Assembly: GCF_030852425.1 (NCBI RefSeq)
Contig: NZ_NSDM01000008.1
Coordinates: 186,001-250,000 of the forward strand
Origin: Saccharothrix longispora
Lineage (GTDB): Bacteria > Actinomycetota > Actinomycetes > Mycobacteriales > Pseudonocardiaceae
Direction: 5' to 3'
Length of the DNA: 64,000 nucleotides
Part shown: piece after piece, positions 1 to 64,000 of the stretch
How positions within the stretch are numbered: position 1 is the first letter of the stretch
How the letters are laid out: every line of letters begins with the position of its first letter
Notes under the pieces: model-generated
What the model saw: only the letters and a program-made list of their open reading frames with translations
The model's database searches: none
Told to the model about the DNA's origin: nothing
Translations under genes and position numbers: made by a program

Positions 1-2
1 TC

Positions 3-1196
3 AACAAGTCGACCAAGTGGGTCGACTACACCGTCGGCTACGAGGCCCTGACGCAGATCCCGGGCGTGCGCTACGAGCTGTCGGCGGACACCGTCCGGCT
101 GTCGCCGCGCGGCATCGCCCGGGTGAAGGTCACCCTGAAGATCGACGACCCGAAGGCGCTGCGCAAGACGGTCGACCCGACCGTGGAGGCACTGCAGCTG
201 GACGTGCCGCGCCAGTTCCTGGCGGACGCGTCGGGCCGGGTCGTGTTCGCGCCGAAGTCGGGCACCGCGGTCCCGCTGCGCGTGCCGGTGTACTCGGCGC
301 CGAAGCCGGTCGCCGACATCGACGTGCCGAAGAGCGTCAAGGCGAACAACGGCGGCCAGGCCGTGCTCAACCTGACCGGCAAGGGGCTCGACCAGGGCGC
401 GTACAAGTCCCTGGTGAGCGTCCTGGAGCTCCAGGCGTCCTCGCCGAAGCTGCCCGAGTGCCGCCGCAACGTCACCGCCAACTGCACCCTGAACGACACG
501 GCCAAGGGCGGTGACCTGCGCTACGTCGGTGCCGCGTCCACCGCGCCGCTGGCCAGGGCGCAGGGTGCGCCGGAGGAGGCGCTGCTCGCGTTCGGCGTCG
601 CGACCTGGGGCAACTGGTACAACCTGGGCAGCAACACCGTGCCGTTCGTCGACATCGACACCAACGGCGACGGCGTGTTCGACTACGAGGTGTACGCGAC
701 CAAGCTGACCGACACCGACCTGCTGGTCGCGGCCACGGTCGACCTCGCCACCGGCGTCACGGTCGACCTCCAGGGCGTGAACGGCCAGTTCGGCGACGTC
801 GACACGAACGTGTTCGACACGAACGTGGTGGTCCTGCCGGTGCTGCTGTCGGCGATCGGCATCGACGCCTCGGCGGACACCTCGCGGATCAGGTACCAGG
901 CCGGCACCGCGGGCTTCTACCTCGCCCCGGGCAGCACGAACGGCCTGATCGACTCGATCCCCGGCCAGTTGTCGTTCGACCCGCTCAAGCCGGGCCTGTG
1001 GGTGCAGGGCGGCGGTGACGCCGCGCTGTCCTACTCGGCCCGCCCGGGCACCGCGCTCGTGGTCAACCGCGACGCCGCGTCGCTCGCGACCGACGGCGCG
1101 GACAGCCTGCTGGTCCTGCACCACCACAACGCCACCGGTGACCGGGCGTCCGTGGTGAAGGTGAAGGGCAAGACGAACAACCGCTCGGCGGACTGA
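3..1196 (+). CDS. C-terminal part of a secreted S8 (subtilisin-like) serine peptidase, 5' end outside window
   Basis: The reading frame is open from the window edge to the TGA at 1194 and gives 397 residues with no internal start that looks genuine, so the N-terminus is cut off. What is visible is a beta-rich, Gly/Asp/Thr-rich C-terminal region, not a catalytic domain. It includes 'DIDTNGDGVFDYEVYATK', the kind of accessory segment that follows the protease domain in large actinobacterial S8 peptidases. No sortase motif or membrane segment is seen at the C-terminus, which fits a fully secreted protein. The family call is from general resemblance; the catalytic Asp/His/Ser would lie upstream. 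It could also be another large secreted protein with the same repeat type. Confidence 0.55.
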   Translation, partial: NKSTKWVDYTVGYEALTQIPGVRYELSADTVRLSPRGIARVKVTLKIDDPKALRKTVDPTVEALQLDVPRQFLADASGRVVFAPKSGTAVPLRVPVYSAPKPVADIDVPKSVKANNGGQAVLNLTGKGLDQGAYKSLVSVLELQASSPKLPECRRNVTANCTLNDTAKGGDLRYVGAASTAPLARAQGAPEEALLAFGVATWGNWYNLGSNTVPFVDIDTNGDGVFDYEVYATKLTDTDLLVAATVDLATGVTVDLQGVNGQFGDVDTNVFDTNVVVLPVLLSAIGIDASADTSRIRYQAGTAGFYLAPGSTNGLIDSIPGQLSFDPLKPGLWVQGGGDAALSYSARPGTALVVNRDAASLATDGADSLLVLHHHNATGDRASVVKVKGKTNNRSAD

Positions 1197-1209
1197 TCGC
1201 CGTACGACG

Positions 1210-1245
1210 CTCTGGCCGGTCGGGGGTTCCCCCGGCCGGCCAGAG
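1210..1245 (+). terminator. Hairpin terminator after the S8 peptidase gene
   Basis: The 10-nt arm CTCTGGCCGG at 1210 is repeated inverted at 1236-1245 and encloses a further G-run/C-run pairing. It starts 14 nt after the stop codon and is followed by a short T-containing stretch (TCGTTTAAG). Confidence 0.7.
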
Positions 1246-1364
1246 TCGTTTAAGCACATCGGGTGACCGCCATTTGGAGGCACTGAACCGTTCGGGTGTC
1301 CCGCAGTCCGGGATACTCGGCCACGGAGGGGTGTTCCGAGTGCGGTCCCAGGGCCTTGGACCGG

Positions 1365-1370
1365 TAGCCT
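1365..1370 (+). promoter_or_regulatory. Candidate -10 box of leuB (TAGCCT)
   Basis: TAGCCT lies 55 nt upstream of the leuB ATG and 6 nt upstream of a tiny ORF (ATG 1377). No clear -35 is seen. If used, the transcript would begin at or near the tiny ORF. Confidence 0.35.
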
Positions 1371-1376
1371 TTCGCA

Positions 1377-1406
1377 ATGAAAACTAGTCCCGTGCAATGG
1401 GACTGA
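1377..1406 (+). CDS. Possible 9-codon upstream ORF before leuB
   Basis: ATG 1377 opens a 9-residue frame (MKTSPVQWD) ending with TGA at 1404, 6 nt after a TAGCCT box, the spacing used by probable leaderless genes in this window. A 6-bp hairpin (AGTCCC at 1386, GGGACT at 1399) lies inside it, and the leuB Shine-Dalgarno starts 6 nt after its stop. It has no leucine codons, so it is not a classical leucine attenuator peptide. It may simply be chance. Confidence 0.25.
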   Translation: MKTSPVQWD

Positions 1407-1424
1407 TACCTGGGAGGTGTGTGG

Positions 1425-2462
1425 ATGCGGCTCGCAGTGATCCCAGGAGACGGGATCGGGCCCGAGGTCGTCGCCGAGGCCCTGAAGGTGCTCGGTGAGG
1501 TCGTTCCAGCGGCTGAGATCACCCGCTACGACCTCGGCGCGGCGCGCTGGCACGCCACAGGTGAACTCCTGCCGGAGTCCGTGCTGGGCGAACTGCGCCA
1601 GCACGACGCGATCCTGCTCGGTGCGGTGGGGGACCCGTCGGTCCCCAGCGGCATCCTGGAACGCGGCCTGCTGCTCCGGCTCCGGTTCGAGCTCGACCAC
1701 CACGTGAACCTGCGCCCGGCGCGGCTCTACCCCGGTGTGCGCAGCCCGATCTCCGACCCGCCGGAGATCGACATGGTGGTCGTGCGGGAGGGGACCGAAG
1801 GCCTGTACGCGGGCAACGGCGGCCTGCTGCGCAAGGACACGCCGCACGAGATCGCCACCGAGGTGTCGATCAACACCTCGTTCGGCGTGGAGCGGGTGGT
1901 GCGCGACGCGTTCGCCCGCGCCGCGAACCGGCCGCGCAAGCACCTCACGCTGGTGCACAAGACCAACGTGCTCACGCACGCGGGCTCGCTGTGGTCGCGG
2001 GTCGTGGAGGAGGTGTCGTTGCAGCACCCCGACGTGACGGTCGCGTACCAGCACGTGGACGCCGCGACGATCCACCTGGTCACCGACCCGGGCCGGTACG
2101 ACGTGATCGTCACCGACAACCTGTTCGGCGACATCCTGACCGACCTGGCGGCGGCCGTGACCGGCGGCATCGGGCTGGCGGCGTCGGGCAACCTCGACGT
2201 GACGCGGCGCAACCCGAGCATGTTCGAGCCGGTGCACGGCAGCGCGCCGGACATCGCGGGCCAGGGCATCGCCGACCCGACGGCGGCGGTCCTGTCGGTG
2301 GCCCTGATGCTCGACCACCTGGGCCAGTCGGAGTCGGCGCGCCGGATCGAGGCGTCGGTGGCGTTCGACCTGGCCACCCGCGACCACGCGTCGCCGGGCG
2401 CCACCTACGCGGTCGGCGACCGCCTGGCGGCCCTGGTGTCGTCGAACGTCCGGACCGGCTGA
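1425..2462 (+). CDS. leuB: 3-isopropylmalate dehydrogenase LeuB
   Basis: Catalyses the NAD-dependent oxidative decarboxylation of 3-isopropylmalate, the third committed step of leucine synthesis, in the cytoplasm. The 345-residue product has the family N-terminus with GDGIGPE (residues 8-14), the metal/substrate segment [10 protein letters not shown] (about 231-240) and the NAD-site signature [12 protein letters not shown] (about 268-279). Length is normal for LeuB. ATG 1425 is preferred over GTG 1419 because GGGAGGT at 1412-1418 sits 6 nt before it. The gene stands alone between two hairpin terminators; the other leucine genes of this window, leuCD, are 9 kb downstream under separate control. 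Confidence 0.96.
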
Positions 2463-2477
2463 GCGCCGGAGTATGCA

Positions 2478-2512
2478 CGAGGGCCACCGCGGCGCCGCCG
2501 CGGTGGCCCTCG
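2478..2512 (+). terminator. Hairpin terminator after leuB
   Basis: A 16-bp perfect GC-rich inverted repeat (arms 2478-2493 and 2497-2512, loop of 3) begins 15 nt after the leuB stop. There is no U-tract, as is common for actinobacterial terminators. Confidence 0.75.
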
Positions 2513-2585
2513 CTTTCCGCACGAGGCGCCCGCGGGGTTCGCCACCGGTAGCCGGACCCATCATGTGGGACAACCCGTCCGTGGC

Positions 2586-2615
2586 TTGGTATGCGCGGGA
2601 GGGGTGTGGCACCAT
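2586..2615 (+). promoter_or_regulatory. Predicted promoter of the cimA leader (TTGGTA-N18-CACCAT)
   Basis: TTGGTA at 2586-2591 and CACCAT at 2610-2615 are 18 nt apart. The -10 box keeps A at position 2 and T at position 6 and ends exactly 7 nt before the GTG of the leader peptide, so the leader would be translated from the very 5' end of the mRNA. The cysteine dioxygenase leader at 21698 has the same geometry. Inferred from sequence only. Confidence 0.5.
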
Positions 2616-2622
2616 TCCGGAC

Positions 2623-2667
2623 GTGGCTCTCCACGCCGTGATCATTATCGCCCAGCGCGCCGGGTAG
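2623..2667 (+). CDS. Leader peptide with three consecutive Ile codons (cimA attenuator)
   Basis: GTG 2623 to TAG 2665 encodes a 14-residue peptide, MALHAVIIIAQRAG, with three Ile codons in a row (ATC ATT ATC, 2641-2649) after a Val codon. Its stop codon is inside a long hairpin, and an intrinsic terminator follows before the Shine-Dalgarno of cimA, whose product starts isoleucine synthesis. This is the layout of ribosome-mediated attenuation. No Shine-Dalgarno precedes GTG 2623; leaderless initiation is the likely mode. The frame extends further 5' without a convincing start, so the first codon is inferred. Confidence 0.6.
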   Translation: MALHAVIIIAQRAG

Positions 2668-2692
2668 TGCTCCTGAGAAGCACCCGGCGCGC
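2655..2692 (+). promoter_or_regulatory. Pause-type hairpin overlapping the leader stop codon
   Basis: GCGCGCCGGGT at 2655-2665 pairs perfectly with ACCCGGCGCGC at 2682-2692. An inner alternative pairs GTGCT (2667-2671) with AGCAC (2679-2683), giving one long stem with a small bulge. A ribosome finishing the leader peptide would cover the 5' arm. Confidence 0.6.
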
Positions 2693-2693
2693 C

Positions 2694-2728
2694 GACCTCC
2701 CGCATCCTGCGGGGGGTCTTTTTGTTTT
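2694..2728 (+). terminator. Intrinsic terminator of the cimA attenuator
   Basis: GACCTCCCGCA at 2694-2704 pairs with TGCGGGGGGTC at 2708-2718 (11 bp, one G-U, loop TCC), followed at once by TTTTTGTTTT. It ends 12 nt before the cimA Shine-Dalgarno and 24 nt before its GTG, so it can only serve to stop transcription entering cimA. A T-tract this long is conspicuous in such GC-rich DNA. Confidence 0.8.
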
Positions 2729-2752
2729 CCGAGATCCCCAAGGAGACCTCTC

Positions 2753-4366
2753 GTGACCCCCCTCGGCGATTCCTTCCACGTCTACGACACGACCCTGCGC
2801 GACGGTGCCCAGCGCGAGGGCATCACCTACTCGGTCACCGACAAGCTGGCCGTGGCGCGGCTGCTCGACTCGCTGGGCGTGGGGTTCGTGGAGGGCGGCT
2901 GGCCGGGCGCGCTGCCGAAGGACACCGAGTTCTTCGCCCGCGCCGCCGCGGGGGACCTGACGCTCAAGCACGCGCAGCTCGTCGCGTTCGGCTCCACCCG
3001 CAAGGCGGGCGTCCGGGTCGAGCAGGACGCCCAGGTCAGGGCACTGCTGGACAGCCGGGCGCCGGTCGTGACGCTGGTCGCCAAGTCCGACCGCAGGCAC
3101 ATCGAGAAGGCCCTGCGGACCGACGTCGCGGAGAACTGCGCGATGGTGCGCGACACCGTGCGCTTCCTCGTCGACGAGGGCCGCCGCGTGTTCCTCGACG
3201 CCGAGCACTTCTTCGACGGCTTCGCGTTCGACCCGGACACCTCGCTGCGCGTGCTGGAGTCCGCGGCGGAGGGCGGCGCGGACGTCGTCGTGCTGTGCGA
3301 CACCAACGGCGGGCAGCTGCCCCTGGGGCTCGCCGAGACCGTCGCCGACGTGGTGGCCCGCACGGGCTTCCGGGTCGGCATCCACTGCCAGGACGACACG
3401 TCCTGCGCCGTGGCCAACACCCTCGCCGCGGTGCAGGCGGGCGCGACCCACGTCCAGTGCACCGCGAACGGCTACGGCGAGCGGGCGGGCAACGCCGACC
3501 TGTTCGCCGTGGTGGGGAACCTCGTGACCAAGCTCGGCCTCCAGGTGCTGCCGCACGAGTCGCTGGCCGAGCTGACCCGCGTGTCCCACGCCCTCGCCGA
3601 GATCGCGAACATCGCACCCGACACCCACCAGGCCTACGTCGGGTCGTCGGCCTTCGCCCACAAGGCGGGGCTGCACGCGAGCGCGATCAAGGTCGACCCG
3701 GAGCTGTACAACCACATCGACCCGGGGACCGTCGGCAACGACATGCGGGTGCTGGTCACCGAGATGGCGGGCCGGGCCAGCCTCGAGCTCAAGGGGCGCG
3801 AGTTCGGGATCGACCTGGCCCGCCGGCCCGACGCGCTGACGAACGCGGTGCGCCGGGTGAAGGAATTGGAGGCGGGCGGCTGGTCGTTCGAGGCCGCCGA
3901 CGCCTCCCTGGAGCTGCTCATGCGCGACGAGCTGTCCGAACTGGACGCGCCGCCGTTCCGGCTGGAGTCCTACCGGGTCGTGCTGGACCACCAGCAGGAC
4001 GGCACGATCGTGTCCGAGGCCACGGTCAAGGTGCACGTCGCGGGGGAGCGGGTCATCGCCACCGCCGAGGGCAACGGCCCGGTGCACGCGCTGGACGCCG
4101 CCCTGCGGAAGGCGCTGCTGCCCCACCTGTCCTGGTTGGACGCCGTGGAGCTGAACGACTACAAGGTCCGCATCCTGCCCGGGACCCGGCAGAACCCGGC
4201 CGAGCACGGCACCGACGCCGTCACCCGCGTGCTGGTGGAGTCCACCGACGGCGAGCGCGAGTGGACCACCGTGGGCGTGCACGGCAACATCGTCGAGGCG
4301 AGCTGGCTGGCCTTGTGCGACGCGCTCGCGCACAAGGCCATGCGGGTCAGCCCGTCACCGGCCTGA
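2753..4366 (+). CDS. cimA: (R)-citramalate synthase CimA
   Basis: Condenses pyruvate and acetyl-CoA to (R)-citramalate, the entry to threonine-independent isoleucine synthesis, whose later steps use the LeuCD/LeuB-type enzymes. The 537-residue product has the HMG-CoA lyase-like catalytic signature DTTLRDGAQREG (12-23), the GYGERAGNAD segment and HKAGLH (303-308). A C-terminal LeuA-type allosteric domain follows from roughly residue 400. The size and the 'DGAQREGI' variant fit citramalate synthase rather than isopropylmalate synthase. GTG 2753 follows AAGGAG by 7 nt. The upstream Ile-rich attenuator independently supports a role in isoleucine rather than leucine synthesis. Confidence 0.93.
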   Translation: MTPLGDSFHVYDTTLRDGAQREGITYSVTDKLAVARLLDSLGVGFVEGGWPGALPKDTEFFARAAAGDLTLKHAQLVAFGSTRKAGVRVEQDAQVRALLDSRAPVVTLVAKSDRRHIEKALRTDVAENCAMVRDTVRFLVDEGRRVFLDAEHFFDGFAFDPDTSLRVLESAAEGGADVVVLCDTNGGQLPLGLAETVADVVARTGFRVGIHCQDDTSCAVANTLAAVQAGATHVQCTANGYGERAGNADLFAVVGNLVTKLGLQVLPHESLAELTRVSHALAEIANIAPDTHQAYVGSSAFAHKAGLHASAIKVDPELYNHIDPGTVGNDMRVLVTEMAGRASLELKGREFGIDLARRPDALTNAVRRVKELEAGGWSFEAADASLELLMRDELSELDAPPFRLESYRVVLDHQQDGTIVSEATVKVHVAGERVIATAEGNGPVHALDAALRKALLPHLSWLDAVELNDYKVRILPGTRQNPAEHGTDAVTRVLVESTDGEREWTTVGVHGNIVEASWLALCDALAHKAMRVSPSPA

Positions 4367-4724
4367 GCCCCTCCCGCGCCGGCACGTCCACCAGCGGGAA
4401 GGAGACGACGTGCCGTCGGGGCAGCCGTGCGCGACGAACACCAGGCCCCGGGCCCGCGACCGCGCCCACGGCGCCCCGGTCGTCGTTCGGGGGTGGGCAC
4501 ACCGGTGTCCGCGACACCCCGTGGAGGACCGACCCGTCGCCGAAGCGCGGGGTGCTGTCACGGCTCGCGACGACGGTGCCGATCCGCCTGCCGTCGGTGT
4601 GCCGGAGGACGCCGCCCGCCGCTCGCGGTGACGGGCGGGGTGCCCGCTTCGAGCGGGGTCGGCGCCGCCGGGCCGGCTGGGCCGTGGCGACCGGGAGCGC
4701 GACGGCGGGCAGCACCGCCCTCAT
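4364..4724 (-). pseudogene. Decayed, internally deleted copy of the adjacent S1-like secreted protein
   Basis: On the minus strand the ATG at 4724 overlaps the TGA of the intact neighbour (ATGA). It opens with a similar signal peptide (MRAVLPAVALPVATA). Pieces matching the neighbour then appear in different frames: 'PTPLEAGTP', a segment like its residues 127-154 ('GTVVASRDSTPRFGDGS'), a 'GCPDGTSS' piece, and the terminal 'AREGLRPVTG' against 'AAEGLTLVTG'. A 27-nt DNA identity (4636-4662 with 5249-5275) confirms common origin. The copy is about 360 nt against 621 for the neighbour, lacks the N-terminal barrel half and has several frameshifts. It is a tandem duplicate beyond repair. Confidence 0.75.
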
Positions 4725-5341
4725 CCCGTCACCAGGGTCAGGCCCTCCGCCGCCAGGACGCGGTTGAGCGGGTAGAACCAGGTCGTGCCGCCGCTGGTGC
4801 AGCTGCCGGAGCCGCCGATCACGTGGCCCTGGGCCTGGGAACCGCTGAACACCGCGACCCAGTGGTCGCGGCCGTCGGGGCACAGGTTCGTGCGCGTCAG
4901 GCCGGTGATGGTGCCGCCGGGGAAGGACACCGTGGCGTTCTTCTGCTGGACGGTGCCGCACCGCAGACCGGTGACGCCGCCCACCCGGCAGACCGAGCCG
5001 CCGACGGCGGTCTCGGCGGAGCCGGTGATCGTGCCGGGCGCACCGGCGACGGTGGGCCGCTGGACCCAGGCGGCCGGGTTGGTGATGGTGACCACCGCGT
5101 ACGTCGGTCGGACCGCGGTGATCGGTCCGACGACGACGCCGCCGGGACCGCTGACCAGCGTGCCGACCGGACCGCAGGAGGTCGGGACGAGCAGGTGGCC
5201 GCGGGCGTTGAAGCCGTTGGGGCAGCGCCCGCCGCCGGCGGCGGTGAGCGGGGTGCCCGCTTCGAGCGGGGTCGGGGCGACGGCGGCGGCGGGGGCGGCC
5301 GTCCCCAGTAAGAGGGCGAGGGCGATCAGCAGGGTTCGCAT
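4721..5341 (-). CDS. Secreted streptogrisin-fold (S1/chymotrypsin) pseudoprotease
   Basis: The 206-residue product has a Sec signal peptide (cleavage near AAPAAA, residue 20) and then aligns along its length with mature streptogrisin-type proteases. It keeps three Cys pairs typical of that fold (C40-C56, C118-C128, C154-C181) and the C-terminal helix. All three catalytic residues are replaced: the TAGHC motif reads VPTSC (Ser55 for His), the NDY motif reads PTY (Thr80 for Asp), and the GDSGG motif reads RDHWV (His160 for Ser). There is no room for the usual pro-region. It is therefore predicted to be non-proteolytic; a binding or inhibitor role is only a guess. ATG 5341 is 7 nt from a TAGCGT box; the AGGAGG abutting the ATG is too close to act as a Shine-Dalgarno. 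Confidence 0.75.
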   Translation of the reverse strand: MRTLLIALALLLGTAAPAAAVAPTPLEAGTPLTAAGGGRCPNGFNARGHLLVPTSCGPVGTLVSGPGGVVVGPITAVRPTYAVVTITNPAAWVQRPTVAGAPGTITGSAETAVGGSVCRVGGVTGLRCGTVQQKNATVSFPGGTITGLTRTNLCPDGRDHWVAVFSGSQAQGHVIGGSGSCTSGGTTWFYPLNRVLAAEGLTLVTG

Positions 5342-5348
5342 CCTCCTG

Positions 5349-5354
5349 ACGCTA
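5349..5354 (-). promoter_or_regulatory. -10 box TAGCGT of the pseudoprotease gene
   Basis: TAGCGT on the minus strand ends 7 nt before ATG 5341, predicting a leaderless transcript. Confidence 0.5.
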
Positions 5355-5385
5355 GGCACGGACGGTGCGGTTTCAAGCCGCCGGT

Positions 5386-5391
5386 TAGGGT
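5386..5391 (+). promoter_or_regulatory. -10 box TAGGGT of the FAH-family gene
   Basis: TAGGGT is followed by 7 nt and then GTG 5399. This spacing selects GTG 5399 over GTG 5390, which would lie inside the box. Confidence 0.55.
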
Positions 5392-5398
5392 GTTCGGC

Positions 5399-6169
5399 GT
5401 GCGCATTGCCCGTATCGCCCAGCCCGACGGCCTGGCCTTCGCCGAGATCCGCGGCGACGGCGACGACCTGACCGCGGTCGAGATCGCCGACGACCCCTTC
5501 GCGAACCCGACGTTCACCGGCCGGTCCTGGCCGCTGGCGGACGTCCGGCTGCTGGCGCCGTTCCTCCCGCCCAAGATCGTCGCGATCGGCCGCAACTACG
5601 CCGAGCACGCCGCCGAGATGGGCAACGAGGTGCCCGCCGAGCCGCTGATGTTCCTCAAGCCGAACACCGCGGTCATCGGCCCGAACGCCGAGATCAAGCT
5701 GCCCGCGGTGTCCGAGCGGGTCGACTTCGAGGGCGAGTTGGCCGTGGTGGTCGGCGTCGGCGGCCGGGACATCCCCGCGTCGCGGGCGTGGCAGTCGGTC
5801 CTCGGCTACACGATCGCCAACGACGTCACCGCGCGCGACCTCCAGAAGACCGACGGGCAGTGGACGCGCGCCAAGGGCTTCGACACGTTCTGCCCGCTCG
5901 GCCCGTGGGTGGAGACCTCGTTCGACCCGTCCGACGTGGCGATCCGCACCGAGGTGGACGGCGTCGTGAAGCAGGACTCGCGGACCTCGCTGCTGATCCA
6001 CGACATCCCCGGGCTGATCGAGTACATCTCGTCGGTGATGACGCTGCGCCCGCTCGACGTGATCCTCACCGGCACCCCCGCCGGTGTCGGCCCGCTGACC
6101 GCCGGGCAGACCGTGTCCGTCACCGTCGAGGGCCTGGGCACGCTGACCAACACGGTCTCCGAGCGCTGA
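5399..6169 (+). CDS. Fumarylacetoacetate hydrolase (FAH) family protein
   Basis: A 256-residue protein of the FAH/2-hydroxyhepta-2,4-diene-1,7-dioate isomerase fold, which acts on diketo acids through a bound divalent metal. Visible family segments are 'KIVAIGRNYAEHA', 'DFEGELAVVVG' (metal-binding acidic residues), 'NDVTARDLQ' and the C-terminal 'TGTPAGVGPL'. Length is that of the single-domain bacterial members, which include acylpyruvases and oxaloacetate decarboxylases; the substrate cannot be told from sequence. The same family sits next to gltX in mycobacteria (Rv2993c type). Transcription is probably leaderless from the TAGGGT box. Confidence 0.9.
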   Translation: MRIARIAQPDGLAFAEIRGDGDDLTAVEIADDPFANPTFTGRSWPLADVRLLAPFLPPKIVAIGRNYAEHAAEMGNEVPAEPLMFLKPNTAVIGPNAEIKLPAVSERVDFEGELAVVVGVGGRDIPASRAWQSVLGYTIANDVTARDLQKTDGQWTRAKGFDTFCPLGPWVETSFDPSDVAIRTEVDGVVKQDSRTSLLIHDIPGLIEYISSVMTLRPLDVILTGTPAGVGPLTAGQTVSVTVEGLGTLTNTVSER

Positions 6170-6173
6170 CCCG

Positions 6174-7421
6174 TCAGCTCCGCTCGATGCGCTCGGGCGC
6201 GCGGCGGGCGAAGCCCGGCGCGTGCTCGGGCAGCAGCCCGATGCCGACGACGTAGGCGGGCACCACCTGGAGCGCGGGGAACCGCCGCACCAGCCGCACG
6301 GGCAGGGGGACCTTCCCCGCCGTCGCGCCGGGGCCGCCGGCGAGCACCGGCGCGAGGAACGAGTCCTGGACGCGCCGCTGTGCCGCCTGCACCGCCGCGG
6401 TGGGCAGCCACCGGCGGCGGCGCACCTTCGCCAGCACCCGCGGCGCCAGCGCGCCGCGGCGCAGGGGACCGGCCACGATCCGCGCGGCGGCCACCGCGTC
6501 CTGCACGGCCAGGTTGATGCCGACCCCGCCGATGGGCGACATGGCGTGCGCCGCGTCGCCGATGCACACCAGGCCGTCGACGTGCCAGCGCCGCAACCGG
6601 TCGATCCGCACGTCGAGCAGCTTCACGTCGTCCATCGACGCGATCTCGTCCACCCGGTCGCCCAACCACGGCACCAGGGCCGCCACCCGCGCCCGGAACG
6701 CCTCGACGCCCTCCTCCCGCAGCGCCCGGTCGGTGCCCTTGCGGATGAGGAAGGCGACCTGGAAGTAGTCGCCCCGGTCGATCAGCACCAGGCCGCTGCC
6801 CCCGCCGAACCTGCCGGTCGCGCCCTCCGTCTCGTCGGACCGGCGCGACAGGCGGAACCACCACACGTCCATCGGCGAGCCGTAGCCGCGCGCCGGGAGC
6901 CCCGCCGCGTCGCGCACCAGCGAGCGCCTGCCGTCGGCGGCGACCACGAGGTCCGCGGCCAGCTCGCCGGTGCCGCCGTCCGCGGTGCGGTAGCGGACGC
7001 CGGTGACCCGGTCGCCCTCGCGGAGCAGGCCGACCGCCTCGGTGCCCATCCGCAGCGCGAAGGTCTTCTCGCGCCTGCCCGCGTCCGCCAGCAGGTCGAG
7101 GAAGTCCCACTGCGGCACCATCGCGATGTGCCGGTGCGGGCCGCGCAGCCGCGACATGTCGCCCATCGTCACCGGGCCGTCGTCCAGCAGCACCTGGACG
7201 CGCTGCACCAGCCGGTGCGGCACCTCGGCGAACGACGGCCCCAGCCCCAGTTCGTCCAGCAGCGTCAACGTCGACGCGTGCACCGTGTCGCCGCGGAAGT
7301 CGCGCAGGAAGTCGCCGTGCTTCTCCAGCACGGTCACCTCCACGCCCGCGCGGGCCAGCAGCAGCGCGCACACCACGCCCGCCGGTCCGCCGCCGACGAC
7401 CACGACGCCTGTCCTCTCCAT
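6174..7421 (-). CDS. FAD-dependent monooxygenase (PHBH/UbiH-type)
   Basis: A 415-residue cytoplasmic flavoprotein of the p-hydroxybenzoate hydroxylase superfamily. The N-terminal Rossmann motif is VVVGGGPAGVVCALLLARAG, followed by 'DLVVAADGRRS' (the DG motif) and the second FAD motif 'GLVCIGDAAHAMSP' with 'GGVGINLAVQDAVAAA'. These define aromatic-ring or polyketide hydroxylases, but the substrate is unknown. ATG 7421 is chosen because GAGGGG lies 6 nt upstream. It converges with the FAH gene (4 nt between stops). A 16-bp inverted repeat (7438-7453) lies just upstream of its start and probably carries its regulator. Confidence 0.88.
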   Translation of the reverse strand: MERTGVVVVGGGPAGVVCALLLARAGVEVTVLEKHGDFLRDFRGDTVHASTLTLLDELGLGPSFAEVPHRLVQRVQVLLDDGPVTMGDMSRLRGPHRHIAMVPQWDFLDLLADAGRREKTFALRMGTEAVGLLREGDRVTGVRYRTADGGTGELAADLVVAADGRRSLVRDAAGLPARGYGSPMDVWWFRLSRRSDETEGATGRFGGGSGLVLIDRGDYFQVAFLIRKGTDRALREEGVEAFRARVAALVPWLGDRVDEIASMDDVKLLDVRIDRLRRWHVDGLVCIGDAAHAMSPIGGVGINLAVQDAVAAARIVAGPLRRGALAPRVLAKVRRRRWLPTAAVQAAQRRVQDSFLAPVLAGGPGATAGKVPLPVRLVRRFPALQVVPAYVVGIGLLPEHAPGFARRAPERIERS

Positions 7422-7437
7422 GGTCCACCCCTCAGAT

Positions 7438-7453
7438 TTCAACACCAGTTGAA
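7438..7453. promoter_or_regulatory. Inverted repeat TTCAAC-N4-GTTGAA, probable repressor operator
   Basis: A perfect 6+6 inverted repeat lies 17 nt upstream of the FAD monooxygenase ATG and 58 nt upstream of gltX. A second palindrome, GAGCATGCTC (7460-7469), follows. Both sit in the shared divergent promoter region, and the type resembles TetR/MarR operators. No candidate regulator gene is adjacent. Confidence 0.5.
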
Positions 7454-7495
7454 TAACTTGAGCATGCTCCCGCGAAACGGCTTGGTCAAGCCGGA

Positions 7496-7501
7496 TAGGC
7501 T
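7496..7501 (+). promoter_or_regulatory. -10 box TAGGCT of gltX
   Basis: TAGGCT ends 9 nt before ATG 7511; no Shine-Dalgarno is present, so a leaderless or nearly leaderless mRNA is expected. Confidence 0.45.
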
Positions 7502-7510
7502 GATCGGGTC

Positions 7511-9001
7511 ATGAGCGCATCAGCAGCATCCCCAGAGGTCCGCGTCCGCTTCTGCCCGTCGCCGACCGGCACGCCCCACGTGGGGCTCATCCGCACCGCC
7601 CTGTTCAACTGGGCGTACGCCCGCCACGTGGGCGGCACCGTGGTGTTCCGGATCGAGGACACCGACGCGGCCCGCGACTCCGAGGAGTCGTACCTCTCGC
7701 TGCTCGAAGCGATGCGCTGGCTGGGCATCGACTGGGACGAGGGTCCCGAGGTCGGCGGCCCGCACGCGCCGTACCGGCAGTCCCGGCGGCGCGACCTCTA
7801 CGACGACATCGCCAAGCGCCTGTTCGAGGCGGGCGAGCTGTACGAGTCGTTCTCCACGCCCGAGGAGGTCGAGGCGCGGCGCAGGGCGGCCGGCCAGGAC
7901 CCCAAGCTCGGCTACGACGGCTACGACCGCGACCTCACCGACGAGCAGAGGGCCGCGTACCGCGCCGAGGGCCGCAACCCGGTGCTGCGCCTGCGCATGC
8001 CCGACCGCGACATCACGTTCGACGACCTGATCCGCGGCGAGGTCACGTTCAAGGTGGGCAGCACGCCCGACCCGGTCATGGTGCGCGCCAACGGCGACCC
8101 GCTGTACCCGTTCGTGAACCCCGTCGACGACGCGCTCATGGGCATCACCCACGTGCTGCGCGGCGAGGACCTGCTCCCGTCGACCCCGCGCCAGGTCGCC
8201 CTGTACGAGGCGCTGACCCGGATCGGCGTGACCACGTCCACCCCGCTCTTCGGCCACCTGCCCTACGTCATGGGCGAGGGCAACAAGAAGCTGTCCAAGC
8301 GCGACCCGCAGTCGAACCTGTTCCTCTACCGCGACCGCGGCTTCGTGCCCGAGGGCCTGCTGAACTACCTCGCGCTGCTCGGCTGGTCCATCGCCGACGA
8401 CCGCGACATCTTCTCGATGACCGAGATGGTCGAGGCGTTCGAGCTGTCCAAGGTCAGCGCCAACCCGGCCCGCTTCGACCTGAAGAAGGCCGAGGCGATC
8501 AACGCCACGCACCTGCGCGCGCTGCCCGTCGAGGAGTTCGTCAGCCGCGTGGTGCCGCACCTCGTCAAGGACGGCGTGCTGCCGGCCGAGCCCACGCCCG
8601 AGCAGCTCGCCGTGCTCGCCGGCGTCGCGCCGCTCGTGCAGGAGCGGCTGGTCGTGCTGTCCGAAGCGTCCGGGATGGTCCGGTTCCTGTTCGTCGCGGA
8701 GCAGGACTTCGCGCCCGAGGAGGACTCCGCGGCCAAGGCGCTCGGCGAGGACGCGCGCCCCGTGCTGGAGGCGGCGATCGCCGCCCTGGAGCCGCTGCCC
8801 GAGTGGACGACCGCCGCGATCGAGGAGGCGCTCAAGGTGTCCCTTGTGGACACGTTGGGCCTCAAGCCGCGCAAGGCCTACGCCCCCGTGCGGGTTGCCG
8901 TGACGGGCCGTACCGTCTCGCCTCCGCTGTACGAAAGCATGGAACTGTTGGGCCAAAGTCGCTCGATCGGGCGATTGCGGCGCGCGCTCGGGGCAATCTG
9001 A
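7511..9001 (+). CDS. gltX: Glutamyl-tRNA synthetase GltX
   Basis: Charges tRNA-Glu with glutamate. Most actinobacteria lack GlnRS, so it probably also forms Glu-tRNA-Gln for the amidotransferase. The 496-residue class I synthetase has the HIGH-type motif [10 protein letters not shown] (16-25) and the KMSKS-type motif KKLSKRD (259-265), with a C-terminal anticodon-binding helical region. Length is typical. Both cognate tRNA genes, tRNA-Gln and tRNA-Glu, lie within 1.2 kb downstream. A hairpin follows the gene. Confidence 0.97.
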
Positions 9002-9021
9002 CTGGTGCGATCGGGCGGTTC

Positions 9022-9049
9022 GGCGGTGCTTGATCGTGCAAGCACCGCC
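9022..9049 (+). terminator. Hairpin terminator after gltX
   Basis: GGCGGTGCTTG (9022-9032) and CAAGCACCGCC (9039-9049) form an 11-bp perfect stem with a 6-nt loop, 20 nt after the gltX stop; no T-tract. Confidence 0.65.
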
Positions 9050-9093
9050 AGATATCACCTCTCTGGTCGAGTCGGACGAGGGGTGACCGCACC

Positions 9094-9099
9094 TAGCCT
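9094..9099 (+). promoter_or_regulatory. -10 box TAGCCT of the HAD gene
   Basis: TAGCCT is 6 nt upstream of GTG 9106 with no Shine-Dalgarno, predicting a leaderless mRNA. Confidence 0.5.
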
Positions 9100-9105
9100 C
9101 ACGGG

Positions 9106-9843
9106 GTGACAACCGCAGCCCCGACCTTCACCCCTCGGAGAACCGGCGAGATCCGGGCAGTGTGCCTCGACGTCGACGACACCCTGGTCGACTACAGCAC
9201 CTCGTCCCGGGCCGCCCTGGCCGCGATGGTCGGCAACGCCGACGCGTGGCCGCTGTGGCAGCGCATCACCGATGAGCACTGCTCCCGCCTCCTCGCCGGC
9301 GAGCTCGAGTACGAGAGCATGCGCAACATCCGCACGCGCGCCTTCTTCGCGGCCCTCGGCGAGGAGCTGGACCAGGAGGAGGCGACCCGGCGGGAGCTGC
9401 GCCGCCAGGAGGTCCTCGCGTCGGGCTGGCGGTTGTTCCCCGACGTCGTGCCCTGCCTGGAGTGGCTGCGGGCCACCGGTCTGCCCGTGGCTGCCGTCAG
9501 CAACGCCTCGGGACGCCACCAACGGGTGAAAATCGCGGCCCTCGGGCTGGCCCAGTACTTCGACACCGTCCTCATCGCGGGCGAGGTCGGCGCCGCCAAG
9601 CCGGACCGGGTGATCTTCGACACCGCGTGCGCCGACCTCGGCGTCGAGCTGGGCGACGCGATCCACGTGGGCGACCGGCTGCACGCCGACGCCATCGGCG
9701 CCCGCGACGCCGGCATGAGGGGCGTCTGGCTCAACCGGCTGGGCCCTCGCGACGGCGGGCTGCCCACCGGCATCTCGGCCATCTCCAGCCTCGCTGAGCT
9801 GCCCGAACTCCTCGTCTGCGAGCTGTCGGCAGCCTCCGTGTGA
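9106..9843 (+). CDS. HAD-superfamily hydrolase
   Basis: A 245-residue cytoplasmic phosphatase-type protein. Motif I is CLDVDDTLVDY (Asp nucleophile and acid/base Asp), motif II 'VAAVSNASG', motif III Lys in 'GAAKPDRVIF', and motif IV 'HVGDRLHADAIGARDAG'. The cap is helical (subfamily I). Such proteins hydrolyse small phosphate esters; the substrate is not predictable. It lies between gltX and the tRNA pair, with its own leaderless promoter. Confidence 0.9.
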   Translation: MTTAAPTFTPRRTGEIRAVCLDVDDTLVDYSTSSRAALAAMVGNADAWPLWQRITDEHCSRLLAGELEYESMRNIRTRAFFAALGEELDQEEATRRELRRQEVLASGWRLFPDVVPCLEWLRATGLPVAAVSNASGRHQRVKIAALGLAQYFDTVLIAGEVGAAKPDRVIFDTACADLGVELGDAIHVGDRLHADAIGARDAGMRGVWLNRLGPRDGGLPTGISAISSLAELPELLVCELSAASV

Positions 9844-9960
9844 CCCCCGATTTCCGTTCCGCCGGGCTCGTGGTCTAGTATTCCTCCCGGCGGAACGGAG
9901 AGCCCCCGAAACCCCGAGGACAAGATCCCGGGAGGACGGGTAGGCTCGCCGGGAAACCAA

Positions 9961-10032
9961 TGGGGTATGGTGTAATTGGCAGCACGACTGATTCTGGTTC
10001 AGTTAGTCTAGGTTCGAGTCCTGGTACCCCAG
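9961..10032 (+). tRNA. tRNA-Gln, anticodon CTG
   Basis: Full cloverleaf: acceptor TGGGGTA pairs with TACCCCA (discriminator G10032), anticodon stem ACTGA/TCAGT encloses TTCTGGT with anticodon CTG, and the T-loop is TTCGAGT. U8 and A14 are at the expected positions. The 3' CCA is not encoded. Reads CAG codons. Confidence 0.95.
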
Positions 10033-10092
10033 CTGCAACGGTGGAAAGAAAGACCTGCTAGACTACCGGAGCAACAGAGCAAGACCCCGGAT

Positions 10093-10122
10093 TTGGTGAG
10101 AGCCTCCCGGATCTGATAAACT
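10093..10122 (+). promoter_or_regulatory. Predicted promoter of tRNA-Glu (TTGGTG-N18-TAAACT)
   Basis: TTGGTG at 10093-10098 and TAAACT at 10117-10122 are 18 nt apart, in an unusually AT-rich patch between the two tRNA genes. A start near 10130 would give a short 5' leader before tRNA-Glu. Confidence 0.5.
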
Positions 10123-10143
10123 GAATATAACGGAAGTTCCCAG

Positions 10144-10216
10144 GGCCCCGTCGTCTAGCGGCCTAGGACGCCGCCCTCTCAAGGCGGTAGCGAGGGTTCG
10201 AATCCCTTCGGGGCTA
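10144..10216 (+). tRNA. tRNA-Glu, anticodon CTC
   Basis: The anticodon stem CCGCC/GGCGG encloses CTCTCAA with anticodon CTC (reads GAG). The 5' end is set at G10144, because this puts U8 and A14 in their conserved places and gives a 7-bp acceptor with one G-U end pair and discriminator A10216. CCA is not encoded. Confidence 0.94.
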
Positions 10217-10219
10217 CAC

Positions 10220-10258
10220 GGAAATCCCCCCACCCCATCGCGGGTGGGGGGATTTTCC
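10220..10258 (+). terminator. Strong terminator after tRNA-Glu
   Basis: A near-perfect 16-bp stem (arms 10220-10235 and 10242-10258) starts 4 nt after the tRNA. The C6/G6 core plus AAAT/ATTT ends give a T-run after the stem, so it works on the plus strand. Confidence 0.85.
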
Positions 10259-10332
10259 TTGTGTGCCGACCGCCCTCCGGGAGCCCGTGGCGCCCCACCG
10301 GGTGATGAGGGCGCCACGGGCTCCTGCGGTGC

Positions 10333-11034
10333 TCAGAGGCGTGACTGGAGGGCTTCCGCGGCCGCCAGGAGGTCTGCGGCCCACCTCGCCCCCGGACGGC
10401 GGCCCATGCGGTCGATGGGGCCCGAAACGGATACCGCGGCGACCACCGCGCCGGAACTGTCGCGCACCGGCGCGGAAACGCTCGCGACGCCCGGTTCCCG
10501 TTCCGCCACGCTTTGTGCCCAACCCCGGCGGCGCACTTCCAACAAAGTGCGCTCGCCGTAAACGGCGTCCGCGAGAACGGCTCGCTGGGTGCCCGGGTCG
10601 GACCACGCGGCCAATACCTTCGCGCCCGATCCGGCGGTCATCGGCAAACGTGCACCGATCGGCACGGTGTCACGCAAACCGCTCTGCGGTTCCGCGGAGG
10701 AGACACAGATCCGCTGCATCCCGTCCCGCCGGTACAACTGGACGCTCTCGCCCGTGATGTCGCGCAAGCGCGGCAACACCGACGACGCCGCGTCGAGCAG
10801 CGGGTCGGTCGCGCCACCCGCCAGCTCCGCCAGTGCCGCGCCGGGCCGCCAGCGGCCGTCGGAACCCCGCCGCAGCAACCGGTGCACCTCCAGGCCGACC
10901 GCCAACCGGTGCGCGGTCGCCCGGGGCAGACCCGTCCGGTTGCACAACTCGGCGAGCCCACACGGATCCTTTGCGACGGCGTTCAAGACAGCCACTGCCT
11001 TGTCCAACACGCCGATCCCGCTATGCTGTCCCAC
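10333..11034 (-). CDS. ndgR: IclR-family regulator of leuCD (NdgR/LtbR type)
   Basis: A 233-residue protein with an N-terminal winged helix-turn-helix ('[20 protein letters not shown]', about 27-46) and a C-terminal IclR effector domain ending '[11 protein letters not shown]'. It is divergent from leuCD with 71 nt between start codons. This is the conserved arrangement of NdgR (Streptomyces) and LtbR (Corynebacterium), which control leuCD and other amino-acid genes. GTG 11034 is 6 nt from a TAGTAT -10 box on the minus strand, so the mRNA is probably leaderless. The intergenic inverted and direct repeats are its likely operators. Confidence 0.9.
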
Positions 11035-11040
11035 AAGCCG

Positions 11041-11046
11041 ATACTA
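11041..11046 (-). promoter_or_regulatory. -10 box TAGTAT of the IclR regulator
   Basis: TAGTAT on the minus strand is 6 nt upstream of GTG 11034, the spacing of a leaderless gene. It abuts the 21-bp inverted repeat at 11047, which would allow autorepression. Confidence 0.5.
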
Positions 11047-11092
11047 ACTTCCCACTGTCTGGGAAGTCCAGATCTATCGACTGTCCAGATCT
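11047..11092. promoter_or_regulatory. Operator region between the IclR regulator and leuC
   Basis: An 8-bp perfect inverted repeat, ACTTCCCA-N5-TGGGAAGT (11047-11067), is followed by two direct copies of GTCCAGATCT (11066-11075 and 11083-11092) 17 nt apart, nearly two helical turns. The last copy is next to the leuC Shine-Dalgarno. Probable binding sites for the divergent IclR regulator. Confidence 0.55.
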
Positions 11093-11105
11093 TGGGAGAG
11101 TTGCG

Positions 11106-12509
11106 ATGAGCCGCACGCTCGCGGAGAAGGTGTGGGAAGCACACGTCGTGCGCCACGGGAGTGGCGCCGAGCCGGACCTGCTCTACATCGACCTCCACCT
11201 GCTGCACGAAGTGACCAGCCCGCAGGCGTTCGACGGCCTGCGCCTCGCGGGGCGCCGCCTGCGCCGCCCCGACCTCACCATCGCCACGGAGGACCACAAC
11301 GTCCCCACCGTGGACATCGACCTCCCCATCGCCGACCCGGTGTCGCGCACGCAGGTCGAGACGATGCGCAAGAACTGCGCCGAGTTCGGCGTCCGGCTGC
11401 ACCCCATGGGCGACTTCGAACAGGGCATCGTGCACGTCGTGGGTCCGCAGCTGGGCCTCACGCAGCCGGGCATGACGGTCGTCTGCGGTGACAGCCACAC
11501 CTCGACGCACGGCGCGTTCGGCGCGCTGGCGTTCGGCATCGGCACCTCCGAGGTCGAGCACGTGATGGCGACCCAGACGTTGCCCATGCGGCCGTTCAAG
11601 ACCATGGCGATCACCATCGACGGGCAGCTCGCGCCCGGGGTCACCGCGAAGGACGTGATCCTCGCGGTCATCGCGAAGATCGGCACCGGCGGTGGCCAGG
11701 GCTACGTCGTGGAGTACCGGGGCAGCGCGATCGAGGCGCTGTCGATGGAAGCCCGCATGACGATCTGCAACATGTCGATCGAGGCCGGGGCCCGCGCGGG
11801 CATGATCGCGCCCGACCAGACCACGTTCGACTACCTCCGGGGCCGCCCGCACGCGCCGTCCGGCGAGCGCTGGGACGAGGCCGTCGCGTACTGGAAGACG
11901 CTGCGCAGCGAGGACGACGCCGAGTTCGACGCCGAGGTGCGCCTGGACGCCGCCGAGCTGACGCCGTTCGTCACGTGGGGGACCAACCCCGGCCAGGGCC
12001 TGCCGCTGACCGACCGGGTGCCGGACCCCGAGGCGATCCTCGACGAGCACGAGCGGGTCGCCGCCGAGAAGGCGCTGGCCTACATGGGCCTGGAGGCGGG
12101 CACCCCGCTGCGCGACATCCACGTCGACACCGTGTTCCTCGGCTCCTGCACGAACGGCCGCATCGAGGACCTGAGGGCCGCCGCGGACGTGCTGAAGGGC
12201 CACAAGGTCGCCGACGGCGTCCGGATGCTCGTCGTGCCCGGCTCCATGCGGGTGCGCGCGCAGGCGGAGTCCGAAGGGCTGCACGAGGTGTTCCTGGCGG
12301 CGGGCGCCGAGTGGCGCCAGGCCGGCTGCTCGATGTGCCTGGGCATGAACCCGGACCAGCTCAAGCCGGGTGAGCGCAGCGCGTCCACCTCCAACCGCAA
12401 CTTCGAGGGCAGGCAGGGCAAGGGCGGTCGCACCCACCTGGTCTCGCCGCTCGTGGCCGCCGCCACCGCCGTGCGGGGCACCCTGTCGTCGCCCGCCGAC
12501 CTGGTCTGA
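11106..12509 (+). CDS. leuC: 3-isopropylmalate dehydratase large subunit LeuC
   Basis: Large subunit of the LeuCD isomerase, which moves the hydroxyl of 2-isopropylmalate and also serves citramalate in the pyruvate route to isoleucine. The 467-residue aconitase-family protein carries the [4Fe-4S] ligands Cys348 (in CTNGR) and Cys408/Cys411 (in CSMCLGMN). ATG 11106 follows GGGAG by 7 nt. leuD starts 15 nt after the stop, so the two are co-transcribed and probably controlled by the divergent IclR protein. Confidence 0.97.
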
Positions 12510-12524
12510 GGGAGTTCTACAACC

Positions 12525-13127
12525 ATGGAAGCGTTCACCACGCACACCGGGGTCGGCGTTCCGCTGCGCAGGTCCAACGTGGACACCGACCAGATCATCC
12601 CGGCCGTCTACCTCAAGCGGGTCACCCGCTCCGGCTTCGAGGACGGCCTGTTCGCCGCCTGGCGCTCCGACGAGCACTTCGTGCTCAACCAGGAGCCCTT
12701 CAAGGCGGGCAGCGTGCTCGTCGCCGGGCCCGACTTCGGCACCGGCTCGTCCCGCGAGCACGCCGTCTGGGCGCTCATGGACTACGGCTTCCGGGTGGTC
12801 ATCTCCTCCCGGTTCGCCGACATCTTCCGGGGCAACGCGGGCAAGCAGGGGCTCCTGGCCGCGCAGCTGGAGCAGTCCGATGTCGAATTGCTCTGGAAGG
12901 TGCTGGAGAACGACCCGGGCACCCCGGTGACCGTCGACCTCACGAACAACACGGTCACCGCCAAGGACTTCACCGCCCGCTTCGGGATCGACGAGTACAC
13001 CCGCTGGCGGCTGCTGGAGGGATTGGACGACATCGCCCTGACCCTGCGGCACGCCGATGAGGTGACCGAGTTCGAGCGGGGAAGGGCGGCTTGGCTGCCC
13101 ACCACCGATCCGCTGCCCACCCGGTAG
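12525..13127 (+). CDS. leuD: 3-isopropylmalate dehydratase small subunit LeuD
   Basis: The 200-residue swivel-domain partner of LeuC. Recognised by '[20 protein letters not shown]' near the N-terminus and '[17 protein letters not shown]' (the substrate-binding GSSREH motif). It completes the isomerase used for leucine and, with CimA, isoleucine synthesis. Start ATG 12525 follows GGGAG. It ends in a strong hairpin terminator. Confidence 0.97.
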
Positions 13128-13128
13128 T

Positions 13129-13175
13129 CGAAGGGGTCGGATTTCGCCTCTAGCAGCGGAAATCCGACCCCTTCG
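13129..13175 (+). terminator. Hairpin terminator after leuCD
   Basis: A 17-bp perfect stem (13129-13145 with 13159-13175), 13-nt loop, then TTTCC. It starts immediately after the leuD TAG. Confidence 0.8.
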
Positions 13176-13221
13176 TTTCCGCCGGGGCCTCCCGGGGCGT
13201 CCCTCGAAGGGTCGTAATCGC

Positions 13222-13249
13222 CCACGCCACAACGGAAAATCTGGCGTGG
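13222..13249. repeat. Inverted repeat upstream of the HU promoter
   Basis: CCACGCCA (13222-13229) and TGGCGTGG (13242-13249) flank a 12-nt spacer. The second arm ends 3 nt before the -35 box of the HU gene, a position where a bound protein would affect transcription. Confidence 0.4.
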
Positions 13250-13252
13250 CGA

Positions 13253-13282
13253 TTGGTATTTCCTTGCATATGGGCTTACCGT
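13253..13282 (+). promoter_or_regulatory. Predicted promoter of the HU gene (TTGGTA-N18-TACCGT)
   Basis: TTGGTA at 13253-13258 and TACCGT at 13277-13282 are 18 nt apart. Unlike many genes here, a 5' leader of about 45 nt and a good Shine-Dalgarno (GGGAGGG, 13323-13329) follow. Confidence 0.55.
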
Positions 13283-13336
13283 GGGCAATCAGTCGGCCCG
13301 AGCTAAGGGCCGTGAGCGTCCTGGGAGGGACTGAAG

Positions 13337-14104
13337 GTGAACAAGGCCCAGCTCATCGAGGCGCTCGCCGAGCGCCTTGGCGACAAGAAGAACGCGGCTG
13401 CCGCTGTCGACGGCATCGTCGACGTGATCGTCCGCAGCGTCCACAAGGGCGAGAAGGTCAACATCACCGGCTTCGGTGTCTTCGAGAAGCGTGCCCGTGC
13501 GGCCCGCACCGCTCGCAACCCGCGCACCGGTGAGACCGTGAAGGTCAAGAAGACCAACGTTCCCGCGTTCCGCGCGGGTTCGACGTTCAAGGACGTCATC
13601 AGCGGCACCAAGAAGCTGCCGCGCGTGACGGCCGCGAAGCCCGCTGCCGCCAAGCCGGCGGCAGCTGCCGCCGCCAAGCCGGCCGCGGCCACGAAGGCCC
13701 CGGCCACGCGCGGCACCACGGCGCGTTCGACGCGTGCCACCGGCACCACCACGCGCGCCGCTGCCGCCGCGACGAAGGCCCCGGCGACCCGTCGGACCGC
13801 CGCGGCCGCGAAGCCCGCCGCCACCGCCACCAAGGCCGCGCCTGCGAAGAGCACCGCGACCAAGGCGGCCGCCCCGGCCAAGGCCACCACCGCGAAGGCG
13901 ACGGCGGCCAAGACGACCGCGGCGAAGGCCCCGGCCGCCAAGAAGGCGACCACGGCCAAGGCGACCACCGCCAAGGCCACGACGGCGGCGGCCAAGGCCG
14001 CCACCCCGGCGGCGGCGAAGACCGCCACCCCGGCGGCGGCGAAGGCCACCACCTCGGCCGCGGCGAAGCCCGCGGCCAAGAAGGCCCCGGCCAAGAAGAA
14101 GTGA
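13337..14104 (+). CDS. hupB: HU-family nucleoid protein with long Lys/Ala/Thr-rich tail (HupB/Hlp)
   Basis: Histone-like DNA-binding protein that compacts the nucleoid. Residues 1-90 are a standard HU domain ('[18 protein letters not shown]', '[20 protein letters not shown]'). The remaining 165 residues are an intrinsically disordered tail built from AAK, ATK and PAAKK repeats, like the eukaryotic H1-like tail of mycobacterial HupB. At 255 residues it is longer than M. tuberculosis HupB (about 214). GTG 13337 follows GGGAGGG by 7 nt. Next to leuCD, mutT1 and ppk as in mycobacteria. Confidence 0.95.
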
Positions 14105-14147
14105 CCCTGAGCCGGGTGATCGCCGGCCAGGCACAGCAGTTCCAGGC

Positions 14148-14185
14148 GCTCAGGGCCCGGTGCGGACGCGCACCGGGCCCTGAGC
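14148..14185 (+). terminator. Strong terminator after hupB
   Basis: A 17-bp perfect GC-rich stem with a 4-nt loop (14148-14164 and 14169-14185), followed by CTGTTTTC. The rest of the stretch to 14574 (about 390 nt, between convergent genes) shows no gene or other structure I can support. Confidence 0.85.
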
Positions 14186-14574
14186 CTGTTTTCAGGGTGG
14201 GCGCCGGCCGTTCGGCGCTCAGCGGCCGTCTCGGCGCCCGCGGTCCGACGACGCCGGCCGGTATCAGCCGCAAGACCACACTTACGGGTTAACAAGTTCG
14301 GGTTTCGCGCCTTTCCGCCCGCGCGGCCGGTGACCGACCCCGCTACCGGGAGAGGTGAAAGCCGGACCACGCGGCGGAAGTCGGCGCCACGGCGTGGAAT
14401 CCGCGGCGGAATGGGCCGGGGCTTTTCGGCCTCCCGAACTCCGCACCCGTGAACGCCGGAACCCGCCGTCCGGAACCCACCGTGCCGACGCGCATTCCCG
14501 CGTTACCCGACCGGCCGCACCACGAACCCGTCCGGCCCAGTCGTGGCGGGACGGACGCGGACCCGCTGTACCCG

Positions 14575-15498
14575 TCAGGTGGTCGGCGCGGCCAACGCGG
14601 TGGGCATGTAGTGCGCCGAGACCAGTCGCGGCCAGCCCGTGGACGAGTCCGAAGTGGACCAGCCCGGCGCCGGGCGGCGGAACGCCAGCAGCCAGGCGCT
14701 GCCCTTCTTGCACGGCACGTCGGGCAGGTGCAGGCCGCCCAGGTCGGCCAGGGTGGAGACGACGTCCGGGATCACCCCGCCCTGGCTGGAGACGACCGGC
14801 GTGCCCGGGCCGTCGGCGATCTCCAGCAGCCGGACCAGGCCCGCCTCGCGGTCGGGCCAGTAGCCCTCCTCGGACAGCCGGGGCTCCAGCAGCACGCCCA
14901 CGCCGAGGTCGTCCGCGACGCCCCGCACCGTGTCCACGCACCGCGCGCGCGGTGCGGCGTGCACCCGCGACGGACCCCACAGCGGCAGCAGCGACCGCAG
15001 CCCGGCCGCCTGCCGCCAGCCCGCCGAGCTGAGCGGCCTCAGGTCGTCGTCACCCGGCCAGTTGTCCCGCTTGCCCGCCTTCGCGTGCCGCACCAGCAGC
15101 AGGGTCGCCAGGTCCGCCGGTTCGGCCGCGAACCGCTCCAGCACACGCCGGTCGCCGTCCCCCGTCACCAGCGCCGCCGCCTCGGCGACCGGGAGCCAGC
15201 GCAGTTCGTCCACCTCGTCGTTGGGCTCGAACGCACCCGACCCGACCCGGGCGCTGAAGTAGTCCACGACCTTCGGCTTGCCGAACGCCTCGTAGGACAC
15301 CCGGCACAGGTACCGCCCGAGCACGGCGTGGAAGCCGGTCTCCTCGCGAACCTCGCGCACCGCGGCCGCGGGCACCGTCTCGCCCGGGTCGAGCTTTCCC
15401 TTCGGCAGGGACCAGTCGTCGTAGCGCGGCCGGTGCACGACCGCCACGGAACCCTCGCGCCACAGCACGGCGCCGGCAGCCCTGATCACGTGGTTCAC
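14575..15498 (-). CDS. mutT1: NUDIX hydrolase fused to histidine phosphatase domain (MutT1)
   Basis: A 307-residue two-domain protein. The N-terminal NUDIX domain carries the box [18 protein letters not shown]. The C-terminal SixA-like histidine phosphatase has the catalytic RHG-type motif '[10 protein letters not shown]'. The mycobacterial counterpart MutT1 clears 8-oxo-(d)GTP and hydrolyses diadenosine polyphosphates, and it also lies beside ppk and hupB. GTG 15498 overlaps the ppk stop (GTGA), so translation is coupled to ppk. Coupling a polyphosphate-handling kinase with nucleotide sanitation is the conserved context. Confidence 0.92.
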
Positions 15499-17798
15499 CC
15501 CTGCGCGCGGTGCGCCCGCAGCAGTTCGGTCTGGTGGTCGCGCACGCGGCTCCCGTCGGACGGCGACGCCTCCCACTCGCCGTCGGGCTGGAGCACCCAG
15601 CAGCGGGTCGTGGGCTCCAGCGCCGAGTCGAGCATGGAGTCGAGCTGCGCGGTGAGCTTCGGGTCGGTCACCCGCACCTGGACCTCGACGCGCCGGTCGA
15701 GGTTGCGGTGCATCATGTCGGCGCTGCCGATCCAGTGCTCGCCCGCGCCGACGAAGTGGAACACCCGCGAGTGCTCCAGGAACCGGCCGAGGATCGAGCG
15801 GACGTGGATGTTCTCCGACAGGCCCTCGATGCCGGGCTTGAGCGAGCACACGCCGCGCACGACGACCTGCACCGGCACGCCCGCCTGCGACGCCCGGTAC
15901 AGCGAGTCGATGACCTGCTCGTCCACCAGCGAGTTCACCTTGATGCGCACGCCGGCGGGCCGGCCGGCCCGGACGTGCTCCACCTCGCGCTCGATGCGCT
16001 CCACGATGCCGCGCCGCACGCCGTAGGGCGCGACGAGCAGGCTGCGGTAGTGGTCCTGCCGGGCGTAGCCGGTGAGCACGTTGAACAGGTCGGTCAGGTC
16101 CGCGCCGATGGTCGGCTCGGCGGTGAGCAGGCCGACGTCCTCGTACAGCCGGGCCGTCTTCGGGTTGTAGTTGCCGGTGCCGATGTGGCAGTAGCGCTGG
16201 ATGCGCGAACCCTCCTGGCGCACCACCAGCGACGTCTTGCAGTGCGTCTTGAGGCCCATCAGCCCGTACACGACGTGCACGCCCGCCTTCTCCAGCGCGC
16301 GCGCCCACTTGATGTTCGCCTGCTCGTCGAACCGGGCCTTGATCTCCACCAGCGCCACGACCTGCTTGCCGGCCTCGGCCGCGTCGATGAGCGCGTCGAC
16401 GATCGGGGAGTCGCCGGACGTGCGGTACAGGGTCTGCTTGATGGCCAGCACGCGCGGGTCGGCCGCGGCCTGCTCGATGAACCGCTGCACGGACGTGGAG
16501 AACGAGTCGTACGGGTGGTGCACGAGCACGTCGCCCTCGCGCAGGGTGGCGAAGATGCTCTTGGGCGTCTCCCGCTCGCCGAACGCCGGGGGCGTGGCGG
16601 GCACGAACGGCGCGTCCTTGAGCTGCTTGCGGTCCACGCCGTAGAGCTGCCACAGGCACGACAGGTCCAGCAGGCCGGGCACCTGGACGACGTCGTGCGG
16701 GTCGACCTCCATCTCCCGCAGCAGCCGCTCCAGCATGTTCTCGGTCATGTCGTCGGCGACCTCCAGGCGGACCGGGGGGCCGAACCGGCGGCGCGCCAGC
16801 TCCCGCTCCAGCGCCTGGAGCAGGTCCTCGTCCTGGTCCTCCTCGACCTCCAGGTCGGCGTTGCGGGTGACCCGGAAGGCGTGGCACTCGACGACGTGCA
16901 TGCCCGCGAACAGCTCGCCCAGGTGCGCCGCGATCAGCTCCTCCACGGGCAGGAACGTCGCCGTCGGGCTGGTGCGGTCGTTCTCCACGCGCACCAGGCG
17001 CGGCACGTTGTCGGGCACCTTGATGCGCGCGAACCGCTCCGCGCCGCCCTCCGGGTCGCGCACCGTCACGGCCAGGTTCAGCGACAGGCCGGAGATGTAG
17101 GGGAACGGGTGCGCGGCGTCCACGGCCAGCGGCGTGAGGACCGGGAACACCTGGTCGGTGAAGTAGTTCGACAGGCGCAGCCGCTCGAACTCGCTGAGCT
17201 GCGCCCAGTTGACGATGCTGATGCCGTGCTTCTCCAGCTCCGGCTGCACGTGGTCGAGGAACGCGCGGGCGTGCTGCTCGACCAGCTCCTGGGCGCGCTT
17301 GGACATGTTCGCCAGCTGCTCGCGCGGGGTGAGGCCGTCCGCGCTGCGCACCGACAGGCCCGTCTCGTCGCGGCGCTTCAGACCGGCGACCCGCACCATG
17401 TAGAACTCGTCGAGGTTCGAGGCGAAGATCGCCAGGAACTTCGCCCGCTCCAGCAGTGGCTGGGACGCGTCCTCGGCCAGCGCCAGGACCCGGGCGTTGA
17501 AGTCCAACCAGGACAGTTCCCGGTTGAAGTACCGGTCGTCGGGCAGGTCGGCCTGCGCCTCGGTGGCGGTGGCGGCGGGCGGTGAGCTCGGGAACGGGCG
17601 GGCGGGCGTCTCCGGCTTCGGCTGCACCGCCGCCGGCGCACCGTCCGTGGGCGCCCGGCGGGCGGCCGGTCGCGGTCGGCGCTTCGGCGCCCCAGGCGTG
17701 GGCGCGCCCGCGGCGGGTGCGCTCGCGGCGGGCGTGGCCCGCGGCGTCCTGGAGCGTCGCTTCGGCGCAGGCTGCTCAGGCGTGTTGTCCGTGCTCAC
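15495..17798 (-). CDS. ppk: Polyphosphate kinase PPK1
   Basis: Reversibly polymerises the gamma-phosphate of ATP into polyphosphate. From GTG 17798 the product is 767 residues: about 85 disordered Pro/Ala/Arg-rich residues, then the PPK1 N domain starting '[20 protein letters not shown]' and the two phospholipase D-like catalytic domains with '[20 protein letters not shown]' (the autophosphorylated-His segment) and '[19 protein letters not shown]'. The start is uncertain: GTG 17870, overlapping the stop of the small upstream gene as GTGA, adds 24 residues, but neither start has a clear Shine-Dalgarno. In a minus-strand operon with mutT1. Confidence 0.94.
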
Positions 17799-17866
17799 GA
17801 ACAGTATTGTCCACCAATTCCGGGCCACTCGCGCCGATCGGAGCCGGCCGGGAGGTGAACTCCCCG

Positions 17867-18061
17867 TCACACCGGCCGCAGCAGACCGCGCACCGCACCC
17901 GAGCCGTCACGCACGAGCGCCACCCGCTGGCCGGGGCGCAGCACCCGCCACCCGCCCTCGGCCACCGCGGCGGCCGGGACGTCCACGAGAACGCCGTCGT
18001 CGCGCAGCACTGTCGCCGACCCGTCCGGGTGGTGCGCGCTCACGGTCGCCTGCTCGGTCAC
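17867..18061 (-). CDS. Small conserved protein, probable cold-shock/OB-like fold
   Basis: A 64-residue basic/acidic-balanced protein, '[19 protein letters not shown]' at the start and '[17 protein letters not shown]' near the end. The pattern of a turn-rich strand, 'DDG', then 'LRPGQRV' resembles the CspA/OB fold seen in small actinobacterial proteins encoded just before ppk. No RNA-binding RNP motif is clear. Its TGA overlaps a possible ppk GTG (GTGA), suggesting it belongs to the ppk-mutT1 transcript. Function unknown. Confidence 0.65.
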
Positions 18062-18093
18062 ACCGCCAAGCTAACCGATCCCGCGGGCGCCCG

Positions 18094-18140
18094 GCCCCCA
18101 CCCCGCCGGCCCCACCCCGCCGGCCCCACCCCCTCGGCCC
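18094..18140. repeat. Short GC tandem repeat (14-nt unit, about three copies)
   Basis: The unit GGCCCCACCCCGCC is repeated with small variation between the fbiD stop and the small OB-like gene. It is simple-sequence slippage material and shows no hairpin arms. Confidence 0.6.
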
Positions 18141-18147
18141 CGTCCCC

Positions 18148-18750
18148 TCAGCCGCACACCGGCGCGAGGACCGCCGCCGTCCGGGCGCCCAGCCCCAGCG
18201 CCGCCGCGGACCCCAGGTCCTCCGCCGTGTCCACGTCGTGCCGCAGCGACGGCCACGGCCCGATCAGCGCCGCCGCGCCCGACGCCGCGTGCGCCGCCGC
18301 CGACCCCGCGCCGAACGACGGGTCCAGCGCGCCGCCGGGCGCGGACAGCAGCACCGTCGTCCCCGTGCCCTGGCGGTCCGGGACGAACGACCGGCCCGTC
18401 GCCGCCGCCAGCGCCGCCGCGAGTTCGGCGGTCCGCAACGCGGGCAGGTCGGCCTGGAGCGCCCCCACGACCGACGAGGCGTCCCGCGCCCGCAGCACCC
18501 CCCAGCCGAACCGCAGCGACTCGTTCAACCCCTCCGGCCCGGCGATCGACTCGACGCCCAGCGCCCGCAGCTCCGCCGCCACCGCGCGATCGGACGTGAC
18601 GACCACCACACGGCGCACGGCGGGCAGGGCGGCGGTGACGGTGTCGAGCGCGAACGCCAGCGCGAGCGCCGGCCGGTCCAGCCCCACGAGTCGCGACTTG
18701 GCCCGGTCCAGCGTCTTGACCGGCACCACCAGGTCCACTTCGGCTCCCAC
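18148..18750 (-). CDS. fbiD: Phosphoenolpyruvate guanylyltransferase FbiD (CofC-like)
   Basis: Activates phosphoenolpyruvate (2-phospholactate in archaea) with GTP for coenzyme F420 synthesis. The 200-residue nucleotidyltransferase-fold protein shows 'DLVVPVKTLDRAKSRL' at the N-terminus, 'ALQADLPALRTAEL' with the metal-binding Asp in the middle, and 'RHDVDTAEDL' towards the C-terminus, all family hallmarks. It lies between ppk and gpsA as in M. tuberculosis (Rv2983). GTG 18750 is the first in-frame start; no strong Shine-Dalgarno. Presence implies the organism makes F420. Confidence 0.9.
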   Translation of the reverse strand: MGAEVDLVVPVKTLDRAKSRLVGLDRPALALAFALDTVTAALPAVRRVVVVTSDRAVAAELRALGVESIAGPEGLNESLRFGWGVLRARDASSVVGALQADLPALRTAELAAALAAATGRSFVPDRQGTGTTVLLSAPGGALDPSFGAGSAAAHAASGAAALIGPWPSLRHDVDTAEDLGSAAALGLGARTAAVLAPVCG

Positions 18751-18848
18751 CCCGCCATACTCCCCGATGCCGGACTCCCCGATGCCGGCTGGACCTGGCC
18801 GGGGCCTCCGGGGAAGACTCCAGGTCCACGAACGGAGAGGGAGTGCAC

Positions 18849-19553
18849 GTGGCCAGAGAGAAGGGCGGCTTCTGGGTCGGGTTCGCCGCGGTGGTCTTCT
18901 ACCCGTCGACCGCCGTGATGGCGCGCCGGCGCACGGAGGGCGGCGAGCGGCTCCCCCGGAAGGGCGGCGCGCTGGTCGTGATGAACCACGTGTCCCACCT
19001 GGACCCCGTCTACGACGCGGTGTTCACGCACGAGCAGGGGCGCGTGCCGCACTTCCTGGCCAAGCACGGCCTGTGGAACGTCCCGGTGCTCGGCTCCGTG
19101 CTCAAGGGCGCCCGCCAGATCCCCGTCTACCGCGGCACGTCCGACGCCCAGCAGAGCCTGCGCGCCGCCCACGACGCCCTGGAGCAGGGCCTGGTGGTGA
19201 TCATCTACCCGGAGGGCACGATCACCCGCGACCCCGACGGCTGGCCGATGGGTTCCCGCACGGGCGTGGCGCGGCTCGCGCTGGAGCACGACGTGCCGGT
19301 GCTGCCCGTCGCCCGCTGGGGCACCCGCGACGTCTACGACCACTACCGCCGGAAGTTCCGGCCGCTCCCGCGCAAGACCGTCGTGACGAAGGTCGGCGAG
19401 CCGGTCGACCTGTCCGCCCACCGCGCCCGGCCGCAGAACCTCGCCCTGCTGCGCGAGGTCACCGACCTGCTGATGGGCGAGGTGAAGGGCCTGCTCGCGG
19501 AGATCCGCGAGGAGCAGGCGCCGGACGGCTTCTACTCGGCGAAGAAGTCCTGA
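18849..19553 (+). CDS. 1-acyl-sn-glycerol-3-phosphate acyltransferase (PlsC family)
   Basis: Adds the second acyl chain to lysophosphatidate at the membrane. Family motifs are the catalytic HX4D, '[11 protein letters not shown]', the substrate motif '[11 protein letters not shown]' and the later '[11 protein letters not shown]'. About 234 residues, with one hydrophobic segment near the N-terminus ([11 protein letters not shown]). GTG 18849 is preferred to GTG 18843 on spacing from GGAGAGGGAG. The gene ends 1 nt before gpsA, so the two consecutive glycerolipid genes are co-transcribed. A second PlsC-like gene is at 58.2 kb. Confidence 0.9.
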
Positions 19554-19554
19554 C

Positions 19555-20559
19555 GTGGACCGGGTCGCGGTGCTGGGCGCCGGGTCGTGGGGCACCGCCT
19601 TCGCCAAGGTGCTCGCCGACTCCGGCACGGACGTGGTGCTGTGGGCGCGGCGCGCCGAGGTGGCCGACGCCATCTCGACGGGCCGGGTGAACACCGACTA
19701 CCTGCCGGACGTGGTGCTGCCGGCGAACCTGACCGCCACCGCCGACGCCGACGAGGCGCTCGACGGCGCGCGGGCCGTGGTGCTGGCCGTGCCGAGCCAG
19801 ACGCTGCGGGGGAACCTCGCCGGCTGGCGCCCGTCGCTGCCGCCCGGCGCCACGCTGGTCAGCCTGGCCAAGGGTGTCGAGCTGGGCACGCTCAAGCGGA
19901 TGAGCGAGGTCGTCCGCGAGGTCGCCGGGGTGCCGGAGGACCAGGTCGCCGTGGTGACCGGGCCGAACCTGGCCAAGGAGATCGCGGCCGAGCAGCCGAC
20001 CGCCACGGTCATCGCGTGCACCGACCACGACAGGGCGGTGGAGTTGCAGCACGCCTGCTCCAACTCCTACTTCCGGCCGTACACGAACGTCGACGTCGTC
20101 GGCTGCGAGCTGGGCGGGGCGTGCAAGAACGTCATCGCGCTGGCGTGCGGCATGGCGGCGGGCATGGGGTTCGGCGACAACACGATGGCCTCGATCATCA
20201 CCCGCGGCCTGGCCGAGACGGCGCGGCTGGGCGCGGCGCTGGGCGCCGACCCGCTGACGTTCGCGGGCCTGGCCGGCCTGGGCGACCTGGTGGCGACGTG
20301 CGCCTCACCGCTGTCGCGCAACCGGTCGTTCGGTGAGAGGCTCGGTCGCGGCGATTCCCTGGCGCGGGCGCAGGAGGCGGCGCACGGGCAGGTCGCCGAG
20401 GGCGTGAAGTCGTGCTCGTCGATCCGCGAGCTGGCCGCGCGCCACGACGTGGACATGCCCATCACCGAGGGCGTGCACCAGGTGTGCCACGAGGGGCTCG
20501 ACCCGCGCGTGCTCACCGCGGCGCTGCTCGGGCGGGAGCGGAAGGCGGAACGGCAGTGA
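19555..20559 (+). CDS. gpsA: Glycerol-3-phosphate dehydrogenase [NAD(P)+] GpsA
   Basis: Makes sn-glycerol-3-phosphate from dihydroxyacetone phosphate for phospholipids. The 334-residue product has the N-terminal Rossmann motif [18 protein letters not shown], '[11 protein letters not shown]' and the catalytic Lys in '[13 protein letters not shown]', then 'LSGLGD'-like '[11 protein letters not shown]' and 'NRSFGERLG'. Normal length. Starts 1 nt after the acyltransferase stop and overlaps the next gene by 4 nt (GTGA). Confidence 0.96.
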
Positions 20560-21626
20560 ACGACGTCGGCCGGTGGGGCGACGGCACGCGGGTCGTGCAC
20601 ACGACGCCGGCGGTGGCGGGGGAGCCGTTCACCGCGGGGCCCGTGTTCGCGTCGGCGTACCACCTGGGCGGCGCGGACACCTACGGCCGCGCGCACAACC
20701 CGACGTGGCGGGTGCTGGAGGAGGCGCTGGGCGGGCTGGAGGGCGGCACGACCGTGCTCTTCCCGTCCGGCATGGCGGCGATCTCGACGCTGCTGCGCGT
20801 CGTGCTCGCCCCCGGCGACACCGTCGTCGTGCCCGGCGACGGCTACTACCTGACCCGCGCGCTGGTCGCCGGGATGCCCGTGGAGGTCGTCGAGGCGCCC
20901 ACCGCCGGGCCGTACCCGTCGTTCGACGGCGTGCGGCTGGTGCTGCTGGAGTCGCCGTCCAACCCGGGGCTCGACGTGTGCGACATCGCGGCGCTCGCCG
21001 AGGCCGCGCACGCCGCCGGCGCGCTGGTGGCGGTGGACAACACGACCGCGACGCCGCTCGGGCAGCTGCCGCTGGCGCTGGGCGCGGACGTCGTGGTGAG
21101 CAGCGACACCAAGGCCGTGGCCGGGCACAGCGACGTGCTGCTCGGGCACGTCACCGCGGCCGACCCGGAGCTGGCGGAGGAGGTCCGCGCGGCCCGCACC
21201 ACCGGCGGCGCGATCCCCGGCCCGTTCGAGGCGTGGCTGGCGCACCGCGGGCTCGGCACGCTCGACCTGCGGCTCGCCCGGCAGGCGGAGAACGCCGCCG
21301 CGCTGTACGACGCGCTCAAGGCGCACCCGGCCGTGACCGGGCTGCGCTGGCCCGGCGCGCCCGAGGACCCGGCGCACGCCGTGGCGGCCAGGCAGATGCG
21401 CCGCTTCGGCGGCGTGCTGACCTTCGTGCTGGCGGACGCGGACGCCGTCGCGGCGTTCCTGGCGCGCTCGGAGCTGGTGTACGCGAGCACCAGCTTCGGC
21501 GGGCTGCACACGAGCCTCGACCGGCGCGCCCAGTGGGGCGACCCGGTGCCGGAGGGCCTGGTCAGGCTGTCCGCGGGCTGCGAGGACACCGGGGACCTGG
21601 TGGCCGACGTGCTGAAGGCCCTCTGA
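20556..21626 (+). CDS. Cys/Met-metabolism PLP enzyme (cystathionine gamma-lyase type)
   Basis: A 356-residue fold-type I PLP enzyme of the trans-sulfuration family. '[14 protein letters not shown]' is the PLP-phosphate region and '[17 protein letters not shown]' contains the Schiff-base Lys; '[13 protein letters not shown]' and '[12 protein letters not shown]' mark the C-terminal domain. The split between cystathionine gamma-lyase and gamma-synthase cannot be settled from sequence, but the cysteine dioxygenase and cysteine-type leader just downstream favour a role in cysteine formation or breakdown. GTG 20556 overlaps the gpsA stop. Confidence 0.88.
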
Positions 21627-21661
21627 AGTTCGCCCCAACGGGTCCATTTCGTGGGACGTGG

Positions 21662-21690
21662 TTGCGGGGGTGGCGGGTCGCTGCCACCCT
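21662..21690 (+). promoter_or_regulatory. Predicted promoter of the Cys leader (TTGCGG-N17-CACCCT)
   Basis: TTGCGG at 21662-21667 and CACCCT at 21685-21690 are 17 nt apart, and the -10 ends 7 nt before ATG 21698. The layout copies the cimA leader promoter (CACCAT, then 7 nt, then the start codon). Confidence 0.5.
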
Positions 21691-21697
21691 CGTCGTC

Positions 21698-21778
21698 ATG
21701 TCCTTCCGCGCCATGATCGACGGGCGGGGTCACATCGACCTCGGCCTGGTCGCCAGCGCACTCTGTTCCTGTCGGTGA
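21698..21778 (+). CDS. Cysteine-type attenuation leader peptide
   Basis: ATG 21698 to TGA 21776 encodes 26 residues ending HIDLGLVASALCSCR, with two Cys codons just before the stop. The 'HIDL..VASALC' ending is the form of the actinobacterial putative leader peptides found before cysteine and sulfur genes, where a ribosome starved for Cys-tRNA changes expression downstream. Cysteine dioxygenase follows 62 nt later. No Shine-Dalgarno; the -10 box 7 nt upstream predicts leaderless translation. A 6-bp hairpin (GCGAGC 21793, GCTCGC 21806) is the only clear structure after it; no T-tract terminator. Confidence 0.65.
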   Translation: MSFRAMIDGRGHIDLGLVASALCSCR

Positions 21779-21840
21779 TCGCCCCGCGTCCCGCGAGCAG
21801 TCGACGCTCGCCACCCACGGCACCCCGAAGAAGGAACCTG

Positions 21841-22290
21841 ATGTTCGCCGTTCCGGAGAACACGATCGCCCTGCCCCAGTCGCACGCCGCGCCGCACCCG
21901 GTGCGGATCGCGCTCGACGTGGCGGCGCGGCGAGAGCGCTGGGCCCACCTGCTCCGCTACGACCCCGACACCCGCTTCGCCGCCCTCGTCGAGCGCACCG
22001 ACGAGCAGGAGGTGTGGCTGATGAGCTGGCTGCCCGGCCAGCACACCGACCTGCACGACCACGGCCCGACGACCGGCGCGTTCACCGTGGTCGGCGGCTC
22101 GCTGACCGAGGTGGTCGCGTCCCGCGGCCACCAGGTGCTGCACAACCTGGTGGCCGGCCAGTCGCGCGTGTTCGGGCCCGACTACGCCCACCAGGTGCGC
22201 AACGACGGCGTCGACCCCGCCGTCACGATCCACGTCTACCGCGACGGCGGGCGCACCGTCCGCCCGGTGCGGTTCGACCCCGTCGGCTAG
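21841..22290 (+). CDS. Cysteine dioxygenase (cupin)
   Basis: Oxidises cysteine to cysteine sulfinate with a mononuclear iron, the first step of cysteine removal. The 149-residue cupin keeps 'QHTDLHDHG' (two His ligands) and the third His in 'TIHVYRDGG', as in bacterial type I enzymes. ATG 21841 follows AAGGA by 5 nt. The Cys-codon leader upstream suggests that cysteine supply sets its expression. It may belong with the PLP enzyme upstream, although it has its own predicted promoter. Confidence 0.88.
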   Translation: MFAVPENTIALPQSHAAPHPVRIALDVAARRERWAHLLRYDPDTRFAALVERTDEQEVWLMSWLPGQHTDLHDHGPTTGAFTVVGGSLTEVVASRGHQVLHNLVAGQSRVFGPDYAHQVRNDGVDPAVTIHVYRDGGRTVRPVRFDPVG

Positions 22291-22299
22291 CGCCCGCCG

Positions 22300-22947
22300 T
22301 CAGGTCCTGTTCACGACGTGCGGCGGGACGTCCCAGTCGCCCACCAGCGCCGGGTCCGACTCCGCCGCGCCCCACGAGGTGCGCAGCGGCAGCACGCCCG
22401 CCCACCGCGCGTTCGCGGCGACGTCGTCCTCCTCGTCGCCGGGCGGGCCGCTGCGGATCTTCACCGACGCCTCGGCGAGGTCGAGCGCCAGCACCGACGT
22501 CGCGGCCAGCTCCTTCGGCGTCGGCTGCCGGGCGTAGTCCCACGAGCCGGGCGCGATGTGCTCGGTGAGGACGCGCAGGGCGTGCGCCTTGGCGTCCGGG
22601 TCGGTGACCGGGACGGCCGTGCCGTGGACGACGGCCGCGCGGTAGTTCATCGAGTGGTCGAACACCGAGCGCGCGTAGACGACGCCGTCCAGGAGGGTCA
22701 CGGCGACGCACACCGGCACGCCGCGCGCGGCCTCGCGGAGGCTGCGCGCGCCGGTCGAGCCGTGCAGGTAGAGGGTGTCGCCGTCGCGGCCGTAGCCGGT
22801 GGGCAGCACGAGCGGCGCGTCGTCCACGACGACGGCGAGGTGGCACACCAGGGCGGCGTCGAGGACGGCGTGCAGGTCGGCGCGGTCGGTGGCGGCGCGG
22901 TTGCTCCCGCGCCTGATCGTGCTGCGCGGCGTCGGTGACAGGGTCAT
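22300..22947 (-). CDS. Pyridoxamine 5'-phosphate oxidase-family flavin-binding protein
   Basis: A 215-residue split-barrel FMN-binding protein, with 'HLAVVVDDAPLVLPTGYGRDGDTLY' near residue 34 on and 'SFNYRAAVVHG'-like 'HSMNYRAAVVHGTA' in the second half. It is closest in layout to the FMN-binding/NimA-like group, which are reductases or oxidases of unknown substrate. It is divergent from a MocR-type regulator with 67 nt between starts, a pairing usual for PdxR/MocR regulators and their targets. The start ATG 22947 has GGAGAAG 8 nt upstream. Confidence 0.82.
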   Translation of the reverse strand: MTLSPTPRSTIRRGSNRAATDRADLHAVLDAALVCHLAVVVDDAPLVLPTGYGRDGDTLYLHGSTGARSLREAARGVPVCVAVTLLDGVVYARSVFDHSMNYRAAVVHGTAVPVTDPDAKAHALRVLTEHIAPGSWDYARQPTPKELAATSVLALDLAEASVKIRSGPPGDEEDDVAANARWAGVLPLRTSWGAAESDPALVGDWDVPPHVVNRT

Positions 22948-23014
22948 GCGATCAGCTTCTCCGGTAGAGTGGCTATTCTCAAGTGCCAATTCCCGGCGTT
23001 TCGAGGAGGCCACT

Positions 23015-24505
23015 GTGTCGGAGACCGCGCTCGCCGTCTCGCTGGACCGCGCGTCGGGCGAGCCGCTGGCCGTGCAGCTCGCGGAGGCGCTGCGCACGGC
23101 CGCCGCCGACGGCAGGCTGCGCAGCGGCGACCGGCTGCCGTCCACCCGGGCGCTGGCCGAGCGGCTGGGCGTGAGCCGGACCGTGACGGCGGCGGCCTAC
23201 GAGCAGCTGCACGCCGAGGGCTGGATCGCCGGGCGGCACGGGTCGGGCACCTACGTGACCACCACCCCGCCGGGGGCGCTGCGGGCGCGCACCCGCCGTG
23301 CCGCGGCGCCCGCCGTGCCGTCCGGGGTGCTCGACCTGGCGCCCGGCGCGCCGTGGGCGGAGGGGTTGGACCGGGCGGCGTGGCGGCGGGCGTGGCGGGC
23401 GGCGGCGGACGTGCCGCCGCTGTTCCGGCCCGCGCGCGCCGGGCTGCCCGAGTACCGCGCCGTGGTCGCCGAGCACCTGCTGCGCCACCGCGGCCTGGCC
23501 GTGCGCGGCGGGCTGCGCGAGGAGCACGTGCTGGCGACCGGTGGCACCACCGCCGCGCTGGTCGAGCTGGCGGCGGCCGTGCTGGAACCCGGTGACGCGG
23601 TGGCCGTGGAGGAGCCCGGCTACCAGCGCGCCGTGTCCGCCCTGCGGTCGGCGGGCGTGCGGGTCGTGCAGGCGCCCGTGGACGAGGAGGGCATCCTCGT
23701 CGACGCCGTGCCGGCGGGCGTGCGCGGCGTGTACTGCTCGCCCGCGCACCAGTACCCGATGGGCGGGCGCATGTCGGCCGGGCGGCGGGTGGCCCTGGTG
23801 GAGCGCGCCCGCGCCGAGGGGTGGCTGGTCGTGGAGGACGACTACGACGGCGAGCTGCGCTACGACGTCGCCCCCCTGCCGCTGCTGGCCGCGCTCGCGC
23901 CGGACGTCGTGGTGCACCTGGGCACGACGAGCAAGATCCTCACCCCGACGCTCGGCGCGGGCTGGATGGTGGCGCCCGAACCCGTCGCCACCGCCGTCCT
24001 CGCCCACCGCGACGAGACCGGCACCAGCCCGTCCGCGGCGGGGCAGCGCGTGCTGGTCGAACTCGCCCGCAACGGCGACCTGGGCCGGCACCTGCGCAAG
24101 CTCCGGCGCGAGCTGTCCGAGCGCCGGGCCCTGCTCTCCGCCGCCTTCGCCGAGGCGGGCATCCCCGTGCTGGGCGACGACGCGGGCGCGCACATCGTCG
24201 TGCCCCTGCCCACCGCGCAGGCCGAGCGCGACGTCCTCGCCGAAGCACTGGCCCACGGCCTGCGCCTGGACGGCCTGGGCCGCCACCACGCCGGCCGCCC
24301 CGGCGTCCACGGCGCCGCGATCGGCTACAGCGCCTGCTCGCGCGACCAGCTCACCGCCGCGATCCCCACCCTCATCCCCGTCCTCACCCCGAGAGTCCGA
24401 CCCCCGGGTCGCGAGAGTCCGACACCGGACTCTCGCGACCCGGGCGTCGGACTCTCGCGACGTCCGAGTTCCACGGTCGCGGTGGGGGTTACGCCATCCG
24501 GGTAG
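23015..24505 (+). CDS. MocR/PdxR-type GntR regulator with aminotransferase domain
   Basis: A 496-residue regulator: residues 1-80 form a GntR winged helix ('[20 protein letters not shown]'), and about 110-460 a fold-type I aminotransferase-like domain with '[11 protein letters not shown]' and PLP-Lys motif '[17 protein letters not shown]'. Such proteins sense PLP or amino acids and control the divergent gene. GTG 23015 follows GAGGAGG by 5 nt. The last 40 or so codons run into a large inverted repeat (24391-24456), which makes a Pro/Arg/Ser-rich tail that is not part of the fold. The TAG overlaps the ddl -10 box. Confidence 0.9.
24391..24456. repeat. 31-bp near-perfect inverted repeat built from GAGAGTCCG units
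   Basis: Arms 24391-24421 and 24426-24456 pair with one mismatch around a 4-nt loop. Each arm carries GAGAGTCCG at both ends around CCCGGGTCGC. It lies in the 3' coding end of the MocR gene and upstream of ddl. It could be a very strong terminator-like hairpin or a dispersed palindromic repeat element. Confidence 0.8.
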
Positions 24506-24508
24506 GGT
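24503..24508 (+). promoter_or_regulatory. -10 box TAGGGT of ddl
   Basis: TAGGGT, whose first three bases are the MocR stop codon, is 7 nt upstream of ATG 24516. This supports that start and a leaderless ddl mRNA. Confidence 0.55.
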
Positions 24509-24515
24509 CCGAGCC

Positions 24516-25583
24516 ATGACACAGCGCAAGACCAAGGTCGCCGTGGTGTTCGGCGGGCGCAGCAGCGAGCACATGGTCTCCTGCCTGTCCGCCGGCAGCG
24601 TCCTCCCGCACCTGGACCGCGAGCGGTTCGAGGTGGTGCCGGTGGGGATCACCGAGGGCGGCGCGTGGGTGATCGGCGCCGACGACACGAAGGCGCTGGA
24701 GGTGCGGGACCGGCAGCTGCCCACCGTCGCCTCCCTGGTCCCGGTGTCCGGCGGCGAGCTGGTCCCGGTGACCCCCGACGCGGTGCTGGGCGACGTGGAC
24801 GTGGTCTTCCCCGTCCTGCACGGCGCGTGGGGCGAGGACGGCACCGTCCAGGGCCTGCTGGAGCTGGCCGACATCCCCTACGTCGGCCCCGGCGTCCTGG
24901 CGAGCGCGGTCGCCATGGACAAGGAGTTCACCAAGCGCCTCCTCAAGGACGCGGGCCTCCCGGTCGGCGAGTTCGCGATCCTGCGCCGCGACGAGCAGAC
25001 CCTGGCCGACGCCGACCGCGAGCGGCTCGGCCTGCCGGTCTTCGTGAAGCCCGCCCGCGCCGGGTCGTCGGTCGGCATCTCCAAGGTCGTCGACTGGTCC
25101 CACCTGGACAGCGCGATCGCGCTGGCCCGCAAGACCGACCCGAAGGTCATCATCGAGGCCGCGGTGACCGGCCGCGAGGTCGAGTGCGGCGTGCTGGAGT
25201 TCCCGGACGGCCGCGTCGAGGCGTCGCTGCCCGCCGAGCTGCGCATCGTCGGCGGCGCGGTCGACTGGTACGACTTCGACGCCAAGTACCTCGACGACGT
25301 CGCCGAGTTCGACATCCCGGCCAAGCTCGACGAGCACGTCGCCCGCGACCTGCGCCGGATGGCCGTCGCCGCGTTCCGCGCGCTCGACTGCCAGGGCCTG
25401 GCCCGCGTCGACTTCTTCGTCACCGAGTACGACGAGCTGGTCGTCAACGAGGTCAACACGATGCCCGGCTTCACACCGATCTCGATGTACCCGGCGATGT
25501 GGGCGAAGACCGGCGTGGACTACCCGTCGCTGCTCACGACGCTCGTGGAGACCGCGATCGCCCGGGGCACCGGCCTGCGCTAG
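24516..25583 (+). CDS. ddl: D-alanine--D-alanine ligase Ddl
   Basis: ATP-grasp enzyme that makes the D-Ala-D-Ala dipeptide of peptidoglycan in the cytoplasm. The 355-residue protein has '[19 protein letters not shown]' at the N-terminus, '[20 protein letters not shown]', the ATP-grasp '[17 protein letters not shown]' and the metal-binding end '[18 protein letters not shown]'. Length is that of the long mycobacterial-type Ddl. The frame is open well upstream, but only ATG 24516 matches the family start and the leaderless promoter. Confidence 0.97.
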
Positions 25584-26162
25584 TCACCCCCGCGTGTCCA
25601 CGGGGCCCTTGGCGAGGGTGTCTCGGATCGTCGTCGAGATGTCCTGCAGGGGCCCCGTGCCCGCGTCCGACGGCACGGTCAGCGCCACGTACACCGGCCG
25701 GTCCACCGCGTACCAGGTCGACGTGGCACCCTCGGACAGCACCAGCCAGTCGACGTCGGAGATCGTCCGCAGGGTGGAGGTCGGCGTGAGGTCAGCCGGT
25801 CGGTCCAGACCGCACCGCAGCACGATCGGCTCGTGCGCCGCGTCGCCCCACGCCACCGCGCTCGGAGGGGCGGGGGGCGCCAGTTCGCGGCGCGGCAGCG
25901 TGGCGCCGTTGGACAGCAGCTGCATCGGCAGCGCGCTCACCAGCGCCGCGCACTCGGCCGACCCGGCGCCCGGCGCGGGCACGGGTACCAGCGCGACGGG
26001 GCCGGAGCGGTCGACCGACGGGTCGGCGGGGGCGTCCTTGCCCCCCGCGCCGAGGAAGAGGCCCACGGCCGCCACGCCCGCCGCGAGCAGCGCCGGCAGG
26101 CCCAGGGCCACGGCGAGCAGCGGACGGGGGAGCAGCGAGGCGGGTTCCGGTTCCTGTGCCAC
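25584..26162 (-). CDS. DUF3515 membrane-anchored protein
   Basis: A 192-residue protein with one transmembrane segment (about residues 15-37, 'LLAVALGLPALLAAGVAAVG') followed by an extracytoplasmic domain with two Cys ('SAECAALV', 'VLRCGLDRP') and 'TWYAVDRPVYVAL'. This matches the DUF3515 family that sits beside ddl throughout actinobacteria (Rv2980 type). The position suggests a cell-envelope role, but no activity is known. Converges with ddl with no gap between stop codons. GTG 26162 has no clear Shine-Dalgarno. Confidence 0.8.
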   Translation of the reverse strand: MAQEPEPASLLPRPLLAVALGLPALLAAGVAAVGLFLGAGGKDAPADPSVDRSGPVALVPVPAPGAGSAECAALVSALPMQLLSNGATLPRRELAPPAPPSAVAWGDAAHEPIVLRCGLDRPADLTPTSTLRTISDVDWLVLSEGATSTWYAVDRPVYVALTVPSDAGTGPLQDISTTIRDTLAKGPVDTRG

Positions 26163-26182
26163 CCGGTTATGACAGCACGGGC

Positions 26183-26416
26183 CTACAGGTGGACCACCGG
26201 GCAGGTCAGGGTTCGCGTGATGCCCTCCACGTTCTGGATGCGGGCGACCACGAGCTGTCCGAGTTGGTCGACGGTGTCGGCCTCGGCGCGGACGATCACG
26301 TCGTACGGGCCGGTGACGTCCTCCGCCTGGGCCACTCCGGGGATGCCGGAGATCTCCGCCGCGACGGCGGCTGCCTTCCCGACCTCGGTCTGGATGAGGA
26401 TGTATGCGTGCACCAC
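26183..26416 (-). CDS. Stand-alone Lrp/AsnC ligand-binding (RAM) domain protein
   Basis: A 77-residue protein made only of the RAM domain ('AYILIQTEVGKAAAVAAEI', 'GPYDVIVRAEADTVDQLGQL'), without the helix-turn-helix of full Lrp regulators. It may bind amino acids and act through oligomers with other Lrp proteins, but the target is unknown. GTG 26416 follows AAGGGG by 6 nt. Divergent from thiL, with a probable minus-strand TAACCT -10 box at 26438-26443. Confidence 0.85.
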   Translation of the reverse strand: MVHAYILIQTEVGKAAAVAAEISGIPGVAQAEDVTGPYDVIVRAEADTVDQLGQLVVARIQNVEGITRTLTCPVVHL

Positions 26417-26513
26417 GGCGTGCCCCTTCGTCGCGACAGGTTAGGTCGGGGTAGGAACGTGGACAGCAACGTACCCCAGTCGGGGTTCCGAATGCTCAGA
26501 ACGGGAGGCAATC

Positions 26514-27479
26514 TTGCGTCCGGAGCCGCCGCGGAACGCGGACACGGTCGCTGAAGTGGGTGAGTTCGGTCTCATCCGCCGGGTGACGGCAGGTCGGACG
26601 CAGCCGCCCACCACCCTGCTCGGCCCGGGTGACGACGCGGCTGTGGTCGCGGCGCCCGACGGCCGCGTGGTGGTGTCCACCGACGTGCTGGTCGAAGGTG
26701 TCCACTTCAGACTCGACTGGTCCTCCCCCGAGCAGGTCGGCCGCAAGGCGGCGGCCGTGAACCTGGCCGACGTGGCCGCCATGGGGGCGGTCCCGACGGC
26801 CCTCACGATCGGCCTCGCGTGCCCCGCCGACACGCCCTCCTCGGTGGTGGAGGGGATCACCGCCGGGCTGTGGCAGGAGGCCGTCGTCGCGGGGGCGGGC
26901 GTGGTGGGCGGCGACATGGTGTCCTCCGCGACACTGGTGATCTCCGTTACGGCGATGGGCGACATGGGCGGGCTGGAGCCCGTGACGCGGTCCGGCGCCC
27001 AGGTCGGCGACGTCGTCGCGGTGTGCGGGCGGCTCGGCTGGGCGGCGGGCGGCCTCGCCGTGCTCCAGCGGGGGTTCCGGTCGCCGGTCGCGGTGGTCGG
27101 GGCGCAGCGCACCCCCGAACCCCCGTACGCCGCCGGGCCGCAGGCCGCCGCCGCGGGCGCGACGGCGATGATCGACGTCTCGGACGGGCTGCTCGCCGAC
27201 CTCGGGCACATCGCCGACGAGTCGGGCATCGGCATCGACATCCGCACCGAGTTGCTGGAGGTGCACCCGCGGCTGATCGACGTGGCCGCGGCGCTCGGCG
27301 CGGACGCCCGGCACTGGGCGCTCACCGGTGGCGAGGACCACGCGCTGGCCGCGACGTTCCCGGAACCCGCCGCCGTGCCCGAGGGCTGGCAGACCATCGG
27401 CACCGTCCGGCACGGCAGCGGCGTCACCGTGGACGGCCGCGCGTACGAGAAACCCCCTGGCTGGGAGCACTGGCGGTAG
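26514..27479 (+). CDS. thiL: Thiamine-monophosphate kinase ThiL
   Basis: Phosphorylates thiamine monophosphate to thiamine pyrophosphate. The 321-residue PurM-like protein has 'TLLGPGDDAAVVAAPDG' (Mg-ATP Asp pair), 'VVSTDVLVEGVHF', 'NLADVAAMGA', 'GDMVSS' and 'DVSDGLLADLGHIA', all diagnostic. The start is a rare TTG at 26514, chosen because GGGAGG lies 5 nt before it. Neighbours match the ddl-thiL-ung order of mycobacteria. It ends just before a GNAT gene with its own promoter. Confidence 0.94.
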   Translation: MRPEPPRNADTVAEVGEFGLIRRVTAGRTQPPTTLLGPGDDAAVVAAPDGRVVVSTDVLVEGVHFRLDWSSPEQVGRKAAAVNLADVAAMGAVPTALTIGLACPADTPSSVVEGITAGLWQEAVVAGAGVVGGDMVSSATLVISVTAMGDMGGLEPVTRSGAQVGDVVAVCGRLGWAAGGLAVLQRGFRSPVAVVGAQRTPEPPYAAGPQAAAAGATAMIDVSDGLLADLGHIADESGIGIDIRTELLEVHPRLIDVAAALGADARHWALTGGEDHALAATFPEPAAVPEGWQTIGTVRHGSGVTVDGRAYEKPPGWEHWR

Positions 27480-27480
27480 G

Positions 27481-27486
27481 TAACCT
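27481..27486 (+). promoter_or_regulatory. -10 box TAACCT of the GNAT gene
   Basis: TAACCT is 7 nt upstream of GTG 27494 and directly after the thiL stop. Confidence 0.5.
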
Positions 27487-27493
27487 GACGAAT

Positions 27494-27964
27494 GTGGAAC
27501 TATGCACGCTCCCGTATGACCATCCGGACTCGGTCAAGCTGATCTCCGAGCTCCAGCAGGTCTACGTCGCCCGCTACGGCGAGGTGGACGTGACCCCGGT
27601 GGACCCGGCGCAGTTCTCCGCGCCCCTCGGGCACTTCGTCGTCGGCTACCTCGACGACACCCCGGTGGCCTGCGGCGGGTGGCGCGCGCACGACGTGGCC
27701 GAGGAGGCGCTGCGCCCAGGCGACGCCGAGATCAAGCGCATGTACGTCGTCGACTCCCTGCGCGGACGGGGCCTGTCCCGGGTCGTGCTGGCCGCGCTGG
27801 AGGACGCCGCGCGGGCCGCCGGCCGCACCCGCATGGTGCTGGAGACCGGCACCCGCCAGCCCGAGGCGATCGGCCTGTACGAGGCCGCCGGGTACGGGCG
27901 CATAGACAACTTCGGCGTCTACCGGAATCATCCGGACAGCCTTTGCTACGGGAAGGCGCTCTAG
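27494..27964 (+). CDS. GNAT-family N-acetyltransferase
   Basis: A 156-residue single-domain acetyltransferase. The acetyl-CoA site is in 'IKRMYVVDSLRGRGLSRVVLAALE' and the C-terminal 'EAIGLYEAAGYGRIDNFG' is the usual beta-bulge end. The acceptor is unknown. It has a leaderless-type promoter and is followed 18 nt later by the carbonic anhydrase gene, so the two are probably co-transcribed. Confidence 0.85.
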   Translation: MELCTLPYDHPDSVKLISELQQVYVARYGEVDVTPVDPAQFSAPLGHFVVGYLDDTPVACGGWRAHDVAEEALRPGDAEIKRMYVVDSLRGRGLSRVVLAALEDAARAAGRTRMVLETGTRQPEAIGLYEAAGYGRIDNFGVYRNHPDSLCYGKAL

Positions 27965-27982
27965 GACCCCGAGGGAGCGGTC

Positions 27983-28504
27983 GTGGCCATCTACGCGCTG
28001 GGCGGGCTGGAACCGGTGATCCACCCGGACGCCTACGTGCACCCGGACGCCACCGTCATCGGCGACGTCCGGATCGGCGCGCACGCCTCCGTGTGGCCGC
28101 AGGCCGTGCTGCGCGGCGACTACGGGCGCATCGAGGTCGGCGAGCGCACGTCGGTGCAGGACGGCACGGTCGTCCACTGCACCGAGGTCCACCCGGCCGT
28201 CATCGGCGCGGAGTGCGTCATCGGCCACAACGCGCACATCGAGGGCGCCACCATCGCCGACCGCTGCCTGATCGCGTCGGGGTCGGTGGTGCTCAACGGG
28301 GCCGTGGTCGAGGAGGGCTCGATCGTCGGGGCCGGCGCGGTGGTCTCGTTCGACGGGCACGTGCCCGCGCGGTCGATGGCCCTCGGCGTGCCCGCGAAGA
28401 TCCGCGAGGGGTACGTCGTGCCGGACGGCGCCTGGCAGTTCGCGGTGGACAAGTACGTGGACAACGCCTCGCGCTACCGCGGGGAACTGCGGCGCCTCGA
28501 CTGA
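27983..28504 (+). CDS. Gamma-class carbonic anhydrase-like protein
   Basis: A 173-residue left-handed beta-helix protein built from hexapeptide repeats ('AYVHPDATVIGDVRIGAHAS'). The metal-binding His residues of the gamma class are in 'TVVHCTEVH' and 'IGHNAHIEG', and the helix tail carries 'RSMALGVPAKIREGY'. It probably hydrates CO2 or binds CoA esters; YrdA/PaaY members vary. GTG 27983 follows GAGGGAG. Confidence 0.88.
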   Translation: MAIYALGGLEPVIHPDAYVHPDATVIGDVRIGAHASVWPQAVLRGDYGRIEVGERTSVQDGTVVHCTEVHPAVIGAECVIGHNAHIEGATIADRCLIASGSVVLNGAVVEEGSIVGAGAVVSFDGHVPARSMALGVPAKIREGYVVPDGAWQFAVDKYVDNASRYRGELRRLD

Positions 28505-28506
28505 GA

Positions 28507-28512
28507 TAGGGT
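28507..28512 (+). promoter_or_regulatory. -10 box TAGGGT of ung
   Basis: TAGGGT is 6 nt upstream of GTG 28519; no Shine-Dalgarno. Confidence 0.55.
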
Positions 28513-28518
28513 CCCGCC

Positions 28519-29193
28519 GTGGGACGTCCCCTTGAGGAAATCGTGGAAGCCGGCTGGGCCGCCGCACTCGCGCCCGTCGCCGATCAGATCGCCAGGATGG
28601 GCGAGTTCCTGCGGGCGGAGGTCGCCGCGGGGCGCACCTACCTGCCCGCGGGGGAGAACGTGCTGCGGGCGTTCCAGCAGCCGTTCCACTCCGTCCGGGT
28701 GCTCGTCGTCGGCCAGGACCCGTACCCGACACCGGGGCACGCCGTGGGCCTGAGCTTCTCGGTGTCGCCGGAGACCCGGCCCATCCCCAAGAGCCTGAAC
28801 AACATCTACACCGAGTACACGGCCGACCTCGGCCACCCCACGCCGTCGAACGGCGACCTGACGCCGTGGACCGAGCAGGGCGTGCTGCTGCTCAACAGGG
28901 CGCTGACCGTGCAGCCGGGCAAGTCGAACTCCCACCGCAACAAGGGCTGGGAGCCGGTCACCGAGCAGGCCATCAAGGCGCTCGCGGCCCGCGAGACCCC
29001 GCTCGTCGCCGTCCTGTGGGGCAGCCAGGCCCGCGCGCTCAAGCCGATGCTCGCGCCGTACCCGTGCGTCGAGTCGGTCCACCCGAGCCCGCTGTCCGCG
29101 TCCGGCGGCTTCTTCGGCTCGCGGCCGTTCAGCAAGGTCAACGAGCTGCTCGTGCAGCAGGGCGCGGAGCCCGTGGACTGGAAACTGCCCTGA
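28519..29193 (+). CDS. ung: Uracil-DNA glycosylase Ung (family 1)
   Basis: Excises uracil from DNA to start base-excision repair, important in a GC-rich genome prone to cytosine deamination. The 224-residue enzyme has the water-activating motif GQDPYP (65-70, Asp67) and the minor-groove loop HPSPLS (188-193). Length is normal. A leaderless promoter directly precedes GTG 28519, giving ung its own unit behind the carbonic anhydrase gene. Confidence 0.97.
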
Positions 29194-29309
29194 GCACCTC
29201 CCTTCACCCGTAGGTGGGAGAAGTGCCCACGGCCGGGGGGTCGGCCGCGTAGGGCGTGCCGGGCGGGCAACCCCGAGGTCCCCAGGACCGACGGGAAGGA
29301 CGACCGACG

Positions 29310-29903
29310 ATGCCGCTCGCACGCTCGCTCACGTCCGGCGCGCTCCTCGCGCTCTCCGCGTCGGCCTGCGCCGCCACCGCCTTCGCCACCACCGCCCTCG
29401 CGGCCGGTCCGGAACGGGCGGGGTGGCCCGTCCCGGTGCCGGTGGTGACGCCCGGCGTCGTCTCGACCCCCGGCCACCAGCCCGGCCGGACCGGCGCCGA
29501 GCCGGACACCACGCGGCTCGCGAACCCGTCGACCGGCACCCGGCTGGCCGCCAGGGGCGACGCGGTCGTGCTCACCCGCAGCTCGGACGCCGACACCTGG
29601 GACGTCGACCAGACCACCGAGGGCGTCCGGGTCCGCGACACCGCCACCGGCCGGTGCCTCACCGGGCCGGCCACCGACGTGCGACCGGGCGCGCGGGTCG
29701 GGCTGCGGGCGTGCGACGGCGCCGCCGACCAGCGCTGGGCCCTGCGCCCGAGCGGCGACGGCGGCTGGACCCTCGCCCACGGCGCGAACCGCCGGCTCGT
29801 GCTCGGCGTCGGCTACGACGGCGACCGCCCGGCGACCGCCGTCCTCGCGCCCGCCACCCCGGACCCGCACCCGGAGCACGTCTGGGCGGCCGACGACCAC
29901 TGA
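29310..29903 (+). CDS. Secreted ricin-B-type (beta-trefoil) lectin-like protein
   Basis: A 197-residue protein with a Sec signal peptide (cleavage near ALAAG, residue 33), a Pro-rich linker and a beta-trefoil-like region. 'VRDTATGRCLTG', 'VGLRACDGAADQRWAL' (the QxW motif) and a later repeat 'WTLAHGANRRLVLG' are typical of ricin B carbohydrate-binding domains. Only about two repeats are clear, so the trefoil may be degenerate. ATG 29310 follows GGGAAGGA by 9 nt. It is followed by a bidirectional terminator shared with rpmB. Confidence 0.75.
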   Translation: MPLARSLTSGALLALSASACAATAFATTALAAGPERAGWPVPVPVVTPGVVSTPGHQPGRTGAEPDTTRLANPSTGTRLAARGDAVVLTRSSDADTWDVDQTTEGVRVRDTATGRCLTGPATDVRPGARVGLRACDGAADQRWALRPSGDGGWTLAHGANRRLVLGVGYDGDRPATAVLAPATPDPHPEHVWAADDH

Positions 29904-30006
29904 CCACCACAGACCTCCGCGCGCCGCCCGGGTTCCGCCACCAGGGCACAGCGGGTCCGTCCACCTGGCACCCCGGACCCGCGCCCGACCGGCCGCGCGG
30001 ACAGCG

Positions 30007-30040
30007 AAAGGCCCCCGGGGCGACAACCCCGGGGGCCTTT
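30007..30040. terminator. Bidirectional terminator between the lectin gene and rpmB
   Basis: AAAGGCCCCCGGGG (30007-30020) pairs perfectly with CCCCGGGGGCCTTT (30027-30040), with A and T ends on both sides, between convergent genes. Confidence 0.85.
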
Positions 30041-30063
30041 CCACTGCACGTCAGGGCACGGCG

Positions 30064-30255
30064 TCAGCCGCGCACCACCTTGCCCGCCTTCAGGCACGAG
30101 GTGCACACGTTGAGCCGCTGGCGCTGCGAAGAGGACACCTTCGCGCGCACGGTCTGGATGTTCGGGTTCCACCGGCGGTTCGTCTTCCGGTGGGAGTGCG
30201 AGACAGAATGGCCGAAGCCCGGCCCCTTGCCACAGACGTCGCACACGGCAGCCAC
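30064..30255 (-). CDS. rpmB: 50S ribosomal protein L28, zinc-binding form
   Basis: A 63-residue ribosomal protein starting '[20 protein letters not shown]' with '[12 protein letters not shown]'. Two Cys pairs (CDVC and CTSC) make it the zinc-containing (C+) paralogue, the type expressed when zinc is plentiful. GTG 30255 is preferred to GTG 30264, because AAGGAG is 8 nt before the former but overlaps the latter, and the family starts MAAVCDVC. Confidence 0.96.
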
Positions 30256-30388
30256 GTCAGCCACTCCTTCAGATTCTTCTGGGGGTACTCACGCCCCGGC
30301 GGGCGCGCAAGCGTGCACAAGCCTCAGCCGGGCATGGCAACCTGGACAGGGTAACCGGTCGGCCGCACCCCCTCCAAACCGGGTCGAA

Positions 30389-30394
30389 TACCCT
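30389..30394 (+). promoter_or_regulatory. -10 box TACCCT of the DAK2-family gene
   Basis: TACCCT is 8 nt upstream of ATG 30403, with no Shine-Dalgarno between. Confidence 0.45.
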
Positions 30395-30402
30395 GGGCGG
30401 CC

Positions 30403-32034
30403 ATGCGGGCTCTCGATGCGGTCGCGGTGCGCCAGTGGGCGGACGCCTGTGTGCGTTCCCTGGACGCGAACCGGGAGGACATCGACCGCATCAACGTGTT
30501 CCCGGTGCCCGACGGCGACACCGGCACCAACCTGCTCCAGACCATGCGCTCGGCGCTGGACGACCTGCTCCGCACCCCCGCCGACGAGAACGTCGGCACG
30601 GCCCTCGCCGCCCTCGCCCGCGGCGCGCTGGCCGGGGCGCGCGGCAACTCCGGCGTCATCCTGTCCCAGGTGCTCAGGGGCCTCGCCGAGGCCGCCCAGG
30701 GCGCGTCCACGGCCGGCGGCTCGTCGCTGCGGAGGGCGCTGCTGCGCGCCGACGAACTCGCCACCGCCGCCGTGTCCGCGCCCGTGCCGGGCACCGTGCT
30801 GACCGTCCTGCACGCCGCCGCCGAGGCGGCCCGCGACTGCGGCTCCGACGACCTGGGCGAGGTGGTCACCGCCGCCGCCGGCGCGGGCGCCGTCGCGCTC
30901 GCCGACACACCCCGCCAACTGGCCGTGCTGGCCCGCGCCGGGGTCGTCGACGCGGGCGGGCGGGGCCTCGTCGTGCTCCTGGACACCCTGGTGAACGTCG
31001 TCACCGGTCGCGTCCCGGAGCCCACCGTCCCCGATCCCGCCGTCCCGAAGCCCGTGGGGGCGGCGGTCCCGGCGACCGTGCCGCGCGACGCGCTCACCAC
31101 CGCCCGCGAGGCCGGGTCCGCCGACTACGAGTACGAGGTCATGTACCTGCTCGACGGCGACCTCGACGCCGAGCTGCTGAAGGTCTCGCTGGGCGCGCTC
31201 GGCGACTGCGTGTCCGTCGTCGGCGACGGGGCCGGCCTGTGGACCGTGCACGTGCACTGCAACGACGTCGGCGCGGCGATCGAGGCGGGCATCGCCGTCG
31301 GCCGCCCGCACCGCATCACCGTCTCCCGGTTCGCCGACCAGATCGCCGCCGCCGCACCCCGCTTCGTGCGCGACCGGGCGATCGTCGTGCTGGTCGACGG
31401 GCCCGGCGCGGCCGAGCTGTTCCGCTCGGAGGGCGCCGCGGTGCTCGAACCCGGCGACGGGGTCACCGCCGCCGACCTGCTCGCCGTGATCGTCGGCACG
31501 CGAGCGCGGCAGGTGACCGTGCTGCCCGGCGACCCGGCGTGGCGCGAACCGCTCGACGAGGCCGTCGCGCAGGCCGTCGCCGCCGGGCAGGACGTGGTGG
31601 TGGTGCCGACGTTCTCGCCCGTGCAGGCGCTGGCCGCGCTCGCCGTGCACTCGCCGACCCGGCGTGCCGGCGACGACGTGGTCGCCATGGCCGAGGCCGC
31701 CGCCGCCACCCGGCGCGGCGAGGTCGCGGTGTCCGGGCGCGAGGCCATCACCTGGGTCGGCCGCTGCGAGCCGGGCGACCTGCTCGGCATGCTCGACGGC
31801 GAGGTCGTGCTCATCGCGCCCGGCGGCGAGGACGTGGGCGACCTCGCGTGCCGCCTGGTCGACCGGATGCTCGCCAGCGGCGGCGAGCTGGTCACCGTGC
31901 TGCTCGGCCGGGGTGCCCCGGCCGGCCTGGAGCTGGTGCTGGAGGATCACCTGCGGGTGACCCACCCCGAAGTGGAGCTTGCCGCCTACCAGGGCGGACA
32001 GGCGGACGCCCTCGTCGTCGTCGGCGTCGAGTAG
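30403..32034 (+). CDS. DAK2-domain protein, FakA-like fatty-acid kinase catalytic subunit
   Basis: The 543-residue protein begins with a DAK2 (DhaL-like) kinase domain: 'INVFPVPDGDTGTNLLQTM' with the Mg-binding Asp cluster and 'LAGARGNSGVILSQVLRG'. A C-terminal FakA-type domain follows, with 'YEVMYLLDGDLDAELLK' and 'VTVLPGDPAW'. FakA phosphorylates fatty acids bound to FakB; no DegV-type FakB gene is visible in this window, so the partner is elsewhere. It is the Rv2975/Rv2974 equivalent between ung and recG. Its last 15 nt are repeated 7 nt after the stop. Confidence 0.88.
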   Translation: MRALDAVAVRQWADACVRSLDANREDIDRINVFPVPDGDTGTNLLQTMRSALDDLLRTPADENVGTALAALARGALAGARGNSGVILSQVLRGLAEAAQGASTAGGSSLRRALLRADELATAAVSAPVPGTVLTVLHAAAEAARDCGSDDLGEVVTAAAGAGAVALADTPRQLAVLARAGVVDAGGRGLVVLLDTLVNVVTGRVPEPTVPDPAVPKPVGAAVPATVPRDALTTAREAGSADYEYEVMYLLDGDLDAELLKVSLGALGDCVSVVGDGAGLWTVHVHCNDVGAAIEAGIAVGRPHRITVSRFADQIAAAAPRFVRDRAIVVLVDGPGAAELFRSEGAAVLEPGDGVTAADLLAVIVGTRARQVTVLPGDPAWREPLDEAVAQAVAAGQDVVVVPTFSPVQALAALAVHSPTRRAGDDVVAMAEAAAATRRGEVAVSGREAITWVGRCEPGDLLGMLDGEVVLIAPGGEDVGDLACRLVDRMLASGGELVTVLLGRGAPAGLELVLEDHLRVTHPEVELAAYQGGQADALVVVGVE

Positions 32035-32056
32035 CGGTTTTGTCGGTGTCGAGTAG
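32020..32056 (+). repeat. Tandem duplication of the 3' end of the DAK2 gene
   Basis: GTCGGCGTCGAGTAG (32020-32034, coding VGVE-stop) recurs as GTCGGTGTCGAGTAG (32042-32056) with one mismatch after CGGTTTT. The unit is 22 nt, probably a slippage duplication that leaves the protein unchanged. Confidence 0.7.
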
Positions 32057-32071
32057 TTGGATGGGCCGCTG

Positions 32072-34249
32072 ATGACGACCTTCGACGAGAAGCTGGTGTC
32101 GGTGCTCGGCAAGAAGAGCGCCGACGCGCTGGAGTCCGGCCTGGGCCTGCGCACGGTCGGCGACCTGCTGCGCCACTACCCGCGCCGCTACGACGAGCGC
32201 GGCAAGCTCACCGAGATCGCCGGGCTGGAGCTGGGCGAGCACGTCACCGTGCAGGCGCGGGTCAAGAGCGCGCGGCAGCGGCGGATGAAGTCGCGCAGCG
32301 GCGAGCTGCTGGAGGCCGTCATCACCGACGGCACCAGCGACCTGCACCTGGTGTTCTTCGGGCGCGGCTCGCGCAAGGTCGAGCGGGAGCTGCTGCCCAA
32401 CCGCGAGGCCATGTTCGCGGGCAAGGTCGGTCTGTTCAACGGCAAGCTCCAGCTCGCGCACCCCGACTACCAGGTCCTCGACGGGTTCGACGGCGACGCG
32501 GCGAAGTTCGCGGGCGCGTTCATCCCGGTCTACCCGGCGGCGCAGGGCATCCAGTCGTGGAACGTCTCCAACTGCGTGGAGCAGGTCCTCGCGCTGTGGG
32601 ACGGCGTGACCGAGGACCCGCTGCCCGAGGACCTGCGCCGGGCCCGCGACCTCGTGCCGCTGGAGAAGGCCCTGCGCGACATCCACCGCCCCGATGGCTG
32701 GGCCGCCATCACCGTGGCCCAGCAGCGCCTCAAGTGGGACGAGGCGATGGCCGTCCAGCTCACCCTGGCCCAGCGCCGCCGGTCCTCGACCGCCCGGCCG
32801 GCCCCCGCGTGCCCGCCCCGCGACGGCCTGGTGCGCGACGCCTTCGACGCCCGCCTGCCGTTCGAGCTGACGGCAGGTCAGCGCGAGGTCGGCGAGCAGA
32901 TCGCGGCCGACCTGGCGCGCGACGTGCCGATGAACCGGCTGCTCCAGGGGGAGGTCGGCAGCGGCAAGACGATGGTCGCCCTGCGGGCGATGCTCCAGGT
33001 CGTCGACGCCCGGCGGCAGGCCGCGATGCTGGCGCCCACCGAGGTGCTGGCCGCGCAGCACGCGCGGTCGCTGCGGGAGCAGCTGGGGGACCTCGCGCGG
33101 GCCGGTGAGCTGGGGGGAGCGGAGCACGCGACGCGCGTCACCCTGCTGACCGGGTCGATGGGGGCGGCGGCGCGGAAGAAGGCGATGCTGGAGATCGTGA
33201 CCGGTGAGGCCGGGATCGTGGTCGGCACGCACGCGCTGATCCAGGACGAGGTCGAGTTCCACGACCTGGGGCTGGTCGTCGTGGACGAGCAGCACCGGTT
33301 CGGCGTGGAGCAGCGGGCCGCGCTGAGCGGGCGGGCGGGCGGGTCCGCGCCGCACGTGCTGGTGATGACGGCGACGCCGATCCCGCGCACGGTGGCCATG
33401 ACGGTCTACGGCGACCTGGAGGTGTCCGCGCTGCGCGAGCTCCCGCGCGGTCGGTCGCCGATCTCGACGTCCGTGGTGCCGATCGCGGAGAAGCCGCAGT
33501 GGCTCGACCGGGCGTGGCAGCGCATCCACGAGGAGGTGCGCAAGGGGCACCAGGTGTACGTGGTGTGCCCGCGCATCGGCGACGGGGAGAACGAGGACGG
33601 CGAGGCGCCGCCGAAGGAGGACGGCTCGGAGCGCCGCCCGCCGCTGGCGGTGGTGGACGTGGCGAACCGGTTGGCCGCCGGGCCGCTGCGGGGGTTGCGG
33701 GTCGACATCCTGCACGGTCGGATGGCGCCGGACGACAAGGACGCCGTGATGCGGGCGTTCGCCGCCAACGAGGTGCAGGTGCTCGTGGCGACGACGGTGG
33801 TCGAGGTGGGCGTGAACGTGCCCAACGCCACCGTCATGGTGGTCATGGACGCCGACCGGTTCGGGGTGAGCCAGCTGCACCAGCTGCGCGGGCGCGTCGG
33901 CCGGGGCAGCGCGCCGGGGCTGTGCCTGCTGGTGACCGAGATGCCCGGCGGCACGTCGACCATGGAGCGGCTGCGGGCCGTCGAGTCCACGCTGGACGGC
34001 TTCGAGCTGGCGCAGCTGGACCTGGAGCTGCGTCGGGAGGGCGACGTCCTGGGCGCGGCCCAGTCGGGCACGCGATCGGGGTTGAAGATGCTGTCGCTGC
34101 TGCGCGACGAGGACGTGATCGCCGACGCGCGGGTGGTGGCGCAGGAGGTCGTGGAGGCCGACCCGGACCTGGCGGACCACCCGGGGCTGGCCGGGTTGGT
34201 GGCGGGCCTGCTGGACGAGGAGCGCGCCGAGTACCTGGAGAAGGCCTGA
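32072..34249 (+). CDS. recG: ATP-dependent DNA helicase RecG
   Basis: Branch-migrating helicase that remodels stalled forks and Holliday junctions. The 725-residue product has an N-terminal OB 'wedge' region, Walker A 'LLQGEVGSGKTMVALRAML', the DEAH-type 'VVVDEQHRFGVEQRAAL' (DEQH), motif III 'VMTATPIPRT' and the RecG-specific 'QLHQLRGRVGRG'. ATG 32072 gives MTTFDEKL; TTG 32057 is possible but lies in the duplicated sequence. No good Shine-Dalgarno; probably co-transcribed with the DAK2 gene. Confidence 0.96.
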   Translation: MTTFDEKLVSVLGKKSADALESGLGLRTVGDLLRHYPRRYDERGKLTEIAGLELGEHVTVQARVKSARQRRMKSRSGELLEAVITDGTSDLHLVFFGRGSRKVERELLPNREAMFAGKVGLFNGKLQLAHPDYQVLDGFDGDAAKFAGAFIPVYPAAQGIQSWNVSNCVEQVLALWDGVTEDPLPEDLRRARDLVPLEKALRDIHRPDGWAAITVAQQRLKWDEAMAVQLTLAQRRRSSTARPAPACPPRDGLVRDAFDARLPFELTAGQREVGEQIAADLARDVPMNRLLQGEVGSGKTMVALRAMLQVVDARRQAAMLAPTEVLAAQHARSLREQLGDLARAGELGGAEHATRVTLLTGSMGAAARKKAMLEIVTGEAGIVVGTHALIQDEVEFHDLGLVVVDEQHRFGVEQRAALSGRAGGSAPHVLVMTATPIPRTVAMTVYGDLEVSALRELPRGRSPISTSVVPIAEKPQWLDRAWQRIHEEVRKGHQVYVVCPRIGDGENEDGEAPPKEDGSERRPPLAVVDVANRLAAGPLRGLRVDILHGRMAPDDKDAVMRAFAANEVQVLVATTVVEVGVNVPNATVMVVMDADRFGVSQLHQLRGRVGRGSAPGLCLLVTEMPGGTSTMERLRAVESTLDGFELAQLDLELRREGDVLGAAQSGTRSGLKMLSLLRDEDVIADARVVAQEVVEADPDLADHPGLAGLVAGLLDEERAEYLEKA

Positions 34250-34262
34250 GCGCCGGTCCGGT

Positions 34263-34268
34263 TAGGGT
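34263..34268 (+). promoter_or_regulatory. -10 box TAGGGT of the lipoprotein gene
   Basis: TAGGGT is 5 nt upstream of GTG 34274; no Shine-Dalgarno. Confidence 0.5.
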
Positions 34269-34273
34269 GGATC

Positions 34274-35083
34274 GTGCGCCGTTTCCCGTTCGTCCTGATC
34301 CCGTTGGCGCTGGTCGCCTGCTCGTCCGGTCCGGGTGGCGACCCGGCCCCGTCGAGCGCGCCGCCCCGGAGTGACCTGGCGGTGCTCGCCGAGCGCATCG
34401 AGCAGCGCCGCGCCGAGCTGTCCACCGCCACGTTCCACACCGAGGGCTTCGCCTCCGACGGGCAGGCCACCGAGGTCCGCAGCGTGGTCGACGGGTCGGT
34501 CCGGCACTCGCCCGGCGGGGTGAGCGCGTCGATGGTGATGGACGTCGCGACCGGCGGTCGGCCCGCGAACAGGACGTCGCTCGTGGTCGTGCCCGCCGGG
34601 ACGTACGTGCAGGTCGCGGGCGCGCCCATGCCCGAGGGCAAGAAGTGGGGCTACTACACGGCGGAGAACAGCGGCTCGCTGGACGCGCTGATGCGCGGGT
34701 TCGGACCGAGCGCCACGGTGGGCGCCGAGCTGGACTACGTGGAACCCCGGGCCGCGCTGGTCGTCGGCACGGCGTCCGAGCAGCTCGACGGCGTGCCGGT
34801 GACCCGCCACGACCTGGTCGTCGACCCGCTCACGATGGCGAAGGTCGTGGAGGACCGGGACATCCAGCTCCAGCACACCCAGCTCGCCGAGTACGGCGTG
34901 GCCATCGCCGCCTCGGTGTGGGTGGACGGCACCGGCGCGCCGCTGAAGGCCGAGTACCGCTTCGAGCTGGACGGCGAGGTGGTCAAGCGGTCCACCACCC
35001 GGTTCCGCGACTGGGGCGGGCCGGTGGACATCGCGGTGCCCGACCAGGCCGAGGTCGTGCCCGCCGACCGGCTGCCGGGGTAG
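34274..35083 (+). CDS. Secreted lipoprotein, LppX/LprG-like fold
   Basis: A 269-residue protein with a lipoprotein signal peptide and lipobox LALVAC (Cys16). The mature part, with 'TATFHTEGFASDGQATEV', 'GTYVQVAG' and the closing 'FRDWGGPVDIAVPDQAEVV', resembles the half-barrel LppX_LprAFG family that carries lipids or lipoglycans across the periplasm of actinobacteria. The 'FRDWG.PVDI..P' end is characteristic. It has its own leaderless promoter after recG. The cargo is unknown. Confidence 0.8.
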   Translation: MRRFPFVLIPLALVACSSGPGGDPAPSSAPPRSDLAVLAERIEQRRAELSTATFHTEGFASDGQATEVRSVVDGSVRHSPGGVSASMVMDVATGGRPANRTSLVVVPAGTYVQVAGAPMPEGKKWGYYTAENSGSLDALMRGFGPSATVGAELDYVEPRAALVVGTASEQLDGVPVTRHDLVVDPLTMAKVVEDRDIQLQHTQLAEYGVAIAASVWVDGTGAPLKAEYRFELDGEVVKRSTTRFRDWGGPVDIAVPDQAEVVPADRLPG

Positions 35084-35104
35084 CCGGCAGCCGGTCGGCC
35101 CGGG

Positions 35105-36367
35105 TCACCTGCCCCTGCGGGGCGCCGCCTTCGGCACCGGGAGCTGGGTCGTGGGCTGCTCGGACGGGTCGACCTCGGGCTCGGCGGCCTTCGACGCCAC
35201 CTTCACCTTCGGTGCGGAGGCCTCGGTCCCGGCGACCTTGGACTCGGCGACCTTGGACTCGGCCGGCTCGGTCTCGGCTGCCGCGGCCCTCTCGGCCTCG
35301 TCGTCCGCCAGGGCCTCGACGTCCAGCGGCGAGAGGCTGGCCATCGCCCGGGTGATCGCCTCCTGCGCCGCGCCGAACTGCTCGGTCACCGCCCGGTGCA
35401 CGCTGTGCAGCTCGGCGAGCTTGCGGTCGGCGGCGGTGACGCGGCGGTCGGCGTGGGCGTCCGCCTCGGTGATCGTCTTCTCGGCGCGGGCGTTGGCGTC
35501 GGCGATGGCCTTCTCGGCCTTGGCCAGGGCCTCGGACTCCAGCTCGGCGATCTGCCTCGCCGACTCGGCGCGCAGCTCGGCGGTGTCCGCGCGGGCCGCT
35601 TCGAGCAGCTTCGCGGCCTCGGCCTTCGCCTCGACGACGTGCACCTCGTGCTCCTCGCGGAGCGTGGTGCGCAGCTCGTCGTACTCCTTGTCGAGCTCGT
35701 CGTGGTGACCCTTGTACTTCTGCTCCAGCTCGGTGCGCTTGGCCGCCAGCTCCGCGGTCCGGCCCTCGAAGTCGGCGGTCAGCCGCTCGCGCTCCGACGT
35801 CGCCTCGGCCACCAGCGCCTCGTGCTCACGGGTGAGCTTGGCGCGCAGCTCCTCCAGCGACTTCTCCAGCTCGGCGCGGCGCTCCTCGTACTGGCGCTCC
35901 AGCTCGGCGGTCCGCTGCTGGTGGGCCGCCTCCAACTGGCGGCGGCGCTCCTCCAGGTCGGTCATCGCCCGCTGGTGCGCCGCCCGGCCCTCGGCGGCGG
36001 CGCGCTCGGCCTCGGCGCGCGTCGCGTTGGCCTGGTCGAGCGCGGCCTTGCGGATGTCGGCGATCTCCTCCTCGGCGAGCGTCATCATCACGCGGACGCG
36101 CTCGGTGACGTTGGAGGCGTTGACCGGGCTGTTGGCGAGGTTGCTCAGCTGGCCCTTGACCTTGTCCAGCTCGGCGCGGGTCGAGCCGAGCAGCTTGGAC
36201 AGCTCCGCGACCTGGGTGGAGGCCGCCTCACGCGCTCTGTTGGAGTTCTTCAGGTCGTACTCGAGACGCGTCACGCGCTCGTTCACCTGACGCTGGTTGT
36301 ACCCGCGCAGAACGACGTCGAAATGGGTGCGGGCAGCAGGCTGCCCAGTCCCTTCAGCCCCGGCCAT
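35105..36367 (-). CDS. DivIVA-domain long coiled-coil protein (Scy/FilP-like)
   Basis: A 420-residue protein. Residues 13-45 ('HFDVVLRGYNQRQVNERVTR') resemble the DivIVA N-terminal module. About residues 40-330 are an uninterrupted Glu/Arg/Ala-rich coiled coil with heptads ('RAELEKSLEELRAKLTREHE'). A low-complexity acidic/Lys tail ends in APRRGR and contains a short 'AESKVAESKVAGTE' repeat. Such proteins organise polar growth and the cytoskeleton in actinomycetes. The ATG 36367 is 7 nt from a TAGGGT box on the minus strand. Divergent from pyc. Confidence 0.78.
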   Translation of the reverse strand: MAGAEGTGQPAARTHFDVVLRGYNQRQVNERVTRLEYDLKNSNRAREAASTQVAELSKLLGSTRAELDKVKGQLSNLANSPVNASNVTERVRVMMTLAEEEIADIRKAALDQANATRAEAERAAAEGRAAHQRAMTDLEERRRQLEAAHQQRTAELERQYEERRAELEKSLEELRAKLTREHEALVAEATSERERLTADFEGRTAELAAKRTELEQKYKGHHDELDKEYDELRTTLREEHEVHVVEAKAEAAKLLEAARADTAELRAESARQIAELESEALAKAEKAIADANARAEKTITEADAHADRRVTAADRKLAELHSVHRAVTEQFGAAQEAITRAMASLSPLDVEALADDEAERAAAAETEPAESKVAESKVAGTEASAPKVKVASKAAEPEVDPSEQPTTQLPVPKAAPRRGR

Positions 36368-36374
36368 GACCTCA

Positions 36375-36380
36375 ACCCTA
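36375..36380 (-). promoter_or_regulatory. -10 box TAGGGT of the DivIVA-like gene
   Basis: TAGGGT on the minus strand, 7 nt upstream of ATG 36367. The 333-nt divergent gap 36368-36700 also holds a 7+7 inverted repeat (GTCGAAC at 36477, GTTCGAC at 36488) and, near pyc, two direct copies of TGCCTTGAT-Y-CAC (36646 and 36662) after a TAGCGT box at 36641. I see no gene there. Confidence 0.55.
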
Positions 36381-36476
36381 CCGAGAAGTCGCTGACCGCA
36401 GTCACCCGATGCAGCGAACGCACCGTAACGGGTCGGTCATCCTGCGTGCGTGGTGAACGGAGCGTGACGGCCGTGC

Positions 36477-36494
36477 GTCGAACGCGTGTTCGAC
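36477..36494. repeat. Inverted repeat GTCGAAC-N4-GTTCGAC in the pyc divergent region
   Basis: A perfect 7+7 palindrome, midway between the two divergent genes; operator-like, no regulator nearby. Confidence 0.4.
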
Positions 36495-36640
36495 GGAACG
36501 AGGAGCTGCGCCGGAGGGCGCCGCAGGGGAGAATCCGGGGGCATGGTCCCAGGTCGCGGCCACCCTTGACCGGATGAGTGACCGATCACGATGACGTCCG
36601 TCACGTGGGATGGAACTCCCGAAGGGCGGGAAGCGCGCGG

Positions 36641-36674
36641 TAGCGTGCCTTGATTCACCCCTGCCTTGATCCAC
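36641..36674 (+). promoter_or_regulatory. Promoter region of pyc with direct repeat
   Basis: TAGCGT (36641-36646) is a candidate -10. TGCCTTGATTCAC (36646-36658) and TGCCTTGATCCAC (36662-36674) are direct repeats 16 nt apart, downstream of it and before the Shine-Dalgarno GGGAGGGAA. Confidence 0.35.
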
Positions 36675-36700
36675 GTCGAGCAACCGGGAGGGAACGCCGC

Positions 36701-39700
36701 ATGTTCCGCAAGGTTCTTGTCGCCAACCGCGGCGAGATCGCGATCCGCGCCTTTCGCGCCGCCTACGAACTGGGCGCGGGCACGGTCGCGGTCTTCCCCC
36801 ACGAGGACCGCAACTCCCTGCACCGGCTGAAGGCCGACGAGTCCTACGAGATCGGTGAGCCGGGCCACCCCGTCCGCGCCTACCTGTCCGTGGACGAGGT
36901 CATCAGGGCGGCGCGCAAGGCCGGCGCCGACGCCGTCTACCCCGGCTACGGCTTCCTCTCCGAGAACCCCGAGCTGGCCAAGGCGTGCGCCGCGGCGGGC
37001 ATCACGTTCGTCGGCCCGCCCGCCGACGTGCTGGAGCTGACCGGCAACAAGGCCCGCGCGATCGCCGCGGCCCGCGAGGCCGGCCTGCCCGTGCTGAAGT
37101 CCAGCGCGCCGTCCAGCGACATCGACGAGCTGCTGGCCGCCGCCGAGGGCATCGACTTCCCGGTCTTCGTGAAGGCGGTCGCCGGCGGTGGTGGTCGCGG
37201 CATGCGGCGGGTGGAGGACGAGGGCGCGCTGCGCGAGTCCCTGGAGGCGGCGTCCCGCGAGGCCGAGTCGGCCTTCGGCGACCCGACGGTGTTCCTGGAG
37301 CAGGCCGTGGTCGAGCCGCGGCACATCGAGGTGCAGATCCTCGCCGACGGCGAGGGCAACGTGATGCACCTGTTCGAGCGCGACTGCTCGGTGCAGCGCC
37401 GCCACCAGAAGGTCATCGAGATCGCCCCCGCGCCGAACCTGGCCCCGGAGCTGCGGCAGCGCATCTGCGACGACGCGGTGAAGTTCGCGCGGCACATCGG
37501 CTACCGCAACGCGGGCACGGTCGAGTTCCTGCTCGACCCGCACGGCAACTACGTCTTCATCGAGATGAACCCCCGCATCCAGGTCGAGCACACGGTGACC
37601 GAGGAGGTCACCGACGTCGACCTCGTGCAGTCGCAGATGCGGATCGCGAGCGGCGAGTCCCTGGAGGACCTGGGGCTCAGCCAGGAGACCGTGCAGCTGC
37701 GCGGCGCGGCCCTCCAGTGCCGCATCACCACCGAGGACCCGGCCAACGGGTTCCGCCCCGACACGGGCATGATCAGCGCCTACCGCTCGCCGGGCGGCTC
37801 GGGCATCCGCCTCGACGGCGGCACGACCGGCGCCGGCACGGCCATCGGCGCGCACTTCGACTCGATGCTGGTCAAGCTCACCTGCCGCGGGCGCACGTTC
37901 TCCGCCGCCGTGGCGCGGGCCCGCCGCGCGGTCGCCGAGTTCCGCATCCGAGGCGTGTCCACGAACATCCCGTTCCTCCAGGCGGTGCTGGACGACCCGG
38001 ACTTCTACGAGGGCCGCGTCACCACCTCGTTCATCGAGAAGCGCCCCCGGCTGCTCACCGCGCGCGTCCCGGCCGACCGCGGCACGCGCCTGCTGACCTA
38101 CCTGGCCGACGTGACGGTGAACAAGCCGAACGGCCCGCGCCCGCCCGCCGTGGACCCGCGCGTGAAGCTGCCGGCCGCGGACCTCGCCGCGGAACCGCCC
38201 GCCGGGTCGAAGCAGAAGCTGGTGGAGCTGGGCCCGGAGGGCTTCGCCCGCTGGATGCGGGAGTCGAAGGCGCTCGGCGTCACCGACACCACGTTCCGCG
38301 ACGCGCACCAGTCGCTGCTGGCCACCCGCGTGCGCACCAAGGACCTGCTGGCCGTCGCGCCGCACGTCGCGCGGATGGCGCCGCAGCTGCTGTCCCTGGA
38401 GGCGTGGGGCGGCGCGACGTACGACGTGGCGCTGCGGTTCCTCGCCGAGGACCCGTGGGAGCGGTTGGCGGCGCTGCGGGAGGCGGTGCCCAACATCACC
38501 CTCCAGATGCTGCTGCGCGGCCGCAACACGGTGGGCTACACGCCCTACCCCGAGGCGGTGACCAGCGCTTTCGTCGAGGAGGCCACGAAGACCGGCATCG
38601 ACGTCTTCCGCATCTTCGACGCCCTCAACGACGTCGAGCAGATGCGCCCGGCCATCGAGGCGGTCCGGGAGACCGGCACGGCGGTCGCCGAGGTCGCCCT
38701 CTGCTACACCTCGGACCTGTCCGACCCGGCGGAGCGGCTCTACACGCTCGACTACTACCTCGAGCTCGCCGAGCAGATCGTGGGCGCGGGCGCGCACGTG
38801 CTCGCGGTGAAGGACATGGCGGGCCTGCTGCGCCCGCCGGCCGCCGCGCGCCTGATCACGGCGCTGCGCAAGGAGTTCGACCTGCCCGTGCACCTGCACA
38901 CCCACGACACGGCGGGCGGCCAGCTGGCCACCTACCTGGCGGCGATCCAGTCCGGGGTGGACGCGGTGGACGGCGCCGTCGCCTCGATGGCGGGCACGAC
39001 GTCGCAGCCGCCGCTCTCGGCGATCGTGGCGGCCACCGACTACACCGAGCGCGCCACGGGCCTGGACCTGCGGGCGGTGTGCGACCTGGAGCCGTACTGG
39101 GAGGCGGTGCGCAAGGTCTACGCGCCGTTCGAGTCGGGCATCCCCGGCCCCACGGGCCGCGTCTACACGCACGAGATCCCCGGCGGGCAGCTGTCGAACC
39201 TGCGCACCCAGGCGGTCGCGCTCGGCCTCGGGCAGAAGTTCGAGGAGATCGAGGCGATGTACGCCGCGGCCGACCGGATGCTCGGCCGGCTGGTGAAGGT
39301 GACCCCCTCCTCGAAGGTCGTCGGCGACCTCGCGCTGCACCTGGTGGGCGCGGGCGTGAAGCCGGAGGAGTTCGAGGCCGACCCGGGCAGGTACGACATC
39401 CCGGGCTCGGTGATCGGGTTCCTGCACGGCGAGCTGGGCGACCCGCCCGGCGGCTGGCCGGAGCCGTTCCGCTCCAAGGCCCTCCAGGGCCGCCCGGCGC
39501 CCAAGGGCGTGGCGGACCTGACCGAGGACGACGAGAAGGGCCTGGAGGGCGACCGGCGGGCCACGCTCAACCGGCTGCTGTTCCCGGCGCCCACCAAGGA
39601 GTTCCTGGCGCACCGGGACGCCTACGGCGACACCAGCGTGCTGAGCAGCAAGGACTTCTTCTACGGCCTCAAGCCGGGGGAGGAGTACTCGGTCGACCTG

Positions 39701-40078
39701 GAGCCGGGCGTGCGGCTGCTGATCGGCCTGGAGGCCATCGGCGAGGCCGACGAGCGCGGCGTCCGCACGGTGATGGCGGTGCTCAACGGCCAGTTGCGGC
39801 CCATCCAGGTGCGCGACCGGTCGATCGCCGCCGAGGTCCCGGTGGCCGAGAAGGCCGACCGGGCCAACCCCGACCACGTCGCCGCGCCGTTCGCGGGCGT
39901 CGTCACGCCGAGCGTGGACGAGGACGACCGGGTCGAGGCCGGGCAGACCGTGGCGACCATCGAGGCGATGAAGATGGAGGCCGCGATCACCGCGCCGAGG
40001 GCCGGCCGCGTGAAGCGGCTCGCGGTGCGCGGCGTGCAGCAGGTGGAGGGCGGCGACCTGCTGATCGTCCTGGACTGA
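36701..40078 (+). CDS. pyc: Pyruvate carboxylase Pyc
   Basis: Biotin enzyme that carboxylates pyruvate to oxaloacetate to refill the TCA cycle. The 1125-residue single chain carries a biotin carboxylase domain (1-450: 'KVLVANRGEIAIRAFRAAYE', 'VKAVAGGGGRGMRRVEDE', 'EMNPRIQVEHTVTEE'), a carboxyltransferase TIM barrel (about 510-800: 'DTTFRDAHQSLLATRVRTKD', 'HLHTHDTAGGQLATYL') and a C-terminal biotinyl domain with EAMKME (1088-1093, Lys1091). Full length for the alpha4 type. ATG 36701 follows GGGAGGGAA by 6 nt. A large terminator follows. rsmD and coaD lie nearby as in mycobacteria. Confidence 0.98.
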   Translation: MFRKVLVANRGEIAIRAFRAAYELGAGTVAVFPHEDRNSLHRLKADESYEIGEPGHPVRAYLSVDEVIRAARKAGADAVYPGYGFLSENPELAKACAAAGITFVGPPADVLELTGNKARAIAAAREAGLPVLKSSAPSSDIDELLAAAEGIDFPVFVKAVAGGGGRGMRRVEDEGALRESLEAASREAESAFGDPTVFLEQAVVEPRHIEVQILADGEGNVMHLFERDCSVQRRHQKVIEIAPAPNLAPELRQRICDDAVKFARHIGYRNAGTVEFLLDPHGNYVFIEMNPRIQVEHTVTEEVTDVDLVQSQMRIASGESLEDLGLSQETVQLRGAALQCRITTEDPANGFRPDTGMISAYRSPGGSGIRLDGGTTGAGTAIGAHFDSMLVKLTCRGRTFSAAVARARRAVAEFRIRGVSTNIPFLQAVLDDPDFYEGRVTTSFIEKRPRLLTARVPADRGTRLLTYLADVTVNKPNGPRPPAVDPRVKLPAADLAAEPPAGSKQKLVELGPEGFARWMRESKALGVTDTTFRDAHQSLLATRVRTKDLLAVAPHVARMAPQLLSLEAWGGATYDVALRFLAEDPWERLAALREAVPNITLQMLLRGRNTVGYTPYPEAVTSAFVEEATKTGIDVFRIFDALNDVEQMRPAIEAVRETGTAVAEVALCYTSDLSDPAERLYTLDYYLELAEQIVGAGAHVLAVKDMAGLLRPPAAARLITALRKEFDLPVHLHTHDTAGGQLATYLAAIQSGVDAVDGAVASMAGTTSQPPLSAIVAATDYTERATGLDLRAVCDLEPYWEAVRKVYAPFESGIPGPTGRVYTHEIPGGQLSNLRTQAVALGLGQKFEEIEAMYAAADRMLGRLVKVTPSSKVVGDLALHLVGAGVKPEEFEADPGRYDIPGSVIGFLHGELGDPPGGWPEPFRSKALQGRPAPKGVADLTEDDEKGLEGDRRATLNRLLFPAPTKEFLAHRDAYGDTSVLSSKDFFYGLKPGEEYSVDLEPGVRLLIGLEAIGEADERGVRTVMAVLNGQLRPIQVRDRSIAAEVPVAEKADRANPDHVAAPFAGVVTPSVDEDDRVEAGQTVATIEAMKMEAAITAPRAGRVKRLAVRGVQQVEGGDLLIVLD

Positions 40079-40088
40079 CCGCGGGATC

Positions 40089-40121
40089 GGGGCGGGGGCA
40101 CCGGTGCGGTGCCCCCGCCCC
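40089..40121 (+). terminator. Hairpin terminator after pyc
   Basis: GGGGCGGGGGCACC (40089-40102) pairs with GGTGCCCCCGCCCC (40108-40121), loop of 5, 10 nt after the stop; no T-tract. Confidence 0.75.
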
Positions 40122-40141
40122 GGTGCGTGTAGACCTGCCTG

Positions 40142-40675
40142 ATGCAGAACGGGTACCAGACGGTCGTGGACGTCGAGGCGACCGACGCCGAGGCCGCCGA
40201 CCTCGCCGCCGCGGTGACCGCGTGGCTCGTCGAACGGGGCGTCGTCGTGGCCGGCGTCACCAGCTGCGCCGGTGGTCCCGGTCACGCGCCCGGCCCGGAA
40301 CGGGCCCTCGCCGCGCCCCCGCCGGACGCGGACCAGGCGGTGCCGGCGTGGAACGGCCTCCAGGTCGTCGTCGGCCGCGCCGTCCACTACACCAGGGGTG
40401 ACCAGGGCGTCCTCTGCCCGCACTGCGGCGCGGACGTCGGCCTGGAGCGGGTCGCCGACTCGTTCGACGAGTGGCTGCGCGGCGAACCGGGGGCGCGGCC
40501 GTGCCCGGCGTGCGCCCGGGAACTCGATCCGAACGGGTGGCGTTGGGTACCGCAGTGGGGCTTCGGTGCCGTGGCCTTCACCTTCTGGAACTGGCCACCG
40601 CTGCGCCCCGGGTTCGTCGCCGAGTTGTCGGCCCGGCTCGGGCACCGCACCGTTGTGGTGGCGGACGAGCTGTGA
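40142..40675 (+). CDS. Conserved hypothetical protein with zinc-ribbon Cys pairs
   Basis: A 177-residue cytoplasmic protein not recognised as a named family. Visible features are an acidic N-terminal half ('VVDVEATDAEAADLAAAV'), two Cys pairs about 40 residues apart (CPHC and CPAC) that would bind zinc, and a Trp-rich stretch 'WRWVPQWGFGAVAFTFWNWP'. ATG 40142 lies 6 nt after a weak TAGACC box, with no Shine-Dalgarno. The stop is 13 nt before the metallo-hydrolase start, so these are probably one transcript. Function unknown. Confidence 0.65.
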   Translation: MQNGYQTVVDVEATDAEAADLAAAVTAWLVERGVVVAGVTSCAGGPGHAPGPERALAAPPPDADQAVPAWNGLQVVVGRAVHYTRGDQGVLCPHCGADVGLERVADSFDEWLRGEPGARPCPACARELDPNGWRWVPQWGFGAVAFTFWNWPPLRPGFVAELSARLGHRTVVVADEL

Positions 40676-40688
40676 GGGGGCGGTGGCG

Positions 40689-41768
40689 ATGAAGAAGCTC
40701 GGACTCGCGCTGGGGCTGGTCGCGGGGGCGGTGGCCTGGGCCGCCCGGGACGTCCCGGTCGCGCTGGGCGGCAAGCCCGGCGGCGACCGGGTCCGCGACT
40801 CGCCGCAGTTCCGCGACGGGAAGTTCCGCAACGCCAGGCAGACCCGCACCATGCCGCCCTCCGACGCCGGCGGGACGCTGCGGGAGATGCTCTTCGGCGG
40901 TCAGCGACGCCACCCGGACGGCGAGGTGCCGCTCGTGCCGCCGGTCCCCGGCACGCCGGACGGCCTGCACATCACCTGGTACGGCCACGCCTCCACGCTG
41001 ATCGAGATCGACGGCGCCCGCGTCCTGGTCGACCCGGTGTGGAGCGACCGCTGCTCGCCGTCGCCGGTGGTCGGCCCCAAGCGCCTGCACCCCGTGCCGC
41101 ACCGGCTCGACGAGGTCGGGCGGGTCGACGCGGTCGTCATCTCGCACGACCACTACGACCACCTCGACCTGCCGACCGTGCGGGCGCTGACCGAGGGCCA
41201 GGACGCGGTGTTCGTGGTGCCGCTGGGCATCGGCGCGCACCTGCGCCGCTGGGACGTGCCCGAGCACCGGATCGTCGAGCTGGACTGGGACGAGTCGCAC
41301 GAGGTCGCGGGCATCACGCTGGTCGCCACCGCCGCGCAGCACTTCTCCGGCCGCGGCTTCGAGCGGGACAACACGCTGTGGGCGTCGTGGGTGGTCAAGG
41401 GGCCCGAGCACCGCGTCTACTACAGCGGCGACACGGGCTACTTCGACGGCTACCGGAGGATCGGCGAGGAGCACGGGCCGTTCGACGCGGCCCTGGTGCA
41501 GATCGGCGCGTACGGACCGGGCTGGCCGGACATCCACATGACGCCCGAGGAGGGCGTGGCCGCGCACCGCGACGTGCGCGGTGGGCTGCTGATCCCGGTG
41601 CACTGGGCCACCTTCAACCTGGCCCTGCACGACTGGTCCGAGCCCGTGGACCGCGTGTGGCGCGAGGCCAAGGCCCAGGAGGTCCCGCTCGCCGTGCCGC
41701 GGCCGGGCGAGAGGATCGACGTCTCCCGGCCCCCCGCGGTCGACGGCTGGTGGCAGGCGCTCGCATGA
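40689..41768 (+). CDS. Metallo-beta-lactamase-fold hydrolase (UlaG/NAPE-PLD-like)
   Basis: A 359-residue protein with an N-terminal hydrophobic segment ('LGLALGLVAGAVAWAARD') that may anchor it to the membrane, then the metal-binding motif SHDHYDHLD (HxHxDH), 'AAQHFSGRG', 'YYSGDTGYFDG' and the final 'IPVHWATFNLALHDW'. This set marks the NAPE-PLD/RomA-like branch, often phospholipid or lactone hydrolases. ATG 40689 follows GAGGGGG by 8 nt; GTG 40683 is possible. The stop overlaps the SDR start (ATGA). Confidence 0.88.
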   Translation: MKKLGLALGLVAGAVAWAARDVPVALGGKPGGDRVRDSPQFRDGKFRNARQTRTMPPSDAGGTLREMLFGGQRRHPDGEVPLVPPVPGTPDGLHITWYGHASTLIEIDGARVLVDPVWSDRCSPSPVVGPKRLHPVPHRLDEVGRVDAVVISHDHYDHLDLPTVRALTEGQDAVFVVPLGIGAHLRRWDVPEHRIVELDWDESHEVAGITLVATAAQHFSGRGFERDNTLWASWVVKGPEHRVYYSGDTGYFDGYRRIGEEHGPFDAALVQIGAYGPGWPDIHMTPEEGVAAHRDVRGGLLIPVHWATFNLALHDWSEPVDRVWREAKAQEVPLAVPRPGERIDVSRPPAVDGWWQALA

Positions 41769-42444
41769 CGAGGACGGCGGTGGTCACCGGCGGCGGCACC
41801 GGCATCGGCCGGGCCGTCGCGGAGGAACTGGTGCGGCGAGGGCTCGACGTGGTGGTCACCGGCCGCCGCGCCGACGTGCCGACGTGCCGGAGAAGACCGC
41901 GGCGGAGATCGGCGCGCGGGCGGTGGCGTTCGACGCGGCCCTCGCGCACCTGCCCGAGCGGGTCGACGTGCTGGTGAACAACGCGGGCGGGCTCGCCGAC
42001 GGCGCCGACCTCAAGCGGCGGTGGCCGGCCGACTACGAGCTGAACGTCGTCACGGCGGTCCTCGTCACCACCGCCCTCCAGCCCCGGCTCAACGACCAGG
42101 CGCGCGTGGTCACCATCGGCTCGATCGCGGGCCGCCGCGGCGGCGGCAGCCACGGCGCGGCCAAGGCCGCGGTCGAGGCGTGGACGGCGGAACTGGCGTT
42201 CCGCCTCGGCGACCGCGACATCACGGCCAACGTCGTGTCGCCCGGCTTCGTCGACGGGACGGAGTTCTTCGGCGGCGCCATGGGCGAACAGCGCCGCGCG
42301 AACCTCGTCGCGCAGACCGCCAACGGCCGCGCGGGCACGCCCGCCGACGTGGCCGCCACCGTGGCGTTCCTCACCTCGCCGGGGGCCGGGCACGTCACCG
42401 GGCAGGTGGTCGCCGTCAACGGCGGCGCGCACCTGGGACGATGA
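41765..42444 (+). pseudogene. Short-chain dehydrogenase/reductase, frameshifted by an 8-bp tandem duplication
   Basis: ATG 41765 (overlapping the upstream TGA) begins a normal SDR: 'TAVVTGGGTGIGRAVAEELV' is the NAD(P)-binding motif. At 41871-41886 CCGACGTG occurs twice in tandem. Without one copy the frame continues into 'PEKTAAEIGARAVAFDAALA', 'VDVLVNNAGG', 'IGSIAGRRGGGSHGAAKAAV' and 'GHVTGQVVAVNGGAHLGR'. With both copies it is shifted and the first frame continues as nonsense. The catalytic Tyr of YxxxK appears as His in 'SHGAAKA', so activity was doubtful anyway. Either a recent inactivation, a slippage switch, or an assembly error. Confidence 0.85.
41871..41886 (+). repeat. 8-bp perfect tandem repeat (CCGACGTG x2) breaking the SDR frame
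   Basis: Two identical abutting copies (41871-41878 and 41879-41886). Removing one restores the SDR reading frame. Confidence 0.9.
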
Positions 42445-42448
42445 GGGC

Positions 42449-43015
42449 GTGACCAGGATCGTCGCGGGCGTCGCCGGTGGCCGCCGCCTCCAGGTGCCGC
42501 CGCGCGGCACGCGCCCCACCTCCGACCGCGTCCGCGAGGCCATGTTCAGCTCGCTGGAGGCGCTGCTCGACCTCGACGGCGCGACCGTGCTCGACCTCTA
42601 CGCCGGTTCCGGGGCGCTCGGCCTCGAGGCCCTGTCCCGGGGTGCGGCCGGGGCCGTGTTCGTGGAGTCCGACAAGCGGGCTGCCGAAGTGCTGAGGGGC
42701 AACGCCCGCTCGCTCGGCCTGCCCGGCGCGACGGTCCTCAACCGCACCGCCGAGGCCGTCGCCGCGACCGCGCCCGACGAGGCGTGCGACGTCGTGTTCG
42801 CCGACCCGCCCTACGCGGTGACCGCCGAGCAGCTCAACCGGTTGCTGGAAGCCCTGGTCACCGCCGGGTGGACCAAGCCGGGCACGCTGCTCGTCGTCGA
42901 ACGGGCCGCGCGCGACCCCGAGCCGGTGTGGCCGGCCGGCGTGGAATCCTTGCGCGGCAAGCGATACGGCGACACCGCGCTGCACTGGGCCGAACAGGTG
43001 TCCGCCACCGGGTGA
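42449..43015 (+). CDS. rsmD: 16S rRNA (guanine-966-N2)-methyltransferase RsmD
   Basis: A 188-residue SAM-dependent methyltransferase that modifies G966 of 16S rRNA. The N-terminus 'TRIVAGVAGGRRLQVPPRGT' and 'RPTSDRVREAMFSSLEALL' are characteristic, with SAM motif 'VLDLYAGSGALGLEALSRGA' and catalytic 'VVFADPPY'. GTG 42449 starts 4 nt after the SDR stop. It precedes coaD as in most actinobacteria. Confidence 0.95.
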   Translation: MTRIVAGVAGGRRLQVPPRGTRPTSDRVREAMFSSLEALLDLDGATVLDLYAGSGALGLEALSRGAAGAVFVESDKRAAEVLRGNARSLGLPGATVLNRTAEAVAATAPDEACDVVFADPPYAVTAEQLNRLLEALVTAGWTKPGTLLVVERAARDPEPVWPAGVESLRGKRYGDTALHWAEQVSATG

Positions 43016-43055
43016 TGCGGACCACGCACCGGACTGGACGCGTCCGATCGGGTGC

Positions 43056-43061
43056 TACCGT
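43056..43061 (+). promoter_or_regulatory. -10 box TACCGT of coaD
   Basis: TACCGT is 8 nt upstream of ATG 43070 and, with the lack of a Shine-Dalgarno, favours ATG 43070 over GTG 43052. Confidence 0.45.
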
Positions 43062-43069
43062 CCGAAACC

Positions 43070-43552
43070 ATGACGCGTGCCGTGTGCCCCGGCTCCTACG
43101 ACCCGGCCACCAACGGACACCTGGACATCATCGGCAGAGCGGCGAAGCTCTTCGACGAGGTCGTCGTCGCCGTGCTCATCAACAAGAACAAGAAGACGCT
43201 CTTCTCGGTCGAGGAGCGCACCGAGATGCTGCGCGAGGTCACCGCCCAGTGGCCGAACGTCCGCGTCGACGCCTGGCACGGCCTGCTGGTCGACTACTGC
43301 CTGGAGAACGACATCAAGGCCATCGTGAAGGGCCTGCGAGCGGTCAGCGACTACGACTACGAGTTGCAGATGGCGCAGATGAACCACCAGCTCACCGGCG
43401 TCGACACGCTGTTCATGCCGACCAACCCGATCTACAGCTTCCTGGCCAGCTCCCTGGTGAAGGACGTGGCGACCTACGGTGGCGACGTGTCCAGCCTGCT
43501 GCCGCCGACGATCAAGGAGCGGCTGCTCGCCCGGCTCGCCGAGAGCCGCTGA
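43070..43552 (+). CDS. coaD: Phosphopantetheine adenylyltransferase CoaD
   Basis: Converts 4'-phosphopantetheine and ATP to dephospho-CoA. The 160-residue nucleotidyltransferase has 'CPGSYDPATNGHLDIIGRA' (the HxGH-type T/HxGH motif NGHLD), 'KGLRAVSDYDYELQMAQMN' and the closing 'YSFLASSLVKDVATYGGDVS'. Length and motifs are textbook for bacterial CoaD. Confidence 0.97.
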   Translation: MTRAVCPGSYDPATNGHLDIIGRAAKLFDEVVVAVLINKNKKTLFSVEERTEMLREVTAQWPNVRVDAWHGLLVDYCLENDIKAIVKGLRAVSDYDYELQMAQMNHQLTGVDTLFMPTNPIYSFLASSLVKDVATYGGDVSSLLPPTIKERLLARLAESR

Positions 43553-43702
43553 CCGGTCACCGTCGGCCACCCCGAGGGGTGCTCGCCGTCACCCGGCGTG
43601 GTAATCCTTCGTCGACATGAGCGGGATCACATCGCGCGCCGTGACGGCGCCGCACCCCCCGCCGCCGCTCCCGCCCCGGCCCGGCCGGCGGCCTCCGCCC
43701 AG

Positions 43703-43756
43703 GCGACGTACCGGCGGCGCGAGCCCGCGGCCGCGCCCCCGCCGCCGGTACGTCGC
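43703..43756. other. 16-bp perfect hairpin in the coaD-sepIVA gap
   Basis: Arms 43703-43718 and 43741-43756 are perfectly complementary, with a 22-nt GC-only loop. It lies 150 nt past coaD. The 322-nt gap 43553-43874 shows no credible gene; its notable content is this hairpin and the next one. Confidence 0.7.
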
Positions 43757-43796
43757 GCGGGCCCCGTCCGGTGGAGATCACCCGATGGCCGGACAC

Positions 43797-43835
43797 GCCC
43801 TGCCGATCTCCCGGCGGCGACGAGATCGGCAGGGC
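43797..43835. other. 14-bp perfect hairpin upstream of sepIVA
   Basis: GCCCTGCCGATCTC (43797-43810) pairs with GAGATCGGCAGGGC (43822-43835) around an 11-nt loop, ending 40 nt before the sepIVA GTG. No T-tract follows. It could terminate or act in the sepIVA leader. Confidence 0.65.
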
Positions 43836-43874
43836 ACACTGGACGGGTACTGCTGTGGGCGCGAGGAGTGTGAC

Positions 43875-44591
43875 GTGTACCGGGTGTTCGAGGCCCTCGA
43901 CGAGCTGGTCACGATCGTCGAGGAAGCGCGTGGCGTGCCGATGACCTCCGGGTGCGTCGTGCCGCGCGGTGACGTGCTCGAACTGCTCGACGACGTCCGC
44001 GACGCGATCCCCGCCGAGCTGGACGACGCGCAGGACGTGCTCGACCACCGCGACGAACTGGTCGGCAAGGCGCAGCACGAGGTGGAGCAGAGCCTGAGCA
44101 AGGCCCGCTCCGACGCCGACCGGATGGTCTCCGAGGCCCAGCACGAGGCCGAGCGGATGCTGTCCGAGGCGCGAGTCCGCGCGGAGCGGATGGTCGCGGA
44201 GGCCCAGGACCAGGCCGAGCGGACCGTCGCCGCCGGTCGCCAGGAGTACGAGGACCTGGTCGGCCGCGCCCACGCCGAGGCCGACCGGATGGTCCAGGCC
44301 GGCCGGGCCAACTACGAGCGCGCGGTCGAGGAGGGCCGGGCCGAGCAGACGCGCCTGGTCGACCAGACCGAGGTCGTGCAGGCCGCCCACAACGAGGCGG
44401 CCCGCGTGCTGGAGGTCGCCCGGACGGAGGCGGTCCGGCTGCGCGGCGAGTGCGACGCGTACGTGGACGGCAAGCTCGCCGACTTCGAGGACCTGCTCGC
44501 GCACACCCTGCGCAGCGTCGGCAAGGGGCGCTCGCACCTGCGCGGCCCGGCCGTGGCCAGCGCCGCCGCGCCGTTCGACTACCACGACTGA
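43875..44591 (+). CDS. sepIVA: DivIVA-family septation protein SepIVA
   Basis: A 238-residue coiled-coil protein, 'MYRVFEALDELVTIVEEARG' at the start and a long Ala/Glu/Arg coiled coil with near 11-residue periodicity ('ADRMVSEAQHEAERMLSEAR'). Position before the DUF177 gene, rpmF/rnc and mutM matches mycobacterial SepIVA (Rv2927c), a DivIVA homologue needed for division and for the intracellular membrane domain. GTG 43875 follows GAGGAG by 6 nt. Orthology rests on both context and coiled-coil form. Confidence 0.83.
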   Translation: MYRVFEALDELVTIVEEARGVPMTSGCVVPRGDVLELLDDVRDAIPAELDDAQDVLDHRDELVGKAQHEVEQSLSKARSDADRMVSEAQHEAERMLSEARVRAERMVAEAQDQAERTVAAGRQEYEDLVGRAHAEADRMVQAGRANYERAVEEGRAEQTRLVDQTEVVQAAHNEAARVLEVARTEAVRLRGECDAYVDGKLADFEDLLAHTLRSVGKGRSHLRGPAVASAAAPFDYHD

Positions 44592-44698
44592 GCGATCTGG
44601 TCGGACGACGTCCGACCTGCCGATTTCACGTCCGGGGCGATTGTCCCGTACCCTTGATTGGCTGGTCGTGGTAAGTCGCCCGACAGCACCCACACATC

Positions 44699-45286
44699 AT
44701 GCCTGAGCACCGTCACGCCGCCGCGCGTCCCACAGCAGCCGGGCCCTGGGTCATCGACACCAGGGACCTGGGTCGTCGCGCGGGCTCCAGCCGCGCCTAC
44801 CGCCGAACGGTGCCCGCGGAGGGTGTCGGCCTCCTGGGCGTGATCGCGGTGCCGGCGGGGGGCGTGGTCGAACTCGACCTCCTGCTGGAGTCGGTGGTCG
44901 AGGGCGTGCTGGTGACCGGCGCCGCCGCGACGGTGGTCGAAGGGGAGTGCTCGCGCTGCCTGGAGCCGCTGTCCGCGGAGGTCGAGGTGGAGCTGACCGA
45001 GCTGTACGCGTACCCGGACAGCACCACCGACGAGACGACCGAAGAGGACGAGGTCAGCCGTCTGCAGGACGACCTGATCGACCTCGAACCGGTGGTGCGC
45101 GACGCGATCGTGCTCGCGCTGCCGCAGGTGCCGCTGTGCTCGCCGGACTGCCTCGGGCTGTGCGTCGACTGCGGCGGCAGGCTGGCCGATCTCGGACCCG
45201 ACCACGGGCATGAGACGATTGACCCCCGTTGGGCTGCTCTTCAGGAGCGGTTCGACGGGAATCGTGACAATCCAGAGGAGAACTAG
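44699..45286 (+). CDS. DUF177 (YceD) family protein
   Basis: A 195-residue protein of the YceD/DUF177 family, linked with rpmF in nearly all bacteria and involved in 23S rRNA handling. '[20 protein letters not shown]' opens it, followed by a Cys-pair zinc-like site '[10 protein letters not shown]' and the diagnostic end '[17 protein letters not shown]' and '[11 protein letters not shown]'. ATG 44699 has no Shine-Dalgarno; TACCCT at 44649 is a possible -10. The stop is 2 nt before rpmF, so they are translated as a pair. Confidence 0.92.
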
Positions 45287-45288
45287 TC

Positions 45289-45471
45289 GTGGCCGTCCCG
45301 AAGCGGAAGATGTCGCGCTCGAACACGCGCTCGCGCCGCGCTCAGTGGAAGACCGCTGCCGTGCACCTGGTGGCCTGCCAGAACAAGGCCTGCCGCCAGC
45401 CGAAGCCGCAGCACGTCGCCTGCCCGACCTGTGGCCAGTACGACGGCCGCCAGGTCGTCCAGCCGGCCTGA
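45289..45471 (+). CDS. rpmF: 50S ribosomal protein L32, Cys-containing form
   Basis: A 60-residue ribosomal protein: '[20 protein letters not shown]' and four Cys (C..C and CPTC) that bind zinc, i.e. the C+ form. It follows the DUF177 gene by 2 nt, the universal arrangement. With L28 at 30.1 kb this is the second zinc-binding ribosomal protein in the window; no zinc-independent copies are seen here. Confidence 0.97.
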
Positions 45472-45502
45472 TCACCCCCTCTGGTGAAGGTAGCGGCGAA
45501 TC

Positions 45503-46306
45503 GTGGGGGGTAGGTCGTCGCGCGGTCGGTCCGCCGACCGCGCCCCGTTGCTCGAAGCGCTCGGCGTCCCGTTGGACGCCGAGCTGCTGACGCTCGCCCT
45601 GACGCACAGGTCGTACGCGTACGAGAACGGCGGCCTCCCGCCGAACGAGCGACTGGAGTTCCTGGGCGACGCGGTGCTCAGCCTCGTCGTCACGGACCAC
45701 CTGTACCAGACGCACCCCGACCTGCCCGAGGGGCAGCTCGCCAAGCTCCGCGCGAGCGTGGTGAACATGCACGCCCTCGCGGGCGTGGCCCGCGGTCTGG
45801 GTGAGGACGGTCTCGGTGGTCACCTGCTGCTCGGTCGTGGCGAGGAGCTGACCGGTGGCAGGGACAAGGCGAGCATCCTCGCCGACGGCCTCGAAGCCGT
45901 CATCGGCGCGGTATACCTGCAATTCGGCATCGACACCGCGCACCAGCTGGTCCACCACCTGTTCGACCCGCTGCTGGCCGAAGCGCCGCTGCGGGGCGCC
46001 GGGCTGGACTGGAAGACCAGCTTGCAGGAGTTGACCGCTTCGGCGGGCCTGGGCGTCCCCGAGTACCGGGTCGACGACCAGGGGCCCGACCACCGCAAGG
46101 AGTTCACCGCGACGGTGCTCGTCGGTGGCAGGCCCCACGGCACCGGCGACGGGCGCACGAAGAAGGAAGCCGAGCAGAAGGCGGCCGAGGCCGCCTACCG
46201 CGTGCTCCACGAACGGGTCCGCGCCGAGCAGGAAGCCGGTGCGGCCGGGAACGGTCACGCCTCCCACTCGGCGAACACGCAGACTTCACCTACTCAGGAA
46301 GACTGA
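45503..46306 (+). CDS. rnc: Ribonuclease III
   Basis: Double-strand-specific RNase that processes rRNA precursors. The 267-residue product has the catalytic signature '[20 protein letters not shown]', '[18 protein letters not shown]' with the metal-binding Glu, and a C-terminal dsRNA-binding domain ('[12 protein letters not shown]', '[20 protein letters not shown]'). A disordered tail of about 30 residues ends the protein. GTG 45503 is the only start before the conserved '[20 protein letters not shown]'; its Shine-Dalgarno is weak. Part of the rpmF-rnc-mutM run. Confidence 0.95.
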
Positions 46307-46313
46307 CGCCGAA

Positions 46314-46544
46314 ATGTATGCCACGAACGTCCGGACGAACCGGCGCGCGCGCCACGCGCGTCCTTCCCGCCCGCTGAACGCCTCCCGCAACGGCGGCATC
46401 CAGGGCCTGGTCCTCGTGCGCGACACCGCCCAGGCGGGCGGTTGGATGCTCAAGCCGACCAAGCCGCAGGCCGCCGCGTACGAGCTCCTGGAGGAGCTGG
46501 AGCAGGCCGAGGCCGCCGCCGAGCGCGAGCAGTCCGAGGGCTGA
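46314..46544 (+). CDS. Small basic conserved protein between rnc and mutM
   Basis: A 76-residue protein with an Arg-rich N-terminus ('[20 protein letters not shown]'), a central '[22 protein letters not shown]' and a Glu-rich helix at the end. No known domain. Its frame is clearly coding (good GC third-position bias) and it sits 7 nt after rnc and 10 nt before mutM, so it is co-expressed with them. Function unknown. Confidence 0.6.
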
Positions 46545-46554
46545 TCGACCGCCC

Positions 46555-47412
46555 GTGCCCGAGTTGCCCGAGGTAGAAGTCGTCCGCCGAGGTCTGCACG
46601 AGCACGTCGCCGGGAGGACCGTGGCCGCGGTCGAGGTCCTCCACCCACGAGCGATCCGCCGACACCTGCCCGGTGCGGCGGATTTCGCCGTGCGCCTGAC
46701 CGGGCAGACCCTGGAGGCCGCGCGCAGGCGCGGCAAGTACCTGTGGCTCGACCTGTCGGGCGGCGACGCCATGCTCGCGCACCTCGGCATGAGCGGCCAG
46801 ATGCTGGTCCAACCGGTCGGCGCGCCCGACGAGAAGCACCTGCGGGTGCGGGTGCGGTTCGACGACGACGGCCCTGAACTGCGGTTCGTCGACCAGCGGA
46901 CGTTCGGCGGGCTGGCGCTGGCGGAGGTCGTGGAGGTCGACGGCGCCCGGCTGCCGCGGCCGGTGGCGCACATCGCGCGCGACCCGATGGACCCGGCGTT
47001 CGACCCGACCGCGGCGGTGGCCGCGCTGCGCGGGCGGCGGACCGGGGTCAAGCGCGCCCTGCTCGACCAGACGCTGGTGTCGGGGGTGGGCAACATCTAC
47101 GCCGACGAGGCGCTGTGGCGGGCCAAGCTGCACGGTGAGCGGCCGACGGACCGGCTGTCCCGGCCCAAGGCCGCCGAGCTGATCGCGCACGCCGCGCAGG
47201 TGATGCGCGAGGCGCTGGGGCAGGGCGGGACGTCGTTCGACGCGCTGTACGTCAACGTGAACGGCCAGTCGGGCTACTTCGACCGCTCGCTGGCCGTGTA
47301 CGGGCGGGAGGACGAGCCGTGCCGCCGGTGCGGGACGGCCGTCCGGCGCGAGCCGTTCATGAACCGCTCGTCGTACTCGTGCCCCCGCTGCCAGCCGAGG
47401 CCCAGGACCTGA
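46555..47412 (+). CDS. mutM: Formamidopyrimidine-DNA glycosylase MutM (Fpg)
   Basis: Bifunctional glycosylase/AP lyase that removes 8-oxoguanine. The 285-residue product begins PELPEVE with catalytic Pro2 and Glu3 and has the H2TH region '[20 protein letters not shown]' and the C-terminal zinc finger 'CRRCGTAV' ... 'CPRC'. GTG 46555. It works in the same oxidised-guanine defence as mutT1 in this window. Confidence 0.96.
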
Positions 47413-47465
47413 GCGGGGGGCCGGTGAGCCGCGGGTAGGGCGCGGCGCGGGTCACCGGTGCGGCC

Positions 47466-47897
47466 TCACCGCGGTTCCGCGAGGCGTCGCAGGAGCGGGG
47501 TGACGGACCTGAGCGCGTCGCGCTCGTCCTCGCTGAGGCGGGAGAGCCGCTCGGAGAGCAGTTCCGCCTCGCCGTGCGCCAGCGACGCGATCGTGTCGCG
47601 GCCCAGCGCGGTGAGCTCGACGATCGTGGCCCGGCCGTCGGCCGGGTCCGACTCGCGCCGGACCAGACCGGTCGACTCCAGGCCGGTCACCACCGTGGTC
47701 GCCGTCGGCTGGGAGCACAGGGCCCGCACCGCTATCTCGCCGATCCGCATGGGCCCCAGGGAGGACAGCTCGGCCAGCACCAGCAGCTGCGTGGGCTGGA
47801 GCCGGCGTACGGAGGCGGACTGGCGCAGGCTCCGGGTCAGCCGGTGCACGGCGACCACGAGTTGTAACGCGTCCTGATTGGTCACACTGGTGGTCAT
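47466..47897 (-). CDS. MarR-family transcriptional regulator
   Basis: A 143-residue winged-helix regulator: 'QPTQLLVLAELSSLGPMRIGEIAVRAL' helix region, recognition helix 'SQPTATTVVTGLESTGLVRRE' and wing 'DPADGRATIVELTALG'. ATG 47897 is preferred to TTG 47900, as AGGAGG is 6 nt before the ATG. A 16-bp perfect palindrome 36 nt upstream is its likely autoregulatory site. No adjacent efflux gene; converges with mutM. Confidence 0.9.
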   Translation of the reverse strand: MTTSVTNQDALQLVVAVHRLTRSLRQSASVRRLQPTQLLVLAELSSLGPMRIGEIAVRALCSQPTATTVVTGLESTGLVRRESDPADGRATIVELTALGRDTIASLAHGEAELLSERLSRLSEDERDALRSVTPLLRRLAEPR

Positions 47898-47933
47898 CAA
47901 GGACCTCCTGGTGGCTCACCGTGAGTGAGCAAG

Positions 47934-47949
47934 TGTCCGAATTCGGACA
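47934..47949. promoter_or_regulatory. Perfect 16-bp palindrome, probable MarR operator
   Basis: TGTCCGAATTCGGACA lies in the promoter region of the MarR gene. A hairpin GTCCGCA-N4-TGCGGAC (48020-48037) follows further on towards kdpE and shares the GTCCG core. Confidence 0.6.
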
Positions 47950-48141
47950 GGACGTTCGCACTATCGCAGTACTCCTGTCCAGAGAATGGATTCATTCGCA
48001 CCCGGATGTACTCACCTGTGTCCGCACCGATGCGGACTTCGGGCCACGACCTGGGATGGGCGGTTGACCCGACCCCGTCAAGACGGCGTCAGGGAACTCG
48101 CCGAACGTGATCGCGCGCGGCGGCCCGGCGCGTCCCGGGCG

Positions 48142-48147
48142 TAGTGT
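48142..48147 (+). promoter_or_regulatory. -10 box TAGTGT of the kdpE-like gene
   Basis: TAGTGT is 6 nt upstream of GTG 48154; no Shine-Dalgarno. Confidence 0.5.
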
Positions 48148-48153
48148 CCGAGC

Positions 48154-48831
48154 GTGACGAAGGTGCTGGTGGTGGACGACGAGCCGCAGATCGTGCGGGC
48201 CCTCCGGATCAACCTGTCGGCGCGCGGCTACTCCGTGCTGACGGCCCACGACGGCACGACCGCGCTGCGGGCCGCCGCCGAGGGCAAGCCGGACGTGGTG
48301 GTGCTGGACCTGGGCCTGCCGGACGTCGACGGCACCGAGGTGATCGCGGGCCTGCGCGGCTGGACGACCGTGCCGATCATCGTGCTGTCCGCGCGGGTCG
48401 ACTCGACCGACAAGGTGGAGGCCCTGGACGCGGGCGCCGACGACTACGTGACCAAGCCGTTCGGCATGGACGAGCTGCTGGCCCGGTTGCGCGCGGCGGT
48501 GCGGCGCGGCGCCGTCGTGGAGGGCGAGGACGCGGTCGTGGAGACGGCGTCGTTCACCGTGGACCTGGCCGCGAAGAAGGTGCTGCGCGACGGCGCCGAG
48601 GTGCACCTGACGCCCACCGAGTGGGGCCTGCTGGAGGTGCTGGCCCGCCACCGCGGCCGGCTGGTGGCGCAGAAGCAGCTCCTCCAGGAGGTGTGGGGCC
48701 CGCAGTACGCGAAGGAGACGCACTACCTCCGGGTGTACCTGGCGCAGCTGCGCCGCAAGCTGGAGCCCGAGCCGTCCCGCCCCCGGCACCTGGTGACGGA
48801 GCCGGGGATGGGGTACCGGTTCGAGGTGTGA
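48154..48831 (+). CDS. kdpE: OmpR-family response regulator, KdpE-like
   Basis: A 225-residue two-domain regulator: receiver with phospho-acceptor Asp52 in 'VVVLDLGLPDVDG' and Lys in 'DDYVTKPFG', then an OmpR-type winged helix ('LTPTEWGLLEVLARHRGRLV', 'YAKETHYLRVYLAQLRRKLE'). Sequence details ('THYLRVYLAQLRRKLE') are those of KdpE, which with KdpD senses potassium. Neither kdpD nor kdpFABC is in the window, so it is an orphan here; the specific KdpE role is therefore inferred. Leaderless promoter. Confidence 0.88.
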   Translation: MTKVLVVDDEPQIVRALRINLSARGYSVLTAHDGTTALRAAAEGKPDVVVLDLGLPDVDGTEVIAGLRGWTTVPIIVLSARVDSTDKVEALDAGADDYVTKPFGMDELLARLRAAVRRGAVVEGEDAVVETASFTVDLAAKKVLRDGAEVHLTPTEWGLLEVLARHRGRLVAQKQLLQEVWGPQYAKETHYLRVYLAQLRRKLEPEPSRPRHLVTEPGMGYRFEV

Positions 48832-48835
48832 GCCC

Positions 48836-49936
48836 TCACCCGGCGGGGATCACCGGGTGCCGCTCGACGAGGACGGTCCCGCGCACCACCAGCTCCTTGT
48901 AGCGCGCCGCGATCCGTCCGGTGAGGACGAACTCCTTCGGCCGGTCGTCGGCGTCCACGAACTGGATCAGCCCGTCGCGGCGGCCCAGGCTGACGCACTG
49001 GTTGACGTAGCGGAAGTCGAGCGGCCCCGGTTCCCCGCCGCGCCGCCGCCGCGCCAGCGCCCGCACGGCCTTCTGCGCGGTCGGCAGGCCCGTCGCGCAC
49101 GCCATGCGCAGCTCCAGGCCGTCCCGCCGCCTGATCACGGCGGCGTCGCCGATCGCCAGCACGTCGGGGTGCGAGACCGACGTGAGGGTGTGGTCGACCA
49201 GCACGCGGCCCGCGGCGTCCACCGCCAGCCCGGCCGCGCGGGCCAGGTCGGGCACGGCGAACCCGGCCGCCCACACCACCGCGTCGGCCGCGACCCGCCC
49301 GCCGGTGGCCAGCGCGACCCCGTCGGCGTCCACCGCGGTGACACCCGCGCCGTCGTGGACGGTGACGCCGAGCCGGTCGAACACGCGGCGCACGTGCCGC
49401 CGGCCCCTCACCGACAGCGCCTCCCCGAACCCGCCGCCCGTCACCAGCGCCACGGCCAGGTCCGGGCGCGACTCGGCCAGTTCCGCGGCGGCCTCGATCC
49501 CGGTCAGGCCGCCGCCGACGACGGCGACCGCCCGCGCGGTGGCGAGCGCCGCGGCGAGGCGTTCGGCGTCCTCCAGGGTGGACACCGAGTGCGCGTGCTC
49601 GGCGGCGCCCGGCACGCCCGGGCCGGCGTGGCTGCCCAGCGCGTAGACGAGCCGGTCGTAGCCCAGGGCGCCACCGGTGAGCCGGACCTCGCGCGCGGCG
49701 AGGTCGATGCCGGTGACCCGGTCGACCACGAGGTCCACGCCGCTGCCCGCCAGCAGGTCGCGCAGCGGGAGGTCCCGCAGCCGCCGACCCGCCGCCAGTT
49801 CGTGCAGCCGGACCCGTTCGACGAACCGGTCCCGCTCGTTGACCAGGGTGACCCTGGAGCCGGTCCACCTCGCCGCCAGCTTGGCGGCGGCCAGGCCGGC
49901 GTACCCCGCGCCGACCACCACGACGTGCTCTGCCAT
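48836..49936 (-). CDS. NDH-2-like NAD(P)/FAD-dependent oxidoreductase
   Basis: A 366-residue pyridine-nucleotide-disulphide-fold flavoprotein: FAD motif 'VVVVGAGYAGLAAAKLAARW', NAD motif 'AVAVVGGGLTGIEAAAELAE', and the second FAD motif 'HPDVLAIGDAAV'. It lacks the C-terminal membrane helix of respiratory NDH-2, so it is probably one of the soluble 'NAD(P)/FAD-dependent oxidoreductase' relatives whose electron acceptor is unknown. ATG 49936. Converges with kdpE at 4 nt. Confidence 0.87.
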   Translation of the reverse strand: MAEHVVVVGAGYAGLAAAKLAARWTGSRVTLVNERDRFVERVRLHELAAGRRLRDLPLRDLLAGSGVDLVVDRVTGIDLAAREVRLTGGALGYDRLVYALGSHAGPGVPGAAEHAHSVSTLEDAERLAAALATARAVAVVGGGLTGIEAAAELAESRPDLAVALVTGGGFGEALSVRGRRHVRRVFDRLGVTVHDGAGVTAVDADGVALATGGRVAADAVVWAAGFAVPDLARAAGLAVDAAGRVLVDHTLTSVSHPDVLAIGDAAVIRRRDGLELRMACATGLPTAQKAVRALARRRRGGEPGPLDFRYVNQCVSLGRRDGLIQFVDADDRPKEFVLTGRIAARYKELVVRGTVLVERHPVIPAG

Positions 49937-49992
49937 GTCCCCGTCCTCTCTCCGGAAGTGGAGCGGGGCCGGGGGCGCGGGCGTGACGCGCC

Positions 49993-49998
49993 TAGGGT
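49993..49998 (+). promoter_or_regulatory. -10 box TAGGGT of the aac(2') gene
   Basis: TAGGGT, 7 nt spacer, then GTG 50006; no Shine-Dalgarno. Confidence 0.55.
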
Positions 49999-50005
49999 GT
50001 GAAGC

Positions 50006-50539
50006 GTGTCACCCCTCTCCCTGGTCCACACCTGGCAGCTGCCCGAGCCGACCCGCGCCGCCGTGCGGGACCTGCTCGACGGGGCGTTCGACGGCGGGTT
50101 CTCCGACGAGGACTGGGCGCACGCCCTGGGCGGCGTGCACGCCCTCGTGCGCGACGGCGACACCCTCGTCGGCCACGGCTCGGTCGTGCGGCGGGAGATG
50201 CTGCACGGGGGCCGGTCGGTGCGCGTCGGGTACGTCGAGGCGGTGGCCGTGCGGGCGTCGCACCGCCGCCGGGGTGTCGGCGGCGCGGTGATGGGCGCGC
50301 TGGAGGACGTCGTGCGCGGCGGGTACGCGTTCGGGGCGTTGAGCGCCTCCGAGGACGGCGTGCCCTTCTACGCGGGGCGCGGGTGGCTGCGGTGGCGCGG
50401 TCGGACCTTCGCGATGACCCCGGGCGGGGTCGTGCGCACCGAGGAGGAGGACGACGGGGTGTTCGTGCTGCCCGCGGGGGCCGTGCCGGACCTCGGGGGC
50501 GACCTCACGTGCGACTGGCGCGACGGCGACGTCTGGTAG
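50006..50539 (+). CDS. aac(2'): Aminoglycoside 2'-N-acetyltransferase, AAC(2')-I type
   Basis: A 177-residue GNAT protein that reads along its length like mycobacterial AAC(2')-Ic: 'LVHTWQLPEPTRAAVRDLLD', 'DWAHALGGVHALV', 'VGYVEAVAVRASHRRRGVGG', 'FVLPAGAVPDL' and the exact family end 'CDWRDGDVW'. The enzyme acetylates the 2' amino group of aminoglycosides such as gentamicin and tobramycin. In mycobacteria it is a resident chromosomal gene rather than acquired resistance, and its setting here, with host-like base composition and a leaderless promoter, fits that. Real substrate in the host is unknown. Confidence 0.88.
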   Translation: MSPLSLVHTWQLPEPTRAAVRDLLDGAFDGGFSDEDWAHALGGVHALVRDGDTLVGHGSVVRREMLHGGRSVRVGYVEAVAVRASHRRRGVGGAVMGALEDVVRGGYAFGALSASEDGVPFYAGRGWLRWRGRTFAMTPGGVVRTEEEDDGVFVLPAGAVPDLGGDLTCDWRDGDVW

Positions 50540-50545
50540 CGCGCC

Positions 50546-51007
50546 CTACGACGCCCCGGTGTCCGTCGTGGCGGTGGTCGGGGTCGTGGTCGCGCTCGAC
50601 GAGGCGGACGAGGACGCCGGGGCGGACGACGGCGGGGTGCTCGGCGGCTGCGTGGTGGTCGCCCGCTGCTCCGTCGGCGTCACCGTGGTGACCCGCGCCG
50701 ACTCCGTGGCCGGCCGCTGCTCCTCGGGCTTCGCCGCCGGCGCCTCGGGGCGCTGGGCGGCCCCCGCGCGGGTGGACACCGTGACGACGACCGTGGCCGT
50801 CCGGCCGTCGGGCCGGACGCTCTCCGACGTGGTGAACGACGCGTCCACGCCGGCGCGCGGCTCCGGCTGGGCGGGCGCGGGGTCGTCGGTGGCCATCATC
50901 GACGCGAGGGTGGCGATGACGGTGGCGATGACGGCGCCGCCCGCGGCGAGCAGCGCGACGGACGAGAACCGCTTCTTCGGCGACGTCTGGCGATCTTCCT
51001 CGAACAC
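50546..51007 (-). CDS. Single-pass membrane protein with Thr/Ser/Pro-rich tail
   Basis: A 153-residue protein: a short charged N-terminus ('DRQTSPKKRFSSV'), one transmembrane helix ('ALLAAGGAVIATVIATLASM', about 20-39) and an Ala/Pro/Thr/Ser tail to the end ('SSSASSSATTTPTTATTDTG'). No signal cleavage site or domain, so it is probably anchored with the tail outside, spanning the wall. GTG 51007 has GGGAG 5 nt upstream. Its layout parallels the next gene, suggesting paralogues. Function unknown. Confidence 0.6.
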   Translation of the reverse strand: MFEEDRQTSPKKRFSSVALLAAGGAVIATVIATLASMMATDDPAPAQPEPRAGVDASFTTSESVRPDGRTATVVVTVSTRAGAAQRPEAPAAKPEEQRPATESARVTTVTPTEQRATTTQPPSTPPSSAPASSSASSSATTTPTTATTDTGAS

Positions 51008-51089
51008 ACCATCTCCCAGGGGAAACCCGGTCGATCGGCCGGGTTCCCGGGATATCGGCGGTTCGGGGGGCGATGTTCACCGCCCGGAC

Positions 51090-51119
51090 CGGTCCTCCAC
51101 ACGATGGTGTGGAGGACCG
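51090..51119 (-). terminator. Hairpin terminator after the Thr-rich gene
   Basis: CGGTCCTCCACAC (51090-51102) pairs perfectly with GTGTGGAGGACCG (51107-51119), loop of 4, 23 nt past the stop of the minus-strand gene at 51142. Confidence 0.7.
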
Positions 51120-51141
51120 TCACCGGTCGCGCGGGCGCTCG

Positions 51142-51675
51142 TTACGGCGTTTCGCTGCCCGTCGGAGCGGTCGTCGTGGTGGCGGTCGTGGTCGGCACCG
51201 TGGTGGTCGTCGTGGTCGTGGTGACCACCGGCGGCGGCGTGGTGGTCGTCGTGGTCGGCCGGCCCGGGTCGGTCGGCTGCCGCGTCGGGCCGGTGTCCTC
51301 GACCGTGGTGGTGGTCGTGGTGCCGTCCGCGTTGGTGACCGTCGTGACCCGGGTGCGCTTCGCGGTGGTCGTGGTCGTCGTCTCCGCCGCGGACGACGGC
51401 GTGCTCTCGGTCGTCGTGGTCACGCTGACCGACGGGGCCGCCGACGACGTGCGCGACGCGGTGGTGAGGGTGTCGCGGCTGACCACGTCCTCGCGCGGGG
51501 TCGGCGCGGGGGCCGCGCCGGGGCTCGCGCCCGCGAAGGAGGCGATGGTGGCGAACACCGTCGACACGGCGACACCGGACGCGGCCAGCAGCCAGTGCGG
51601 CGACACGCGCCTGCGCGAGCCGTCGGGCTCCGGGGTCCGGTACTCCGGTGTGCCCTGCTCCGGTGTGTCGTGCAA
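51142..51675 (-). CDS. Membrane-anchored Thr-rich low-complexity protein
   Basis: A 177-residue protein with a Pro/Glu N-terminus, one transmembrane segment ('WLLAASGVAVSTVFATIASF') and a Thr-dominated tail with runs of six to eight Thr between Pro and Val. The layout matches the preceding gene, so the two are probably paralogues. TTG 51675 is preferred because GGGAG is 5 nt upstream of it; TTG 51687 is also in frame. The Thr tail is a likely O-mannosylation region on the cell surface. Function unknown. Confidence 0.6.
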   Translation of the reverse strand: MHDTPEQGTPEYRTPEPDGSRRRVSPHWLLAASGVAVSTVFATIASFAGASPGAAPAPTPREDVVSRDTLTTASRTSSAAPSVSVTTTTESTPSSAAETTTTTTAKRTRVTTVTNADGTTTTTTVEDTGPTRQPTDPGRPTTTTTTPPPVVTTTTTTTTVPTTTATTTTAPTGSETP

Positions 51676-51693
51676 CGGTGCTCCCAAGGTGAT

Positions 51694-52428
51694 CTACCAG
51701 CCGAAGTTCTGGGTCCAGTACCAGCCGCGCGTGTCCAGGCCCACCCCGATCGTGGCGAACCCGCAGTTCAGGATGTTGCGCCGGTGCCCGTCGGAGTTCA
51801 TCCACGCCGTCATGACCTGCTCGGCGGAGCGCTGGCCCTTCGCGATGTTCTCGCCGCCGGGGTTGGGGTAGCCCGCGGACCGCATCCGCTGGGCGAAGTC
51901 CACGCCCTCCGGGGTGGTGTGCGAGAAGTAGTCGCGGTCGGCCATGTCGGTGGTGTGGTCCTGCGCGGCCCGCACGACCCGCTCGTCGACCTTGAGCGGC
52001 GTGCAGCCGGCCAGCTCGCGGGCGTCGTTGACGAGCGCCACGACCTCGGCCTCGGGGGACGCGGCGACCTCGGTGGTCGTCGTGGTGGGCGCGGTGGACG
52101 ACTCGCGGGGGGCGGTGGTCGTCGTCACCGGCGTCGTCGTGGTCGGCGCGGTGGTGGTGGTCGTGGTGGTCGTGGTGGTCGTCTCGTCGACCGACGGCGC
52201 GGCGGTGGTCGACGGCGGGGCCTCGGACTCGCGCCCCTGCGCGGGCTCGCCGATGCCGCCCACGCCGCCGATGCCGTTGCCCACGTCACCGTCCTGGGCC
52301 GTGCTCTGCCCGGTGAACGGCGCGAGCTGCTCGGGCCCCGCGAACGCGACCCCGGTCGCACCGGCCGCGCCGAGCAGCAGGCCGAGGAGCACGCCGATCA
52401 CGGACCGATTACCGCGTCGTGCAGTCAC
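51694..52428 (-). CDS. Secreted CAP-domain (SCP/YkwD) protein with Thr-rich linker
   Basis: A 244-residue protein: signal peptide or anchor ('SVIGVLLGLLLGAAGATGVA'), a Thr/Pro linker with a run of 11 Thr, and a C-terminal CAP domain with 'VVALVNDARELAGCTPLKVD', the metal-site His in 'RDYFSHTTPEG', 'PNPGGENIAKGQRSAEQV' and 'MNSDGHRRNILNCGF'. Bacterial CAP proteins are secreted and of mostly unknown function. GTG 52428 is 8 nt from a minus-strand TACGGT box. It heads a run of three surface-type genes. Confidence 0.9.
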   Translation of the reverse strand: MTARRGNRSVIGVLLGLLLGAAGATGVAFAGPEQLAPFTGQSTAQDGDVGNGIGGVGGIGEPAQGRESEAPPSTTAAPSVDETTTTTTTTTTTAPTTTTPVTTTTAPRESSTAPTTTTTEVAASPEAEVVALVNDARELAGCTPLKVDERVVRAAQDHTTDMADRDYFSHTTPEGVDFAQRMRSAGYPNPGGENIAKGQRSAEQVMTAWMNSDGHRRNILNCGFATIGVGLDTRGWYWTQNFGW

Positions 52429-52436
52429 GGTCGCGC

Positions 52437-52442
52437 ACCGTA
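52437..52442 (-). promoter_or_regulatory. -10 box TACGGT of the CAP gene
   Basis: TACGGT on the minus strand, 8 nt upstream of GTG 52428. Confidence 0.4.
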
Positions 52443-52465
52443 CCACTAACGGGTGAAATGCCAGG

Positions 52466-52762
52466 ATGGCCATCGTGGCTGAAGCAGAACCGGTCGTGCG
52501 CCTCACCGCCTGGGTGCGCGGGCACGTACAAGGGGTCGGATTCCGCTGGTGGACCCGATCACGAGCTCTTGAGCTGGGACTTGTCGGATCGGCCTCCAAC
52601 CTGCGGGATGGCCGCGTGGAGGTGAACGCCGAGGGCCCGGAGTCGGCGTGCCGCCAACTGGTGGTCGCGCTGCGTTCCGGCGCTACCCCCGGTCGGGTGG
52701 AATCCGTCGTGGAGCGCTGGTCGGCGGCCCGAGGCGGCCTCACCGGTTTCGCGGAGCGTTGA
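52466..52762 (+). CDS. acyP: Acylphosphatase
   Basis: A 98-residue enzyme that hydrolyses acyl phosphates. The family motif is 'VRGHVQGVGFRWWTRSRALE' (phosphate-binding Arg) and 'GSASNLRDGRVEVNAEGP' with catalytic Asn. Length is typical. It lies upstream of smc as in mycobacteria (acyP-smc). ATG 52466; GTG 52475 is an alternative and neither has a good Shine-Dalgarno. Confidence 0.95.
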   Translation: MAIVAEAEPVVRLTAWVRGHVQGVGFRWWTRSRALELGLVGSASNLRDGRVEVNAEGPESACRQLVVALRSGATPGRVESVVERWSAARGGLTGFAER

Positions 52763-52795
52763 ACGCGCGACCGCCCGATGGCGTAGTACCTCGAT

Positions 52796-53302
52796 GTGGA
52801 CCGGGGCGAAGATGTCGTCAGGCAGCTGTACGGCCGTTGGCGCGGCCCGCTGCACGGCTACGTCCTGCGGATGGTCGGGGGTGACCACCAGCAGGCGGAG
52901 GAGGTGGTCCAGGAGACCCTCCTGAGGGCCTGGCGGCACGCCGGCGACCTCACGCCCGCCGACGCGGGGCCGTGGCTGCACACCGTGGCGCGCAACCTGG
53001 TGGTGTCCGGCTTCCGCAAGCGCGGCGGCCACGACCCGGAGGCCCCGGTCGAACCGCGGCGCCGGCCGCCGGTCGCCGACGCGGTGGAGCACGCCCTCCA
53101 GGGCTGGCAGGTGGTCGAGGCGCTGCGGTCCCTCGGCCCGGACCACCGCGACGCGGTGGTCGAGCTGTACTACCGGCGCCGCACGGTGGCCGAGGCGGCG
53201 GCGGTGCTCGGCGTCCCGGCCGGCACGGTCAAGTCGCGCTGCTTCTACGCCCTGCGCGCCCTGCGCGACGCCCTGGAGGAACGCGGGGTGACCCGGTCGT
53301 GA
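52796..53302 (+). CDS. ECF-family RNA polymerase sigma factor
   Basis: A 168-residue sigma-70-like factor: region 2 'YGRWRGPLHGYVLRMVGGDH' and 'AEEVVQETLLRAWRH', region 4 'LGPDHRDAVVELYYRRRTVA' and 'AAAVLGVPAGTVKSRCFYAL'. It overlaps the downstream anti-sigma gene (GTGA), the usual coupling of ECF pairs, and most resembles the SigL group controlled by zinc-type anti-sigma factors. GTG 52796 has a TAGTAC box 6 nt upstream. Regulon unknown. Confidence 0.92.
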   Translation: MDRGEDVVRQLYGRWRGPLHGYVLRMVGGDHQQAEEVVQETLLRAWRHAGDLTPADAGPWLHTVARNLVVSGFRKRGGHDPEAPVEPRRRPPVADAVEHALQGWQVVEALRSLGPDHRDAVVELYYRRRTVAEAAAVLGVPAGTVKSRCFYALRALRDALEERGVTRS

Positions 53303-53958
53303 GCTGCGCGGAGACCATCGCGCTGGGCGCCTACCTGCTCGGTTCGCTCGACCCGGCCGAACGGGCGTGGTTCGAGCGGCACGCGCGCACCTGCGTCACC
53401 TGCCGCCGGGAGGTGGTGCGCCTCGCGCCGCTGCCCGGCCTGCTCGGGCAGGTCCAGCCGGCCGACCTGGAGCTGCCGTTCGACGACCCGGCCCCGACGC
53501 CGGACCTGTGGCCGCTGCCGCCCCTGGACGACCCGGCGCCGGCCGGACCCACCGCCCGGACCCGGCGCCGCCGGCTGCCGCTCGTGGCCGCCGGGGTGCT
53601 CGTGCCGCTGGTCGCGGTCGCGGCGCTGCTCCTGCCGTCGCCGCGCGACGACGCGCCGGACCGGGGCACGGTCAGCTGGCACGCCCTGGACGCGACCTCC
53701 GGCGTGGAGGCCCGCGCCGACCTCCTCGGCCGGTCGTGGGGCACGGAGCTGTGGCTGACCATCGGGAACGTGCCCAAGGGCATGAGGTGCGAGCTCGTCG
53801 TCCACGACCGCGCCGGCCGCACCGAGATCGGCGGCTGGTGGGGCACCGACCACGTCCCCGGCGACCGCGTACCCGGCGCCACCTCGTTCCCGGTGGAGGA
53901 CATCGAGCGCCTCGACGTGGTGGTGGACATGAAGGTCCTGGTCTCGGTGGCGCCGTGA
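53299..53958 (+). CDS. Membrane anti-sigma factor with ZAS-type zinc site
   Basis: A 219-residue protein: N-terminal anti-sigma domain with HARTCVTC (the HxxxCxxC zinc motif, about residues 29-36), a Pro-rich linker, one transmembrane helix ('LPLVAAGVLVPLVAVAALLL', about 95-114) and an extracytoplasmic domain with one Cys ('GMRCELVVHDRAG'). It holds the upstream sigma factor at the membrane until a signal releases it. The sequential GTGA overlap keeps the pair in fixed ratio. Confidence 0.9.
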   Translation: MSCAETIALGAYLLGSLDPAERAWFERHARTCVTCRREVVRLAPLPGLLGQVQPADLELPFDDPAPTPDLWPLPPLDDPAPAGPTARTRRRRLPLVAAGVLVPLVAVAALLLPSPRDDAPDRGTVSWHALDATSGVEARADLLGRSWGTELWLTIGNVPKGMRCELVVHDRAGRTEIGGWWGTDHVPGDRVPGATSFPVEDIERLDVVVDMKVLVSVAP

Positions 53959-54009
53959 TCGCGCAGGTCAGCCCCGCCCGGTCCGTGACCGGCCCGAACC
54001 GTTCTCGGT

Positions 54010-54015
54010 TACGCT
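54010..54015 (+). promoter_or_regulatory. -10 box TACGCT of smc
   Basis: TACGCT, 7 nt spacer, GTG 54023; no Shine-Dalgarno. Confidence 0.5.
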
Positions 54016-54022
54016 GCCCGGC

Positions 54023-57000
54023 GTGCACCTCAAGAGCCTGACGCTGAAGGGCTTCAAGTCCTTCGCCTCGGCTACCACCCTGCGCTTCGAGCCGGGCATC
54101 ACGTGCGTCGTCGGCCCCAACGGGTCGGGCAAGTCGAACGTGCTGGACGCGCTCCGCTGGGTGATGGGCACGCAGGGCGCGAAGGACCTGCGCGGCGGCA
54201 AGATGGAGGACGTCATCTTCGCCGGCACGTCCGGCCGCGCGCCGCTCGGCCGCGCCGAGGTGACGCTGACCATCGACAACTCCGACGGCGCCCTGCCGAT
54301 CGACTACGTCGAGGTGTCGATCACCCGCCGGATGTTCCGCGAGGGCGCCACCGAGTACGAGATCAACGGCAACTCGTGCCGGCTCATGGACATCCAGGAG
54401 CTGCTCAGCGACTCCGGCATCGGCCGCGAGATGCACGTGATCGTCGGCCAGGGCCAGCTCGCCGCGATCCTGGAGTCCAAGCCGGAGGAGCGGCGGGCGT
54501 TCGTCGAGGAGGCCGCGGGCGTCCTCAAGCACCGCAAGCGCAAGGAGAAGGCGCTGCGGAAGCTGGAGGCGATGCAGGCGAACCTGACCCGCCTCACCGA
54601 CCTCACCGCCGAACTGCGCCGCCAGCTCAAGCCGCTGGGCAAGCAGGCCGAGATCGCCCGCCGCGCCCAGGTGGTGCAGTCCGAGCTGCGGGACGCGCGG
54701 ATGCGCCTGCTGGCCGACGACCTGGTGACGCAGCGCGAGGCGCTGGCCCGCGAGGAGCAGGACGAGGCGCGCGCCCGCGCCCGTCGCGCCGAGGTGGAGA
54801 AGTCGCTCCAGCAGGCGCAGTTCCAGCAGAACGAGCTGGAGGACCAGGTCTCGGCCGACGCGCCGAAGCTCCAGCGGGCCCAGGACACCTGGTACCGGCT
54901 CTCCGCGCTGGAGGAGCGGCTGCGCGGCACCGTGCGGCTGGCCGTGGAGCGCGAGCGGCACCTGTCGGCGGCGGTCGAGGCCCCGCGCGGCGGGCGCGAC
55001 CCGGACGAGCTGGAGGCCGAGGCCGAGCAGACCGCGATGCTGGAGGAGGAGCTCCAGGAGGCGGTCACCGAGGCCCGGGTGGGGCTGGCGGAGGCCGTGG
55101 AGACCCGCGCCGAGCTGGAGCGGCAGGTGTCGGCGGCGGAGAAGGCGCACCTGGCGGCCGTGCGGGCGATCGCCGACCGCCGCGAGGGCCTGGCCCGGCT
55201 GTCCGGCCAGGTGGAGGCGCTGCGCTCCAAGACGAGCGCGACCGCCGAGGAGATCGAGCGCATGTCCACCGCGCTCGCCGAGGCCGCCGAGAGGTCGGAG
55301 CTGGCGCAGCGGGAGCTGGCCGAGGGCCGCGAGGCCACCGGCACCGAGGACGAGGACGACGTCGGGCTCGACGAGCGGCACCGGCTGGCCGTCGAGGCGG
55401 ACGACGCGGCGCGGGGCCGGGTCGAGGAGCTGGTGAAGGCCGAGCGCGCCGCCGAACGCGACATCGCGTCGTGGAAGGCCCGCGTGGACGCGCTGTCGCT
55501 CGGCCTGACCCGCAAGGACGGGGCGGGCGCGCTGCTGGCGTCCCGGCTGCCCGGACTGCTCGGGTCGGTGGCCGCGCTGCTGACGGTGGAACCGGGCGCG
55601 GAGGTCGCGCTGGCCGCCGCCCTGGGTCCGGTCGCGGACGCGGTGGCGGTGGCGGCGGGTTCCGACGCGGTCGCCGCGCTGGAGTTCCTCAAGGAGCAGG
55701 ACGGCGGGCGCGCGGGCCTGCTGGTCGGCGGCGCGCCGACGTTCCCCGACCGCTCCGGCAGGCCGCCGCTGCCGCCCGGCGCGCAGTGGGCCGTGGAGCT
55801 GGTGCGGGCGCCGGAGGCGTTGCGGCCCGCGCTGCACCGGGCGCTGGACGGGCTGGTCGTGGTCGACGACCTGCCGGCCGCGCGGGACCTCGTGGAGGCG
55901 CACCCGTCGGTGCGGGCCGTGACGCGCGAGGGCGACGTGCTGGGCGCGGACTGGGCCGTCGGCGGCTCCGGCGCGCGCAGCCAGAGCGTCATCGAGGTGC
56001 AGGCCGCGGTCGACGAGGCGACCGAGAAGCTGGCGCTCGCCGAGCGGGCGGCCGAGCAGCACACGGCGGCGCTGGAGGGCGCGCGGGCCGAGCAGCAGGC
56101 CAGGCGCGCCGAGGTCGCCGCCCTGAAGGAGCAGCTCAACGAGGCCAAGGTGCGCCGCGCCCGGTCCTCGGAGCGGCTCAACCGGCTCGCCGCGGCCGTG
56201 CGCTCCGCCGAGGCCGAGGTCGAACGGGCCCGCGCGCAGCGCGGGAAGGTCGAGGCGGCCCGCGAGGAGAACCTGCTCAAGCTGGCCGAGCTGGAGGAAC
56301 GCCTCCTCGTCGCCCAGGAGCAGCAGGACCTGGAGGACGAGCCGGACACCGCGCACCGGGACGAGATGGCCGCCGAGCTGGCCTCCGCCCGCCAGGGCGA
56401 GGTGGACGCGCGGCTGTCGCTGCGCACCGCCGAGGAGCGCGCGCGGGCGTTGCAGGGCAAGGCCGAGGGGCTGCGCCGCGCCGCCCGCGCCGAGCGGGAG
56501 GCCCGGGAACGCGCGCAGCGCGCGCACGCCGCCCGTGCCCGCGGCGCCGTCGTCGCCAAGGCCGTGGTGCGCGGCGGTGAGCTGGCGCTGGAGCGGATCG
56601 CGGTGTCGCTCGCCCGCGCCGCGCAGGAGCGCGACGCCGCGCAGGAGCGCCGCGGCCAGCGCGAGGCGTTCCTCGCCCAGGTGCGCAACCTGGTGCGGGA
56701 GATGTCGGTGGAGCTGGAGAAGCTGACCGACGCCGTGCACCGGGACGAGGTGCTGCGCGCCGAGCAGCGGATGCGCATCGAGCAGTTGGAGACCAAGGTC
56801 GCCGACGACTTCGGCATCGGCCTGGACGACCTGGTCACCGAGTACGGCCCGGACGTGTTCATCCCGCCGTCGCCGCAGGAGGTCGCCGAGTACGAGGCGG
56901 CCAAGGAGCGCGGCGAGGCCGTCACCCCGCCGCAGCCGATCCCGTACGACCGCGAGACCCAGGTCCGGCGGGCCAAGCGGGCCGAGCGGGACATGTCGCT

Positions 57001-57727
57001 GCTGGGCAAGGTCAACCCGCTGGCGCTGGAGGAGTTCGCCGCGCTGGAGGAGCGCTACAAGTTCCTGTCCAACCAGCTGGAGGACATCAAGGCGACCCGG
57101 CGCGACCTGCTGACCGTGGTGAAGGACGTCGACGACAAGATCCTGGAGGTCTTCACGTCGGCCTACGAGGACGTGGCCCGCGAGTTCGAGGTCGTGTTCA
57201 AGGTCCTGTTCCCCGGCGGCGAGGGCAGGCTCGTGCTGACCGAGCCGGGCGACATGCTGACCACCGGCATCGAGCTGGAGGCCCGCCCGCCCGGCAAGAA
57301 GGTCAAGCGGCTGTCGCTGCTGTCCGGTGGCGAGAAGTCGCTGGCCGCGGTCGCCATGCTGGTCGCGATCTTCCGCGCCCGGCCCTCGCCGTTCTACGTG
57401 ATGGACGAGGTCGAGGCGGCGTTGGACGACACCAACCTGCACCGGTTGATCAGCCTGTTCGAGCAGCTGCGCGAGCACTCGCAGCTGCTGATCATCACGC
57501 ACCAGAAGCCGACGATGGAGATCGCCGACGCGCTGTACGGCGTCTCGATGCGCGGTGACGGCATCAGCCAGGTGATCTCGCAGCGCCTGCGCGCGCCGGA
57601 GGACAAGCCGAAGCGCGCCAAGGCCGAGCCCGCCGCCGAACCTCCCGCTGCCGAGCCCGCTGCCGAGCCCGCTGCCGCCGAACCTCCTGCCGCCGTCCCC
57701 GAGCCCGAGGTCGAACCCGGCGGGTGA
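54023..57727 (+). CDS. smc: Chromosome condensation protein SMC
   Basis: ATPase that organises and separates chromosomes with ScpAB. The 1234-residue protein has Walker A GPNGSGKSN (31-39), two long coiled-coil arms, a hinge at about 510-660 ('LPGLLGSVAALLTVEPGAEV'), signature LSGGEKSL (1100-1107) and Walker B FYVMDEVEAALDD (1124-1136). A low-complexity C-terminal tail after about 1190 is a Pro/Ala/Glu repeat (AAEPPAAEPAAEP) absent from most SMCs. The mRNA is probably leaderless. Flanked by acyP as in mycobacteria, but ftsY, which often follows, is not next to it. Confidence 0.97.
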   Translation: MHLKSLTLKGFKSFASATTLRFEPGITCVVGPNGSGKSNVLDALRWVMGTQGAKDLRGGKMEDVIFAGTSGRAPLGRAEVTLTIDNSDGALPIDYVEVSITRRMFREGATEYEINGNSCRLMDIQELLSDSGIGREMHVIVGQGQLAAILESKPEERRAFVEEAAGVLKHRKRKEKALRKLEAMQANLTRLTDLTAELRRQLKPLGKQAEIARRAQVVQSELRDARMRLLADDLVTQREALAREEQDEARARARRAEVEKSLQQAQFQQNELEDQVSADAPKLQRAQDTWYRLSALEERLRGTVRLAVERERHLSAAVEAPRGGRDPDELEAEAEQTAMLEEELQEAVTEARVGLAEAVETRAELERQVSAAEKAHLAAVRAIADRREGLARLSGQVEALRSKTSATAEEIERMSTALAEAAERSELAQRELAEGREATGTEDEDDVGLDERHRLAVEADDAARGRVEELVKAERAAERDIASWKARVDALSLGLTRKDGAGALLASRLPGLLGSVAALLTVEPGAEVALAAALGPVADAVAVAAGSDAVAALEFLKEQDGGRAGLLVGGAPTFPDRSGRPPLPPGAQWAVELVRAPEALRPALHRALDGLVVVDDLPAARDLVEAHPSVRAVTREGDVLGADWAVGGSGARSQSVIEVQAAVDEATEKLALAERAAEQHTAALEGARAEQQARRAEVAALKEQLNEAKVRRARSSERLNRLAAAVRSAEAEVERARAQRGKVEAAREENLLKLAELEERLLVAQEQQDLEDEPDTAHRDEMAAELASARQGEVDARLSLRTAEERARALQGKAEGLRRAARAEREARERAQRAHAARARGAVVAKAVVRGGELALERIAVSLARAAQERDAAQERRGQREAFLAQVRNLVREMSVELEKLTDAVHRDEVLRAEQRMRIEQLETKVADDFGIGLDDLVTEYGPDVFIPPSPQEVAEYEAAKERGEAVTPPQPIPYDRETQVRRAKRAERDMSLLGKVNPLALEEFAALEERYKFLSNQLEDIKATRRDLLTVVKDVDDKILEVFTSAYEDVAREFEVVFKVLFPGGEGRLVLTEPGDMLTTGIELEARPPGKKVKRLSLLSGGEKSLAAVAMLVAIFRARPSPFYVMDEVEAALDDTNLHRLISLFEQLREHSQLLIITHQKPTMEIADALYGVSMRGDGISQVISQRLRAPEDKPKRAKAEPAAEPPAAEPAAEPAAAEPPAAVPEPEVEPGG

Positions 57728-57741
57728 CCCCGCGCCGTGCG

Positions 57742-57747
57742 CAGGGT
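57742..57747 (+). promoter_or_regulatory. -10-like box CAGGGT before the broken gene at 57754
   Basis: CAGGGT, 6 nt spacer, ATG 57754. It keeps A2 and T6 of the TAnnnT pattern and supports that ATG as the original start. Confidence 0.35.
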
Positions 57748-57753
57748 CGGGTC

Positions 57754-58257
57754 ATGGGCGACGTCGAGGACCGCCCGCGGGAGTTGGTGGGGCGCGCAGG
57801 CCGAGCGCGGCGACCGGCAGTACCGGGTGGCCGCCGGGATCGGCATGCCCTCGTGGCGCGTCTCCACCGAGCTGCGGCGGACGAAGTGGCTCCGGGTGTC
57901 CACCGCGGTCCACGAGGCGGACGTCCTCTTCGTCGAGGGCGGCCTGGCGATCACCGCGGCCGGCGACCTGCTGGAGGTCCGGTCCGGGAAGCCCTCCGGG
58001 CTCCCCGGCTTCCTGGACGAGGCCGGCTACGCCGCCGTCGCGCGCACCGTCCACCTGTACCGGGCCGACCGGGGCGTGGACGAGGACGTGGTGGTCGTGC
58101 ACCGCGACCGCGCCGTCCCCACCTGCGCCGTCCCACCTGCGCCGTCACCGCCGCCGGCGAGCTGGTCGCGGTGGGCGGCGGCATCGGCAGGCACACCTAC
58201 ACGACGGTGGAGCGGCGGTTGGCCGAACGGCTCCGCCGGGAGGTGCTACGCGGGTGA
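57754..58257 (+). pseudogene. Conserved hypothetical gene broken by two frameshifts (G-run and 14-bp duplication)
   Basis: The original product can be pieced together: 'MGDVEDRPRELVG' (frame from 57754), then 'AQAERGDRQYRVAAGIG' through 'SGLPGFLDEAGYAAVARTVH' and 'DEDVVVVHRDRAVPTCAV' in the next frame, then 'TAAGELVAVGGGIGRHTYTT' back in the first frame. The first shift falls in a G4 run at 57789-57792 (one G too many), the second at a perfect 14-bp tandem repeat at 58118-58145. The two add 15 nt, so the frame is open end to end but the middle third would be nonsense. I do not recognise the family. It converges with the PlsC-like gene, overlapping 12 nt. Confidence 0.8.
58118..58145 (+). repeat. 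14-bp perfect tandem repeat (CCCACCTGCGCCGT x2)
   Basis: Two abutting identical copies (58118-58131, 58132-58145) inside a coding region. Removing one copy and one G at 57789 restores a single frame. Confidence 0.9.
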
Positions 58258-58962
58258 CGGGCCCCTCGGGGCGTCGAGCCGGGCGGCTTCCTCCGGGGTG
58301 GGCGCGGTGCCGCCGAGGTGCGCGGGCTGCCACCACTGCCCCTCGCCGGACTCCGGGTAGCTCTTCTGCGCGTGGTCCAGCAGCTCCTGGACGCGGGTGC
58401 GCAGGGCGGCGTCGGTGGTCGGCTCGATCGGCTCGCCGACGACGATCGTGATCGGCACGTGCCGCTGGGTCAGGCTCTTGGGCCTGCCCTTGGTCCACAG
58501 CCGCTGGGTGCCCCACACGGCGGTCGGCAGCAGCGGCACGCCCGCCTCGGCCGCGAGCCGCACCGCGCCGCTCTTGACCTCCTTGACCGTGAACGACCGG
58601 CTGATCGTGGCCTCCGGGAAGATCCCGACGACCTCGCCGGACCGCAGCGCGGTCAGGGCCTGCTGGTAGGACGCCTGACCGGCGCCCCGGTCCACCGGGA
58701 TGTGGTGCATCCCGCGCATGAGCGGGCCGGACACGGGGTGCTTGAACACCTCGTGCTTGGCCATGAACCGGACGAGCCGGCGCGCGGGCAGCGCGCCGAA
58801 CCCGGCGAAGATGAAATCGAGGTAGGACACGTGGTTGGAGGCCAACACGGCCCCGCCGGTGGTCGGCACGTGTTCCGTGCCTTCCCGGGCGATGCGCAGG
58901 TCGAGCACGCGGAACATCAGCTTGGCCGCGGCGATCACCGGCGGGTACACGCGATCTGGCAT
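58246..58962 (-). CDS. 1-acyl-glycerol-3-phosphate acyltransferase-like protein (PlsC family)
   Basis: A 238-residue membrane-associated acyltransferase with 'ASNHVSYLDFIFAGFG' (HX4D), 'FMAKHEVFKHPVSG', 'VGIFPEATISRSFTVKE' (the FPEGT-type motif with Ala for Gly) and 'LLPTAVWGTQRLWTKGRPKS'. It is a paralogue of the protein at 18.8 kb. ATG 58962 is 6 nt from a minus-strand TAGGCT box, so the mRNA is probably leaderless. Confidence 0.88.
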   Translation of the reverse strand: MPDRVYPPVIAAAKLMFRVLDLRIAREGTEHVPTTGGAVLASNHVSYLDFIFAGFGALPARRLVRFMAKHEVFKHPVSGPLMRGMHHIPVDRGAGQASYQQALTALRSGEVVGIFPEATISRSFTVKEVKSGAVRLAAEAGVPLLPTAVWGTQRLWTKGRPKSLTQRHVPITIVVGEPIEPTTDAALRTRVQELLDHAQKSYPESGEGQWWQPAHLGGTAPTPEEAARLDAPRGPSPA

Positions 58963-58968
58963 ACGACC

Positions 58969-58974
58969 AGCCTA
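58969..58974 (-). promoter_or_regulatory. -10 box TAGGCT of the PlsC-like gene
   Basis: TAGGCT on the minus strand, 6 nt upstream of ATG 58962. Confidence 0.45.
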
Positions 58975-58976
58975 CG

Positions 58977-59321
58977 TTACTCGCTAGTAGTGGAGGAGCC
59001 TTCGTGTTCGCGCACGACCTTGGGCACCCCCGCCAGGTCCTCTTCGTTGCACAACAGCTTCAGCGCGTAGTACGGCGACCCCTTGGTGTCGTCGTAGTCC
59101 AGGTGCACGGCGATCACGTCGACCGGCTCACCGAGCCAGTCCTGGGTCTGCCGCAGCCAGGAGGCGGCGCGCTCCAACGCGCTGGGCAGGTCGTCGTCGC
59201 GGAACTCGACGGGCCGGTAGGGGACTTCCTGTACCTGGTCCCGCTGGTTGGCGGGCATCGGGAGGTCTACCGCCACCCCGCTGTCGTTGAGTTCGAGTTG
59301 GATCGTTTCCTCACTGCTCAC
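58977..59321 (-). CDS. Conserved hypothetical protein, 114 residues
   Basis: A small acidic cytoplasmic protein, with 'DDLPSALERAASWLRQTQDW' (amphipathic helix) and 'DVIAVHLDYDDTKGSPYYAL' near the C-terminus. No cofactor motif or membrane segment. Its ordered look, position upstream of the PlsC-like gene on the same strand and a minus-strand AACCCT box 6 nt before GTG 59321 argue that it is real. Family and function not recognised. Confidence 0.65.
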   Translation of the reverse strand: MSSEETIQLELNDSGVAVDLPMPANQRDQVQEVPYRPVEFRDDDLPSALERAASWLRQTQDWLGEPVDVIAVHLDYDDTKGSPYYALKLLCNEEDLAGVPKVVREHEGSSTTSE

Positions 59322-59366
59322 CCGTCCAGGGTTCCCCAGCGGTGAACGCGCGGCAAGTGATGTCGC

Positions 59367-60560
59367 TCAACCCGGCGCGACCGGGAGCTCCGCCAGCCCG
59401 CTGACCAGCACCCGCCGCCACGCGAGTTCTTCGACCGGCCGCGCCGCCCGCAGGCCCGGGAACCGCCTCAGCAGCACGCCCAGCGCCTCCTGGAGCTCGA
59501 TCCGGGCCAGTTGCGCGCCCAGGCAGAAGTGCGGGCCCGCGCCCAGCGCCAGGTGCGGGTTCGGCGTTCGCGCCAGGTCCAGCTCGTCCGGCGCGTCGAA
59601 CGCCCGCGGGTCGCGGTTGGCCGAGCCGATCGACGCCATCACGCCCTCGCCCGCCCGCACCACCACCCCGGCGACCTCGACGTCCTCCAGCGCCACCCGC
59701 AGCTGCCCGACCTCGCTGAGCCGCGTGAACCGCATCAGCTCCTCCACCGCGCGCGGCACCAGGTCCGGCTCGGCCACCAGCCGCTCCCAGTGCCGCCGGT
59801 CGCGCAGCAGCGTGGCGACGAAGCCGGTGATCTGGTTCGCCGACGTCTCGTGGCCGGCGACCAGCAGGTTCAGCGCGAACGCCACCAGCTCGTCGTGCGT
59901 CAACGAGGTCGCGCACAGCTCGTCGAGCAGGTCGGCCGACCGCTCCCCGGCGCGCTCCTCCGCGCGCTTCGCGGCGACCAGCGCGCCCATGTACTCCAGC
60001 AGGCCCGCCATCGCCTCCTCGACGCGCCCCCGCTCCGACATCTCCATGCTGTAGGACAGCTCGACCCACTCGCGGAACCGCTCGCGGTCGTCGTACGGCA
60101 CGCCGAGCAGCGTGCAGATCACCTGGATCGGCAGCGGCAGCGCGAACACCCGCCGCAGGTCCACGCCGTCCGCCGGGGCCGCCGCGAGGTCGTCGGCCAG
60201 CCCCTCGCACAGCTCGCGCACCCACTCCCGCGCCCCTTCCACCCGCCGGTGCGCGAACGCGCCGGACACCAGCCCGCGCAGCCGGGTGTGCTCGGGCGGG
60301 TCGGTCGTCGGCAGCGTGCCGGCCAGCGGGCGCGACACGCCCACCCTCGGCGCGCCCTCCTCCACCACCGCCGCGCGGGAGAACCGGGGGTCGGCCAGCA
60401 CCAGCTTCACGTCGTCGTACCGCGTCACCAGCCACACCCGCGCGCCCGCGAGCGTGCGCACGCGCACCGCCGGCGCCTCCTCGCGCAACCGCGCCCACGT
60501 GGGGGAGGGGTCGAAGGAGAAGGCGTCGGCGAACGGGATGTCGAGCACGTCGTCCGTCAT
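59367..60560 (-). CDS. Cytochrome P450
   Basis: A 397-residue soluble bacterial P450. Motifs: I-helix 'LLVAGHETSANQITGF' (AGHET), EXXR in 'AVEELMRF', and the haem loop 'GAGPHFCLGAQLARIELQE' with ligand Cys346. The layout is that of CYP107/CYP105-like oxygenases of actinomycetes, which hydroxylate or epoxidise small hydrophobic substrates. No ferredoxin, reductase or biosynthetic genes are adjacent, so the substrate is open. ATG 60560 is 7 nt from a minus-strand TAACGT box. Confidence 0.94.
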   Translation of the reverse strand: MTDDVLDIPFADAFSFDPSPTWARLREEAPAVRVRTLAGARVWLVTRYDDVKLVLADPRFSRAAVVEEGAPRVGVSRPLAGTLPTTDPPEHTRLRGLVSGAFAHRRVEGAREWVRELCEGLADDLAAAPADGVDLRRVFALPLPIQVICTLLGVPYDDRERFREWVELSYSMEMSERGRVEEAMAGLLEYMGALVAAKRAEERAGERSADLLDELCATSLTHDELVAFALNLLVAGHETSANQITGFVATLLRDRRHWERLVAEPDLVPRAVEELMRFTRLSEVGQLRVALEDVEVAGVVVRAGEGVMASIGSANRDPRAFDAPDELDLARTPNPHLALGAGPHFCLGAQLARIELQEALGVLLRRFPGLRAARPVEELAWRRVLVSGLAELPVAPG

Positions 60561-60567
60561 GATCCCG

Positions 60568-60573
60568 ACGTTA
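60568..60573 (-). promoter_or_regulatory. -10 box TAACGT of the P450 gene
   Basis: TAACGT on the minus strand, 7 nt upstream of ATG 60560, overlapping the 3' end of the next gene. Confidence 0.45.
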
Positions 60574-61164
60574 GGAGCCGGACCCGGCCGCGTCGAGGGG
60601 CGCGCACCGCCACCGCCACTCCTCGCGCCGGGGCCGCCCACCCAGCGGGACGCGGCCGTTCGCCCACAGCAGAGCCGCCATCGGGTCGTCGCCGGGCGGC
60701 ACGTCCGGGAACAGGCGCCGCAGCACCGCCGCGGGCAGCGCCGGGTCGGGTGCGAACACCGCGCCGAGGCCGCGGCCCGCGTCGTGGGTGTGCACCAGCA
60801 TCTCGTCGCAGCCCATCCCGGCGAACCCGGCCGCGTCCGACAGGCCCCAGGGGTGCCAACCGAGCGCGTCCGGCGGCCGGCCCTCCACGACGGCGGCGAG
60901 CACCGAGGCCGTCGTCCGCACCGCGCGCACCAGGTCCGCGGGCGGTGCGGACGGCTGCACCCGCACCTCCGCCACGCGCAGCCCCTCCGGCCCCGCGGAG
61001 AGGTCCGCCGAGTAGTAGAGCAGGCAGTCCGACACGTGCGCCACCGTCGCGGCGACCGTCCAGCCGACCTCCGGCACCACCGCCGACCAGTCGGCCCCCA
61101 CCAGCCCGTCGAGGAACCCGCCGCACTCCCGCGCGACCGCCCGGACCACCGCCCCGTCCACCAC
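60571..61164 (-). CDS. Mycothiol-dependent maleylpyruvate isomerase-like (DinB-fold) protein
   Basis: A 197-residue four-helix-bundle protein of the MDMPI/DinB_2 group. Metal-binding His residues are in 'TVAATVAHVSDCLLYY' and 'CDEMLVHTHDAG'. These proteins transfer or isomerise using mycothiol, the actinobacterial thiol. The first GTG 61164 is used because GAGGGAG is 6 nt upstream. It precedes the P450 gene by 10 nt on the same strand, so they may share a transcript. Substrate unknown. Confidence 0.8.
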   Translation of the reverse strand: MVDGAVVRAVARECGGFLDGLVGADWSAVVPEVGWTVAATVAHVSDCLLYYSADLSAGPEGLRVAEVRVQPSAPPADLVRAVRTTASVLAAVVEGRPPDALGWHPWGLSDAAGFAGMGCDEMLVHTHDAGRGLGAVFAPDPALPAAVLRRLFPDVPPGDDPMAALLWANGRVPLGGRPRREEWRWRCAPLDAAGSGS

Positions 61165-61211
61165 GGAAAACTCCCTCGCATTCGTCGGACCCGCGGGTGA
61201 CCATCTCAGAC

Positions 61212-62147
61212 ATGTACGACATCCGTCCCGCCGCCCAGGACGACCTGGACGCCGTGCTCGCCTTCGTCCTGCGCCTGCAGGCCGACGACGCGCACCACAT
61301 CGGCTACCTCGGCGAGACGCTCGGCGACCTCGCGGCCGAGCTGGCCGAGTTCGAGCCCGACTGGGCCTCGTGCACGGTGGTCGCGACCGACGACTCCGGT
61401 CGGGTGTGCGGCGCGCTGAGCATCGAGGTCGACACCGAGCTGAACCGCGCCTTCCTGCACGGCCCGTTCGTCGACGTACCCGTCAACCACCCCGCCGGCA
61501 GTCGCATCTGGGACCAGACCGCCGACGCCCTCTACGTCCGCGCCGCGCCGCTGCTCGACGGCGTCGCCGACCGGGAGCTGCTCGGCCACACCGGCCACCG
61601 GCGGCTCGCCGCGTTCGCCGAGCGGCACGGCTTCGCCGCCGCGCGACCGTGCGGCATCCACGTGCTGGAGGGCGACGGCCTGCGCGAGCTGATGCTGCGC
61701 GAGGCGAGCTGCCCCCGCACCGGTCCCGCGCGCGAGATGCGCGTCCTGCCCACCGACCGCGCCGTGCACGAGGCCGTGGCCGTGCTGCACGAGCGGTGCT
61801 TCCCGAAGACCTACCTGTCCGGCCGTTCGCTCGTGGACGGCAGCCGCAAGCACACCGTCGTGGTCGCCATGGACGGCGGCCGCGTCCTCGGCTACGCGTC
61901 CGGCAAGGCCGAACCGGGCGAGTTCTACCTGGACTTCGTGGCCGTGGAACCCGACGTCCGGGGCCAGGGCGTCGGCGCGGCCCTGATCACCGAGCTGGTG
62001 TGGAAGCTCGCCGAGTCGGCGGGCGCGCGCCCCCAGGCCGCCGCCGCGATCCTCGCGGGCAACCGCTCGTCCCGGCGGTTGTTCGAGCGCCTGGGCTTCC
62101 GGCTGCACCTGGAGCTCGTGTCCTACCGCGTCGGCAAGGCCGCGTGA
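61212..62147 (+). CDS. Protein with two GNAT acetyltransferase domains
   Basis: A 311-residue protein with two GNAT units. The N-terminal half ('RPAAQDDLDAVLAFVLRLQA', 'VCGALSIEVDTELNRAFLHG') is degenerate. The C-terminal half has the full acetyl-CoA motif 'LDFVAVEPDVRGQGVGAALI' and 'NRSSRRLFERLGFRLHLELV'. Mycothiol synthase MshD has this double layout, and the mycothiol-type gene next door invites the comparison, but key MshD features were not confirmed. ATG 61212; GTG 61197 is an alternative. Confidence 0.75.
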   Translation: MYDIRPAAQDDLDAVLAFVLRLQADDAHHIGYLGETLGDLAAELAEFEPDWASCTVVATDDSGRVCGALSIEVDTELNRAFLHGPFVDVPVNHPAGSRIWDQTADALYVRAAPLLDGVADRELLGHTGHRRLAAFAERHGFAAARPCGIHVLEGDGLRELMLREASCPRTGPAREMRVLPTDRAVHEAVAVLHERCFPKTYLSGRSLVDGSRKHTVVVAMDGGRVLGYASGKAEPGEFYLDFVAVEPDVRGQGVGAALITELVWKLAESAGARPQAAAAILAGNRSSRRLFERLGFRLHLELVSYRVGKAA

Positions 62148-62152
62148 CCCCA

Positions 62153-62189
62153 CCCGGGTCGGGCGGCGGAGCGCGCCGCCCGACCCGGG
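62153..62189. terminator. Bidirectional terminator between the GNAT and symporter genes
   Basis: CCCGGGTCGGGCGGC (62153-62167) pairs perfectly with its complement at 62175-62189, between convergent stops. Confidence 0.8.
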
Positions 62190-62204
62190 GCGTGCGGGAC
62201 CGGG

Positions 62205-63761
62205 TCAGCGGGCCTCGGCCGACACCGGCTCGTCCACCCCCGGTGGCAGCTCCCCCTTGTGCCGCAACGACAACAGCCCGCCCACGACCAGCGTGACGAG
62301 CACGCCCATCGGCGTGTACCAGGGGTACGCCAGCGACACGATCTTCTGCGCGGGCGCCGCGGCGGAGAAGTCGATCGCGAGGGTCGCGTCCGGGCCGACG
62401 AACTTCACGCCCAGGATCACGAACGCCATCACCACCACCGTCACCGCGAACGCCACGATCGCGTCGGACTGCCGCGCCCGGCGGAACAGCAGCCCCAGCA
62501 GGAACGCGCCCAGCAGCGCGCCGTAGGTGAACCCGGCGATCGACAGGCCCTGCTCCACGATCGGGTTGCCGCGCCGCGTCAGCGACGCGAACAGCCCGGC
62601 GCACACGATCAGCAGCCCGGCCCACGCGACCGTCCACAACCGGCCCTGCCGGAACACCTCGGCCTCGGTCATCGGCGTCCGCCGCACGCGCTGCACCACG
62701 TCCGTCACCGTCGAGGACGCCAGCGCGCCCAGCGACGACGACAGCGCGGCGGCGAGGATGCCCGCGATCACGAACCCGGACAGGCCCGACGGCATGTCGT
62801 TGACGATGAAGTGCGCGAACAGCTCGTCGTTGTTGTTGAGCCCGAGGTCCTTCACCGGCGCGGCGGCCTTGTAGAACGACCACAGCATCACGCCGATGAA
62901 CAGGAACAGCGCGAACTGGAGGATCACCACGACGCCGCTGCCGATGAGCGCCTTCTGCGCCGCCTTCACGTCCTTGGTCGCCATCAGCCGCTGCACGACG
63001 AGCTGGTCCGCGCCGTGCGACGCCATCGACAGCACGGCGCCGCCGATGAACGCGGTCGGGATCGCGTACGGCGAGGTCAACGCGGACAGCGACGGGTCGA
63101 TGACCTGGAACTTCCCCGCGTCGGCGGCGGCGGAGAACCAGCCGTCGGGCAGCTTCCCGCTCAGCACCGCGATCACCGCGACCGCGCCCACGACGTACCA
63201 GAGCATCTGGATCGCGTCGACCCACACCACGGCCCGCACGCCGCCGAGGAAGCTGTAGGCCACCATCGCGACGCCGAGCACCGCCACGATGACCCAGTAC
63301 GACGCGTCCACGCCGTACGCGGCCAGCACGACCTTCACCGGGATCGCCGTGGCGAACAGCCGCAGGCCGTCCGCGAGCAGCCGCGTCACCAGGAACGTCA
63401 CCGACGCGGTGCTCTGGATGCCCGGCCCGAACCGCTTGCCCAGGAACCCGTACGCGGTGATCAGCTCACCCGCGACGTACCTGGGCAGCAGCACGAACGA
63501 CACGACGACCCGGCCGATCAGGTAGCCGAACGCCAGCGCCAGGAACGTCGAGGTGCCCAGGTACGCGATCGTGGGCACGCTGAGCACGGTCAGCGTGGAG
63601 GTCTCCGCCGACACCACCGACACGCACACGACCCACCACGAGATGCGGCGCTCGCTGACGAAGTAGTCGGTCGCCGACCGCTGCCGCCCGGCGATCCACA
63701 CCCCCAGCAGCGGCATGCCCACCAGGAACAGCACGATGATGCCGACATCAAGTGCGCGCAC
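62205..63761 (-). CDS. Sodium:solute symporter (SSS family)
   Basis: A 518-residue integral membrane protein with about 13 hydrophobic segments and SSS family features: 'TDYFVSERRISWWVVCVSVV' near the N-terminus and 'GFVIAGILAAALSSSLGALASSTVTDV' in the second half, which carries the sodium-site Ser/Thr residues. It probably imports a sugar or acidic solute with sodium. It overlaps the end of anmK by 14 nt, and GTG 63761 follows GGAGG by 5 nt, so the two are translationally linked. This makes anhydro-N-acetylmuramic acid or a related wall sugar the likely cargo (inference). Confidence 0.92.
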   Translation of the reverse strand: MRALDVGIIVLFLVGMPLLGVWIAGRQRSATDYFVSERRISWWVVCVSVVSAETSTLTVLSVPTIAYLGTSTFLALAFGYLIGRVVVSFVLLPRYVAGELITAYGFLGKRFGPGIQSTASVTFLVTRLLADGLRLFATAIPVKVVLAAYGVDASYWVIVAVLGVAMVAYSFLGGVRAVVWVDAIQMLWYVVGAVAVIAVLSGKLPDGWFSAAADAGKFQVIDPSLSALTSPYAIPTAFIGGAVLSMASHGADQLVVQRLMATKDVKAAQKALIGSGVVVILQFALFLFIGVMLWSFYKAAAPVKDLGLNNNDELFAHFIVNDMPSGLSGFVIAGILAAALSSSLGALASSTVTDVVQRVRRTPMTEAEVFRQGRLWTVAWAGLLIVCAGLFASLTRRGNPIVEQGLSIAGFTYGALLGAFLLGLLFRRARQSDAIVAFAVTVVVMAFVILGVKFVGPDATLAIDFSAAAPAQKIVSLAYPWYTPMGVLVTLVVGGLLSLRHKGELPPGVDEPVSAEAR

Positions 63762-64000
63762 GGTGTCCTCCAGTGATTCTGAGCCCGCGAACGGCGGTGA
63801 TCGCGGGTTCGGGCAGGCGCAGGGGGTGGCGGCCGGGGGTGAACGACCCCAGCGGGCGGGGGCCGGCGGCGCCGGTGGCGGACGGCACGTTGGCCGGCAG
63901 CCCGTGCCAGCCGAGGAAGCCCAGCAGCGCCGCGAGGTAGGCCTCCTTGGCGTCCGAGGGCAACCCGAACTCGTCGCTCGCCCGCAGGTCGACGTGCCGC
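63748..64000 (-). CDS. anmK: Anhydro-N-acetylmuramic acid kinase AnmK, C-terminal fragment
   Basis: Only the last 83 codons are in the window; the gene runs off the right edge. The fragment holds the AnmK end 'SDEFGLPSDAKEAYLAALLG' and 'WHGLPANVPSATGA', highly typical of the family, then a Pro-rich tail. AnmK phosphorylates and opens 1,6-anhydro-MurNAc during cell-wall recycling. Its overlap with the symporter implies co-expression. Confidence 0.88.
   Translation of the reverse strand, partial: RHVDLRASDEFGLPSDAKEAYLAALLGFLGWHGLPANVPSATGAAGPRPLGSFTPGRHPLRLPEPAITAVRGLRITGGHRART

Follow-up and report, generated by a model that had tools for sequence, protein, structure and literature searches.

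In the ilvB1NC attenuator of Mycobacterium tuberculosis, as set out in the available part of the report, the operon is controlled by a translated upstream open reading frame (uORF) encoding LVVI and by an RNA that terminates after about 120 nt; with AAAA in place of LVVI the IlvB1 inhibitor no longer induced it, and disrupting the terminator mitigated collateral vulnerability (PMC13236596). The leader described here, which precedes the citramalate synthase gene cimA of Saccharothrix longispora, resembles this system in having a uORF with branched-chain amino-acid codons, a hairpin that would be opened by a ribosome at the stop codon and an intrinsic terminator, but differs from it in the gene downstream and in that the two structures of the ilvB1 report are, in the part available, mutually exclusive, whereas the two hairpins before cimA (P1 and P2) abut. 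By analogy, the ilvB1 leader lends the cimA leader its strongest functional support.

The ilvL leader of Streptomyces lividans and S. coelicolor, which encodes MRTRILVLGKRVG, likewise combines a leaderless uORF, branched-chain codons and a U-tract terminator (excerpts of PMC8079986 and PMC1262725); unlike the cimA leader it has mixed Ile, Leu and Val codons and lies before ilvB, and its mode of regulation was called unclear (excerpt of PMC1262725). The leuL2/leuS attenuator of Streptomyces shares with the cimA leader a uORF, here with Leu codons, and a hairpin followed closely by a terminator (excerpts of PMC1262725 and PMC8079986; found here at L223, L237 and other loci), but its codons are for leucine and its gene encodes a tRNA synthetase. 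The LEU element of leuA, in which Leu codons form a pseudoknot with the Shine-Dalgarno sequence of that gene (PMC1262725), differs from the cimA leader in both gene and codons. In the ilvB-II motif of Corynebacterium a uORF also runs over P1 and the terminator is P2, but a pairing of the P1 loop with P2 was proposed there as antiterminator (available part of PMC10272879), for which we found no support in the cimA leaders. Finally, in the pyrL (pyrBI) attenuator of Escherichia coli, proximity of the ribosome to RNA polymerase blocks folding of the terminator, as might happen here, but there UTP is sensed via pausing and, in the part of the source available, no hairpin shortens the distance (PMC10135430).

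Among the papers listed by a full-text literature search, with most subscription journals outside its coverage, there was no description of a cimA attenuator, in keeping with the first-pass annotation of this DNA, which had known of none in actinobacteria. For SCO5529, which we take to be the cimA of S. coelicolor, the literature found deals with lowered expression only. The excerpted PMC1262725 covers trp, trpS, leuS, ilvB, cys, leuA and ileS attenuators, leaders or elements and does not mention cimA, and none of the eight leader peptides reported for S. lividans precedes cimA in the available part of PMC8079986. The gene is also absent from the main text of PMC3223726 as available, neither citramalate nor cimA occurs in PMC2965389, and in the excerpt of PMC12452182 citramalate synthases appear only in the annotation of a Bacillota T-box gene. 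The sensing part of the switch proposed below is known; for its cimA target and its non-overlapping design we found neither described.

A compact leader between leuB and cimA

In the window, by which we mean the whole 64,000-nt stretch of DNA analysed, leuB (3-isopropylmalate dehydrogenase; 1419-2462, profile NF002898) is followed by cimA (2753-4366, forward strand), whose 537-aa product, citramalate synthase, scores 594.1 bits against TIGR00977 (cut-off 450) and starts at the GTG at 2753, and a compact leader lies in the interval between the two genes. On the forward strand this leader comprises a uORF of 14 codons plus TAG, VALHAVIIIAQRAG (2623-2667, GTG start, TAG at 2665-2667), whose putatively regulatory isoleucine codons ATC ATT ATC (2641-2649) stand at -14, -11 and -8 relative to P1; the hairpin P1, GCGCGCCGG.../...CCGGCGCGC (2655-2692), located by folding and holding the uORF stop; a single-base spacer (2693); the terminator hairpin P2 (2694-2718), located by folding and by a terminator scan; the U-tract TTTTTGTTTT (2719-2728), which is conserved in the alignment described below; and the cimA Shine-Dalgarno sequence AAGGAG (2740-2745). 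The first-pass annotation had claimed a 14-codon ORF with three Ile codons, a stop within a hairpin and a T-tract terminator ahead of the Shine-Dalgarno sequence, all of which are in place, and its remark that the two hairpins abut without overlapping is correct and proves to be the key feature of the leader.

The stretch 2600-2728 folds at -68.3 kcal/mol, where 200 shuffles average -50.5 kcal/mol and none is as low (z = -4.4), and the terminator scan of 2400-2800 reported one site where shuffles gave a mean of 0.1. Two marks of an attenuator are present, a short uORF that encodes the end-product amino acid and, judged from sequence only, an intrinsic terminator between the uORF and cimA; a third, an antiterminator sharing bases with the terminator, was not found by computation, P1 and P2 having no base in common. 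No cis-regulatory Rfam family, T-box and riboswitches included, reached its gathering threshold in the whole window, in which only two tRNAs did so, and a permissive scan of 2400-2800 gave only weak matches, far under the thresholds.

Conservation of the leader before cimA

The CimA of the window, used as query, found a match in 198 of 199 genomes, some of these being weak paralogue matches, and from among the matches listed we chose 110 cimA upstream regions, one per genome (L001-L030, which include that of the window, and L031-L110). The leader is present in 105 of the 110, with 21 to 145 nt from the start of the U-tract to the start of the matched cimA, and the leaderless regions (L099, L100, L103, L106 and L107) are all five of those taken from families f3 and f4. 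Our alignment A1 holds 102 of the 105 leaders, L036, L094 and L109 having been dropped when no start codon was picked for them. The uORFs of these 102 begin with GTG in 63 and ATG in 39, and isoleucine is encoded at the places of codons 2641, 2644 and 2647 in 81, 100 and 95 of them, respectively, the two exceptions at 2644 being Val in L096 and Leu in L101. Variation in the Ile codons falls mainly on the third base, base 2649 being T in 53 rows and C in 49; together with the in-frame start codons described below, this pattern suggests that the uORF is translated.

A search with a strict leader pattern returned 86 stretches, and among the 80 listed all but three carry names of Pseudonocardiales or of genera of the Pseudonocardiaceae; the three exceptions among those listed are a Nocardia sp. 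and two metagenome-assembled genomes whose titles read Actinomycetes or Actinobacteria bacterium. The covariance model R1, built from A1, reaches further: in a class-wide sample of 394 genomes it has matches in 245, and in 106 of 138 genera. At the 59 loci L111-L169, CimA was found by tblastn in 44, among them L155 with no more than 35 residues where its contig ends; the CimA homologue at L154 (31.5% identical) is LeuA, and the remaining 14 of the 59 are without a CimA match. Of 98 genomes in a further draw from the class, 75 have CimA at E ≤ 1e-60, and in 57 of these an R1 match lies 12-211 nt upstream of cimA (limit 400 nt), while the 18 without a match near cimA may partly reflect stricter filters. 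In the same analysis 49 of 106 R1 matches lie elsewhere than near cimA, and seven genomes have R1 matches but no CimA.

The DNA upstream of several leaderless f3 and f4 cimA genes resembled, by eye only, the end of leuB, and cimA may there have joined a leuB unit and lost the switch. Leaders before ilvB are present in three genomes whose cimA is leaderless (L246-L248).

Covariation and fixed spacing of the two hairpins

RNAalifold returned exactly P1 and P2 from A1. On its 100 distinct rows 99.0% of the cells pair, a share that drops to 41-58% when the 3' partner is slid by one to three columns, and both partners have changed in nine of the 19 pairs, against a mean of 2.3 after shuffling and with 0 of 500 shuffles reaching as many. 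Such two-sided change is seen in five of the nine lower pairs of P1 and in four of the ten pairs of P2. The bottom four pairs of P1 are GC in all 100 distinct rows; the 5' arm of P2 and the base of P1 are more constant than pairing alone requires. Taken with its occurrence in 105 of 110 cimA upstream regions, two-sided change in nine of 19 pairs indicates that the leader is more than a product of chance. The first-pass annotation had proposed aligning the upstream DNA of relatives, in which a conserved Ile-run uORF and a terminator with compensatory changes would speak for an attenuator, and the alignment holds both.

Two distances within the leader are fixed. From codon 2644 to the first base of P1 there are 11 nt, ungapped, in 102 of 102 aligned leaders, and in the alignment a single base separates P1 from P2 in 102 of 102, the first base of P2 being absent from three rows. 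The length of P1 varies from 25 to 50 nt in A1 and from 22 to 71 nt at class level, the latter range leaving out L132, whose fold length, like that of L096, is a misparse that took in the uORF. A form with a long P1 occurs at L146 and L148, whose genus we take to be Streptomyces. The uORF stop codon begins 10 nt within P1 (92 rows) or 2 nt ahead of it (10 rows); P1 averages 37.7 nt in the first group and 29.3 nt in the second, while the path from ribosome to polymerase with the ribosome at the stop (see below) averages 37.7 and 41.3 nt. These means are suggestive of a P1 length that offsets the position of the stop and keeps the path similar, a relation that may simply follow ancestry.

In individual folds the gap between the hairpins is 0-2 nt in 104 of 105 cimA leaders, 38 of 38 class-level cimA leaders (L114-L149, L152 and L153) and 48 of 50 ilvB leaders (see below). 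Abutment on its own was rejected as a statistic, since shuffled upstream sequence leaves no more than 2 nt between the hairpins in 623 of 1020 folds (61%). Because abutting hairpins are so common in GC-rich shuffles, we place the weight on the invariance of the spacing, bearing in mind that related sequences are not independent. Sets of other terminators, in which the gap was 0-2 nt in 66 of 69 folds and in 18 of the 25 parsed among 40 'other' sites, proved to be contaminated and were set aside as controls; at least six of the 40 (L061, L096, L101, L104, L159 and L169) are true leaders.

Within P2, the pairs 2698/2714 and 2700/2712 (A1 columns 112/132 and 114/130) are U-G wobbles in most leaders, where C-G would be stronger; their 5' side is mostly U, the window having C at 2700. 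The terminator is possibly kept at moderate strength by these wobbles.

A promoter-like site ahead of the uORF

An extended -10-like element, TGTGGCACCAT (2605-2615, forward strand; hexamer CACCAT at 2610-2615), precedes the uORF and is conserved, and a -35-like hexamer, TTGGTA (2586-2591, forward strand), lies 18 nt upstream of the -10-like hexamer, TTGG being frequent at that place in relatives when judged by eye. A sigma-70 scan of 2400-2800 reported no promoter. Since the first procedure for picking start codons was scored partly on the very -10 spacing that it reports (6-7 nt in 99 of 102), it was repeated blind, with the -10-like motif placed without regard to the start codon, and 102 of 105 leaders could be anchored in this way. 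ATG or GTG follows the blindly placed motif by 6-7 nt in 86 of the 102 anchored leaders, in frame with the Ile codons in 86 of 86; overall the starts are in frame in 94 of 102, and 16 leaders are exceptions to the 6-7 nt spacing. The codon at -11 belonged to the anchor, which makes the blind test circular for this codon in cimA and ilvB leaders, and the codon counts given above for cimA are instead taken from alignment columns.

Because the -10-like hexamer lies 7 nt upstream, transcription is predicted to start at 2622-2623 (forward strand), at the uORF start codon or one base before it, and the uORF would probably be leaderless. The ilvL, leuL and trpL leaders of Streptomyces have been reported to be so (available part of PMC8079986). 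The first-pass annotation had offered GCGGGAGG (2595-2602) as a possible partner of the terminator arm, provided that transcription starts further upstream, a suggestion that is not supported, as this sequence is upstream of the predicted start and therefore unlikely to be in the RNA; it was rejected as an antiterminator partner because it falls outside the predicted transcript.

The same arrangement before other branched-chain genes

An IlvB search of 119 genomes supplied 50 upstream regions, the best 30 plus 20 chosen (L170-L219, fetched with the L168 protein as query). These ilvB leaders share the layout of the cimA leaders, with Leu, Val and Ile codons, and at the -11 place the codon is GTN in 46 of 50, the other four having other codons. 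In the genome of the window itself ilvB (L200) lies about 10.8 kb upstream of cimA and its uORF begins MQRNLVLVLPRRV. Further loci were labelled ilvB from reading the protein starts (L156-L168, L220, L221, L224, L226, L227 and L238) or confirmed as such by profile (L225 and L228); among them L161 and L163, whose genus we take to be Streptomyces, encode the peptide MRTRILVLGKRVG. Five ilvB leaders fetched from family f8 (L240-L244), a family that we infer to include M. tuberculosis, all have a P1-P2 gap of 0-2 nt, only the gaps of these folds being used, and their uORFs encode LVVI in three of five (L240, L242 and L244), LVVL in one and LVI in one.

Leaders with Leu codons were found before leuS, for which TIGR00396 scored best in L223, L232, L234, L236, L237 and L239, and also in L169, and one was found before leuA (L154, TIGR00973; uORF MTNLLLT). 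In family f32 two leaders, each with a single Ile codon (L229, MTVHEMAIT; L230, MPLFLMVIT), precede the gene for threonine ammonia-lyase (ilvA), the enzyme that opens the alternative route to isoleucine. The genomes of L229 and L230 have no leader match near their cimA; the isoleucine switch may have moved between the entry enzymes in this family. The leuS, ilvA and ilvB profile matches were obtained on cut-off ORFs and lie under the full-length cut-offs, so the best-scoring family is named, and in the ilvA, leuA and leuS leaders the scaffold was read by eye only. L231 matched no family at 1e-60 and was left out of the ilvA group, and L233 and L235, which are weak R1 matches and leaderless by eye, look like noise.

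The scaffold consists of codons about 8-14 nt ahead of a GCG-rich P1 that lies 0-2 nt from the terminator, and the cimA leader shares it. As read from these sequences, the identity of the codons fits the downstream enzyme, with Ile before cimA and ilvA, Leu, Val and Ile before ilvB, and Leu before leuA and leuS. Exchangeable codons on one scaffold across several branched-chain genes amount to a natural codon-swap experiment. The attenuator reading of the first-pass annotation thus gains support from both the comparative test and the fit between codon and enzyme in related leaders, and we estimate a probability of roughly 0.87 that cimA is under ribosome-mediated, isoleucine-responsive transcription attenuation. 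Against this reading stand the leaderless cimA regions of f3 and f4, the 18 CimA-bearing genomes of the class draw with no R1 match near cimA and the negative sigma-70 scan. If it holds, cimA and, in family f32, ilvA join the genes that amino-acid attenuation apparently controls, and do so across a large part of a bacterial class.

A switch that may work by distance

In seven combinations of the P2 arms with the P1 arms, the P1 loop and the uORF we found no species-matched alternative pairing: the leader's own partner paired better than partners taken from other species in 12-52 of the 102 leaders, against 96 of 102 for P1 as positive control, and these pairings were rejected. Equilibrium folding gave P2 a mean probability of 0.95-0.96 whether the ribosome was at the Ile codons, at the stop or absent. 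As far as computation shows, the leader would work like an attenuator yet without the textbook overlapping antiterminator. Because P1 and P2 do not overlap and no alternative pairing was found, we examined the distances between ribosome and polymerase.

In the mechanism that we propose, transcription would begin at the GTG at 2623. With ample Ile-tRNA the ribosome would reach the TAG at 2665, its footprint would open the 5' arm of P1, P2 would form and transcription would stop before cimA. In leaders with either stop position a ribosome at the stop would cover this arm. With scarce Ile-tRNA it would be held at 2641-2649. The footprint of a ribosome stalled at 2644 would end at about the base of P1, and with the leading edge at or near this base P1 could fold. 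Folded P1 would loop out RNA, leaving only 21 nt between the P site and the active site of the polymerase if P2 folded as well, and as 21 nt is less than the 28-nt limit discussed below, P2 could not be completed and the polymerase would enter cimA. At the third Ile codon the ribosome would cover the lowest pairs of P1, and the first two codons are expected to matter most; with no ribosome both hairpins could form, making termination the default. Since starvation would let P1 form and sufficiency would open it, P1 would take the part of an antiterminator, a polarity that is the reverse of that of the 1:2 hairpin in trp-type attenuators. It is the same polarity as proposed for ilvB1 (available part of PMC13236596).

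The path lengths assume that the active site is 7 nt past P2. With the ribosome at 2644 and both hairpins folded the path is 21 nt in 102 of 102 leaders, because the 11-nt and 1-nt spacings are fixed, and if P1 alone is folded it lengthens to 44-49 nt. For a ribosome at the stop codon, with only P2 folded, the path measures 31-50 nt (median 38 nt), below 28 nt in none of the leaders and below 37 nt in 26 of 102. As we understand the available part of PMC11711091, a separation of 28 nt leaves no intervening mRNA, ribosome and polymerase often collide once no more than 37 nt separate them and coupled structures extend up to 47 nt, these limits coming from E. coli complexes rather than from actinobacteria. 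The 26 of 102 stop-state paths under the 37-nt collision tendency are a point against the mechanism. In its favour, a coupled ribosome lowers termination at pyrL (excerpt of PMC10135430) and termination hairpins and collided expressomes reportedly exclude each other (excerpt of PMC7858274). The length of P1 would be immaterial to such a mechanism, which fits the wide range of P1 lengths both in A1 and across the class.

We consider it somewhat short of an even bet that a stalled ribosome and a folded P1 together block P2 in this way. Slightly more tentatively, P1 might be a ruler-like antiterminator that acts without competition for bases, one design with swapped codons that would serve cimA, ilvA, ilvB, leuA and leuS across actinobacteria. 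If true, antitermination would here depend on the distance between ribosome and polymerase rather than on alternative pairing, the difficulty of finding overlapping antiterminators in actinobacteria would be explained, and the working of actinobacterial ilv leaders would become directly testable.

Alternative explanations

A base-paired antiterminator may nevertheless be hidden in the leader, for example between the 3' arm of P2 and the loop of P1 as in the Corynebacterium ilvB-II motif; such a pairing was proposed for the ilvB leader of C. ulcerans (available part of PMC10272879; see also the excerpt of PMC11857589). The 3' arm of P2 does pair slightly better with its own P1 loop than with shuffled sequence (-9.8 against -9.0 kcal/mol), and likewise with part of the uORF (-10.5 against -9.7 kcal/mol), but its own partners are hardly distinguishable from those of other species (-9.80 and -9.77 kcal/mol for the loop, -10.47 and -10.58 kcal/mol for the uORF part), and its own pairing matches the energy of the P2 stem in only two (loop) and four (uORF part) of 102 leaders. 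Moreover, the P1 loop ranges in length from 7 to 32 nt while the 3' arm of P2 is nearly constant, which argues against a conserved pairing and also makes the species test less powerful, and with the ribosome at the Ile codons P2 dominates at equilibrium, with a mean probability of 0.96. We regard a hidden antiterminator as unlikely, while still giving it serious weight.

P1 might also act alone, as a steric antiterminator whose helix, abutting the base of P2, is unfit for the exit channel of the polymerase, with the ribosome deciding only whether P1 forms. The 1-nt spacer in 102 of 102 leaders and the GC pairs that never change at the foot of P1 would suit this explanation, but it predicts read-through without any translation and has no need of the fixed 11-nt distance from codon to P1, and we hold it to be distinctly improbable. 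The spacing mechanism makes use of both distances.

It is more doubtful still that the terminator is constitutive and the translated uORF senses nothing, or senses general translation speed. In the available part of PMC1262725, which cites earlier work, replacing codons in the ilvB leader of S. coelicolor was reportedly without effect, but in M. tuberculosis the change from LVVI to AAAA abolished induction of ilvB1 (excerpt of PMC13236596), and codon identity matches the enzyme across cimA, ilvA, ilvB, leuA and leuS. Least credible of all is control of cimA by a riboswitch, a T-box or a protein-binding element with the uORF incidental, for which the conservation of the P1 base and the P2 5' arm beyond the needs of pairing could be cited, but which meets no cis-regulatory Rfam family at threshold in the window and only weak permissive matches at 2400-2800.

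Other terminator-like hairpins in the window

Right behind leuB, at 2478-2524, lies a strong GC hairpin with a weak T stretch, which also gave, on the minus strand, the best sub-threshold Rfam scores of the 2400-2800 region. Transcription of leuB probably ends there, in which case cimA would be transcribed as a unit of its own. Another clear intrinsic terminator is found at 10227-10260, after a pair of tRNA genes at 9961-10216.
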